From contig CM048552.1 in assembly GCA_026413225.1 (NCBI GenBank), positions 25,409,001 to 25,473,000 of the forward strand: DNA of 64,000 bases, given 5' to 3'. Every line of letters starts with the position of its first letter. The stretch's first letter is position 1. Origin of the DNA: Otis tarda (Eukaryota > Chordata > Aves > Otidiformes > Otididae). The notes beneath the pieces were generated by a model. That model was not told where the DNA came from. It searched no databases and worked only from the letters and a program-made list of their open reading frames with translations. Below are positions 1 through 64,000 of the stretch, piece after piece. The position numbers were made by a program, and so were the translations under genes.

Positions 1-1668
1 ATGGAAACATTCTTAATCTGTGTAATCACATATGCTACTGATCCTTAAACCATTAAAAATGTATGCTTCTGTTTCTCTGGGATGATGGTCTCATACCTTA
101 CACCATCGATGTATTGTCATACTGTTTATTTGCTACATCCACCTTGGTGAAATCTGTCACATGGATGTGACTCTTGCTTTGACAATGCAAAGCCAAGTGA
201 TATGAATTAGTTTCTGCATCTTTCCAGGATGTGATGCCGCAGATCCTTCAGCTTGAATTAAATAATTCTCCCATCCACAAATACAGCTGAAAGTTGGACT
301 TGACATGGATCAATATGATCTGGGGCTAAATTTCTAAATGTGACTGATTATGTTAGCATCATGCCCACAGATCAATATTGAGTTTTATTATGAACCTGAC
401 TCTATAATTGGGTTTAATCAATAAACTTTTGTCTCCTTTTCTTTAGAAATTTTAGGTTTGTACTATGCAGGTTTTCAAAATTGCATTTAGGTTACACTTA
501 CATCTTTACTTTTCTAGTAACGAATATAAAAAGACCTAGGTTTGAATTTAAAGGAACAAAGAGCTAAGACGCTATTGAAAGGGGAAGTCAATTTTTAAGT
601 TGATAGGACTGTTCACCCCAGTACAGTCTATAGAATCCAAGACAGCTAATGTGCTAATACATAACTAGTCCTTTTGGGCACTGTAAGGCTTTTTCTGTCC
701 ATACTTGATAGATAATTCACATTGAGGACTTTGACAAAACATAGCATTAATGAAAGCAATCACTAGAGCTTCTCTTTTGATAAACCCGCGGGGTTTAAAG
801 GCGTTGAAAGATGCAATCTATGAAGAACAATAAATTTGGGCCTTTGATTGAAGTGCCATTTGGGATGGTATGTTTTCTCGATGTATTTACACAAAAATGC
901 TGCTCCTTTTCACTACTCTTTGCTGGAAGGTTGAAGGGGCTCTTTGCCATTACTACATTAAGGTTTGTCTCATTAAAAGCTGAGTACAAAAAGAAGGCTG
1001 GAAATGACCTAGCTCAAGCCAGTGTGTTCATTTCTGCTCCAGTTTGCCATTTGAGAAGTAGGCTTCAAGCCATGATGAATATTTCTATGAGTGGTACTTT
1101 GATCTGAAGTAAAGATGCTCTTTCCTGTCTGTAGAAATAAATGCTTAAACCCGTTGGGTTTTTTTTGTTTTTGGTTTTTTTTTTGCAATGGAGAGGAGGT
1201 TATTTGGTTATTTCACTAGAATTAGGAAGAGAGACACATAAAACCAGGAAATCATAGAAAAAAAATTTTTTCTTACTCATAACATTATTCTGTAAAGTGT
1301 AACATTTGAAGAGCTCCACTAGAAAACCATGCTTTAAGCATTATTTTGATGTGCTATGTTGTATTTTCTGGTAACCTCTCTAAATTTTGTTTAATCTATC
1401 AGTGGGTAGCAACTTTATTTTTTTTTCCACTGTTACACTCCATAGATTGATATGATAGAAAAATAATTCAGTAATAGAATTTTCAGATTAAAACCCAAGA
1501 TTCTGTACTAAGTCACGTGCAAGCAACTACTTATGTGACTTATTTCTTCGAGCTGTTTTCAATAAAGTTCATATGTTGAGACTTATATACTATGCGTACA
1601 CTTACATCTGTAAATCTGCACACACACTCACGCATATTGTTCTGCACATTTCTTCTTTGTATGAACAG
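1..1668 (+). other. intron (3' part)
   Basis: This is AT-rich intronic sequence upstream of the first exon in the window. I see no coding exon, RNA gene or recognisable transposon in it. A T-rich tract lies at about 1158-1183. The acceptor region ends in a pyrimidine stretch and ACAG at 1665-1668. Confidence 0.7.
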
Positions 1669-1805
1669 ATGCAGACCGTGGTCAGAAGCATGGCATGGAT
1701 GAGTTTATTTCTGCTAATCCCTGCAAATTTGACCATGCTTCCCTCTTTAGACTGCTTCAGAGGCAGACCTTGGATCACAGATTGAATGACTCCTATTCTT
1801 GTTTG
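1669..1805 (+). CDS. CADPS2: CADPS2 exon, region before the MUN/MHD1 core (137 nt)
   Basis: The exon reads, after two bases completing a split codon, [20 protein letters not shown], then continues through [20 protein letters not shown] and ends SYSCL. This matches the CAPS-family block that directly precedes the GWFSPGQ exon. The acceptor is AACAG at 1664-1668 and the donor is TTG|GTGAGT at 1806. Length is 2 + 45 codons and the exon ends in phase 0, as the next exon requires. The segment lies after the PH domain and leads into the MUN-type helical region. A second in-frame AG at 1673-1674 would remove two residues. The flanking frames carry short unrelated open stretches. Confidence 0.92.
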
Positions 1806-4800
1806 GTGAGTACTGGCTGGAAGATAGATATAAAGAAGTGAGAAGTAGTTGTTACAAAGTAGTCCTTTCTTCCTAGTTCATTCAATAGCTGCGTATGTAG
1901 TCGGAATAAAGGGTCCAATCGATTGGTTTCAAATTTGAAAATTATACACTTGCAAGCTGCTGCTGTGCCGCTTAATAGAAAGCAAAGAGACCCAAACTGT
2001 CTCTGATCTTATCAACTGAAATTTATCGTGTCTGCCATGGAGGTTTGAATAAAAACAGAAGGTTTTGATAATGGTAAGAGCTCCTGTGGTAGGATTTACT
2101 GACACCTGTACGGGCATTTTAAGGTACAAATATAGTCGCTTCATGTCAGACATTTTCACCTATCTTGTAATTCTTCATTCCACTGTGCTCTGAAGAAGGA
2201 AAAATGCGAAAAGAAGGGAAGCAGAACCACAGGCAATATAGATGTATGGACATATATGTATTATCTGAATTGCAAGTAACAAATGGGAGTATAATTATTA
2301 AACAAAACTAAGTAAACTGTGATCTCTGTATCAAAATGAATGTTTTTCGTATTCGGAGACAGCTGTAAAAGATAAGATATTGGCGTAACATGCTTCCATA
2401 TTCGTTGCTGCAGTTTCCCTTTCCTATATAGTGTTTTCTAGTCTATGCGTTGTGGAGTAGGAGTTGAGAATGGGACTGCTTCAGGTTTTGTTTTCAGTAG
2501 GGAAAACCAGCAACAATCTTGTGGTAGTCCATGAGATTACACACACTTGCTAAACAGATTTGTGTGGGTCAGACCTCGTAATTTCCTGAAGCTTTATTTT
2601 TTACCTGATATCATGTCTGAAATAGTGATCTCTCACTAAGGACCTAAAATGCCTCATAGCACGTAATCTTCTTCACTTTACTATCCCAACAGTAACAAAA
2701 AAGGATCACTTTTTTATTTACTTCTTTTTTCCATTGGTCTGAGTAGTCATGTAATACAAAGATAATGATGAGGTTTTTTAGGTTTGTTTGCAAGTGTAAA
2801 AAAGGGGAAAAATTGATTATTTGATGACAGTTGCTTCCTTTTTAAAATACTACCAGATAAGTATGTATAGAAAAAGTTAAAGGACTCATTTTCTGTCTGT
2901 GGATTGCACACTGAATCAAAGAAGAGGCCCGAAGGTACATCTGTACAAAGTAATTGGCACTCAAAGAGAAAATGGTTAGTTTTCTAACAGGGCATTGGGG
3001 TCAAAATCTTTTTTTATAATAATAATATAGTAAGACACTTAATATAACCTTGAAATCAGGAACTTTTAGAAGAGGTTAGGTGAAATACACAGTGCTATAG
3101 CAACCAAAAAGCGGATGCATTTGTTATTGTTCTTTTTAAAATTCAGCTTTTAATAAGTAGAATAGGTGATCATTTTTTGTTAAATTGTATATTTAACTGT
3201 ATTTTTAATTTAAAAATTGGGAATGTCAAGGTAGCAATAGAATACATGAACATATAACTGTGGTCTTTTTTTTTCCTGAACACCTCCTTTCCTATCATTT
3301 TTAGAAACAATACATCGCTTTATTTCAATAAATATAGAGTAACCACACATACAGCCTTGTAAAAATAAAACAAAAAATATTTAAGTGTTAATATTAAGCT
3401 CAGTTGTGTATTAAATTACTATAGGAATTTTACATTATTCTCAGTATTGATGAGCTTGTTTCTTTGTTTGGTTTGGGTTTGTGCAATTATGTAATAAAAA
3501 TACGCAGTTATCTAATACTCTAGCATATAGTTGTTATGTGTTTGTGAGGCTGATGCATTGCATGAGATTGAACAAGGGCAAGGAAGACATACATTTAGAT
3601 GAAAATGACTACAGTGAAACAGATCTCTTACGGAGACTGAAGTTAAAGTGATGAGTTCTTTAAAAATTTGTATTCTCATCACAATTTTCTCCTATAAGAA
3701 TGTACAGAAATTTTAACAATTATTACCTTTTGTACTGGTAGACATTGGCGTGCAGCATTTTATCATGCTTTCCATAGAAGTGTAGGGAGAGGTTAGTGAT
3801 GATGATAATGTATTGACAGAATATCAATCACAATAACTTCTCTGTTTATTTTATCTAGGGCTAGTATACATATTATTGCAGAAAGTCAGTTAAAATCCCT
3901 TTTATTTCATCTTTCAACGGAATACCATATTCTCTAGCAAACACTGTGTAAACTACGTAAGCCATTGCATCATAACTGAGTAGTAGTTTAAAACACCTAG
4001 GTGTTCTCTAGAAACAGTTTGAGCTCTTTAAAGGCAGTGGAAACATTGATTTCAAAGAACTTAATCAGGAGCAAACAAGTTTATGAAATAACTTTGAGGT
4101 GTTCTTGTTTGCAAATAATATGTTAAATTCAAAAGTTGAGGGAGAATATAAAATTTAAATTCCTGTCTCATGCAGTCTTTTAGAACTTTAAAGCACAGAT
4201 TATTTAAATCTGATGTGAATGTGTTTTTCTGTATTGTTTAATAGTATTTTTGCTGTTATTTTGTATAAATATTAAATATCTGAGCTTGCAGAATTATTCA
4301 CAACCAGTAAGGAAATATTGCTTTTCAGCTGCTAAATTGATATTATAAACACATTACTTGCAAAATCATTTTACTTATCCAAGTTATTTGTATATTTGAG
4401 TTCCAGTGTTCCTCGATCTCTCTTAACCATTTGGCAGAGATGATGAGGGGGAAATATCACCACAATTAAGAAAAGAACGAAGAAAAATGGTTATTTAGAA
4501 CAGCTATGCAGTAGCTGTCATTTCCCAAGGTTTATATTTTGCTTCATGCTGCTTTTTGGAAGTCCACTGTGCTATTTTTGTTTATATTGGGAGGCAAGGC
4601 CATCAAGGCTCTTCTCTCTTACCTTTCTACATCAAGAATCATTTTTTTTACGCTCTGGATTCACTCAAGAACTGTTTTTGTGATGGGAAGGAATCTGTAC
4701 TTTGTTCATGTATCTGTCAGAGTTATGCCGTTCTGGTCCCATCAAGACTCTGCCCAAGTAAGCCTTCTGTATGCCCCAGAACATCTAATTAATATTAAAG

Positions 4801-5419
4801 GTCAAATCATACTCATCTTACTCAGATGACTTTTAACAAACTACCTAGCTTTGTATCTCTTTACTGGTCTAAGTTGTTAAAAACTTGTTAAAAGTGCACG
4901 CATGTTACATAAGAAATGGGATAAATTGTTAAATTATGGTTCTCTCACACTGAAGTTGCGTGGGAAACTGATCATCCAGAAACTGTCTTTTAATGTCCAT
5001 GTTGATGTCCCCTCAGCATTACCCAAATGTTCTCTTGTAGCTTACAATTAATTACTTTAACAAAATTAATTATTTTCAAGTATTAGTTTTTTTTATATTA
5101 GATTTTTATATAATTGAATCTTTATCAGACTTTGAATGTATTAGCATGTTTTTGTAAACTATATCTTTCATAGTAGTGGTCACTCAGAACTGCAGATAGT
5201 TTCCTGACATTTATTCCTTTCAGCTAGATCCAACATCCAATAAATGTTGGATCTAGCTTCCAGTGCCATCAGCATTAGTCAGATATAAATCATTCTCGTA
5301 TAAAAAGTTTATGTACTGTACATAAAAATATATACTTCTGTTCTTTGTTTGATTTACAAGCTGTGAGTGGGAAAAGAAATCTCAAAATATTGTGGATATT
5401 TTTTGCCTTTCTCTTTCAG
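1806..5419 (+). other. intron, 3.6 kb
   Basis: This intron is AT-rich with no recognised gene or mobile element. Its one clear structure is a 15-bp perfect inverted repeat at 5222-5258, about 160 bp before the next exon. Short open frames around 1929-2159 and 4539-4829 have no family signature and look like chance. Confidence 0.7.
5222..5258. repeat. perfect 15-bp hairpin
   Basis: The left arm AGCTAGATCCAACAT (5222-5236) is exactly complementary to the right arm at 5244-5258, with a 7-nt loop. It lies 161 bp upstream of the 5420 exon. It could be a remnant of a small inverted-repeat element or an intronic RNA stem. No function is known to me. Confidence 0.85.
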
Positions 5420-5607
5420 GGTTGGTTTAGCCCAGGTCAAGTCTTCGTATTAGACGAATACTGTGCTCGTTACGGAGTGCGGGGCTGTCACCGCCATCTT
5501 TGCTATCTCAGTGAATTGATTGAACATTCAGAAAATGGTTCTGTCATTGATCCAACATTGCTCCACTACAGTTTTGCATTTTGTGCTTCTCATGTTCATG
5601 GTAACAG
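5420..5607 (+). CDS. CADPS2: CADPS2 exon GWFSPGQ...HGN(R) (188 nt)
   Basis: The exon starts in phase 0 with [19 protein letters not shown], continues [20 protein letters not shown], then [20 protein letters not shown] and HGN. It ends with AG of a split arginine codon. The acceptor is CTTTCAG at 5413-5419 with a good pyrimidine tract, and the donor is AG|GTAATT. This is one of the most conserved CAPS blocks and makes the family call secure. The segment is cytosolic, with no signal peptide or membrane span, and sits at the start of the MUN-like region. The exon joins in frame to 1669-1805 upstream and 17606-17707 downstream. Confidence 0.96.
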
Positions 5608-6317
5608 GTAATTTAATGCTATATCTTTAAATTCATAGCCTTAGGAGGAAGCAGAAGTGTTTTTAGGCTCTTGCATTCACCAGATAGGGAAGTTGCAGAC
5701 AACAGAAATCAGTTAATGAAAGTTTTTTCAGGGGTATTGGAGGTTCTATACAGATTACTATTTAAAAAAAAAAAAATCCTTTCAATTTGTACTGTCTTAA
5801 TGCAGTTTGTTTTCCTGGTCATTGTATAGACAGGCAGATTCAAGGCTAAAGGTCCTGTTAAAAAGGTAGTCTTCTGCATTCTGTGTATAGTTTGGGTTAC
5901 TGAATGGTGTTTCCAGTGAACATATTGAACAATTTTGCAGTTTAAGGGAAGTTTTGACACTTTTTCTACAGTCTTAGCTTGGCGACTGATCATACTATGC
6001 TGAGTTCTTCTGGCTGTGCTACCACAGGGAGAAATAACATATATTGGGAATGTGGTGTGACCTCCAGCCAGGAAGAGCTACGACACTTCTGGAATTCTTT
6101 CCACTAAAGAGATGGGCTGCTTCAGGAGCTATTGGTCACAGTGATGCTCTTGGGATGATGTCTTCCCTCCACTCACATGTGAAAGACTTGGAAAAAATTA
6201 AGTTGTTGCTTTGCTGTGCTAAGCACGTTCTTTAAAAGAAGCTTTTACTTCATCTTTGTCTTATTCCAAATTGTGAAGGTAACTAGCTGTGCTGCTGAAC
6301 AGCAGGTATTGGAGATA

Positions 6318-6680
6318 GGATCATTTGATAGCTCGGGTTGGAAGGGACCTCAGAAGGTCTGTCAACCAACCTCCAGCTTGAAACAGGGTCAGTTGTGAGG
6401 TCAGACCAGGTTGCTCAGGTCTTTGTCTGGTTAGGTCTTCACACAACTTGAACCTGTCTTATTTCAGTGTAGTTATATCCATTGTCTCTCGTCAACCTCC
6501 CAGTAGCAGCTGGGGGGCTGTTGTTTGATCCTACTAAACACCACCTGTTCTCCAGGCTGAACAAGCCCAGCTCCCTCAGCCTCTCCTCAGAGCAAGTGCT
6601 CTGGCCTCTGACTATTGTGGTGGCCATGCACTGAACTTGCTCCAGTTTATCCATGTCTTCCTCCTACTAGAGTGGGGAGT
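6318..6680 (-). mobile_element. CR1 LINE 3' fragment, antisense to CADPS2
   Basis: On the minus strand this is a 5'-truncated, internally deleted CR1 tail. The plus strand shows the mirrored hallmarks in order: GGGTTGGAAGGGACCTCAGA near 6337, CCAGGTTGCTCA near 6407, and TTCTCCAGGCTGAACAAGCC near 6549, followed by CCCAGCTCCCTCAGCCTCTC. Translated on the minus strand, the 5' part still gives the CR1 terminal coding motif [10 protein letters not shown]. The copy is diverged and has no complete frame. Confidence 0.88.
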
Positions 6681-9600
6681 GAGGCAAGCAATCTATCAAA
6701 TTATAGGACAATATGCATTTATACTCTACTGTACACACTAGATTTGTAGATTGCTGTAGGAAATATGTTCTAAAAGTTCAAAAATAATGGATCTCCCCTT
6801 CTCAACTGATCCAATCCTGCCACTAGAGGAAAATCTGCTCACAGTCCCAAAAAGCAATTACTGTGGTGCTGTCAGTAAATCCCCAAAACTGAATCCTGGT
6901 AGGGATCAGGAGAGAGAGAGAGTTTTTCTTCCTAACATATATGCTTATGTATGTTGCCTTGCAACCAGTCCATCACAGAGGCTGTTTTACTTGTCCTCAA
7001 GCCAGTGAAGAAGGGAAAATCCTTAAAAATTATATTGTTTCCTTCATTGGCTCAAATAAAGCCTCATCTGTGAGAACAGGAGCTGGGCATTTGTGACTGG
7101 AGTGATTCGGTAGTGGGAGATTAACATTATGTAATCCTTGATAATAATATCCAAAATATACTCTCAAGAATCTTAACATTCATACTGGTAAGTTAGGAGA
7201 TTTTCTGGCTTTTACTTAGTAACCTGTTCTCCATAAAAGCATGCTGCTTTTGTCAGTTCCTGAAGAACCTGACACATTCGTATTTCCTATTGAGTCTAAG
7301 TCTTTGTTGCTTCTAGCCTTTTTATTACTGGTTTCAACCTAACAAGACAAATATACAGTGATAATTGCTAAAACTTATTTCAAGAATTCAAAAGAAGGTA
7401 GATACATTTCTTTTTATTTCATAATTTAAGTGAAGGACAACAGTGCGTGCAGTGCATGAAAATATCTCAGGGAGCATGTCATTTACACAGTGGTAAGCAC
7501 TCTGTTTGTATTCTGTCTATTCCTCCTGTACAGATATTCTCTGAATAGCATTATGAGTGTTTTAGGAATAAAAGAAGTGTTGAACAGAGAGGGTCTGACT
7601 AGAACTGAGATATTGTAAAAAGGAAGAGAAAAGAAACATGAAGAAAGAAGAAAAGTAAGTCAAGGACAGAAGCAGACACACTCACTGAGGATGACAGACA
7701 CACATATACGCACATAATACATCCACTCATTCATCTGCTGCAGCACTAAGAAATAGTGAAAGGGAAAAAAGAATTTCACAGACAATGCATGACAGGCCAA
7801 AGTTCTAGGCTGATCCCTAGCATTATACATCTCAGTTTTGTAAGTCAAGCTGAGAATTAGAAAGCCCACAGAACAAAGACAAAGAGCTTTATACTCTGGG
7901 CGTGATGGATTTAATTTATATTTCACCTTTGCTTCACAGGGAGATCTTAGACCTTCTACTAGCCTGAGAAAGATCATCAAAAATGATCTTGAAGTCAGGG
8001 GGTGGAGGACCATGTAGAAATGCAGCCGTATCTGTAGTTCAAATTAGCAGTTTCTTTTAGGCAGGAATTTTAGAGTAGCAGACAATCTAGTGACATCAGT
8101 CAAATGATCAGATAAAGGTGTCGCTTGCCTTCATTTCTGGTAGTCTGGTAGTCTGCTGAGGAGAAACTCAAGCACAAATCAGAGCAAATCTACAAAATAT
8201 ACCAGAGCACACTAATGACTGCATCTGATTTGCTAAATGAAACTGGTCGGGAAGCAGTCTCATGCAATGGTCCCCAACTGTCCATTAGTCATCGGCACTC
8301 TCTGGGATCCCGGGCATGGTTGTGGGATTGCGTGTGCTCAATACTACTCCCAGCAAACACTATGAACAAGGCTGAATCAACTTGGGCCCTTTCCACCTTT
8401 CATGTGTCTCCAGAACTCTTCCAGTAGATTTTGAACCTTCGAGTATCCCCTATGCTCTTTTGCTGCACCATAGGACTTGAAATATGAACTCTGTTCCATG
8501 CTGCAGGCAGTAATGCTCTTCCAGGCTGTTGCACAGTAGGCATGATTTTATTTCAAAATCCCTGGAATAAGCACATAGAAGTAAATTTTGCCCTAGAGTT
8601 TCAGGGACATTGTGGAGCACAGAGGGGACCTGAACTGAGCTCTGGTGTAGGCTGTGTACAGCAAACTTTGCCACTTGGTCTCAGGGCCAGAGAACAGTCC
8701 CCAACTGTTTTCTTTCCTGAGACGAAGATCTGGGTGACAAGTTCTGACAGAGTCTTCAAGCATACTGGCACTTCGTGTGTTCTTATGCCAATGTTGTTGA
8801 TTTGGGAAGAGGAATGTTTATGCAGGGTCGAACACAATGTGCCGAGTTCTAGACTGAGGAATTGAAGCCTCATTCATGCCTTTCCTTTCCTGCTGGAAAG
8901 AGTATTACAACTGGGCTAACAAACTGCTTATCTAGAAAAGATAGTTTTACTTTTGTAGATGACAGTCTTAAGACAGTCTCTTTCTAAATAGCCAAAAAGC
9001 AAAATATTTAGTAAAAGAATAGCCTTGCTGAGTGTTTAAGCAAAAACACATCCTTGTTTCTGAATCAACTGATTTCCTTTCCTCCATTAAATAAAAGCAG
9101 CTCTCCTTGACTATGCTTCTGATGCTATCTAACTTTAAAATAGCATCTCCTTTGGCTCCTCTTCACAATATTTTTCTTCTGAAATGTTCAGCTGTATGAC
9201 CTCCATCAAAGTAGTTAGTTCACAAATTAACTTTTTGCACTGCAATTATACATACACTTGTGTATCTTTAGTGAAAGTGAAATAGGCAGAACAAGGAACT
9301 ATAGGATATTCCTGAATGCTGACATTTCAGTCTAAACAGTCCAGGTGGGAGCTATTGTTTTCTTCCCCATCACGTTCACTTTTCTCTACTTTTCATGCTG
9401 TGACTTCTATTCAGTCCCTCTTGTCTGAAATGGATGCTGGTGGTTATCACATAAAGTGCAAAGTGACTTCTTTCCACCTGCTGAGTTGCAGACTGAATTG
9501 AAAAATTCAAAATTCAAGCATATTCCCTGGTTATACCTTTTTCTATTCAGAAAGAAAGCTGATTTATTGGAAGTTCATAAATGAGAAGTGAAGGTGAAAG

Positions 9601-9889
9601 TAATGCTACAAAGAATCCGTTTGTAAGTGAAGATAAATAGTTTCTTTCTGCCTTCATTTTGAAATCTTCAGCACATGTGGGTTTGCATAGAAGAACAGTC
9701 ATATTAAGTCAGGGTTCTTCTAAGCCAGCCTGTCATCTGACTCCAACATTGGCCTGCTTAGAGTAAGAGAAGGACAAGGATATGCAATATTTCTTCTTAG
9801 TGCTCTTTCAGTCTCTAACTCTTTGCAGCTCAGAATATGCCTGTTCAGCAACCTGGAGTGAGTCGCTGTTTCAGGTACTTGTCCATTGC

Positions 9890-11290
9890 ACCCGTGAACC
9901 TGTGTAAGCCCTTTGCACCCTCCACACCTTTGGCAGCAAGTTCCACAACTCAGCCTCCTCTTGCTTGAAGAACTCTTGCTTTGAACTTGACTCCTACACA
10001 TCTGATTTCGTTCTCTGTCGCTATTGGAAAAGATGGAGGAGAGACCAAAAAAAAATAACCAAACCAAAACCCATTCTCTGTTGTCTCTTTGCTATTTAAA
10101 ATTCAAGAAGTGTGAGTGAACCATGTATTGATTACACTGGATGGATGTTTTCTGCAAATTCCTTATCCTTTTCTGGTAATTCCCAATGTTTTACTTCTTT
10201 GACTGCTACTGAGCAGAGACAGTTTCATGGATTTGTTCATCGCAACACCAATATCTCTGTCCTGAATAGAAATTAATTTTTGCTTACATTTATCTACCTT
10301 GATCATTGTTTGCTGTTTTCTTGCTACTTGATTTCATAAGGTCCTTCTGGAATTCCACACTGTGCCGCATGACTATCATTACAATTACTTTTACTGTCAC
10401 CTCAGTTCTTAGCTGTTTACCAGTCATTTATCAATACTGTAAAATAACACAGATCCCTGCAGAACTCTACTGATAACTTACCTTAGTTGCAGGTACTCAC
10501 CATTTATTTCTACTCTCTCTTTTTCACTGTAAATGTAAGGGCTTTGACTCTTACTTAGTGGCTGCTTAATTGCCTTAAAAGCTTTTGGTTAGGGAGTCTG
10601 ACAAAAGACTTTTGGAAATCCAGGTACATCATCTCTGTCAGGTCACACTCATCCACCTCTTTCTGATCCCTTTAGAGAACTTCAAGATCAGAAGGTAAGA
10701 TTTCTCTGCCTTATGGCTTGAAAGCCATGCAGGTTTCTTCACAACAGATAATATTTACCCAATTTTCTTTAATTTTATCCTTAAGTATCCTTACATTATA
10801 GTTCCTTCTAATTTTCTGGGATATACGTAAAGCTTACTGGCCTGTAGTTTCTCCTGTCTCCCCAGGAGACTTGTGATTTTTAAATTGATTTTACGTTCTT
10901 CACCTCTCATTCCTCAGGATGAGGCAGTTCTCAGTGAGAACTTTCACACGACCATAGATAATTCAGTTCTGGCCCTGGCAACTTACTGCCATTAATTTTT
11001 CTAGTTTGTTCCATAAGCTTCTTCTTAGTTGCTTTAATTTTGGACAGATTCTGTGCTGAAAATAAAGATTTTTTTTTTGCTGTGAACAAAGAAGGGTTCC
11101 AGCATAGGAGTCCTATTAATTTCCTTCATAATAAACACCAGAGCAAAGAATTAATTTTGTATCTCTGCAAGAGCCTTGCCCTCTCTTTGAGCTACTTTTA
11201 GATCCTTGCCATCATTTGGCACTGTAGACTCTCTGATAGGCTTCTTGCTCCTGTTATGCTTCGAGGAAATGTCTTAAAGTGAAGTAAATG
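9890..11290 (-). mobile_element. degenerate CR1-type LINE, RT domain to 3' region
   Basis: Read on the plus strand, this stretch follows in order the antisense of an amniote CR1 reverse-transcriptase region. It runs GGCAGCAAGTTCCACAA near 9930, then ATGGATGTTTTCTGC near 10142, CAGATCCCTGCAGAACTCTA near 10450, and ACTTTTGGAAATCCAGGTAC near 10607. It ends with AGCTTACTGGCCTGTAGTTT near 10831, TCTGGCCCTGGCAACTTACT near 10968 and GAGCAAAGAATTAATTT near 11142. Every part has frame breaks and the catalytic aspartate motif is no longer readable, so the copy is dead. It is ancient compared with the 23592 copy. I rely on remembered repeat wording, and a RepeatMasker run would fix the subfamily. Confidence 0.75.
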
Positions 11291-14200
11291 AACACATGAG
11301 AGAAATGAAACTATGGAAACTTAGGAGAGTGCTATGCATTCATATATTTCTTTTCATTTTTCAATGTTTTGTGATAAGAACCATTTATTGCAATTTTACA
11401 CTTTGTGTCAAGTGGTAAAAGAATGTTCAGAGAAATCATTCCTTTCGAATCTAGGACAAGGAACTTTGTAAAAATAAGAAAAATAAAATCATTACATTGC
11501 TCTGTCTCTTCTAATCATTTTTTGTGGAGCTTCTGAATAGAGATTTCCTTCTCTTCTGACTGAATTAACTCTAGAGTTAAAGTAAAGTTATTTGTATCTT
11601 GCTGGTTTCTCCTTCATTTTGTATCTTTCATAAACAATATCTAATAAGATTTAGTCTAAAATTCCAGAGCTTGAGTCAATAGTTTCACCATTTATCTGCA
11701 CATGGTCACCATCTGACATGACAGGTTTTGTCCAGTTGATCTCTTCCCAGAAGTGTTATGTTTTTGTATGTATAATTTTGTATATAAAAATATTTGAATA
11801 GCATGTAGGCTTCTTCTTGGATGGTTTTCCCAAGAAATCATTGCTAGCAGGATTTTGTGGAACCTTTCAGTTTTAAGCAGTTGAAGATGCTTCCTCTTTC
11901 TACTGTGCTGCTTATTCACTCTCAGTCCCACGTATTCTGTGTTGTAATGATAGCAGGTGCAAGGTCTTCTTTCACTGTTTTTTATTGGCAATTGGACCAA
12001 TATGCTTTAGTCTTAGATCTGTTCCAACACTGTCCAACAGCCGGAGCAAGGAGCCTGAGATCCTTTATGGTGTAGATCTTTAGGGCAGTGTGTTACATCA
12101 GAAGTTATATTCCATCAGTCTACCAGCATCTTATATAAATTCTCTCTCATGTTTGATACAGCATCTAAAGTCTTAACAAGAGTCTTTTGATTTTGTAGCT
12201 TGTCTCATTTTTCTGTCAGTTCTCTATAATGGGAAAGGTGAGAGTGGATCTGTAATACTTGAAAACGTGATTTTATTCAGAAGCCATTTGTTATCAGTCA
12301 CCATTTCCCCAGAATAATGGAATGACAAAATACACCTTTTAGGATTGATATGCTGTGTGAATTTGGGCTTCTAAATGAGAAGCAGTGTTCTCTCAAAACT
12401 GGAAAAACTAGTTGATCCTTGGATATTTATATCCTTTTTCTTCAAGTGAATGTAATCTTCCCCTTTTCTGAGGCTTGTTGGGCAATGCTGAGAATAGAAC
12501 TTTTTCACTAGGTCTTTCAGTTTTATGTACTGCCTTCTGCCAAGCATCTTGCATCATCCAGTTCATCCTTCATTTTTGGAAGCTGATCATCTCCAAGGTT
12601 TATGGAGCAGAGAGGAAGGTAAACCTTCTTTAATTTAATCTGTATGCTTCTTTTTAAGTGGTTCCCTTATGAGCATCATACCCCCAAGCCTCTGATGTGA
12701 GGCCTCTCTAAGTAGTTAAGTTTAGGGTTTTTTAATTAATGTTGTTTGATTAGTGACAGAGCTTTCTGTGTATTACTGTTATAAATAGCCACAAGAAAGT
12801 TATCAGTGGAGTTCTCTTGAGTTCAAAACTAGAAGCAAAGTTCTTCACCATGTTGCAGGTACCAAGTGAAGCTATGTTGACCTCACCTTTGTTTTAAGGA
12901 AGGATACTGTCCTGTGTTGAAAAGTGCTAATAACTATAATAATGTTATAATAAAATGTGTCCTCACTACATATTAACAGAGGCAGATTTTTCAGTATATC
13001 AAAACAAATCTGCTTCTGAAAAGCCTTAGAGAATTTGTCAATAAAAAATTAATCACAATTCACAGATTATTAAGAAATACTGGAACAAAGTTCTGCATAT
13101 TTAAGGTGCTACTTGCCATCTTAGGCAATGAAGGAACAGCTAATGCTATTACATACTCTCACCTTCCCTAAATATTATACATTGTTTTGTCATTAATTTC
13201 AAGTGATTAATGCCCATACATACTCTTACACTTTGGGAAAAATGATATTATATTAATACATGCTTAGCTTTTCAGCAGAAGGTCATGAATTAATCCCACC
13301 TAAAATATAACTGCATAAAAGATCTTTAAAATTAACCTGATTCATCATCTTAATCTGTTTTAGTGGCCTTCAGAATTGGTCTTTTTCGTTCACTTGTGAA
13401 AGAGGCTATGACCTGCAAGCAGATGTAGGATCAGCCTGAGAAATGCATACAGCAGAAGGCTCTATTGTGCCTTTTTTTTTTGCCAGAATGTTTGAAGAAT
13501 AGTTAATATAAACAACAAAATGCTCAGTCTTCAAGTGCCTGCTGGTTAAAGCTATGTTTAAATGCCATGTGATAATTTGCTCTCTTAATTTTCTGTTAAT
13601 AAAAAGATGTGTGCTTTGCCTGCTTCTAAGCTGATAATGTAAATTATTGTTTTCCTTAGATTCGTCTAACGTAAACCATGGACTCTGCAAAAGCCTTAAT
13701 TAACACAGTTGTGTTTTAAAGGAAAATTTGGATGTTAAAGTCCTTGGATATTAAAGTCCTATAAATAATAAAATCAAAATTCTGAACAATTTAATCTTCA
13801 GTTTCCTAAGAAACAAGAAGTCAAACTTTTTTTTGTGCTAATTTGAAAATTGTCATCGTTCTTTCATTTTATTGTGCCTCCTGCTGGATTTAAAAACAAG
13901 TGCTCTTGCAAAGCACTAAAGTCTTCTAAAACAATTTGTTTCTAGGAGCCAAGATGACATTTAAGTTTTGTTTTTGTTTTTCCTACAAAAAAAAAGCCCT
14001 TGAAATGTACTTTATTATATAAATGTCTTGAAGTAAGACCTTAGGTGGAGCATTGTTCTTGTGTTTTGTTTTTCATCATAATTTCTCATCTCTCTGGTAG
14101 ATTCTTTTGGTAAGCCTTTCTGTTCTCATCTATGTGTGCGTGTGCATGTTAAAATGTCAATCTGTGTATTCCTCACCTCATAATCTTTTTATTTTTTTTC

Positions 14201-17200
14201 ATGACAGACCAAAGTAGTCACCTGTTTTTAATGAGGAAAGCTGATTGAAAAGACTTAAAACATTTTTTAAATATGCAAAAGGCACTAGTATCAATGGTGT
14301 TCCAGATGAAAAAAGAAAAGTCAGTCATGATCAGTTAGTATTTCACAAGGCTGTCTCACCAAAGCAGTCTTGCTTAAGGTAACAGGTCGCTCTCTGAGAG
14401 ACCACTAGGAGAAGCTGTTTCCAAAGTTCAGGGCTGGAAACAATCTACAGTCAACCCAATGTCCATCGTATCTAATTCCCATTGGAACTGGAATACCATT
14501 TTTATCTCATATGCCATAGCTATTCACAAGAATCTTAATCCTACAATGCATCAAGTGACCTCTGCAAATTTTAAGGCCTCTAGGCATCAAAATACTCCAA
14601 GCCTTAAAGGATTATATCAAGTGAGGAAAAACCGTCCATTCCCAGAGGAAAACCTAAATCCACCATCTAATCAGTCAACTTCCCTAGAGTAACTGCCATC
14701 ATGACAATGCAACCTTGCAAGGTTGTCACAGTACAAGTTTCTCTAAAAATTATGCTCAACTTCTACTTTTGGTGCCATTATTTAAGTAATGGTCAAACAA
14801 ATACTTCCCACTTGAATTTACTAGCTCTAGTTCATGAGGTATTTTTTCCAAATCTCTTTTGATATTTAAGTCTGAGTGAATTAAGCTATTTGAGATGTGA
14901 GCAGAGACAACATTACATCTGAGCCAGTGAGACTGTGATCTAAGCAGACAAGACAGGCCAATCCAAATCCAATTGACAGAGTTCTCAAAAAATGGAAAAC
15001 TAATATAAGTGAGGGAGAGAAGGCTACTCAGGTTTTGAGTGTTCACTGTTTCACCTAGTTCTCTAATCCCAAAAGCGGTTGTGAAAAATAAGGAGGAAAA
15101 GAATGTGAAGGAAAGGAAAATTCACTCTCCCTTTACCTTCTTGAGAAGATAATGTAAAAATGAAAACTCTTCTTAAGACAGTCCATTACTTTTCTTGGCT
15201 GAGTTCTTGAAAGAGAGGTCGCAGGCTGCAATAAGAAAGCTGAATACTGGTTTTGAAGTGAAAAATCAGGTCCAAACCACTATCTGTAATACTTGTGATA
15301 GCAGGAAAGGCACATTTGTTGTTCTGCTTAGTTGCAAAATAGTTCTTCAATAGTTTATGGATATGTAAACCTCTGAAAACTAAATGACTGTTTGATTTTC
15401 TTGGCAGGCACAGTAATTTGTAAATAAACATAACCGGCTCAAAACAGTGCAATTTTATTTTATTCTGTCTTTAAATCAATTAAAGAAAAATATCTAGAAG
15501 ATAAAATGAGTGGGAATTTTGAAACTATTTATCTGTTTTCTCTGTCTCAGCTCATCTCAGAGTCAGCTTCTTTTTTCCTGTGGATTCTTTTTTCTCAGGA
15601 GTAGATAGATATTCCCAAGAGCAGCAAAAAAATGATCACCAGCACAATATGTGTCTCAGAACTGTGTTGCAAAAATGTGGTTTTGTGTTCCGCTTGTTGC
15701 AATAAGGCAAACAGGAAGAAACAAAATAATGATACAGAGTTCGTGCTGTTTTCTAAAAGCATGTTTTCAAGATATGCGTTTTTCAGTGCTATAGATGGTA
15801 CATTTTTCTAACACCTTTTGTGTACTCTTTCTTTTTCTTCTGGGACAATTGCTTCTATGCAAACATCCACTGAAAATATATTTCAACAGTTCTGAAAATT
15901 TTAGGTATTGTCAGCAAGGTTCTTTATGACAACAAACTCAGTGAAGTGACAGGTCCCCAATATGTAGCGATCCCAGCCTTAGTGCAGGTTGACAGATATG
16001 ACATCCTACTGGCTCACCTTTTTCACTTACTGTTATCTGGACCCCTAGGTCTTTTCTGTCATATATATGACATGTCGCAGCAAGGTTTAATATGACAGAA
16101 CTATTTGCTTTATCACTCCAGAGCACGATCTCTCCTGACAATGAAATCAAACAGTGCAATTTACTTAAATTCGAGTCCGTTCCATCTGTCAGAAGGCTGA
16201 GGTAAAGTATACTGGCATCCATCAAAAGAGAGAATATAAGTTATTTGCTCTTTCACATCAAATTTATGCAGTAGTATATTGATGTGCCTGGTTACTCATA
16301 TCTCCACCATATCTGATTTTTATTGTTGTCTTCACACTAATTTAAGGAGTTCAGGCATTCTTTCCACCTTGACTTCACAGATCACAAATATAAGTGATTT
16401 AAAGGGTGAGAGAATTGTTTATGTCATAACCTTTGTTTATGTCATTATCCCTCCTAGATTTAAGTATAGTGCAGGAAGTTAAAGTAACAATTTAGCAAAA
16501 AGATGTTCACAGAATCCTAGAATTATTTTTAGAACATTTATAGAATGTTATCTTTCTTCATGTCATTTTAGTACAATTTTCTCAGTTCTAGAAACATTGA
16601 GAAACCGTTTTGGAGGCTCTGGAGAAGGTACAGGGCAGATCTGCACTTAGTGTCAGCGTTGTAAAGTCAGGTGGGAAGCAGTAGCTGGTTTGTTACCCTG
16701 GAGCTGGAAGTTAAGTGAGTAACAGGAAGGTTTCAGGTACTTCTTTTTAAAGTATACTGTATGTGAGGAAGTTGTGACTGCACGGCAAAAATACCATTTG
16801 GGAAATGTGTATTTTAATTTCTTTAGTTTAGTCATTATTTTAATATAAATACATTAATAACACCCTTAGGCTAAGACTTTAGACTAAGTATGTGCTTAAC
16901 ATTCTTAATACAAGGCTTAAATTTGGGACTTAAATTTGATGTTTAAAAAAAACCACTGCTTTTGTTTTTAGAAGACTATTTTTTGTTGCATCCTTTATGC
17001 TATATTTATATGGAAGTGTTTTTTTACGTGCTGCTATTTGTCCGTATGGGATAGGGGATGAAAAATCTGTGTTCACTCTACATAGGGAAATTCCTAGGTG
17101 TTGCCTGCTCTGGCTTTTCACACTGTAGTTTGCCTCCCACCTTTATTTTAAAGTCACTTTCAGCTATATTGTGCCTCTGGGAAAATACCTGGAAGATTCA

Positions 17201-17392
17201 AGGAGTGGAAATTCAGCAAGATACGAGTAGGCCCCGCTATTGTGCCAAGAGTACTAATTTTCTTGAGAAAGAATATTATGTATCTTTGGGAATTATTTGG
17301 GAGAAATATATGCTGCCTTGTGTTCATATTGGGATCAGGTGAAAACTTAGGACTTGAATTTAAAAGTTCAGCTCAAAAGTTGAGTTGTTTGT

Positions 17393-17424
17393 CTGGTTGC
17401 ACTGTTCTTTAACAGTGCAACCAG
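17393..17424. repeat. perfect 14-bp stem with 4-nt loop
   Basis: The left arm CTGGTTGCACTGTT (17393-17406) pairs exactly with 17411-17424 across the loop CTTT. A partial direct copy (CACTGGTTGTCTGTTCTTTAAC) follows at about 17427-17448. The structure lies about 180 bp upstream of the 17606 exon in the transcribed strand, so it could form in the pre-mRNA. Confidence 0.85.
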
Positions 17425-17605
17425 TTGCACTGGTTGTCTGTTCTTTAACTATATTCAGAAGTTACTGTTTTTCCTTCAAGGCAGTGGGGAAGAGGAAAGG
17501 AGAGTTACCACACATGTTAACTGAAAGCTTTAAAAATAAAGATCACTGTTCAAAGAGGTATCAGAATGAGAGATATCAACAATTATTAAATATTTAATAT
17601 TACAG

Positions 17606-17707
17606 GCCAGATGGAATTGGAACAGTATCTGTTGAAGAAAAAGAAAAGTTTGAGGAAATTAAGGACAGACTTTCCTCCCTTTTAGAAAACCAGATAAGCC
17701 ATTTCAG
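17606..17707 (+). CDS. CADPS2: CADPS2 exon PDGIGT...ISHF(R) (102 nt)
   Basis: After one base that completes the split arginine, the exon reads [20 protein letters not shown], then [13 protein letters not shown], and ends with AG of another split arginine. The acceptor is TTACAG and the donor is AG|GTGAGT. The phase is 2-in and 2-out, consistent on both sides. SVEEKE and [10 protein letters not shown] are CADPS2-like. CADPS, as I remember it, has a V-L-L-E-N-Q-I-T variant here. The charged helix is part of the cytosolic MUN-type region. Confidence 0.95.
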
Positions 17708-18409
17708 GTGAGTGTATAATTTATTCAGTGAATACTAATTTTTTAGTATGGAATAATTTTCTCATCTTGTTCAATTTTGGTCTTGAATGAATGAAGTGAA
17801 AATAAAATAGTCTACCTGCAAACAAATTTTGACTGCATTAAATATGAAATAATTTATTTACACATGTGACTGCTTAAATTTATTTGTGTGTCATGTGAGT
17901 TGTATTTTTCTATGGTAGAAAAGACTGTGCAAGAATATAGACCTGGTTTTTGTTGATATTTTTAAACTTTAAGCTTTCTCTATCTCTAACTAAGAAAACT
18001 GTCTGAATGAAAATGACTGAACCATAGCAATTTCTGGATTAGTACTGATAAGAAAAATCATATAAGTAGAGAACATCTTGGTAGATGGCAGCTAAAACTT
18101 TTCTAGATGTCTAATGTAATTTTCCTGGTTTCGTGTTATACTTTTCTTTCCTAAATCAACTAAGGTCCATCATCCTCAATAAAGGATGTAGAAGATGTTT
18201 AGGGAAGATGCTTAGGGAAGGAGTAGAAGAAACAAAGCAAACTTGGGGTGATACTTCCTTCTATTTTCTAGCAATTGATGGTTTATGACTCTTAGCCTAA
18301 AAATGGCATGTAGACCACCAAATCTGTTAGCTTATCACACTAAGCCAACGTATCTGCCATTTTTCTGCCAATCTAATCTTTAAAAATGTGTTTACAGAAA
18401 TTTTCTGTC

Positions 18410-18570
18410 TCTGTATCACTTTATGACAACCAGTTCCACAGTTTAAATAGTGCTGTGTGAAACAGCTTTCTTTTGTTTGGCAAGGTTGGCTATTAGACTG
18501 TTGGATGCCCTTCTGGTTTGATGAGGTAAATGTCTAGTATTCGCTGTTTTCTGTCATGTTGAAAAATAGG
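18410..18570 (-). mobile_element. ancient CR1-type 3' fragment
   Basis: The plus strand reads ACCAGTTCCACAGTTTAAAT, then GTGCTGTGTGAAACAGC and TTTCTTTTGTTTGGCAAGG. This is the antisense of the CR1-type block between the RT domain and the 3' end as found in amniote genomes. The copy is short and heavily diverged, and only the order of the words supports the call. Confidence 0.55.
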
Positions 18571-18878
18571 TCAGTGGGGATTTTTTGACCATAGAGGACT
18601 TCAGTCCTCACTTCAGACTTTATCTCTGTATTAAACTAAAGAGAGCTGGGATTCTCCTTGGAGGGTAATCCTTTTGGGGGAAAAAAAATTATACTCCATT
18701 CCTTTATTTCCTTTAAAGATTCTTCCCTAACAGATTTTCTGGTTCCTGTCTTCCATGGAATTAAATGCTCTTTCCAGAGAAGTAATACAGAGCAGCATAG
18801 GACAGTGTACTGACAAAGAACTTTGTCTGCAGGGGGAAGGAAAACTTGTTTCTGTGATGATCTTGTCATCCTTGCTAC

Positions 18879-18905
18879 AAAAAAAAAAAAAAAAAAAAAA
18901 AAAAA
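18879..18905 (+). repeat. poly(A) tract, 27 nt
   Basis: An uninterrupted run of 27 A bases is followed by GAGTATTGG. No retroposed gene or SINE body is recognisable just upstream and no target-site duplication is evident, so it may be a simple mononucleotide expansion. Confidence 0.9.
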
Positions 18906-20129
18906 GAGTATTGGAGGTGGGGTAAGAACTCAGGCCTGTGATTGGCATACTTATGATCATATCCTGTCAAATTTATGATAGAAACACGATCACTGTAATC
19001 TCCAATGAATTTAAGTACTTTTCCTCACACACAGTGGTGAGGTCAGTGAGAGCAGCTGTGACACAAAAAACATTGAAGCAGCAGAAGTCTTCTGAATACG
19101 TACAGAGAGAGGGAGATGGGGGAACAAGAAGAGAGGCTGGACATCTTCAAAATAATTCTGTTCACCTTCAGGCCTTCATGTGCATTAGACTACTTGCAAA
19201 ATGTATAATAATGTCTAAATAATTATTTAAGTTGGAACAAATAAAGGTAAAACCCATCATGTCTGCTTACCTACACACTAGAGTATGTTGATGAGCTTGG
19301 GCTATATCAGTGACCATAGGATCTTTCTGCCTCAGTCTTGTTGGGTTCTGAGGGCATCCGAACAGCATTAGAAACTCCTCCTTGAGAGAAATTAAATGTG
19401 TCATTCAAAGATGAAAGATGTCTCCATCCTTCAGAGGACTCTAAGATTTGCCTTTAAATCCTATTTAATCAAAATAGACAAACAGTGCTCTGCCAGGTGA
19501 AGAGCAAATATTATCTCTTACTCTCAACAAATGTTAGAAATAAAAAAAATAGGTGGAATGTCTGGATTTAAATTAGGCTACTGGCATAATACAGATAGAA
19601 GAAAGAATCGATAGTGCTCTGGAGTCTGAATTTATAAAGCATATAGAGTTACAAGATAGGACATCCTGATAAAGAACTGGCATTAGACTTTTAAAGAAAA
19701 CCTTGACTCAAGAAATGTATAAAGATCACCTGTATGATTCATTAACAAAGAATAACCTTGGCTGTGAGATTGCTTTCTTAAGAAAATGTGGTGTTAAAAC
19801 CACTCTATATTTCAATCCATCAAAATTGTTGTGATAACTGTGAAATGCTGAGTATTTTGAAGAATACGTTAAGCAGCAAAGATTGATGCAAAGCATGCTC
19901 CGAGTTTCTCTACTTTGGCTTTACTGTCCCTGAATGCCCTGTGCTCCTTGTCACCGGGCAGTCCCACCATCTCCCAGGCTGGCTCCCTGCTTCCGCTGTT
20001 CTTTCCACTGTCAGTTTGAGCATCCGTGCTGTTTATGTGTGCCCTGGAATATTTTACAAACTTTCATGTCCTCCTTGTTTGGATAGGTTTTACAGATTTT
20101 AAATGCCAGATTCTCTACAATAACCTCTT

Positions 20130-21060
20130 TATTTTCCTCATGAATTCACAGTTTTTATTTGGTTTTTTGATGACTTTTTAAAAAAAAATTGTAGCATGCA
20201 TTTGACTTGGACTCCTAGGTTTTGTGTTTTCCCTCAGGCTGCTTTTAGGTTTCTTGCTTTTTTGGTTGCTCCTTTAAGGTTTTGGCTTTTGTTTTTCAAG
20301 TTCTTAATTTTTTCATTCTTGAAATTAAATATACGTGTACTGGTTGTACAGGTACTGAATTTTTTTGGCCTGTTCTCTTTTGCTACATTATTAAATTTAT
20401 GATTATTAGTTTTATGATCACTACTACAGAGTACCTGTCCTACTCTGCACTTCGCAAACTATTTCCTGTTCACATTTGAGACCAAATCCAGAATAGCATC
20501 TTTTCTTGTGGGTCCTAAATTAGCTGTCTGAGGAAGCAATTCAATACTGTGTCCCAAAATATCATTGTATCACATCCTAGTGAGACATTGATCAGCTGTA
20601 CACATGTATAATCTCTTACTATTATTATCTGTCATCAATTTGCAACTCCTCTGATCTCACTTAACATTTCCTAATCACTCTCATCATCCTAATTAGGGTG
20701 ATAGTGATACAGACTTTCAAGGATTTTTTTTTTCTATAATACATTGGAACTTTGCTAAGCTTTACCTTCGCTCCATTGCCTAGCATTGCATGGACTGGTC
20801 AGCTATCATTGCGGACTGTTTAACTGAAGAGTATATTTCTCTTCCTGCCTTTTCTGAGATGCACTGAACAATTGCTATGTCCACCTGGGTCTGGAAAAGA
20901 TGCTCTCCCATGCCTGTCAGCTAACTTGCAGTTTCCAGTTGTAATACTCCCCTATGGCCTTTTTAGTTGTAACTTTCGTTGCTATCAGCCTGGCTCCATT
21001 ATGATGAAGATGCAGTCGGCCTGTCCTGTGCTGGTGACACTCATTAAAGTATTTTTGTGA
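20130..21060 (-). mobile_element. degenerate CR1-type LINE, endonuclease region
   Basis: On the plus strand the order of words matches the antisense of a CR1-type endonuclease domain. GTAGCATGCATTTGACTTGG is near 20192, TTTTATGATCACTACTACAG near 20409, and CTTTTCTTGTGGGTCCTAAA near 20500. These are followed by GAGGAAGCAATTCAATAC near 20530 and by CATTTCCTAATCACTCTCAT near 20666, which continues into the ATCCTAATTAGGG stretch. The frame is broken throughout. With the RT-type fossil in the previous intron it shows repeated old CR1 insertions in the same antisense orientation. Confidence 0.65.
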
Positions 21061-23127
21061 GTTCTTCAGGTACTTAAGCCTTTCCTTTCTGTCATCTTAC
21101 CTACTCAGTGAGACTTCAGATCTCTGCCTACCTCTCAGGCATCAAATGTGGAAGAACCACATTTTCCAGAGAAAGCTGCCGTGAGGGTCTTGGACTTTAA
21201 CCTCTTGCCTGCCTCTGTGAATTTTGTCTCTGGAGTGTTCCTCCTGCACTTCTGTATGTTGCTGGAACTAATGTAGACCATGAGTGCTGCTCCTTCTCTG
21301 TTGTCCGCTAGGTAACATCTCCTGATGTCCACTGTCTTTGTACCTCACAACTAACTTACTGCTTGGTCTTCTTGGATGTCACAGACCCAATTGTCCATAT
21401 GTCTAATAATTGAATGAACTACTGTCACCATCTGTGTCTCCCTATCCTTAAAGATCCCCTCAGCTGTGGGAGCATCCTTGCCACAGCTGAATGATGTAAA
21501 ATTGGCTGCCATGGGGGTTTTATCCAAGAGACTGAATTTCTCCTTGCCAGCGAGATGCTGCTTCTCTGCCTCCCCAGCAGCAAGGAGGCTGTAACACTGG
21601 AGATGGGACTGCTCAGAGTGTCCTTTTAGGCTTCTACTGTGAACATTTCCCTTTCTTTAAGCTACTTATCTCAAGAAAACAACTCTTCTCTGTTGGAAGG
21701 TCCTTGCACCAATTGCACACATAAGCTTGCTGCCCATGTTGTATTCATATATACTGTCTCTGCAATAAACTGAGTAACCCCTGTTTTACTGTGGGACTTC
21801 CGTCTGCATCATGAACTTAAAACTGGTTGGGTTTTGGAAGCTTCTCCTGTTATTTACATTGCAGAAGATACCTGGAAGGAAGTCTTTGATCTGCAATATT
21901 AAGTATAATCAAGAAATGAGCGACATTTATTCAAAAACTACCACTACAGGTTGACAGGAATAAACAGTGGGAAAGAGGAGTCAAAGATTGTGGAAATATA
22001 CAGCAAAAGGAGGAGGAGACAAGACACCTAAAGATGTGTTCTGTTTTAAGAACAGAACAGGCTTAACTCCTAAGGATTATTAAATCTGCTTTGCTAATTT
22101 GTTAACCTGTCCTCAAAAATTGTTAGCACTACAGAAACAAAATGAGGCAAAGCAAATACTAGAGTTCTCACTGCAGGAAATCCTTTTTTGACCTCGTTTT
22201 CAAGGCTTTATTTTGTCTCATTAAATGTATATCTAAAATTCACTGGTCTGAATCCTTTTATCATTAGAAAAGATTTTACTCTTGGAAGACATTAAAATAT
22301 GAGGCTACCATTCTCAGTGAGTAATAATAACAAAAAAATAATCTCAGCAAAGTAAAAAATCCTTTTTCCAATTGGGGATATCCAGCAAGATTTTATAGAC
22401 AGGATTAAGGGAGGTTACAGTTGCCTGAGCATTGTAGTCTCATTGAGCTGATATATTGGATCATTCAGTAGACAAAAATGGAAAACAAAGCTATGAATGG
22501 GATCGCTTCTTAATTTATATCATTTTAGAAGTATCAAGACAGAAGTGGGTATTGTTTAAGTTGTAGCTAATAACATTTAAGATAACATAAAATGCTTTTC
22601 CAAGTTGTAATATAGTCTGAAAACTTATGGAATATATGCAGGCATTTTTATTCCCACATATCTCTAGAAATTTAAATATCTGACATTTTTTCCTTATCTT
22701 CATCCAAGATTAAAACAAGATATAATATACAGAGTGCTGCTTCAACAGCTCCAGTAGCTGTCATCGCTACGTGACAAATAGTACCTCTCTCCAGGAAGAT
22801 GACAATTAAGCTAATCAGAAACCATTAAATATCCTTCAGAGCTGACAAAGTGGAAGTGGTGCTTTTTGCCTTTTGTATTTTTTTCCGTATTGAGGCCTGA
22901 GCTACTGGTGGGCTTATGCTGCTGTACTATGTATATGCTCCGGGACAGACTACTAAAGAGGCCTTCTGCCTCATTAGTACTTCGTGTATGGGATTCTTGC
23001 ACTAACATCATTTAATGCAAGTTGTGTACAGTTACATCTCAAAGTAAATTCTTAACTTAGGTATTATAATTCTGATCATTTCATTTTCCACTTTTTTCTT
23101 TCTTTCTTTTTTTTTTAACTTTTTAAG

Positions 23128-23191
23128 ATACTGTTTCCCTTTTGGACGCCCTGAAGGAGCTTTAAAAGCCACACTTTCATTGCTTGAAAGG
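23128..23191 (+). CDS. CADPS2: CADPS2 exon [21 protein letters not shown] (64 nt)
   Basis: One base completes the arginine split from 17707, then the exon reads [19 protein letters not shown] and E-R. It ends in phase 0. The acceptor is TTTTTAAG at 23120-23127 after a long pyrimidine tract, and the donor is AGG|GTAAGT, a strong site. The motif [14 protein letters not shown] is nearly invariant in CAPS proteins. An antisense open frame covers the exon at 23032-23277 and is a shadow. Confidence 0.96.
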
Positions 23192-24604
23192 GTAAGTTTG
23201 AGAACATCTTTTAAATTCTGCTTGAGTATTAAGCCTGCATTTTTCTTTTGCCCTCGGGCTGCTGAAAGCAAACTCATGTCTTCTTAGGTATTTTTCTACT
23301 GTTTTAATTGTTCACTGGGAGGTTTTTTTCTCATTATCTTCCACAGAGGCAAACAGCTGTTTTCTGTAGGACTTATTTATTGGACTTTCACTTCAAGCCA
23401 CTGTAGTGCCTCTCTGTTTCTTAATAATTTAACAATTACCCAGCATTACCTCTGAAGTAGTACAGGTCTACCCTACAGCCCCCCTTTCCTACTTTCTGTG
23501 GCTTCTATGCTGCTGATGTTATCTATACTGATATGTAACATTAAAAATCTTCTATACAATCCAAATAATCTTCCATAAATGCATAATAGAAAGACATGGA
23601 CCTGTTGGAGTGAGTCCAGATGATCAGAGGGCTGGAGCACCTCTCCTATGAAGACAGACTGAGAGAGTTGGGGCTGTTCAGCCTGGAAGAGAGAAGGCTC
23701 GAGGGAGAACTTGTAGAAGCCTTCCAGTACCTCAAGGGGGCCTACAAGAAAGCTGGGGAGGGAGGGACTTTTGACAAGGGCATGTAGTGATAGGACAAGG
23801 GGTAATGGCTTTAAACTGGGAGAGGGTAGATTTAGATTAGACATGAGGAAGAAATTTTTTACTATGAGGGTGGTGAGGCACTGGAACAGGTTGCCTGGAG
23901 AAGTTGTGGATGCTCAATCTCTGGAAGTGTTCAAGACCGGATTGAATGGGGGGTTGAGTGACGTGGTCTAGTGGAAGTTGTTCCTGCTCATGATGATCTT
24001 TAAGGTCCCTTCCAACCCAAAATATCCTGTGATTCTATGATCTGTTCTTCTACTTGTCCATGATAAAAAATTCCACTAGAAGTTGAAATTTTCCCTGCCT
24101 AGTATAGATGACTTTTTCACAGCAAGGACGTGTTGAATTTGAGTAACTTTATGAAGGAAGAGAAGCAAGTCGGTATTAGATAGCTCTGATGGTGTTGTTC
24201 ACAGCTTCTCCTTTACACTGTTGAAGAGTCAATGGTTATACAATGGTGGAGACTTTTCCACAGGTGAGAACCAAGCAAATTTCCACATCCACATCTTTAG
24301 TGGGCACCATGATCCAGCCCACCAGCAGAATGCTCTTATTATACTGTTCTTGGCATCACTAAAATGAAGACTGACTGGCATGGTGCCAGACAGGAGAGGT
24401 ATTGTATATAAATATGCAGTCAAACCAGAGTTGAACAGAAACCTTCAAAGACAAATATCTAGTTACACCAGCTGAAATAGTTCCTTTTTTTATTTCTGCC
24501 TTTAATCAGTATGAGATCTGTAGTAACTTTAGGATACTTTTATCCTTTTCCCTTGGGTTTTGGGTAATGACTGTAACCAAGAAGTATAATTGTCTCTGGC
24601 ACAG
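23192..24604 (+). other. intron, 1.4 kb, one third CR1
   Basis: The intron contains a well-preserved plus-strand CR1 fragment at about 23592-24044. I see nothing else recognisable in the flanks. Confidence 0.8.
23592..24044 (+). mobile_element. CR1 LINE 3' end, well preserved
   Basis: This is a 5'-truncated CR1 in the same orientation as the gene. In order it shows GATCAGAGGGCTGGAGCACC (near 23620), GAGAGTTGGGGCTGTTCAGC (near 23662), CTACAAGAAAGCTGGGGAGG (near 23742), and TGTAGTGATAGGACAAGGGG (near 23785). These are followed by GGTGGTGAGGCACTGGAACA (near 23869) and GATGATCTTTAAGGTCCCTT (near 23992). It ends at GTGATTCTATGAT near 24030, the avian-type 3' end. Short internal deletions are visible before GATGATCAGAGG and before the GATGATCTTTAAGG block. 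The remnant of the final coding frame and the 3' UTR are present and no full ORF remains. Confidence 0.95.
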
Positions 24605-24728
24605 GTTTTAATGAAAGATATTGCCACTCCCATACCAGCAGAAGAGGTGAAGAAAGTGGTTAGAAAATGTCTGGAGAAGGCTGCGTTGATCAATTACACT
24701 CGACTTACAGAATATGCCAAAATAGAAG
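24605..24728 (+). CDS. CADPS2: CADPS2 exon [17 protein letters not shown]... (124 nt)
   Basis: The exon starts in phase 0 after GGCACAG and reads [19 protein letters not shown], then [20 protein letters not shown] and I-E. It ends with a single G in phase 1 at the donor GAAG|GTTAGT. The [12 protein letters not shown] and [18 protein letters not shown] wording is characteristic of CADPS2. The single-G end can join directly to 38716 (giving E-E-T-M-N-Q) or to the 18-nt microexon proposed at 27269. Confidence 0.95.
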
Positions 24729-26736
24729 GTTAGTACAGCAATCAACTGCCAAAGTGGCTGTAAAAGCCAACAATGCCTATTAACTGAATATTCTGTGAGC
24801 AGCCTTTTCCCTTTCCAGAACAAACCCCTTCCACAGCAAGGGGAAATGTCTCATTAAAATCTCAGCTGGTGAACTATGCAGCTTTTTCCTATTCATTGCT
24901 TTAATATGCCTCCTGGGACTCTGTTTGAATGGAAGACTAGGACTTCCTAATTTAAGTTGCCCTTTGTTCTTACTTTTGAGTTCTTCATAAATCTAAAAGG
25001 TTGTTTATGGGTTATTTTTTATTTCTCTAACTACTTCTAGTAATTAAAGTAGTGACAGGAAATTCTTTCCTTAGCAGCAGTGACAGTACCTTGAAACTTG
25101 AAAACTCTCGGTGTAGATGCTTTTCTGATGTACTTATAAGGCAGACAGATAGATAAGTGTTATTTATTTTTAGTGTTGTGTTGTCAGATGTATAATAATA
25201 ATCCAGTGATTAGAACCTTAATTACATCCTGATTTTCTGAATGAATTAGTGAGACAAAATACTAGATTTGATGGTAATCAGAAGTTTTTCTGGAATTTAG
25301 GTATGTTCTAGAAAGTATGTAGTGAAATTAAGATTCTGCTCAAAATAATTGGCTAGGATACACAATGTCATTTTACTCTTTGTAAACCTTATGTAGAACA
25401 AAAAAGGAAGTCATGATAGTCAAATGCCTTGTTAAGACACATCTGTTACTCTCCATAAAGCACAGAAAGCTTGAGATATACCTGTACAAATATATCCAGG
25501 AGTAGAAAACACATATATGCACATCTATATAACTGGATTTTCGGAGGTAAAGTCAATTAACAGGAAATATATGAATTCTGCTTTTTTTAAAAAAAAAAAA
25601 CCCACAATTTTTATGTATATTATAATTTTTGTAGCATGTATTTCTAGCAATACACTAGAAGAAATAGTTATAATAGCAGCAAAATGAAGAAGCCTTATAT
25701 ATCTAACAATATTATAAAGCCAACTTCTTTCCTTTTTCCATTTCTTCTCAAATTCACTGAAAAACATGAGTTAACCAATCTCACAAGTGATTAACAAAAA
25801 ACCCATCTCATCACTATAGCAACCAGCATTATATCATGGAAGTAATAACATGAAACCATCTTAGTAACCAGTTTATCATAATTAATTATGATATCATGTT
25901 GTGTTAAAGAAAGAAGGATGAATATTAAATCTATTCTAGAAAACAAAAAAAAAGCAAAAATAACTATTTTCCTTAGGTTTTGTCATTCTGTATTCGTAAA
26001 GGGGATTTTTTAATGTGCAGTATTTCAGTCTTTTAACAAACCTGTTGAAATAATGGGTATAAAAATAGAAACGCTTTTAAAAGTGCATGCAAAAGCATGC
26101 AAAAGATATCTAAACTCACTGACACTAGATTGGATTGGAAAAAATTGTTACAGTGATGTCAATACGTCTTTGCTCAAGATTTAACTGTATCCTAGCGAAT
26201 TGTGGCAGTTCCACTGCAAGGAGCAAATTTTGTACTTTAAAATATGCTCACTGTTAACATTGCAGTAAACTGGAAATTGTCTTTTGGTTGAAACACAACT
26301 AGATTTCTGTAAGTAGTTTTACATGAATGTAATTGTAAACCCAAAGCACAACAGATAATTGCATATGTAAGTCTAGCACCTCAACGAGAAATAGATTGAG
26401 TACTTCTCTGAGAATAGAATACTATTTGAAAGTGAAGGGCTTCAAGCATAACATCAGAAAAGTAAACAGATTGGTTTTCAGTAGCAATGAGACCTGTATT
26501 GGTCTCTTTCTATACTCTGGTCATTACAAATATCCTGCATTTTTGCCAATATAAATCTAATAGTTTTCAACAATAGGTTCCATTCTGCTTCTTTAGGTTT
26601 ATAGGAACATAATTGTATTCATGCACTGAAATTATATTCTTCTCTTGAAAGTAATTCATGTTAGTGTTTGCGTTAATTGATTACTCCTCCAGTTGCATAA
26701 AGAAGTAATATAATCAGTATCTTTACAACATTACTG

Positions 26737-26799
26737 ATCCTCAAATGCAGCTGTCACACGGCTACGTATGTAGCTGTACGTACAGCTACATTTGAGGAT
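26737..26799. repeat. nested inverted repeat around a 24-bp palindrome
   Basis: The left arm ATCCTCAAATGCAGCTGT (26737-26754) pairs with 26782-26799 with one G-T type mismatch. The right half also belongs to a separate perfect 24-nt palindrome at 26768-26791 (centre GTAC/GTAC). Two mutually exclusive stems are therefore possible. This resembles the core of a small foldback element, but no flanking duplication or family is recognised. Confidence 0.85.
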
Positions 26800-27268
26800 T
26801 TTTAGCCAATTCTTTGAATATTTCTTCAGTTAACATTATATCAGTCAGTCAAAATGAAACTGTTGCATGGTATCATCAGCTATAGACCAATAGTAACTAC
26901 CTAAAAAGTAGAAATGCAAAGAAGACTCTAACAAAAATAATATTCTTATGGTCTTACTTTCTTATATTCTTTTACTGTTATTTATGTTTTAAATAATAAA
27001 TGCAGACTCAGCCAGTAGCCCGAAATATAGACTATATAGGACTAGTAAATATAAATATACTACCTAAAAACAGGTACAGTTCTCCCTCAGCTGACAAAAC
27101 CTATCACTTATGTGAGCTGATTGTCAGGATTCTCACTGCTATGCTCAAGATTTTAAGAATATTTTAATTCTTTATTTGGTATTTATTCTTCTCTAATTGA
27201 ATTAAAATAGTTGTACTTCTGTAATGATGTTTTTTTTCTCTTTTTTTTTGTTGTTTCGTATTTAACAG

Positions 27269-27286
27269 CAGCAGAAAAGGACTCAG
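27269..27286 (+). CDS. CADPS2: candidate cassette microexon A-A-E-K-D-S (18 nt)
   Basis: Inside the 14-kb intron, a long T-rich tract (27231-27263) precedes TTTAACAG, followed by 18 nt and then CAG|GTGATT. Spliced between 24605-24728 and 38716-38819, it keeps phase 1 on both sides. The joint reads K-I-E-A-A-E-K-D-S-E-T-M-N-Q instead of K-I-E-E-T-M-N-Q. The paralogue CADPS, as I recall it, has K-D-A-E at the same place, which supports a real exon. The acceptor is a tandem CAGCAG, so a 15-nt form (A-E-K-D-S) is also possible. The donor is weak at +5, as expected for a regulated cassette. This is an inference and there is no transcript evidence here. Confidence 0.55.
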
Positions 27287-27751
27287 GTGATTACTATTTG
27301 TGTGCATGTCTGCATGTATTATAGATGTCTGTTGTGTTGTGTCTGTTGTTTTATTATTTTTGTTGATTTCAGCAATATCAAGATATCAAACAAAACGTGT
27401 GCAAACATTAAAATTAATTTTGATGTCGTATAGTCCATGCATTCTTCATTTACACTGATACTTAGCTATGATGTGGATATTTATTAGCAATTTAGATAAT
27501 TGTGTATTTTGGAGTATCATGCAACTGTAGTTTCTATGAAGGAGGTGTAACTAAGTGATGCAGAAAAGTTTGGCTGTTAAATTCAAGATCAGTTTGGGTA
27601 TTTAGAGAAATGTGATTTCAGAGTCATCAGCAAAAATGGTATCTGTTTCTTAATGGGTCTGCTGGATTTATTGATGAAGAAACTGATTTTGTAAAGCTGG
27701 TTTTACGTTTCTCTGATATGGCTTTGTTTAGTGATATGTTTATTTTTCTAG

Positions 27752-28444
27752 TTACAGATGAAGGTTGGGAGGATGGTAGTTCTTTGTGTTCCTAATTTCA
27801 TGAAGCCGATATGGTGTATATTCTCCAATAGTGCAGAGAGTGCTTGTATCCCAGTCTTTAAAAGTGATCATAAAAAGAGCGTAGCTGAAGTAGCATTTGT
27901 GGCTGAGTAGTATTGACTGCATAGAAGTATGCAGGATTCTGCATATATATATTATGAAATAGATGTGCACACTACTTTGTCTTATCTTTTTTAAAGATGT
28001 ACATACAGACTCAATGGAAACTTGATTATAATGCTGTGTGGGGTTTCCACAAATACTATCAACCACGGTTGTGGAAAGGGGCATTGAGTTGGAAGTATTC
28101 TCAGGATTAAATAATTTTGCATCTGGAAAGATAGACTGGACTGGTGTGATGACTACAAAAGTTGCATGAAAGTAGTTGAAAATGCAGCTCCTTGCCAGTG
28201 AGGGTCTTGAAGGGAGAAAGATGGTCCAGTTTTGGAGGAACATCTTGTTTAGCCAGTAAACAAGCAAAAAAACCACTAGCAAATTATAAGAACTACTTTT
28301 TTTAAAGTCTGTGTTCAAAACTGAAGATTCAAAAAATTCCATTGGTTCCCAAAACTTCCACTGATTTTCATTTGAAAGCTTTAAATGCCCTGGAAACAGA
28401 AGAGGTCTGTTTGGAATTGTTAAAAAAGAGAGCAGATGATGCAC
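27752..28444 (-). other. 230-codon antisense open frame, unrecognised
   Basis: This is the longest uninterrupted ATG-to-stop frame in the window, intronic and antisense to CADPS2. The product is hydrophobic and S/F/Y/I-rich, with no signal peptide, no zinc or RING cysteine pattern and no RT motif that I can see. Composition follows the AT-rich intron. I think it is a chance frame or the trace of an unrecognised repeat, not a gene. Confidence 0.25.
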
Positions 28445-31400
28445 GGGTGGTATGGGTATTCATGCCACAGCCTGTTAGGATGAGTTGTTATGAATAGATG
28501 ATCTCCTGATCCTCTCTGATCAACAGGGAGAGGTTCCTTAAGCAGGTGATTCAGAGAACTTGGAGGCTTCTTCAACAATTTCTCTGAGAAAGGACCTATC
28601 TCACACCATCAAAAACAAATGCACCCTAAGACAGTTCCCCTACTAGGTAAGATACCTAAAGGTAGATAGCACAAATATTCCACTTAGTATTTTTACACAT
28701 GTAGATATTGAAGAAAATATCTCTTCAAATTAGAAATTTGGAAAAAAAAAATAAAATTAATTTGAGAAATGCGAAAAATAATTTTAGAGTTTGTGTCCTT
28801 TGACCTCTGCACTCCAAAACCTCAACTGTACACTTTTGTATCATGTGTATCACCTCAAGTACAAATCTTCCTTGTGCCACATGCTTGTTATTCTTGCTTT
28901 TTCTTGGGCTCATTATGTCAGAAATATAGACTCTTACACACAGATGTCATATAGATACAAGCACAGGGTGAAAAAAAAAAAAAGTGTACATGATTTCAGT
29001 CATTTTACATTAAGTTTATGCATGCTTTGAAAGAAACTATTGCCGTGTTCTTGAGACAGGATAGCAAAGCTGTCCCTTACATGACCTGGCAAATAACTGT
29101 ATTAGAAAATAAATGAGAGGAAAGCCTATCACATACAGTGAATAAATGGAAATTCACTGGGTGAGGTAGGTGAAGCTAGGGGTTTATAGGCTGTGTTTAT
29201 AATTTAATTGTGTAATTAAATTCTGCTTCTGACTAAAAATGCATCTGAAAATTTATCAGACAACTCAGAAAAATTAGTTTTATGGAAAAAAGTAAACAGA
29301 CTGTGTTTCACCAGAACCCATTTCTCTGATGCAAAAAATGAAGCAGCTGAAAGGAATCCCAATAAAATTATATTTTAGCCTGGCTAAAATCCTGCTCCTG
29401 TTGGTGTCACTAGCTAAACTCCTACAGATTTTGTCATGAGCTTGATGGATGTTACGCTAAGCCCTAATGTCATATATTGCATTATTGTAGAAAATAAGGA
29501 AAACCTATTTCTTGATAACTATTATTTACCCTTTAACCTGGGCACTAGATACTGTATAGAGAATCTTGAATTGCAGGAGTGTCCTTGTTAGGTAATACAG
29601 AGGTGAACATGCAAATTCTTTTTGTTGCAAGAATCCTTTTTCAGTGTGGTTGCCAGGTTCCCAGGTCTATTCCCCAAGTGCTCTCATTTTCACAGTCTCA
29701 ATTGAACAAGACTGAATGCTTTCCCAGAAGACAGTGGTTACTTTCTTAATGGCAGACACAGTGGTATAAGCAGCACTTGCATCAACAGGATTTGTTTGCA
29801 GTCAGAATGACATTTTATTTAGCACTCCCATGTCATTGTACTATTATGAATATAGAACAGCTTTTTTTTCAATAAAAATTAATTTGCAATGACAATTATA
29901 CAGGGTTCAGCATGTCATTCCTTACGACATGTTCAGCTGAAATTCTCATAGAGAGGCTAATCTGTTCAGTCAGTGTAATTGCCATTATGAGAAGAACAGC
30001 AGCAAACCTACTGTTATAATTTTGAACTATGTCTAAAGACTCTCATATAATGCCCTTGTGCCTTGCAGCAAGGGTTTATAATTTGTGAAGGAGATGATCA
30101 CAGCATCAATATGTGAAAATCTCTTTTTAAGTATAAACCATTTTCATTTCGGCACTTGCTGCCTTTGAGACTTTGCCACCTGAAAGTACTTTTTAGATCA
30201 TTTTGTGTATGGTGAATTTTCCTGTCTTATTCAGTATTTAACTTGAGTTAGCTCTTCCTGTAGAAAATGTTGAACACAACTGGACCTGCTAGATGCTGAG
30301 GCCAGAGACAAATAACATTTTTCAGATGCATTTTGTATAGCTTCCAATTAACAGCTTATAAAAATTTGTGTGCCCTCTAACCTGTTTTCTCCCCTTAAAA
30401 AAAAGGTGGCCATCCTTATACAGAATTCATATTTTTCACTTATATTTTGTACACATCTGTTAACACACACAGAGAGTAGTGAAATACTTTCTCTCTTTCT
30501 TCTTAGAAGAATTTATTTCAAAGCTGAATGGCTGAGGAGTAATGGACTCGGCTAGTGCTGCTGTCATTGCCGAAGAGAAGTGATAGAAATGCACATGTAA
30601 TACATTTTTCAGCACAAGGGCATTACCTTGCTGTGGAGAAATAAAGGGACCGGGTTAGGGATTAAGGTGGTAAATAGCTGTGAAGGGAACAGGGCAGGAT
30701 CTGTCGTTGTCTGTAGATATTAATTTCTGAGGCAATAGACAGACTGTAAAGATTTGAATTATTAGGTAATTGTCTTTTAACTCATTATTTTTAAAAGTCT
30801 GTAGTAACTGGATATACAGGGCTCCTTCTGCCAATCATTTCCAATTAAAGGAATGAGAATGAATTTGATTAAAATTGGAGCAAATAGTTACTGTGTAGTG
30901 TGCAATTGCTCAAAGACAAATCACAGTTGTCATCCCAATATTTCTTTCTGTCAGACAGGCTGCCAAAGGCTGAACGACTGTTAACTCCATACAATAGAAG
31001 GTCAGGAGCAACTCAACAGTTTGCTGGTTTTTAAAGGACATTGCTCGTTAACGTACTCATTACATACAAGTTTCTAAAGGAAGGGTAGTATGTAAATGCC
31101 CTCAAGGCTCAGAAGGATCTATCTGACTTAAAAAGAAGAACACTACAAACATTATTGAAATTGAGAAGGCAAGTGGAGAGAGTCATTGTACCTGGAGAGG
31201 ACTTGATTAAAGCTCTCCATGCATGTTCATTTCACTGAACAAACAAAAACGAATGAGTTGCACAGCGGCATAGCACCTTCTTGGTCTCTGTGCAACTAAA
31301 CAGAAAGAAGAGGATATGGGCAAATATCCCTAATTTCAATTTTGGAGCAGAGGTCTGGGAAAGAACCACTGGAGTGTTAAGTCTACGTCCTGATACTCCT

Positions 31401-31599
31401 TTGTAAGCAGACCCACCCTCTTAAGAGCTGGACTGAGTCAGTCATTGTCAGTGCACTCCCCCTTGTCGCCCCTGCTTCACCCATGTGAAGGCCATTTCAA
31501 GTCCTGTTTGCTCTGTAGGTGTAGGAATCACCTTACAGTCAAATTAGTTCCTGGTTTTTAGCGTGCTAACCCTGTCCTATATCCCTAGTGAAGAAGGAA

Positions 31600-32720
31600 T
31601 ACTTCATTAGTATTTCATCATCTCCAATTCCTCCTCGCCCTATGATGCATTTTTAGACAATTGTTTTATGCTCAAGCAATCTAGGCTTTCATCACCTTGT
31701 GTCAGAGTTTTAGCCTCCCATTCTTCATTTTTATCATCTTAGGAGCCTTTCCGTATTAAAGTTTGAATTCCACCTTCTTGAACATTAGTAACAACAACTG
31801 TGCAAAGTCATCCCCTTAAGATGCCTTGCACAGTACTAGTAGTACTATTATACCAGAAATGCTTAACCTAATATATTCAAGGAACACTTGTCTTTTGATG
31901 TCTATATCATGCTCGTGGCACACAGTCATTCTGTGAAAAGTTATTTCAACCCAGTGTTCAGAGTTTTGACCATTTCCAGCTGACAAGTTCCTAGTTTATA
32001 GCAAATGTTTATTGGTGTTCATGTGTCAAAATGTATTGCTCTCCTTAAAGTATTAAATTTTATTTCTCTCTCCCATTCTTTGGAATTATCCAATTCTTGT
32101 TAATGCATTTTGACATGTCCTTTGCCACTGTTTTACAACATTGTTATGAGTGCGCTCGTAATATTTATTCTGAGGTCATTGGTGAAAATATTAAGGAAGC
32201 TCAGCTCTAGGATGGATCTTCAAGGAATTCTTCAAGAAACCTTTTTTGCTCTTTCTCAACACTAACTTTTGCCTTTCTCTTGAGGCAGATTCTTTATCCA
32301 ACACATAGTTTATTTTTTAATCCTCATTTTCTTCAGCTTAACTGGTAGCTTTCCCGTGAGACACAGTATCAAATGCTTTATTAAAGTCAGAATAGATGAG
32401 ATCTACTGAATTCCTTTTATAACAAAATATCCTATCAAGGAAAGCTGCTGCACAAGTCCAGTGTGACCTACCTTTGCAAATCTATTACATTTTATTCTTT
32501 TTTCTGTTCATTTTCTGTCCTCAATTAGTCATTTCTTCAAAAGTTGCTTTAAAGTTGATAATTGTCAACAATGCTTTTCCCTCCGCCTTTACCTGACAGC
32601 ATTAGATTTGTTGTTGTCATCTTTCAGTAACCTCCTAAAATTTAGACTCTTAAAATTATTAGATTTTTTAAAAACACTTCTTACTAAGTCTGCACTTTCA
32701 AGTGCCAGTTTTCTCTCGGT
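31600..32720 (-). mobile_element. degenerate CR1/L3-type LINE, RT region
   Basis: On the plus strand the text mirrors an antisense CR1-type RT. AATGCATTTTGACATGTCCT is near 32103. TCATTGGTGAAAATATTAAG (near 32177) leads into a GGATGGATCTTCAAGGAATT block near 32212. CAGTATCAAATGCTTTATTA near 32364 is followed by AAGTCAGAATAGATGAGATC near 32384. The same series of words occurs, in another diverged version, in the 9890-11290 fossil. There is no intact frame. The borders are approximate. Confidence 0.6.
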
Positions 32721-34606
32721 CTAGTATGTCAGTTATTCAAGTCTCTTCATTCATGGAACCCTTCAGTTTTATTTCACAGGAACAGAAAGTGCTGAGAACA
32801 TTAGTTCTTTCCCCTTTTTAAGACAAATTAGAAGTGAGAGAAAGGAAGAAAATATCAACTGTGTTGCTAAAACCAGAACACAAAGAATCATGAATTAAGT
32901 GCCTTTGATCAGCAATTAAAAATTTAGATTTCTTTTCATCTCTGCCTTTTTTCTTCTTTTACCTTTTCAGATTTGTTATTTCATTTTTTTCCATAAGCCA
33001 AGACTCTGTTTTATGAAAAGAAAAATATAAAAAAAAACCAAAACAGAACACACCAAAACCAACCCGTGATTGTTCCGTTAAGGTAATTCCATTGAATACT
33101 ATGATAAATTTTAAAAAGAATGAAAACATGACAGTGTAATCTACTTTATAAAATGATAAGTTATAGTCTAGGAGATGTGAACTCTAACTTTGTACAAATC
33201 TCATAATCTCTCTGTACATGGGTGATAATGGTAATTAATTTTTTTGTTGTTGTTGCCCCTAGAATTTAAAATCCTGTAGAATTCTTAGAAAGCAATTTTG
33301 GAAAGACTGGTTTCAACTTCATAATTAAGACTAAATTCCATTCTTTATAAAGGTGCTCCCAGATGTCGACTCCTTACTTTTTCATGTGGAATTAATTCTG
33401 TGAGAATTTGCAAGAAAATCCACCACAGTCAAATTGAAATTATCTGTGAGTGGATTATCCCAGTTGCAGATTAACTCTGCAGAGTCAGTTCAGGTCTAGT
33501 ACTGTATATTAGCTCCAGTTTATTGATGTTTGTACTGCTTTTGATACAAGTCTAGAAGCAATCTTGCTGGTTTCACATGTCATAAAGTCCAAATTATTGG
33601 GCCCTACTGGAGCAGAGATGGCTCCATGCAGCTCAAATTATGATGTATGTGTATTATCAAATGATACTATGTCCTGCTTTGCTACAGGGCTTCCCTGTCA
33701 TCCCCTCTGCATCAATACGAGTTCACTCTCAGGCTCCTATTTGGAGTGAATCAGTCAGATTTCTCGTCAAGAGACCCGTTATAGAATAAAGGGTAGCTCA
33801 TTTAGGCTCCATGCACTAGAATTGGATTTGGAAAGAAGTACATAAGATTTAGGTCCCTCTGCACAATATCCAGACAGGCAATATTCCTTCAGAAACTCCA
33901 GATCTTGCTCAGGCCGTGCACTGCTGTGTCTGCAAGAGCATCCTGGAAGGAGTTTGACAGCCAATAGTCATCACATTATCTGCCCTTTTGTGGGTCTGAT
34001 TCTGGCACATGCATAGAAATGAATCAGTTGATGGTCAGACACCTCTGTTAGCAGACATCTTGCACTTTCTCCAGGCTCTAATGCCAGTAACATTAATGTT
34101 AAGTAGCGCAACAGCTGAGTGCTGCCAGCAACCAGAGCAACAGCACTGAAGAAAACTAAAACAAATGCCAATTGTCTTACATGAAGGATCAAAATGCAAA
34201 ATGGATGTCCTGTTGCAGTTTGGCATAAAATGAGCTGGACATCGCCACAGAAGTCTCCACTCCGGATGTGAAGGTACCTGCAAGCCCACAGGAGCTGTGA
34301 GCTCAGGGTCTCTCAGCATACTTGCCTTTTTTCCAGTATCCCTTCCATTGGTCTGAGGGAGACCCTCAGGCCTGGAGACAGGTTGGGTCTCCTGAGTGTC
34401 TTGGTCTGGATATGCTTGTTTGAAGAAAAGGAGGAAGGATGAAACACTGGACTGGGAAAACCAGTAAGGGATATGTGCTGTGCCACAGCAGAGAGACTGG
34501 CAGGGAGACTGACACACATGTTTAACAGCTTACATGCTGGGGAGAAAAAGAAAGGGGTGAACTGTACATTTGTCTTCAAGGATGAACTTCTGAAAAGCAA
34601 GCTTAA

Positions 34607-34644
34607 GTTAGGTTTTAGACATACCGTTGTTAGGTTTTAGACAT
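34607..34644. repeat. 16-bp direct repeat, 6-bp spacer
   Basis: GTTAGGTTTTAGACAT occurs at 34607-34622 and again exactly at 34629-34644. It is just upstream of a CR1-like tail and may be a small tandem duplication. Confidence 0.9.
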
Positions 34645-34659
34645 CTTGATGGGCTCAAG

Positions 34660-34760
34660 AAAGGAGGAACAGGGAGAAGTCCTCTGACCTGTGTGACACA
34701 GGAGGTTGGACGGGATGATCTGACAGTCCCTTGTGGCCCTAGGCTTCATCCGTCCATGAA
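34660..34760 (+). mobile_element. old CR1-type 3' tail
   Basis: The stretch contains CACAGGAGGTTGGACGGGAT, then GATCTGACAGTCCCTTGTGG and CCCTAGGCTTCATCC near 34697-34755. This is the pattern of the terminal sequence of older CR1 families (GGTTGGACT.GATGATC...GGTCCCTT.TGGCC). It lies in sense with the gene. The 5' border is not defined. Confidence 0.65.
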
Positions 34761-35989
34761 GCAGTCACCTTTTCATTTCAGTAGCATTTTACTCTGTTAA
34801 CTTAGCTCATTTAACAATGTTTTCTTGGTACCTGTGTGACTCACTGATAATGCATACTTGAGAAAGCATCCGTTATTTGCAAAGCCTGGCTTACTTTTTC
34901 CTTTTGGCAGAATGTGAAGCTGAAAACAGGTGATTGATGGCTTTTTCTGTTTATTTTCTAAAAGATGTCAAGCAGCATATTTACTGACTCGACTCCTGCT
35001 GCAGCTTGTTAGTTTGAGCAGTGTAAACACATCTTAACAACTCTTAGTAATTGTGGGGAGAAAGATCTCATGAATATAATGAAAACTGACAGCACAGATT
35101 TCCATTCCTGTATTTTTTTTATGCTTATAAAAACAAGCACAGTATTTGACTGAGATGTTTTAGAGGTTCTAAAACTTCCAGAGAACAATTGATTGGTACT
35201 CATACTTCAAATATACCACTTGTTTAGTTAAAAAAAAAGTTAATATTTAGTTCTTTTTCTTTCAAATTGCTTCATAGTCACTGGTTTAGGCACCCATGTA
35301 AATGGTGGTTATCCGTGACACATATTCAGTAGATTTTGGAAAGCGAAAAGTCCTTAGTTACAGAGGAAAAAAGACTAGCTGATGTGGTAATGTACAGATG
35401 GAAAAGGAAGCTTTAGACGAAGCCCAAGCAAAATGTAGGGAAGCATATAGCATCCAAATGAAACTACACCTGTTCATTTATTCCGTGAATGAGTAAATGA
35501 CAACAAAATTAGAGAGATTTGTGCAAGAGTGCAGCGTGACTGCAATTCTCTACCACCTTTTCTTATCAATAAATCTTACAGGAAAATAATGATTTTTATA
35601 TATTGTCAAAAGCGATATGAAGCATCAAGAGTAATTTGCATGTTTTTAGAAAGTAATGGATAGTTTTGGAGTAAACTAGTAAATAGTAAGTAGCATGGGG
35701 AATTTCATGCAAACTTGAAACTGGAATTCATTGAGCCTAATCCGTCCCCCATTTTTAGTCATTTCTGCCATGAAATGTCATTCATAAACTTGCCATACTC
35801 ACCTCAAAGGGAAATTTTCAGTTTTGTCATCTTTTTCCTCCTAAACACACTAATCCTGTTGAAAAAAAACTATTGCTGAACATTAGCCCCATAAAGACTG
35901 AAATCCTCTCAATTTCTGTCTTAAATAATTTATCATGACTGATTTATTTTTATGCCATCCATGATCATAAATAAGTTTTCTCCTTCACA

Positions 35990-36012
35990 AGTGTTCCCAC
36001 TGTGGGAACACT
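35990..36012. repeat. short perfect hairpin
   Basis: AGTGTTCCCA at 35990-35999 is complementary to 36003-36012 with a 3-nt centre. I know of no function. Confidence 0.8.
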
Positions 36013-36124
36013 GTATTCCCACATTGCCTGCATAGGAACACCTCTGATTCCCTCTTTCATCCTTCATTTTATTAGGCTTGTTATGCCTTTTAAACAAACA
36101 AACACAAAAAACCCGGACTCTCCA

Positions 36125-36182
36125 TTCAATGCCATTTCTGATTGAAATTCAGAATTCTTGTCCGTTCAATGCCATTTCTGAT
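36125..36182. repeat. 18-bp direct repeat, 40-bp period
   Basis: TTCAATGCCATTTCTGAT is found at 36125-36142 and 36165-36182, with similar flanks (TCC upstream and AAATTC downstream). This indicates a diverged 40-bp tandem duplication. Confidence 0.9.
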
Positions 36183-38715
36183 CAAAATTCATCACTTCAG
36201 CACAGATGACCAGAACTGCATTTCCTCAGTGCCTTGCTCAATTGAATTAATACCTCCCTGAGACCATGTTTCTCTTTGTCATGATCTTGTCACAGTGGTG
36301 GTTCAGGATAATCTCACAGTTAGCTAGGAAATCTATGGTCTTTCTCCTGTTTTCCCTACTGATAAAGATGTCTGTTCAATAGCCATTGTTAGGCTATCTT
36401 GAGCTTATTACAGATATCGAGTAAGTGAACTTAATGCAAAAATGCAACAACAGATTCAATATAATTATTAGAATTACTTTCTTATTAATTTAGAGGAGCC
36501 CTTCTAGGATGCAATTCTTGAGTAGCTTACAGTTTATTTAGTTTCGTTAGGAATTAATGCAATTATGAATGCAATTACTTTTTTTTACTTGGTTAGTGGC
36601 AAGGTCTATGAAGATCAAGCTGAATTTGTAATAAAATGAGTTGTTTATGCCAAAATCGGACATGCCAGTCATACTCTGTATTAATATCACTGGTTTATTC
36701 CTAAGACTAAGGGAGACAAGGAGGAGACTGACCACTAGAGGAAGGAGCAATTTCAGTCCAGAATAAGCATAGAAACCACTGTTTAAGTCTGAATCCAATA
36801 GTAGTCTTTGTACTATAACCTAAATAATAAAGGCTGGACCAATCCTTTCTAATCTCACTTCACAGAATACATTAATATAGGTGTGGTTGTATTCATAGAA
36901 TTGTACCACAGTATCAAATTTGCAAATTCGGTACAGTGTTAATGATCTTGACATCGCGAATGTAGTTTTGTGTCCTGGTGTGTGTTTTGTGCTTGGTCCG
37001 TGTTCGTACAGTAACTCTTTCTTGTGTTAGATTATGATTTTGGAAGTCATAGTATTTCAACATGTCTGCTTATGTGGTCTATTTTAATAAGATTTGAAAA
37101 AAAAAAATCAGTTGCTTCAGTAACTACTTTACCTGCTTTGTTCTTTGCATGAAAACAATATGTTTTTGTAGTCACCTTTAAGTAGATATTTGCTGGAGGT
37201 TCAAATCCAATTTTCTTCAAAAATTGCATTAAAGCTATATATTTCATCAAGGTACTGTGCATCAGTGTGTTAGTGCTGAAGAACTGGACAAGGTCACCTG
37301 CCTCTAAGACGTCTGAAATGTTGTTTTGACTTGCCAGAAATGTTAAGTGTTAAAAAATATTTAGTGCATGGAGTTTGATATTCTTACTGACACCAAGGAG
37401 ATTATGCAAGTTTTTTAATTAATCTGCTAATGATCTTTGTCATGATGAAGGCATAAAGTGGGAGATAAATGACTGCAAAATTTTCTGTGTATGAAGATGC
37501 ATATTCATGTGATTTGCTGTTCACATGATCCAGGAACATGCACAGAAAATAAGAAAATAGGATTCCTGAGACCCTCACTCACCTTGTATTATCAGCTTCG
37601 TAAGCCCACTGCAAACCTGGTTAATGTGACCATACTTTATATATTGTTATATTGTACAAAATCATTTCTATCCCGTGGCTTACGCTTAGGAACAAGAGCT
37701 GTTATGTAAACAAGCTCAGACAGGCAATACTGAAGTTATTCCTAATGATACAAATTACGTAGTTGGACAAATTAATTTGTTGGACTGATTAAACTATGAT
37801 TGTAAAAAATTTCAGTTGGTTTCTTCCCTTATATCCCATGCCTCTTCCTGGGATCTAGTCCTATGAATTTTTTTAATTGAAAACTACACTGAGTTTAATT
37901 GCCCTGGAAGAATTTCAGTTACATTTGGTTTATCTTTGTTGTTTGCTTTCTTTTTAAAGTCTGCTGTGTAGAATGAGTGATCCTCATGTCATTTGTAACT
38001 TTTGCATTTGTCCTTGTTTTCTTTTATGTGGAGTTTTTAGTAGGCTTGTGTCAATTCTGTTATAACATCTTTAAGTGCTGCATTTCACTATGGTACTGAA
38101 AAGAATGCAGATTCACCCTTACTGCTGAAGAGCAGGTAGAAAATTAGTTATTTGAATAATTAGTTATTAGAAATTAGTTGTTTGAATAATTACTGTGGTT
38201 TGTACTTTTCTTATTTTTAAATACACTTAAAATGTAGTGTCTTATTTAGATGAAACATTTGGAATTTTTGACTGCTGTAAAAAGCATGAATCTTGCTGAT
38301 GACAGTAATGAGTCATCTAGCGAGAATGGCATTGTACTGATGGTACTATAACAGAAACGGTCTCTGCTGTCTGCTGTCTTTGTGTATCTGACCTTGAAGA
38401 GAATTGGAACTTGCTTGTTGCAGAAGTTGAGCATCTAATACATTGATGCACCTGTTCGTTCTCGCATATTAAATCAGATAATGTTTATAATGATCAGTGA
38501 CTCTTTTATGCATTAAATATTTTATCTCTCTAGTGATCTGGACATTCAGCTGCATTTACCTGTATTAACTGACTGTCCTTACCATGTGAAACTGCTTATA
38601 CTTCAGAAAATTGTAACTTTGCACCGTTCCCATTCCTTTCTGACATCGTTTTCTCTTGCTATTGAAACTTACTTGTAACTAAAGCAATTTTGGTTTGCAT
38701 TTTATATTCGCATAG

Positions 38716-38819
38716 AGACCATGAACCAAGCAACACCTGCTAGAAAACTGGAAGAGGTTCTTCACCTTGCAGAACTCTGTATCGAAGTATTGCAGCAAAA
38801 TGAAGAACATCATTCAGAG
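38716..38819 (+). CDS. CADPS2: CADPS2 exon (E)[13 protein letters not shown]... (104 nt)
   Basis: Two bases (AG) complete the glutamate split from the upstream exon, then the frame reads [20 protein letters not shown], then [14 protein letters not shown]. It ends in phase 0 at GAG|GTGAGG. The acceptor is [18 protein letters not shown] followed by AFAWW in the next exon is a hallmark of CAPS proteins, and [12 protein letters not shown] is the CADPS2 version. It encodes helices of the MUN/MHD1 region implicated in SNARE and syntaxin contact and vesicle priming. Confidence 0.95.
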
Positions 38820-41800
38820 GTGAGGCCGTAACTGCGTTTGCTGTAGAGAGTGGTTTGTTCCTAGATTTTTTTCTCCCCTGATGAGAAGCAATTCTGTCAA
38901 GAAACATTTTAGCTTTACTTTCTGACATATGTTTAAAGCAGTTCACATTTACAGAGGAATAGGAGACTTGAAGCTTATTAAAAGTGAAGTGAAATAAAAC
39001 TCTACTTGAATTCGCTTGAATGAACTGTAGATTTAGAAATGAAAATTAAAGAGCATAAAATAGAGAAAGCATCTTTGTGCTGGAGGTGGTGAAATGGTAC
39101 GGAAAACATTCCTAGCCATATACAGTTGTTTCTTCCAACTTTTTACCTCTCATTCAAAATCGAAAGAAAATATGACTGAATGCTAGTTTTGATCATGCTG
39201 TATAGATCTTTATTTTAACGCAAAAATAATGAAGGGTATAATAATCACATTACGTTGCTCTTCTGTTGATTGGAAAAATACTGCTTTTAAACTTGCAGTT
39301 TTTAAAATGGCATTATAAGGTAGAAAAAATAAAATAGAACAATTTCATGTTTCTTACTCTCAAGTCTTTTGCTTCATGATACAGAAATCATAATATTTAG
39401 AATATTTAGAAGTATAGCACCTTTTATGTCAAGGAATTACAAAAATAAACTTGACCAGGTACACACAATTATATTTATTATTAACATTTATTAATAAATA
39501 TAATTTTCTAAGGTTCAGGAAATTTTTTTAAAATGTTCTCAAAAAACTCAGTATATATTTTTGAAGAAAAAATTGCAAAGGGATAAACATGATTTAGTAT
39601 ATATAGTTATAAATATGATCATTCAAAACATCTGGTTTTATATCACACTATGGATTCTAGTTTTTAGCTTACATCTGTCATGTGTGAACTTGTTATAGAT
39701 GTTTTATCTTATACTGAAGAAACAGCTGTTTCAATGGTTTGAAATTAGTTCCCTGGAGGTCCTGTTCTACATACTGTTGCCACTGTGTTACTCTGTAATG
39801 ATTACTTAATAAATGTATATATTGTTGTCTTTGTCTTTTGAGGACCTGTGTTACTGTAAGAATATTAGACTTCTGTGGAAAAGAACACAGAAGAATCAGA
39901 GCAAGTGATAGATGTATGATTAAACATCTCTGTTCAAAGATTACTTTCCATACTACTTATTTGCAGTCAGAAACATGGTATTTTTCAGAAGGGCAAATAA
40001 GTTGCTTGTGCCTTCAGAAAAATAAATTCAGCAAACATTTTCAATTTAACCTGAGACAGCTTGAAAAGAATAAAGATAATTTTACGATTACTTTCCCCTT
40101 CCTTCATTTGTATTAAAAATGTTCAGTTTTACTGACATTTATAGAGCATGCAGAATTTCAGTATTAAAATATATCTGAGAAAAATATTACAAAAGTCTAC
40201 ATTCCCTACTCAAAATGGAAGATTAAGTATGGTGATTTCACATCACAATGTTAAGTACATGTTCAGTGTTTGATGGTGCAGTTGATAAAAAGGGTCAGTA
40301 ATCTCTGAAGTAGTATATCACATTTTTTAATACTAGATATTTTTTTTCTTTTAATTCATAACACTTCCAAATCTCTGGGATTCCCAAAGGGAAGAGAGGT
40401 ATGTGATTCATGATGAACTAAGTGTTATTTTTCACCATTTATAGCATGTAACTGTGCACTGAATGTGTAACATAAATTGGTTTGATGATTTCTAGTGTTG
40501 TATTGCCACATTTGTGTGTCTTTCTAGAATCTAAGAGCTTCAGTCTTCCTTTAATCCAGTCAATGTTTTTGTTCTCTTAGAGTGTGTGTCACCAATTTCA
40601 AATTGCCTTTAGCCTGTTTTCATATGATCCATAATGACTGAACAACTATCTTAGCTGTAGTATTTGTTTTTCTATTCTTCTTCCTTGCTGCCTAAGCAAT
40701 GATGGGTAGTTCTTGAGAGGGTCAGAATAATTTCTGTCTGGGTTCAAAGTGTCATTTGCAAAGGGAAGAAGATGGAAAGAAAAGGTGCTGGTTTTCTGGT
40801 ATTAGTTTTGCTTTGTTTTGAGTTTTTGGCAATATTTTTTTAAAACAGTTTTGCTTGCCTAAAAGGGACACCTACCAATGCCTGTATAAATTTATTTTCT
40901 TCTTTCTTTATTTCTTTGCATTTAGTTATTTTCTAGGTAAGGAGTCTGTTCCATTAATGAGCTCCCATTTAAACAGGGTTTACTAATGAGGAACTTCTTC
41001 CAGTTTGAGGAAAAAACTCCATTTCAAACTCCTGACAAAATTTTTGAAGCCTCACCTGTCCTTTTCACTATGGTGCCCCTCAGTATCCTTCAGTCCTGAC
41101 ACTGCAAATACAAAGTACTTTTCAGTAATAGCAGAGGATGCTCAGTATTTCTTTAAAACCTCTTGCCAATTCATCTTTTCTCCATTTAACCTGCATCAAA
41201 AAGAATTACAGGCAGTCCAGGATGCAAAAAAAATATTTGCACAGCACTTTTCAGAAGTTATGTTTTATTTGATACCTTTCAGGCCTGAGTTCATAATTCT
41301 ACATTACCTAGGACCTGCGTTTCAGAGATGCAAGGGAGGATTTCTATGACTTCATTTAAAGTTGTGGGAACTCAGCACTTGTATGAATCAAGCTACGTAT
41401 GTCCCGTGTTGGTAACTCAAAAATATTCAAAATGAGGGGCCTAAGTTTGAAAGCAAAGACATTTTCTTATCTAGTATGTGTAGGTATTTCTCACTGTCAG
41501 GTATTTTCATTAACTCTGAACTAAACACTCTTAGCAGTGTGTGATATTCATCCTATTTCATAAGCTCACTTCACCTTCATCTTTAACTCCAGGATCAAAC
41601 AGCTCCCTCTGATCCAATACTCAGCTTCAGTACTGACCTTTCAAAGCCTAGATTTAAGTGACAGTAAAAAGGTACAAGAGTCGTATGTGAAGCAGTCTTT
41701 AGTGCAGAGCTGGCTTTACTTGCTGATGCACTATTTTTCACAGGTCTCTTCTTTTAAACTAGGATTACCTAAGAATCTAAATTATTGCCAGAGAAAACTG

Positions 41801-42445
41801 TATATTCTAACATGTTGTTAAGTTACTGAAAATTAATATAGACATCAGTGAATTTCTAAAGATGTATTTATAGCATTGTGGAAGGAAAACCGGATACCTT
41901 CCTCAGGAGAAGCCAACATCTTTAAGGCAAAAAGAGGAATGCAAAAGCACTCTGTATCTATTAGAAGTCCTTAGACTTCAAGGAATGAAATTTCACATTA
42001 AAACCATCCCTTCTGATTAACGAATGCCTGTAAAATATATTCACAAGAGTTTATTTGAAAAAAAAAAATTAATTACTAATTACTTATAGCTGTAGAATTG
42101 AATTAAATCAAAGGAAGCATATACAGTAATTTTTCAATGATGAGGCCTTCATTCTTTTCTTTGCTCTCTGGCAAAAAGAGTTGCAGGGATTTACATTCCT
42201 TTTGATTTTTTTTGTGTTACATTTTTGTTCTGATTATATAATTTTTCCCAGCATAATATATTTGATTTCTTACTTTTTTATGCAGGGCTTTGTAAAATAT
42301 TTTCACATTTTTCACTAGGCCAGTTCATCTTCCCCAAATGAGACAGAACATGAAGTGACATATCCAAATGTATTTTGCCATAGATACAACACATTTCTTT
42401 GCTTTATGACTCGTGTTTAGTAATTCTATTTTGTCATGTTTGCAG
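38820..42445 (+). other. intron, 3.6 kb
   Basis: This AT-rich intron holds an AT-only 14-bp hairpin (39467-39505) and no recognisable transposon or gene. Open frames at 39838-40116 and 41005-41349 have no family signature. Confidence 0.7.
39467..39505. repeat. AT-rich 14-bp hairpin
   Basis: AATTATATTTATTA (39467-39480) is exactly complementary to 39492-39505, with an 11-nt loop. Its low complexity makes a chance origin possible. Confidence 0.8.
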
Positions 42446-42602
42446 GCATTCGCTTGGTGGCCAGAATTATTGGCTGAGCATGCAGAGAAGTTTTTATCTC
42501 TTTATTCTGTTGATATGGATTCAGTACTCGAGGCACAGCCGCAGGACTCCTGGGACAGCTTCCCACTTTTCCAGCTGCTGAATAACGCCCTCAGAAACGA
42601 CA
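42446..42602 (+). CDS. CADPS2: CADPS2 exon [16 protein letters not shown]... (157 nt)
   Basis: The exon starts in phase 0 after GTTTGCAG and reads [20 protein letters not shown], then [20 protein letters not shown] and [12 protein letters not shown]. It ends with one A in phase 1 at A|GTAAGA. The block AFAWW...EHAE.F.....DMD...[15 protein letters not shown] is diagnostic of [15 protein letters not shown] and [17 protein letters not shown] favour CADPS2 over CADPS. It is part of the MHD1/MUN core in the cytosol. Confidence 0.96.
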
Positions 42603-45600
42603 GTAAGATCTTAAGTTCTTTACTTCTTGTGTGCATAAGATTTTTCAATGTGCACACACCTTAGAAATGTGTTTCTGTATAATACAATTCTAAAAATAAA
42701 AGTGACAGTGCCTGACACTTTATGATTTATATCCTGTTGTTCCATTTCTAGGAAGTTGAGCAGTTTCTATCCTTACACCATTTCCATCTTTTTTCTGGTG
42801 ATCCTTTAACCATTCAGTCTCACAAATTGCTCAGTTTTAAATCAATGATGTACAGGCAGCATATTATGTATTTAATATTTTATGTTTAATCTATAGTGTT
42901 TAAATGTAGGATTGTGGTTAATATTTCCTTGTAAGCCTTCATGCAAACTACTTTCAGACTAGTTACGTCTATGAAGTATTGCAGGCTTCACGTGAATGTG
43001 GTAAGATATACACAGTAAATCAGAGTGTTATTATGTGAAAGTGATTTTAATAATGGAATTCAGGAAATAACCAATGAAACCATAAAAAATGGATTAGGTG
43101 TTTTTTTAAAAACATTGAATTGCATCTTGTTTTGCAGACAGGTAATTTGTCCTAACATTTTAAGGAATCATAAAGAAAAAATTATATTTGTGCTATGTCT
43201 TATATGTTTACTTATATTCTGGGGTTTTTTTTTAAAAAAATATTAAATGCCCTACTGGGGGTTTTTTTAGTTATTTTGGACATTATTCCCAAATTGTTTT
43301 TTTTATTATAAATACAATAAATAATTTTTAACTCTTCCTGGAAAATTCGTTTCATTTCTGTGGAGGTTCAGTAGCTTTTAAGAATTTTACCTCTGTATTT
43401 GGAAACTGCTTGACTGAAAGAAGGGAAAATACTATTCAAGAGCTTTTCTCCAAGGTTACACATATTGCAACCTATACTATTTATCATTGTATTGTTATTA
43501 ACCCTAGCTGCCAAGTGTTTATTGAAATATGTAGATCGTCTCAGTATAGTACCTGTTGGCTACAGCCCTGTATCATGAAATGGAGCAATGAGCAAATGTG
43601 CAATTCACTGTAACACTGATGATGAACTTCATGGAGGGAAAGGGGCAAACGGACAGGACCACTAAAGCTGACTCTTAGACAGGGTTGTTGACAGCCACTG
43701 TTATTGCACCGCTTTGAATGTGATCTAGAACAGAGCGAAGGAACATTGACATCCAGTCTTAGAGGTCTCTTCATGAATTATGTTTCCATACACTGACATT
43801 TAGCAATACATGAAATACCATATTCCTGATTATTTCTTTTTTCACATGTTATTCTAGTGAAATAAAATTTGTCTGTTAGTGTTTCTCTTCGTTTGTTTTT
43901 AAGATATTTGTGAATGTTTAATCTGGATCTCTTGTTGGACAAACTGCAACCACAGAAAGGTATCAAAGTTGCCATGCTGGTAGTAATTTAAGCTCGATTT
44001 AGAAGGCTGCTCAGGAGGGTGTAGAAGTTGTTCGATCTTGTGGCGGATCTCATGAGTTAGACTCCTGCAAGGTGGATTCTACATTACTTGAAGTGGGTAA
44101 CTGATCGTCTAAAATCCAGATTAAAAATCTGAAGCCTATATTCAGGTATCTTTCCTACCATCTTACATTTTAAATTTAGGAAGCACGTCTCTAGCTGTGA
44201 TGTTATGTGCACTTAAAACAATTATTTGGTTTCTGAAAGCTATGGAGGTATTTTACAGGAGTCTTACAAGAAGGCTCTGTGACACTACTTTTAACTACAT
44301 TAGTGTGTCATTTGTGTTCCTTTGCACTTTGGTTCCAACCTGAGAGAAGGAATAGAAACAAACAACGATTGTCCTCACATGCAAAGAGGTTGCTGGTAGG
44401 CTACTGTTTTGGTTTTTTTTTCTTTAAAAGATAAAATGGATAATGATGTTAAATTATTAAAACAACCTTAGGAAAGACATTTTATGAAAACTTCCATGTC
44501 AAAGCAGTTATTAGCAAGATTGTAAAACCTTAACTGAAGGATAAGAAATGACTCTGTATGAGATGTCACACCTGTATACCAATTTCAGTAATTCCCTAAT
44601 GGTAATAGATATAGTAAATGGCCGTTTCTGGCAAGTGAAAGCCATCTGGAAAATTACACACTTTTTTTCCCCAGAACTTTTGGAAAGCAACCATGGAAAT
44701 TAGTCACCTTTTAATCGGTGGATATGTTAGCAAGTGACAAGTGACCATTCTACCAAGAACTGATTCCCAAGTGGAACATACCTCAGTGCTTAGTCTTTAA
44801 TTAACAGCCTTTTCACCTTGCAAGTGCATTAAAGCCATTAGAAAGAGCTCCCCATGCTTATATAATCAATTTTACAGTCTTCCAAAATGAAATAAATAAT
44901 TCTAGCTTTACCCTAAGTGAAAACCTTTTCCTGAGAACTATCACCTTCATAAAGACAGATTTAGAAAAAAAAAATCTAAAAAGGGAAAAACTGGAATGTG
45001 GTCTCATGAGGATAAAAAGGCTAGTGTTAATAATTAACAAGGAGAGTGAAGTGGAGTAAATTAGCCATAATAGAGCCCACAGTGACTGGCAAAGTCACCT
45101 CTCATTATCAAAAAACTCATTAGGAAATGAAGAGGTGGAAATCCCACTGGGTTATTCTCACTCTCTGGCTATATCAGAGATTACTTTTCAGATTTCTTTC
45201 AAATGAAGAACTGTTAGGTCACCATATTGCATATTAGGTTAATCTTCAGTGAAATTTAGAGGACTGACACCTGCGTGTTATTCTATCTCAAGAGCTTTAA
45301 ATGAGCTCCTAGTCTTCGATGCAGGAGTCAGTTTTCACGTAAACCTGACATGAGCAAACTCCTAACAATAAAGAAACAATCTAACATTTACAGCATTAAA
45401 GAAAACTTACTTGTAAGACTATTTTTATAACTATGTCACTAAAATACAATATTAGAAAGACTGTGAGATAATGGAAATGCATAGTCTTTTCTATTCAAAT
45501 GATATCAAATGCGTTATTTCACATAGTATACAAAACATTGGACAAGATTCAAGCCAAATGCTTCAAAGCCAATATTCATTTAACAATGAGAAAAAAATGC

Positions 45601-48600
45601 TTTTTTTCTGATGCAGCGTATAACTTCTCATGAAATAAAAGAGAGGAGGAAAGAGGAGTCCTGACTGAAGCTTCACAGTTATATTATAAAGACCTCCATT
45701 TTTAATCACTTTAAGCTTCCATTTTTTTCTGACTTTATTCCACAACAATTAAGAGTTCATCAGTGAGTTCAACAGTCACTGCTTTCCTGTTGTGTTAAGT
45801 CTAACTGAAGAACTACTTAAAAAAAAAACAGATGGAGGAGTGTGATCTTCATATCCTCCAAAATATTTCTGGTTTTCTGACAAGAGTTAACAAATAACAA
45901 AAAGTTATTTTAAAAAATTTTATTTACTGTGGAGATAAGTAATAGAATGCAATTGCTGTAGTTTTTCAAAATGTAAAGGTTTAAAAAAATATTGTAGCTG
46001 CTTTTATATTATACATTTTAATGATCTCCAAAGTTTGTATTGTTCATACACAATTACGCCTGACTGTGTAAAGCTTTGCAGATTGTACAGAGACAACAGT
46101 ACCCAATATCTCTCTATGGTAGCGAAATTATTTTTTCCAGAATTGGTTATTCATAGGAGGAAGGTGGACATGGTTATCCCAGGATTGTATCTTATTTTCT
46201 GTAATTACCATGTTACTTTTTGCCCACAAAGCCTATGAATTCTGTTATGAAGAGGTCTGCTCTAGAGAGCGATTTACTTTCTGAAGTTGTTTAATTATTC
46301 AGAGTAAACAGTTTTTTAATGCCTCAAGACAGACATGTATAAATTCCTCTTTAAGAGGTGTCAGAGATATCTTTTAGTGGCATGTGCCTAGTTACATAGT
46401 TTTGTTTTAGATTTCTAAATATGCCAGGAAATCCAAGTGGTGCCTTCCCAAGAATCCTATGGAGAGCGGGATAATTGTAGACTGTCTGCCAAAGTGCTAA
46501 TTTTGTCAGTGGAAAAGAGACTCGTGTTAACCTGTGTTGTTCTTCCTTCCCTTTGATCCTGGAGAAGCTCTTCAGGACAGCGTAACATGCTGACTCCAGG
46601 ATAACTCCTGAGCTGTCCTTGTATAAGTAAAAACAAAGCAAGCCACACAGCTTCTCATGTACACAAGCACAGCAGATTCTTTTCCTGCTGTTAGAGGAGA
46701 AACCTCATTCCAGCGCTGCATTACTAGACTGTACTTTTTATCTCTGGTGTTTTCTTGTTGTATTGTAATATATTTCAGCTACCTAATATGTAAAAGTTGA
46801 ATAACTTTCATCTTCAACTTCAGTGTTTCGAGAATTTTTTTTATTGGGAGTCTGCAATCTGGTTTTCATTAATATTGTATATGCATTGGTTTGCTCTGGT
46901 ATAGGCTTTCATTTTGTTGTTGTTTGCCTGAATATGAGCTGGCTCATTTGAAGAGGGTGTGGGGTGTCTATATTGACAAGACAATGGAGAATTAAGCTAC
47001 GTAGCTTTAAAGACAAGTGGTAGTTGAGGGATTTAAAGTGTGGCATTTCCTCAAGGATCTCATTTCCCATCTGCTTTGATGTACTGGTGGTACCTCTTGG
47101 CAAGATCAGTTCTAATCGTAGGGTAGAGTGCCCTGACTCCAATGATGATACTCAGCTATATCACTTACCCCTCTGCTCTGAGCGCTTTCCCTGCCCTGCA
47201 GTAATCCTTGACAGGGATCTCCAGATAGGTAAATCAGAGCTACCATGTCCTCAAGCCCTGGGAAAACAAAATGCCCGCCAAGTTGTTGATCCGAGCCAGC
47301 ACTCTTGTGTGTGTGCCCAAATACAGAGGGATCTCTGTGGAGGTGCAGTTGGATTAAGAGTCTTGGCATCATTTTGGAAAGTTTCACTTCCCTGCAGGAC
47401 TGCTGTCAGAATGTTAGGAAAATAATTTAGCTTTTTAAGTTGAACAGCTTTTATTGCCTGTGACTTCTTTAAATTTCATTCCAACTTCGGAATAACAAGA
47501 GTTGCCCTCCTGCTCATGAGACTTTATTACTGTAATTCCCAGAGTAGAGCTTGTAGCGGAGCATTTCTGTGGTGTGCTCAGAAAACAGTAAACCACAAGC
47601 TCATCCCTTCATGTAACTGTGATTTCCTGATTAATTCCAGTCCTGCACTGATTCGCTATAAAGCAGCAATATTGACTTGACACAGTTGTATTCTTGTTGT
47701 TTTTAAGCTCAAAGTTGCCTTGAAAAATCAGCCTGATTGATAGGCAGTTTGATACCAGCCACCTTTTGTTTCTCAAAGGCAATGTTCATCAGCTGTTCAC
47801 TCTGCAACCTTTGTGTTAATACCCAAATCATTCTCAGTTGTTATTATTGCTGGTCACAGATGCTGCAGTTTTAAGATGTATAAATATAGAAAAAATAACA
47901 CTGTTTTGAGTGCCTGATATACAAATAATTGTGCCAGAACTGGCTAGTTAACAAGTAGTTCTATGAGCAGTGTAAATAATGGAGCATGTTTGTAATGGAC
48001 TCATAGGTGCTCTCAAGGGTGGATTCTCAAGAGTTTAATAAGAGATGAGCCTATGCCGCTGCCTTTTTCTCAGTGGAAATCTCTGCCTGCTACTTAGCTG
48101 CCTGTTTTCATGAAACCATGTATCTGAGATTTTCCCCCCTGTGTGTAATATGGTTGAAATTAGCTAAAAGTTTTGAAATTCTTAGCAAGAGAGGATGGCA
48201 AAACCTGATCACATCAGTCTTATCTCCTTACATAGAAGTGATTGATATATAATCTCCTATTACTCTACAAGGATATCTTACTCGCAAGAAGATAGTTCTT
48301 GGCTTCAGATAATTGCATTTAAAGAGGAAAAAAGAGGAAAAAAAATGTTGTCCAGACATGCAGCAACAAAGGCACTTCCTTGCATTGTAAGTAGCAATAG
48401 AAAACTGGAACTTGATGACACATTTTCCCCATAGTCTTCATCTCTCCCAAGTTCAGTTTGTGGTGGACATCATTCAGGAATGGAAGACAAAGGAGTTCCT
48501 GGAAGTTATAGAAATTATTTTTGTATATTGTACGTGGAGGTGTACTGGTGGTGGAACAAAGGGGAATTGTGATCTTATGATATGATTTCCAGTGTTTTGA

Positions 48601-50115
48601 GCCCTGTGATCCAGCCTGGGTTTTTTAGGAAGAGGAGAAAACCTCCTGAAAATATGGTTGTGGTAGCCATTCAAATCAAATTAGAATCCAGAATATGAGT
48701 AGGAGAAAAGCAGGGCTACCAAAATCGTGAAAATGTCTCTCTACGACTCAACTTGTCTGTATTAATTCCATGTGCAATATTCATATAGGTCCTAATAACA
48801 GTGCTGGATTAATGGGTGAACATGGGTGTTTCATTCAAAACATGAAACTGATAGACTCTGTTGGTAGGACAGGATATTAGTGCACTAAGTTAGGATTTGC
48901 TAGAGAGTGTTTCACGGAGTACCGGGACAAGCGGTGGTGGTGGCAAATGTATTTTCAGGTTTTAAACATCTTCCGTTTGCATTGTGTATACAGTTTTTCA
49001 TGCAGTAAAACCCATCTGTGAAGCAGATCATTTTCTACTGCTTATACTTAATTTACTTTTCTTGAGTAATACGCTTCACGCTTATACTATGTCCATCAGT
49101 CGACTCCATTTCTTTGAAAAAGCAAGAGAACACCTGTAGGTGTGTTACATGTTGTCAGCTTTCCTAAGCGCTTTAGGCAACTGATTTTCAGGACTTCCTT
49201 TAAATAGTTATAAAACTGAAGTTGCTGTAAATTTGGAGATAATCACAGCAGAGAATGAGCAAACTTCCAGAAGGGAAGTATAGAGTTAGCATCCTTTAAA
49301 ATTTTGCGAGACAGTTGAGAGGCAAGTTTGGCTGCTGGGGCTGGGTTTCACATGAACACAGGCTGACTGGGAGGTACTTTTGTTTGTGGGGTCTGGATGT
49401 GGTTTGCGCACGTGTCAGGGTGGGAAAAGCCAGGGTTCTGGTGGTGAGCTCTGGGCTTCGAGATTTTTATGTATGGACATGCATAGGCATACCAAGGCAT
49501 GCTTTCTATTGAAGAGCTCACTGAATGGCCTGTGTAGCTGTGGGCAGTGATTCAGGACTTTACCAGCTCCCGAGGACACAGAGCAGATGGGTAAACTGTT
49601 CGTATTCCCCCAAACACTCATATGTCACATATTGCCTTTTTGTGTTAAGCAAGCTGGAAGAAATACTGTGTACCTCTATAGTTTTTGAGGCTATTGAGAC
49701 TTATGTTCTTAGCATAAGGAGAATAAAAAAAATTGACTGACATTCAAATACTGTTTGATTGGTTTGGATTCTTTGTTCTGTCTTGGTGTCTAAGTATTGA
49801 ACAAAATTGCTAAGGCTTAGATTCAGCAAAGTATATTATTAATTCTTAATTTTAAAGATGCAAAAGTGTTCTGGTTCAACAAGGAACTTCAATATGTGTC
49901 TAGTTTTCATTACAGTGACAGTTTAAAATGTACTGCAGTATCCTCATGGAGCACTTCATTTATCTTTTGTGAACTGTATTGCCTGCACGAGCTGGGTCTT
50001 GTTCTTAAAATGCTTTTGTGTACCAAAACATTTTAAGAAATACTTTTTCCTGTAACAAAATAAAGTAGGGAAAGGCCTGACATTTTTTTTATTTGTGTTT
50101 TGTTTGTTTTTAAAG
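42603..50115 (+). other. intron, 7.5 kb
   Basis: I recognise no transposon here. The intervals 45050-45330 and 47600-48060 are of mixed complexity, non-repetitive and rich in TAAT/ATTA and similar short motifs, so they are candidates for conserved non-coding DNA. An open plus-strand frame at 47024-47425 has no confirmed family. Confidence 0.6.
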
Positions 50116-50257
50116 CATTTTTATGCAATGGAAAGTTTCACAAGCACTTGCAAGAAATTTTTGTTCCCATGGTCATCCGCTACATCGATCTCATGGAATC
50201 ATCAATTGCCCAGTCCATTCACAGAGGTCTTGAACAAGAGTCGTGGCAACCTGTCAA
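50116..50257 (+). CDS. CADPS2: CADPS2 exon [17 protein letters not shown]... (142 nt)
   Basis: Two bases complete a threonine split from 42602, then the exon reads [20 protein letters not shown], then [20 protein letters not shown] and ESWQPV. It ends with AA of a split lysine at AA|GTAAGT. The acceptor is [19 protein letters not shown] and [17 protein letters not shown] are CAPS signature stretches inside the MHD1 region. The exon is followed by the smallest intron of the window (128 bp). Confidence 0.96.
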
Positions 50258-50385
50258 GTAAGTGCTTTCTGCAAGATCTGAACAAGCACCTGCCTATAGC
50301 TTTCTGTCTAATCAGGTGTTCTCCCCTGTTGTCCTCTAAATATTCTATTTTTTATTGTATTCCTACATTGTTTATTTCTTCACAG
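50258..50385 (+). other. short intron, 128 bp
   Basis: The intron begins GTAAGT and ends TTTATTTCTTCACAG. It is very short compared with its kilobase-scale neighbours and holds nothing but splice signals. Confidence 0.95.
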
Positions 50386-50505
50386 GAGCATCACCAACAG
50401 TCTTCCTAATGTAGCTCTTCCAAAAGTTCCAAGTTTGCCTCTTAATCTTCCACAAATACCTAGCTTTACTACACCAACCTGGATGACTTCTTTATATGAC
50501 TCCAC
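50386..50505 (+). CDS. CADPS2: CADPS2 exon, Pro/Leu-rich linker (120 nt)
   Basis: One base completes the lysine, then the exon reads [20 protein letters not shown], then [19 protein letters not shown]. It ends with AC of a split threonine at AC|GTGTGT. The linker repeats an LP-x-(V/I) pattern: LPNV, LPKV, LPLNL, LPQIP. In CAPS proteins this proline-rich linker separates two helical parts of the MUN region. CADPS has a longer version with an extra NLPNV-type repeat, and this shorter form is CADPS2-like. The donor has a weak +4/+5. Confidence 0.95.
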
Positions 50506-53427
50506 GTGTGTATTCTTCAATAACCTTCTGACTGTGTCAGCTCTGCATGGCCTTGCTAGTGTTCTGTGCAGCTGTATTTGGATTGCATGGTGTTTATGAT
50601 CCCTTAGTTGGAAATTATTGTCTCTTGGGAGTGAGCCAAGCATGGAGTTGCGCTTTCTAGTGCATTAAAATGTAGCAGTCTTAAACCTGATAACTTACAA
50701 AATCAACTTGGCAAAGGTCTGTCATAATATGAATGGTGTTTAATACCCTAAACAACCTAATGACTCTTCTGAATTAATAAGCAGTGGGGAACCTTTTCGA
50801 GAATTGATTTTAGATCATGGTTTTGTAAAGTGAAGCAGCCTATCGTATTTTTGCATGAGTTTGGTTAACTCATTGTCTATTGGTTCTGAAAAGAATTTAT
50901 TGCAAATTTTGTCATTAGATTAAATGTTACGGGGAAATAGTAAAAGATTAGTAAGTATCCAGAATAGAAGTACCTCCATTTCTTTGTCTGCTTGAAAAAA
51001 ATATATATTTCTTTTTTATTTCTCCCCAACATTTCAGTGCTCTTTTCTTAAAAAAAAAAAAAAAATAGAGCAAGTGTGTCCTGTTCTGTGGGAATATTCC
51101 CATAGTTACTGGCCTGATTTCTGTGTGAGGACACATTCATGTATGTTAGAGAAAGGCTCAAGAAAAACTTCATTTTAGCTAAAGTTGTATTAGGAAAGGA
51201 CGATTGTGAAAGACTTCAAAAAAATGCATGTTCAAGATGCAAAGCTTGTTAATATTATTTCAAGTCAAGTATTGCCTTCTCAAGTTTATGATGGAGTTCA
51301 ACACTCCTAACAAGCACTCAGATCCATTACTGAAAGAGTTGATAGTTTTTGCTCTGCCAGACTTCTGGCACTTGTCTGTTGAGTATTATGATTGTTGTTC
51401 TGTTCCTAATACCTCTAAAAGTTGACAAAATTCCTCTTAATCCTTGGCTTTGGTACCTTTTGTGTTTACTATAATAATACTAGGTTTCTCCTGATGTGCT
51501 TAGGCAAGTCATTTCAGCTTTGAATACAAACTAATTGGTCTTCTGCTACTCAAATTCCTTTCTCTTATCCCCATGCTTTCAAGGGATACTTTTTTTTTTA
51601 AGAAAGCTTTCAGAGTTAAGAGCTGTTATAATCTTTGATGTGGTCTTCTTACAGTCTGTATTCTAGCAACCCCATCCAGTAAAAATAACTTGTACATGTT
51701 AAAACTCATGTATTTTGAAAATTGAATTTATAATTAATATATAATAAATAAATAATCTAGTTGGAGGATTATAGTGGTAGATCTTTCGTAAATGAAAGTT
51801 TTGGTGTAGCAATAAATTCCTAGACTTTATTTTCAAAAAAATGTGCAAGTGTAGTAAAATTCAGCCATCGGCTCATCCCCCTTGCACATCCTCTGGTATT
51901 AAGGTTCATAGTGTGTATGACAAAGTATGCATAACATCCTAAACTAATCAGTGAGGTTTTCAAAGTGTTCAGTGAACACTGGGGTTGACATGTGCTGTAA
52001 GCACTTGCCAGCGGTAGCTGTCGCTCTACTGCTTCTCAAGAGAAGTGGAGATGAGCGGTGTCAGTATGGCCATCATCCTCTTTCAGCTGCCCCACACAGC
52101 ATTAAAGAAGAGGTCTGCCAAGGTGCTGGCTCCATTGTAGGCACCTCTTCATGTTCTTGTTCCTTAAATGTAGAGCTTTGAAGTTGCATTTTAGAAAATA
52201 TGTATAAATTAACATTCACGCTTGCAGGTAGTATTAAGTTACCTTTGTAATCCTGTAGAATTCAGGTAGTATTTTAAGAATCACCCTTCCTATGTCCTAC
52301 TGAAGAGCCAAGTAACTTCTCAGAATGGCCATGTATTGTATTTGGATCAAAAAATAAAAGCAAAGGCACTGCAAGCCAATTATTCCTCCTCCCCTTTCAC
52401 ATAAAAGTTGCTGCAGTTCTTTTGAACATTAATAGAGAAGATTGTTTATATTTTTTAATTAACTGTTGCTTTTTTTTTTCCTTTTCACATGTTTTGGAGC
52501 AGTACATGTATGCCACGTATAACAACGCTTTAGAAAAATCATTACCTCGTTTTCAGTTGTTTTGGCTTAACCTTTTATTATTGGGCATTGGGAAGGGAGA
52601 TGAAAGGGGGAAAGTGTTATGAGTAGTAGTCTGTTTTTCTTGATTAGTCTCACGAGAGAACAACTCAGAGGACACCTTGGCTAGACATGCAGAGCACTGT
52701 GGATTACTGTTCCATTTGGCTGAAGACAACACCCTTAAAGAGCAAAAAAGTTTCAATATTCTGTAAAAGCTTCTAGTCAACCACAATGAGGGAATTTTTT
52801 TCCTTATTCATTAATTCAAATGTACTACTTTAAATTGCATTTCTATTCCATTTCATATTTTAAATTTAATTTCTCTGCCTCTTCTGAACCTAGCTCTTAA
52901 GTTAGATTGGTGGGTGATTTTAATTGTTTATGGTTTAAATTATATGTCATTATTTTCAGTGCAGACATGGCGTAGATTCACTGACCAAAAATATTGTAGA
53001 TACAGACCCGAGGTTGTCTGCTGCTATCTGATGACAGTCTAGAACATCAGGTTTAGCAAAACTTAAGGCTAGGGAAACATGGAATAATATACATGCTTAC
53101 AGAAGAATAGTCCTGTCTTGTCTTCGAGCCAGAACAGATAACATTAATGGAAATGTGTCAACAATATTCCTCCAGCTGTGGCTCCGCTATAATGAGTGAT
53201 AAGAGGGATCCGCTGGAGCAGTCGCAGTGCTCTGGTGGTGATATGAAGGGATCTGGTCTGAAAGTGTCTGAGCTCTCACTCTGGACCTCTCTCTGTGTTC
53301 GTGCATGATGAATAAGTCAGGAGGCCACCTTTCAATGCTGTTTTGAGGGATTGCATCTGCCATGTCACATACATTCCTGCTGTAATGCTTGCCCGCAGTA
53401 AAGTGAAAGGAGGCCACGGTTTGTGTT

Positions 53428-53459
53428 TTTAAGAATGTATATATTTATACATTCTTAAA
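53428..53459. repeat. perfect 14-bp hairpin, 4-nt loop
   Basis: TTTAAGAATGTATA (53428-53441) is exactly complementary to 53446-53459 across TATT. It is AT-rich, intronic and of unknown role. Confidence 0.85.
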
Positions 53460-54487
53460 TATGCAATTATACAATTTAAATGTATAGCCACAGGACTGAT
53501 GGAATAGTGAAATTTAGCTGATCTACCTTCTGTAGAATAAGGAGTTTTGAATATAGCTAGTTCCTATTGAACGTTCTGGAAGACAAATGTATATTGTGGG
53601 CTAAATTTAATTTCTTCCAAAAATACTAACATGCAGGAAGAAAGAAGAATCAAGAAACATGTTTTAGTTTCTTGATCTTCAAGTTACCTTACTCTTGAAC
53701 TATGTAGGAGGAGCCATGAGGTAACTCTGTCCCTAATATCTTTGAGGGACTGTGCACAAGCAGTTACTTACTATGCAGAAATTCTGCTTCGTCCTTCCCC
53801 CTCATCTGCTCATGGAAAACAGAGAGAGATGGGGCAAGCACCATTTACTGTATAACAATTGAAAATCCTTTTCTGTTGAAGAAATTCTCACTTGAATTTC
53901 TGAGCCCTGAATGTATGCCTTGAGGCAGCATAAAGGAAGTAGAGCTGGAGCTCACGAGCTGGGGGCTCACATAGAGCTGGTGCCCCACAGTCCCCACAAA
54001 ACACTCATGGGTAGTAACTCAGTAATAACCTTAAAAAAAAGATAATTACAGTGATTTATAAAATCATAATCATTGCCCGTGGTAATGGCAAGGACGTAGA
54101 TGTAAAAGTGGAAGCCAGCTTTTTTAAGTCTTGTGGTTGATTGAGAATGTCCTTGGATATTTAATAATTCTCCTATATTTTCATATCCCAAGCTACCTTA
54201 TAGAGTTTGACATCTAGTCAAGAAACGACATATTCTGTGTCTACTCTGAAGTCGTGTGTATGCTGGTTTTTCCGCCAGTGTGCTTTATTAGTGGACTGTT
54301 TGCCTAATTGCTACTGCTTAGAGAGCTGGCAAGCCTAGTGGGAAGCTGCCTCTCAGCTATCGGTGGATAAGTGAATTGCTTAGGAGACTATATGCAGCTC
54401 CTATATTTAATATTCTGCAGGGTCTTGAAGAAACATTGTGTCTTGGACGTTTTTTTGCTGTGCTCGGTGTGATGCAAGGCATAAAGC

Positions 54488-54620
54488 CATAAAATAATCT
54501 AGGTTAAAATGGACTTCTGAAGATATCTGGTCCAATCTCCCAGTCAAAGTGTGACCAAATACAAAGTTAAATTGCCATTAAAAAAAAAATAGGATGGGCA
54601 TAATATTTGCCCCTTTTAGT
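54488..54620 (-). mobile_element. CR1-type 3' end fragment
   Basis: The plus strand reads CATAAAATAATCTAGGTTAA, then AATGGACTTCTGAAGATATC and TGGTCCAATCTCC. This mirrors the CR1 3' end (ATCATTTAGGTTGGAAAAGACC...AAGATCATC.AGTCCAACC). It is a short, diverged remnant antisense to the gene. Confidence 0.65.
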
Positions 54621-56259
54621 CATTGGAAACCTACTCTCACTGCCATGACCTGATTAAAAAGAGTGGACAACTGCAAGGTACCTTTTGCACAAAGAACTGG
54701 TGCTGAAAGCTTAAGTTTTGATCAGCAGAACAATGAAGATTGTACTTGATTTTAAAAATATAGATAACTATATTGTATATAGTTTTTTAAAAAAGAAAAA
54801 GAGTATCAGTTCTGTTTGCTGGTAGAGCAATATTATCCCATTCATTAGGCTGAAGTAGCTTTACCATACAGGTTCAAATAAAAACTGTCCAACAGCCAGG
54901 GACGTGTCCAGTCCCTTCACAAAAAAAAAAAAAATTGTTCTGCAATTATGAATGTAGATTCAAATGCTTTGGTGGTTTGATTCAAATGCAGGAATTCCTC
55001 CTGCTGCCAGGAGGAGGTAAAAACTGAGTTTGGCTTTTCTTCATGTTACATTTTATGGAGTGTTAAACCCAGAAGTGACAAAACTGACTGCTAGTAGGGA
55101 AAGCAAATCTATGGACTGTACAACCACTTCAGGGTATTGAGGTATGTGCTGATAATTAGTACGATTTCTAATGCTTTTACTGAATAAGGGCTAGGAAAAA
55201 GCCTAAAATCCAAATAAAATAAATATCTGGTACAAATAGCAGTAAGAATTTGATTGAAATCACAGGTTTCTGCAGCATTTAACAAACAAATTTGATGTTT
55301 GTGTCTGGATGTGTGAACTAGGAAAAAAATAGTTGCTGTTGTAGCACTTTATTTTCCTTCTGCATCTTACGAGTTTAATATTTTAGTCAAATTCAAATGC
55401 CATTGGACAATGCCAAATAAAAAATTGAAGAATGGGACCTCAAAATTGTATGAAAAGAGAATGAATGAATGAATGTTTCTCATAGAATGAATTAGTGTTT
55501 CCTGAACCCATGTCTATTATTACATTTATTACAATTATGAATCTTTATTTGGCAGTATAATGAAACCAAATTAAGTGGCTACCAGGGAGCGAACGTGCAT
55601 GAGAATACATTGGTGTTATCGAGAGCACATTAGTCCTCCCGAGTCCTGAAGAATTTCATTTGGAATTCCATTAGGCAAAAAAAGAAAAAAACTATGGAAG
55701 AAAAAAATATGGTTAAATTGTATGATCTGATGATGAAAAATGGTAGTTCTGTTTCTTGAGAAAGTATGTTTTGTTTTCTAGAAAATATTTGTTCTTATCA
55801 ATTGTAATATATATACTGAGATTGTCCCTGTTTCTGTACCTATATAATTTCTCTTCTTCTTTTACCCCAGTCATCTCAAAAAATTAACTAAGTTACTTTT
55901 GAATCATATGTTGTGTATAACGTAACATCTACAACTTCACTGACTGCAAGTGTACACAGGAGATGTAGTGAAATCTTCAATATTTGGTTATCATGTAACT
56001 TAAGAAATAGTCCAATAGGATTATAAACTTTCTAAGGAGTGTTGGTGGTTTGTTATTTCTGTTTCTTAATTAATCTTAGCAGTCCCATGGGCCATTTTCC
56101 TGTTTCTGCTGTTTTCTTTCAGGAGCATGAAGCGATGTAAAATTGACAATTACTATTTAAAATAAGTGGGGAAAATATGCATGTTATCAAAAAGGCCTCT
56201 TTGAAACTGTGGGATATACTCCTATGCATAGTGAAGACATCAAAGCGTGCGCCATTTAA

Positions 56260-56560
56260 AACTAAAGCTGAAGTCAGGGCCGGCCAGTTGCAGCCAGCCT
56301 TTTCCCTCAGCAGGCACCACCGCTCCCAGCTTGGCCCTGCTGCCCAGCCCTTGCTGGCCGCTCCCTTTGCCTGGCCTGGCAGCCGCTTTTGGCACTGAGA
56401 CGGCATTGCAGAAGGCAACAATGGCTCCGAAGCTGTGGTCACGTTAAGGCAATGGGGCAAGGGGGGCAGTTGGGTGGGTCTAGAAGGTGGTGGGGTGCTG
56501 TGAGACCAAAGCAGTGCTCCTGCTGCATCGGTGCTGCCTCTTCAGAGCCCTGAATGTGAG
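56260..56560. other. GC-rich islet in AT-rich intron
   Basis: About 300 bp of markedly higher GC than its surroundings contains CTCCCAGCTTGGCCCTGCTG and GGCCTGGCAGCCGCTTTTGG, then G-runs such as GGGGCAAGGGGGGCAG near 56453. There are a few CpGs and overlapping open frames on both strands with no known motif. It could be an unrecognised repeat, a former gene fragment or a minor regulatory element. Confidence 0.45.
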
Positions 56561-57666
56561 CTGTGGTTTGCTTCACTTCTCTTGGTTAAGCTGATGTGAA
56601 CCACTGAGTGTGCTGCTGTCTGAGGGGTGCATTAGATTGTTAGGTATTAGAGGTCCTTGGTTTGTTTTTTAATCTGACCCTGCTCTGTCCTGAGCACACT
56701 CAGCGTCCACTGACTCCTTCTACGCAAGATGGAATCGCTTAACACTTTGATAATTGTGTTCTTTTGTCATGAGACAGAAGAAAGAAAATGACAGTAGTGA
56801 CGTATTTAAACTATTTGGATCTGAACTGGGACTATCAAGGCAGAGTTTTCATTGCTTGTGTCACTAACATCCTGGAATGATACTATTATGGCTCCTTAAA
56901 CAATAACCTGGGCATTACAATACAACAAATGTAATTAATCCACGGTGACAGTGGAAGTCTAACTGTAGTTACTGCTAAGATTAGCCTTAAATTGTTGAGT
57001 CTTATCACAAGCAAATGTCTTTAAATTTAGCGGTTCGTTCGGGGTGAAAGAAAAACTTTAAAATCACATGGACAATCTGAGGTGACATGGCGCCATATTA
57101 ATCCCCTGTTTTGTTTGTGCACAAATTTCTTTAGTTTCTCTTCTATTTTTTCCACCGGGATCTGATGTTATTCACCCAATTAGAATTAATGAGTGTTTAT
57201 CAACAGACTATTTGTCTGGGTATCTCTTTTACAATATTGCTACTAGCATCCTCATTTCTTTGGTAGGCTTATCGACCAGAGTTATGAAGGCAAGGAAACA
57301 TATGTGCAAAGTCTTCACTGTTTTGAAAAGGTCCTTACTAATTAATAGCTCCTTTACCCTTTATTTTTTCTGTCTTGATCTGAAATTTGACCTACTTCAT
57401 TTTCCATGTTCCCCATCATCCCATCTACCTCCCTAGCCTGTTGTGTTTCTCAGCTAACAGATGGGAATTATTTAAAGTTTTCTGTGACCATTTTCACTTT
57501 TGTGGAATAACAGCAACTGTGCTATGAGATACAGTGAAGTGAAGGAGGAAGATGGTGTGATAAGGAAAATATCTTATTACCTTAGATAATTCTGTGGCAT
57601 TGGGATAGACATCCATACATTTATCTTCTGTTTCTTGGGGACTTTGTTTTGTTTTGTTTCTTATAG

Positions 57667-57822
57667 GAATGGCTCAGCCACATCCGAAGATCTTTTTTGG
57701 AAACTGGATGCCCTGCAGATGTTTGTTTTCGATCTTCACTGGCCAGAACCAGAATTTGCCCACCATTTAGAGCAGAGACTTAAACTTATGGCCACTGACA
57801 TGATAGAAGCCTGCGTTAAAAG
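57667..57822 (+). CDS. CADPS2: CADPS2 exon [17 protein letters not shown]... (156 nt)
   Basis: One base completes the threonine, then the frame reads [20 protein letters not shown], then [20 protein letters not shown] and [11 protein letters not shown]. It ends with AG of a split arginine at AG|GTACAG. The acceptor is [22 protein letters not shown]...[26 protein letters not shown] is the CAPS MHD1 consensus, and the [10 protein letters not shown] form is the CADPS2 one. In CAPS this region supports priming through SNARE interaction. Confidence 0.97.
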
Positions 57823-60591
57823 GTACAGTTGAAAAGATCAATTAAATATTGGGAGAGATTTGGAAATTAACATAGGAACAGCCATACCGGCTCACAGAGG
57901 TACATCTGTACCAAAACCCTGTTTCCTGCCATGATCAGTAGCAGAAGAATAGGGAAAGGTCATAGGAATCAAGGCAATTTTAAAGAGCTCGTGACTTGTG
58001 TGTATTTCCAGCATTGGGCAATCAGCAACTTGGCAAGATCTAGGAAATGCCAAGGAGAATTTCTACGTATGTTGTGAACAGTTCCTTGGAAGTCAGTAAA
58101 CCAAATCTCTTTTCTATTCCATATTTTTGGCAAATATTAACAAATCTCAGAATTCTACTAAAATAACCTTTTTATTTTTGTACATTTCTCTATTACTGTA
58201 TTATTCTTTATTTTCAATTAATAATACTATTTAATTTGTCATTATTTTAGAGTACTGTCTCTAAGAAATACATTACAAACTGAAGAGTATGCAGCATTTC
58301 TGCATTTATACAATGAACAAAAGTAGGCTGTCTGTAAGTCATCCAACTGAAACTAAGTTTTATATCACTAAGCTTGTGGAAATTATAGAAAACACAGTGT
58401 TGTTTTTTTCATGAGCTGTCTCTTGTAATTACGGGTATATTCTTTTAAATTAAGCATAGGTGATTTAAAAAGATCTGTGCCATAGATTTCAGTACGTATC
58501 ATTGAGTTTAGAAGAAATATCTATATGTCTAGAAAATTTACAGAGATGTCCTGTTAGGTGCTTCAGAAGCCATGGTCCCACAGACAGAGAAAACTTTTTC
58601 TGGACACATAAAAATATTTATTTTGAAAAAAAATAAATAGAAGAAATAAAGGAAGTTTGTAGACAATTTAATAGTATTAATCAGAAAATATACAATATTG
58701 ATAAGGAAGACTAAAGAAATAGGGAACCTTTATCATCCGTCAAGGTTGAATCTAATAATACAGTATTTTTTTATTTTCTGTTAAATATAGTAGGAACAAG
58801 GAGAACCTTAGGCTTAGTATATGAGCCTATTGCTAGAGCTACCACGATGAAATCATGGTAAAAAAGGCAGAAGCATTTCACAAACATTTCTATTTGATTG
58901 TGGGAGGAGTGTGATATCGTGAATGGAATAAAAGTTTAAGCTCTGTAGCAAAAGAAGGTCTGAGAAATACCTGCTAAAATTTAAGTTGTGTAAGTTTACA
59001 TCCATCTGTTCTAAAGAACTTGGCGTAGAAGCTCAGTCAACTACAAATATCCAACAAATCTTTTAAAAATGGTGAAATCTCAAAGGACTGGAAGACTATC
59101 AATGTAGTCTTAGTCTTAAAAACCATAGAAGGTGCAGCATTGAGATGGAGTGATATATTGATTGTCTTGACTTTTAGTCTAGAAAAAAAAAAGAAAAAAA
59201 AATCTTTACACTAGGAGTCTTATCAACAGGACTAAAATACAAAGATGTTTATAATTAGTGCTAGTTAAAGTAATTTATTGAAAAATTAATCTTTTCAAAT
59301 TCATCTTATGTCTTTTTTTAAATGTTATTACAGATTAATTTGGGAAAGCCAATTGTGTTAATATAGATGCTTTTTAGATGGATTTCTCCTAGGCAATAAA
59401 TCTAATGCCACATGTTGTCATTATCTAAAACTTTGCACCATATAGATTTGACTGTCTATATTTTCATAGCAGATATAAAATAGGTTAAAAATGGCCCACT
59501 GCCAGGATCACAACCAGAAGCTGAGAATAGGAGTATTAGCAGAGGCATTACAAAAAGAATTCCAGGTTTTTGGCCTGTGATACCAATCCTGACATCTTTG
59601 CAGCTTGCTTTTGTAGAGAATAAGAAGATTCTGGTGGCAATAAATGAAGATTTAATTAATATTACAGAATGATCTTAGTGTCAGTACATAAAAGGCATGG
59701 ATATTTTAGAGTTAATATATAACATAGTAGTGTTAATATACTGAGTATATTTTCGTGTGGTCAAAGATACCGTACATCAGGTGACAAATAAGGTAAATTG
59801 TATCCGTAGGATGAATTATATTAGACAGTAGCAACTCAGGAAAGAGTGGTGGAATTGTTCTATTCTAATTCTTGTTGTGATATTAACATGACCTGTATGA
59901 CTTCTGAAAATGGAAATAGGATGCTTCTGTTCCCATCTTCTTAAAATATTGTGTCAGTTTCTGGTACTCACATTTAAAAATTATTGGAAGCAAAATATTA
60001 CTTTTATATTTATGTATTCTGAACTATTATAATTCATTTCAGTGACTGCTCCTTATTTACTCTGGTGTGAGAAGAAAATAAGGGGAGGTTGTATTATGTA
60101 TCTCTTGATACATCTTACTTTTCAATATAAATATTAATATTTGCTTAATAATAAACTCATTTTCTCCAGTAAAATTTTATTTTCTTTTAAAGCTAGAGGA
60201 TTTTTTTTTAAATTAGATTTCTTAGAAGCAAGTATTTGGTGTGATAAACTGCATTTTATCATAGAAGTACTGGAAAATGTCGAGTATTTTCACTGCTTTA
60301 AATTGTTCGTAGTCACCATACAAGGAAGCATATTGTTATCTAGTAATCAAGAAAATCATACTTTTATTGTTCAACTGAATTAGCTGAAGTTGTGCAGGAC
60401 CTTGAGATTACCATCAATGCAATTGTTTATTGAATGGATGGATATTCTGTACTTACAGAATTTTGTTTCTAAGATGTTCTCATGTGCCCGTACAATGTTA
60501 AGCCCACATGTTTAGCAAGGTTTATACATTTGTACACTGGTAGTTCTGTATTATCAGAGACACACATACTATTAATTGTGTTTTAATACAG
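57823..60591 (+). other. intron, 2.8 kb
   Basis: The intron carries an old interspersed repeat at about 57865-58060. The rest is AT-rich with several A-runs (near 58625 and 59186-59201), and I recognise nothing else in it. Confidence 0.7.
57865..58060. repeat. old interspersed repeat, probable CR1-family end
   Basis: AACATAGGAACAGCCATACC, then GGCTCACAGAGGTACATCTG and ACCAAAACCCTGTTTCCTGC resemble a repeat common in sauropsid genomes (CATAGGAA.GGCCATACTGGGTCAGACCAA.GGTCCATCTAGCCC.GTATCCTG). It is strongly diverged. The family and strand remain to be assigned with a repeat library. Confidence 0.5.
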
Positions 60592-60739
60592 AACAAGAAT
60601 TGCATTTGAACTCAAGCTGCAAAAGACAAACAAATCAACAGACCTGCGTATCCCTTCTTCTCTTTGTACAATGTTTAATGTCTTAGTTGATGCCAAAAAA
60701 CAGACAGCTAAGCTCTGCATTCTGGATGGGGGGCAGGAG
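60592..60739 (+). CDS. CADPS2: CADPS2 exon [18 protein letters not shown]... (148 nt)
   Basis: One base completes the arginine, then the exon reads [20 protein letters not shown], then [20 protein letters not shown] and LCILDGGQE. It ends in phase 0 at GAG|GTAAGT. The acceptor is TTTTAATACAG. TRIAFE.KLQK...STD.R.P.S.CTMFNV.VDAK is a CAPS block, and LDGGQE is CADPS2-like where CADPS has M-E-M-G-Q-E. It is the C-terminal side of the MHD1 region. Confidence 0.96.
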
Positions 60740-61731
60740 GTAAGTGGAATTTTGTTTGTTTAGTTCCTGTGTTCGGGTAATCTGAAACATGTCACACTGC
60801 AGACAGTCATTAGTAGATTCACTTCAAACTAGCTGAAATGTGTCACACAGCTCTGTTTGTACAGGAGCGTGCACAGACTGCTCCCTAGAAGCATCACGCA
60901 GGACACAACCCCTCATCTTCCACCACAGAAGACGCAGAGTGCTTCTGTAATTTATTTGCTTTCACCCGTGAGTCTGTTGAACATTCTGAGAGTTTCTTGA
61001 CTCACAGCCCCTTTGGGAATTTCTCTTGGGTTGCAGCAAAGAAACAGCCCACTATCAGGACTCTTTGTAATAGTAAAATAGAGCAAAACACTATTTTTTT
61101 GCAGATAGGTTTTAAAAGAGTAAGATTTGTTTTTAAATAGCTCATATACCGAGGATTAATGCTGAAAATAGAGGAAAGAAATAATCAAGTAATTTAATGG
61201 GATTTTTTATTTTGTCTCCAAGGATAGGGACCATTTTGGCAGTAGGCTGCTGCCAGGACTGTAGATACTCCACAGTGGAGCACTGATGTGCTTTTCAAGG
61301 AGATGTAGACTTCACTGACTACTGTCATGTTGTCACTCTCGACAGGAACAATGTGTGAAGTGAAAAAGGGTGCATGATGTAGACTGGTGAGATAACCAGC
61401 ATAAAATTAAAACTGTTCTTGCTGCGCTAATGCATTAGCAATGTAATTTTGTTTGATTTGGTTTTGGAGAGAGAGTGAAAACATTTGTGAGAATTTGGCA
61501 ACAAAAAAAAGTATTTCTGCTTTGGGCAGTTTCATGATTACATTATTTGGTCATATTGTTTGTTAATTTTTCCATTTCTGTACTGCACACTTCATTTGAT
61601 TGACTCATCTTTAGTTAGCATATTCAATGTAATTATCTTTTTTTTTTTCCAATTCAATGAGACATTCATCATTTTCCTGTTCTACCCTGTCATCTTTATT
61701 TTTCCTTTTGGTTTTCTGTGACATGAACCAG
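60740..61731 (+). other. intron, 1.0 kb
   Basis: This ordinary intron has T-rich stretches in its last 120 bp (61638-61650 and TTTTTCCTTTTGG near 61700). It contains no recognised repeat or gene. Confidence 0.8.
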
Positions 61732-61746
61732 TTTGCCAGTCAATGG
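61732..61746 (+). CDS. CADPS2: CADPS2 microexon F-A-S-Q-W (15 nt)
   Basis: Fifteen bases lie between GACATGAACCAG and the consensus donor GTAAGT. A strong pyrimidine tract (61698-61716) precedes the acceptor. The microexon is phase 0 on both sides and follows ...DGGQE. In the paralogue CADPS, as I recall it, the same position carries an optional F-A-K-M-W insert before HQYHSKID. The position, size and F-A-x-x-W pattern make the exon very likely and probably alternatively spliced, with neural enrichment inferred from microexon biology. Skipping it leaves the frame intact. Confidence 0.85.
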
Positions 61747-64000
61747 GTAAGTGTCTTTTCATTGGTTTTTAACCTACAGTTTTTCTTTGGTTATTAACAG
61801 CCACTTTTTATTTGAAATGGTAATATTGCCTAGCCCTCAAAATTCCTTTACAGCCTGATCTTGCTACAGACTGATCATCAGTTTCTCAGTTCTTCTTTCC
61901 TTGTTCATCCGGTTAAGGTGGTTCCAGGTGCATTCTTGACTCTTCCACTTTTCAGACCCAATGTATTTTCTTACTGAGTCACAAAGTTACAGACTATTTC
62001 ACCTCTCAGTGAGACAAAAGAGCAACAAACAACTGGTTTCAGGCTCATCAGAAGTAAACCACAACTAGGAACTCTTTGCCTTAGATTAATGCTACCATTT
62101 CATCTTTTACTTACTGGCCCAGAAGTAACCTGCAAATACACACATGCGCACCCTTCTTTGGGGACAGACAATTCCAGCACCTGCGTGAAGAGCTGCAGAC
62201 AAATGGTATAGCCTCATTCTCCACAGTCACACTGTTTCTCTTGCCTGCTCTGGACAATGCCTCCTGCATTGTCAGCCAGTGCCCCCAGAGCCAAAGTCAA
62301 CCATTCACAATTACCTTTTGGACTACAGACCTTCACTAGATTCTCCTCTGAAATCTTGCCATTCTCTAGATTTTCAAACTGCATCATAAATTCTTCACAA
62401 CACCAAAACAGAAATACAGCCCTTGTTCACTGCTAGGTCTGACCATGACTCCAAATGCTTCCAGTGCTTCTTTTCAGTGCAAGAGCTTTTTACCATTTAG
62501 CATACTTGTGATGAAATTCATACTTCTCTCAAAGTCCCCAAGTTAATCTTAATTCTAATTCATCTAATAAGCCAAAGGAACCTCAAATTTTCACCTATCA
62601 GAAATTATCAGATAATGTGGAAACTTCCTTCTTTCTCATAAGCTTTGAGTTATTGTCTATCAGTTTTTTCCATTCCCAAGGCTCTTTTTGAAAATTAAGA
62701 AAAAAATTGGCTTTTCAATTGCTTGTAGCTGATAACATAGTTGTTTGAAACCCTTCAATATTTGTTGAGCCATCTGTCAAAGCAGGCAGGAGAGCATCTC
62801 GTAACATAAACAGTTGCATCTCTGACTCCTCTATAAGAGCTCTGGCATTTCAAATTACTGCTACTCAGCCACTTGGTCTTCAAACCTTTTCCATATTATC
62901 TTTCTTTCCCTTGTCCTCTTTCATCTTCATTTTAGTGTCACATATGGTCCTTTATCCAGTCAAGAAAAGCATTCTGTAAGACCTTAGTTAAAATTTTTTC
63001 AAAATGGCTGTTCGTTCACCTAAAACTCAACACGGAATATCTATCTGAGAGTTTCTAGAACTTGTTCTACAAGTGATGGAAGGTGTTAATTAGATGGCTA
63101 GACTCAAAAATTTCCTTGAATACAGCATGCTCGTTTCATTCCTCCTATGGAGCTATAAGCAGTTGTAGATCTTGTTCAAGTAGAGTCACATGCGGAATTT
63201 TTCTCCGAGTTGTCAGATAGGGGGGAATTCTTACTTATCATGTAATTAGAGCATTCTGGTCATGGTTAGCAATCATAGCACCTTGAGTTTAGACTTTAAA
63301 TTTTATTGAGTCCCCTGGTTTTCCTACCTTACTTTATGCACTGCTCACCATTCTCCCGAGTGCCTTCCAGTAAAGTCCACTGCCATAGTCACTAAGTCTG
63401 CTATTCAGGAGGGCTCCCTCTCCCCTTTGCCCTCTGGATATCATCTTAAAGCTTAAGAGAAGCACAGCATGATTTGGCTACAGGCATGATCAGTACGTTG
63501 TGTTTGAAGAGAGCCTTCTGCGTTGGTTAGCTGTTGCCTTAAGAAGGTTTGAGAAGCAGATCCAGGGGAGGATTACCTTATCTCAGACAAACCGTTGGTG
63601 CCTCTGGCCTGCTTCATGGTCAACCAGAGCGGCGATTCATGGACAACAGGGGAAGAGTACAGCAAGATGGCTCAGTAACGTACCAGTTGCAGCTATTTCT
63701 CTCAGTTGCCTCTCCGGCTTCTTAGTTTCAGTGTATGTAATCTTGGGTCGTCGTACCATGAACGGTGTCCCACTTCCTTCTTTCCTGAACCAGAAGCCAA
63801 CAGGTGCTGCTCCTTTACCATTCGTGGATCCTGAATCAAGTGAATAGCAGCAGTAAGGAAAGCCTTTTCTGTCTGTCACACAACATTCAATCTAGAGATT
63901 TTTTGGCCTTTATTTTTTGTGATAAATAGTTGAAAACCTATTAACCTTTAAAGCTTGTCTCCTGGAGTCAAATAATCTTCCATGAGGATCTGACTTTTTT
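61747..64000 (+). other. intron (5' part), continues beyond window
   Basis: The next expected exon (beginning QYHSKID) is not found up to the right edge. A pyrimidine-leaning stretch (about 62100-63450) has no recognised element. The 63480-63860 block has higher GC and open frames on both strands. Confidence 0.65.
63480..63860. other. unassigned block with overlapping open frames
   Basis: About 380 bp of more balanced composition contains a 115-codon plus frame (63500-63847), an 80-codon minus frame (63637-63879), and in a third plus frame a protein-like stretch (PLVPLACFMVNQSG...). None matches a family I know with confidence. A degraded retrocopy or unclassified repeat is possible, and there is no promoter or splice evidence. 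Confidence 0.3.

Follow-up and report, generated by a model that had tools for sequence, protein, structure and literature searches.

A probable RBFOX-promoted cassette microexon in the MUN region of CADPS2

We conclude that an 18-nt segment at 27269-27286 on the + strand of the 64,000-nt window (the whole stretch of DNA analysed here) is probably a genuine cassette microexon in the part of CADPS2 that encodes the MUN region, likely promoted by RBFOX proteins and probably neuronal. The strongest signal for it is a pair of RBFOX motifs immediately downstream, which was absent from the initial annotation; together with a comparison to exon 22 of the same gene, this pair supports the microexon reading of that annotation beyond the argument on which it was first proposed. 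CADPS2 has a role in neurotrophin release from secretory vesicles and has been studied in relation to autism (available text of PMC1853102). Should the reading be correct, switching six residues, most of them charged or small, in or out by cell type beside a SNARE-binding region would be a simple and testable means of tuning release. The gene is interesting but the candidate is of a familiar kind, as MUN-family microexons have already been reported, and it would extend the pattern of neuron regulation described for them (PMC12287369, available part).

CADPS2 lies on the + strand, where a tblastn search with a CADPS query placed its exons at positions 1692 to 60739. Two more, exon 22 and one of 15 nt at 61732, came from scanning for similarity to presumed segments. 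The latter (61732-61746, TTTGCCAGTCAATGG, FASQW) is followed by a GTAAGT donor and may, we assume, correspond to exon 25 of mouse CAPS2 (FGSQW). Exon 22 occupies 50386-50505, measures 120 nt and is proline-rich (7 prolines in 40 residues), and since mouse CAPS2 shows a 120-bp difference that encodes a proline-rich stretch with 8 prolines in 40 (PMC1853102, in the available part), we anchored the mouse numbering at this exon. Hand translation of the primers for exons 21 and 23 in the same source gives DLMES and FVFDLHW, and the exons on either side of exon 22 in the window contain both peptides. Provided that the exons are the same as in mouse, a count back from exon 22 would make the neighbours of the candidate exon 18 (24605-24728, 124 nt, VLMKDIATP...TEYAKIE, identified by translation and by tblastn with 76% identity to the CADPS query) and exon 19 (38716-38819, 104 nt, coding for (E)...NEEHHSE, likewise located by tblastn with that query).

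The candidate itself reads CAGCAGAAAAGGACTCAG, with a left flank ending in TTTAACAG and a right flank beginning GTGATT. Exon 18 closes in phase 1 with a G and exon 19 opens with AG, which places phase 1 at both candidate junctions, and splicing the segment in yields KIE-AAEKDS-ETMNQ. Sequence and translation thus agree with the earlier description of an open, AG/GT-bounded 18-nt segment that fits this exon pair. The segment has the attributes of a microexon, being within 30 nt, divisible by three, flanked by AG and GT and in frame without a stop. A CAGCAG tandem (AACAG/CAG/CAG) offers three acceptors, at 27269, 27272 and 27275, for versions of 18, 15 and 12 nt, every one of them open and in frame. 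Two other roles for the site were ruled out: it is no poison exon, as it is divisible by three and has no stop, and CAG/GTGATT is no zero-length recursive site, as a pyrimidine tract is missing directly before it.

The best surviving alternative, which we nevertheless regard as unlikely, is that the segment is an accidental AG...GT pairing in a T-rich intron and is never spliced. Scored with position-weight tables, the donor reaches 4.7 bits and the acceptor 1.3 bits, both within the spread of values for the CADPS2 exons that the window contains (0.8 to 9.0 bits for 10 donors and -1.4 to 10.6 bits for 9 acceptors). With its ends excluded, the intron of 13,987 nt contains 243 segments of 3-30 nt, in multiples of three, that lie between AG and GT and are in frame without a stop. 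The candidate ranks second among them by summed splice score, and none of the other 242 attains both of its site scores. At the candidate's thresholds no second candidate appeared in the nine introns scanned (15/16 to 23/24, with 14/15 and 24/25 outside the scan). Consistent with an accident, however, another segment of 15 nt (36866-36880) in the same intron has the top summed score, and when the intron was shuffled 1000 times with its dinucleotides preserved, 183 of the shuffles produced an equally good in-frame candidate (22 of them one of 18 nt), so that the splice sites alone are not decisive. The segment at 36866-36880 encodes EYINI and has no TGCATG in the 100 nt downstream. Against an accident, sites of this quality were followed within 100 nt by one TGCATG or more in 8 of 1000 shuffles and by two or more in none of 1000, a comparison whose thresholds were taken from the candidate itself and whose TGCATG criterion was picked after the candidate had been seen. 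The T-tract upstream and a paralogue-like peptide in register, the latter judged against a presumed reference, also speak against chance; both are taken up below.

The two TGCATG motifs lie at 27303-27308 and 27311-27316 on the + strand and start 17 and 25 nt into the downstream intron. The window contains 23 TGCATG on this strand, and the tightest pair (8 nt apart) is that of the candidate, followed by a pair 40 nt apart at +39 and +79 of exon 22 (50544 and 50584). Among the window's 100-nt stretches, 0.22% have two TGCATG, and of 12 other exon ends examined only that of exon 22 has two within 100 nt, while none of the remaining 11 has even one. Exon 22 (CAPS2b) is alternative in mouse and was seen in brain only when eight tissues were compared (PMC1853102 and PMC12436618, in the parts available); it resembles the candidate in belonging to the MUN region of the same gene and in its downstream motif pair, and differs in being 120 nt long, proline-rich and at a different junction. 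Among alternative micro-exons TGCATG is the sole highly overrepresented 6-mer of the downstream flanks (PMC4317164, available text), and the positions at +17 and +25 fall in the immediate downstream intron, as in micro-exons regulated by RBFOX and PTBP1.

Upstream, the long T-tract to which the initial annotation had pointed is real: the 46 nt at 27219-27264 (-50 to -5) contain 31 T and 35 pyrimidines, and as many T are found in 0.09% of the intron's 46-mers, the tract's own overlapping ones counted. This flank is thus pyrimidine-rich, with 10 T in 16 positions at -20 to -5 and 21 in 30 at -50 to -21, the highest of 12 upstream flanks measured; T-richness beyond -20 is typical of alternative micro-exons (PMC4317164, available text) and of those regulated by RBFOX and PTBP1. 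Exon 17, which is not known to be alternative, is next highest beyond -20 and nearly as T-rich (13/16 and 20/30), so we treat the tract as supporting rather than diagnostic. Elements TCTT and CTCT at -30 and -31 are presumably of PTBP type, and a TGT-rich downstream stretch at 27326-27349 we take to be CELF-like. No TGC (UGC) occurs in the last 30 nt upstream, the nearest being at -127; with UGC missing near the acceptor, SRRM4-type control is not supported by the sequence.

The paralogue CADPS (CAPS-1) presumably reads KIE-ENQKDA-ENVGRL at the equivalent position, six residues in exact register with AAEKDS and sharing its KD, and ENQKDA may be a separate 18-nt exon there. The initial annotation had likened K-D-S-E of the insert to K-D-A-E of CADPS; the likeness agrees with the sequence that we presume for CADPS, of which the structure match covers ENVGRL onward only. 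That match, to the solved CAPS-1 chain 6a68, is the sole strong one and begins at ENVGRL, just past the insert position; two further structure matches are weak and at chance level, and no paper came up when the literature was searched for these peptides. Against the presumed ENQKDA, AAEKDS has a BLOSUM62 score of 11. Of the 10,141 phase-1 18-mers in the intron that lack a stop, 51 reach that score; among the 24 candidates of 18 nt AAEKDS comes first, ahead of a runner-up with 6. The presumed CADPS sequence gains some credit because other presumed segments located both exon 22 and the FASQW exon. Against that credit, two further presumed CADPS segments are without a counterpart: an alternative segment of 23 residues at the 18/19 junction (at best 21 of 122 in the intron) and a 7-residue microexon for the 19/20 junction (at best 12 of 41, not convincing). 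Likewise, a 9-mer encoding GLK between AG and GT was found nowhere in the 19/20 intron, and its sole case in the window (47029-47037, in the 20/21 intron) has no pyrimidine tract.

The Pfam MUN profile gives 56.6 bits without the insert and 63.8 bits with the 18-nt form (a gain of 7.2), and 64.1 and 63.0 bits with the 15-nt and 12-nt forms. Three permutations of the same composition reach 63.7, 64.2 and 64.3 bits (gains of 7.1 to 7.7), and with three inserts of unrelated sequence the score is 59.3, 60.2 and 61.8 bits. Because the permutations score alike, what the profile rewards is the length and composition of the insert rather than its sequence, and we rejected its gain as evidence of homology.

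A resemblance to the paralogue would also be expected of a decayed relic, that is, an ancestral microexon shared with CADPS that is still recognisable but is no longer spliced in the CADPS2 of this lineage. We consider this improbable, more so than an accidental site: the mouse CAPS2 cDNA study, which describes 31 exons and six isoforms and used a P6 cerebellum library, makes no mention of an exon at the 18/19 junction in parts 1 and 2 of its 4 (PMC1853102), a silence that counts against the candidate and fits such a loss, but the segment retains an open frame, its AG and GT and the pair of RBFOX motifs, all intact. The published text on CADPS2 and microexons, to the extent available and apart from supplements, likewise describes no 18-nt CADPS2 exon at this junction. 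The search was one of literature rather than of annotation databases, and the candidate may well be annotated already. For human CADPS2 a cluster of three mutually exclusive exons is annotated, at a position not given in the available text (PMC6071210).

Microexons are encoded by mammalian Unc13a-c, Cadps and Cadps2 alike, and neuron-type regulation is described both in worm and in mouse, there for a Cadps exon of 9 nt (GLK) (EMBO Rep 2025, PMC12287369, available part). The small in-frame exons of unc-13, unc-31 and Cadps in that report come from the same gene family as the candidate, although the mouse Cadps exon is 9 nt rather than 18 nt long. Its unc-31 primers translate to IRVTEF and LSDHSEI, and their best matches in the protein of exons 18-21, the stretch compared, are TRLTEY (exon 18) and LAEHAEK (exon 20); the matches span only six to seven residues, and for LSDHSEI two further sites score 15 and 12. 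Judged from these matches, the unc-31 amplicon probably spans the candidate's 18/19 junction and the next one. A Cadps microexon is also among the direct RBFOX targets in work on Huntington mice, where its inclusion falls in R6/1 animals and the drop is attenuated by an RBFOX1 transgene (PMC13067610, available part). It resembles the candidate as an RBFOX-linked microexon, here in the paralogue, and differs in its junction, the primers (LQQNEE and FAVDMDA) pointing to what correspond to exons 19 and 20 and hence to the junction after 18/19. The exon 3 cassette of C. elegans unc-31 (PMC12084633, available part) was rejected as a counterpart, being a different exon that lies farther upstream.

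The motifs and these relatives together suggest that use of the candidate is neuron-specific. That the microexon is real but constitutive or non-neuronal is the least likely of the alternatives and very improbable, for although its splice sites match the quality of other exons and its regulators are ones that we infer, downstream TGCATG and T-richness beyond -20 typify alternative, not constitutive, micro-exons (PMC4317164, available text) and the motif pair is shared with an exon that is brain-only in mouse. For the cassette microexon that we favour, we propose that in RBFOX-rich cells (neurons and perhaps endocrine cells) RBFOX would bind both downstream UGCAUG motifs and so promote use of the CAG/GTGATT donor. 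In other cells PTBP1 on the long U/UC tract, together with the tiny size of the exon, would lead to skipping, with exon 18 joined straight to exon 19. Inclusion would add the six residues AAEKDS at the KIE/ETMNQ junction, or five or four with the inner tandem acceptors, just before helices that match the SNARE-binding DAMH region of CAPS-1. The charged linker would thereby be lengthened toward the length presumed for CADPS, and vesicle priming may be tuned. Although speculative, and on balance doubtful, it is tempting to think that CADPS2 and CADPS have in common an 18-nt microexon of ancient origin, driven by RBFOX and placed where MUN and DAMH meet, which was kept in CADPS2 here and was lost or left unannotated in mammalian CADPS2, and whose three-way acceptor sets an insert of four, five or six residues.

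A search for vertebrate relatives gave 104 pattern matches in prokaryote contigs and 10 in viral contigs, none of them confirmed by tblastn. A repeat origin of the candidate was considered and set aside on the following checks. There is no tandem array near the candidate, and one exact 16-base CR1-like pattern is absent, which says little about the organism. Queried against the window, the 270-nt neighbourhood of the candidate returned itself and six short matches of 16-22 nt. Just downstream, on the - strand at 27752-28459, lies an open frame with no Pfam match at E 0.1 that runs for 235 codons from stop to stop.
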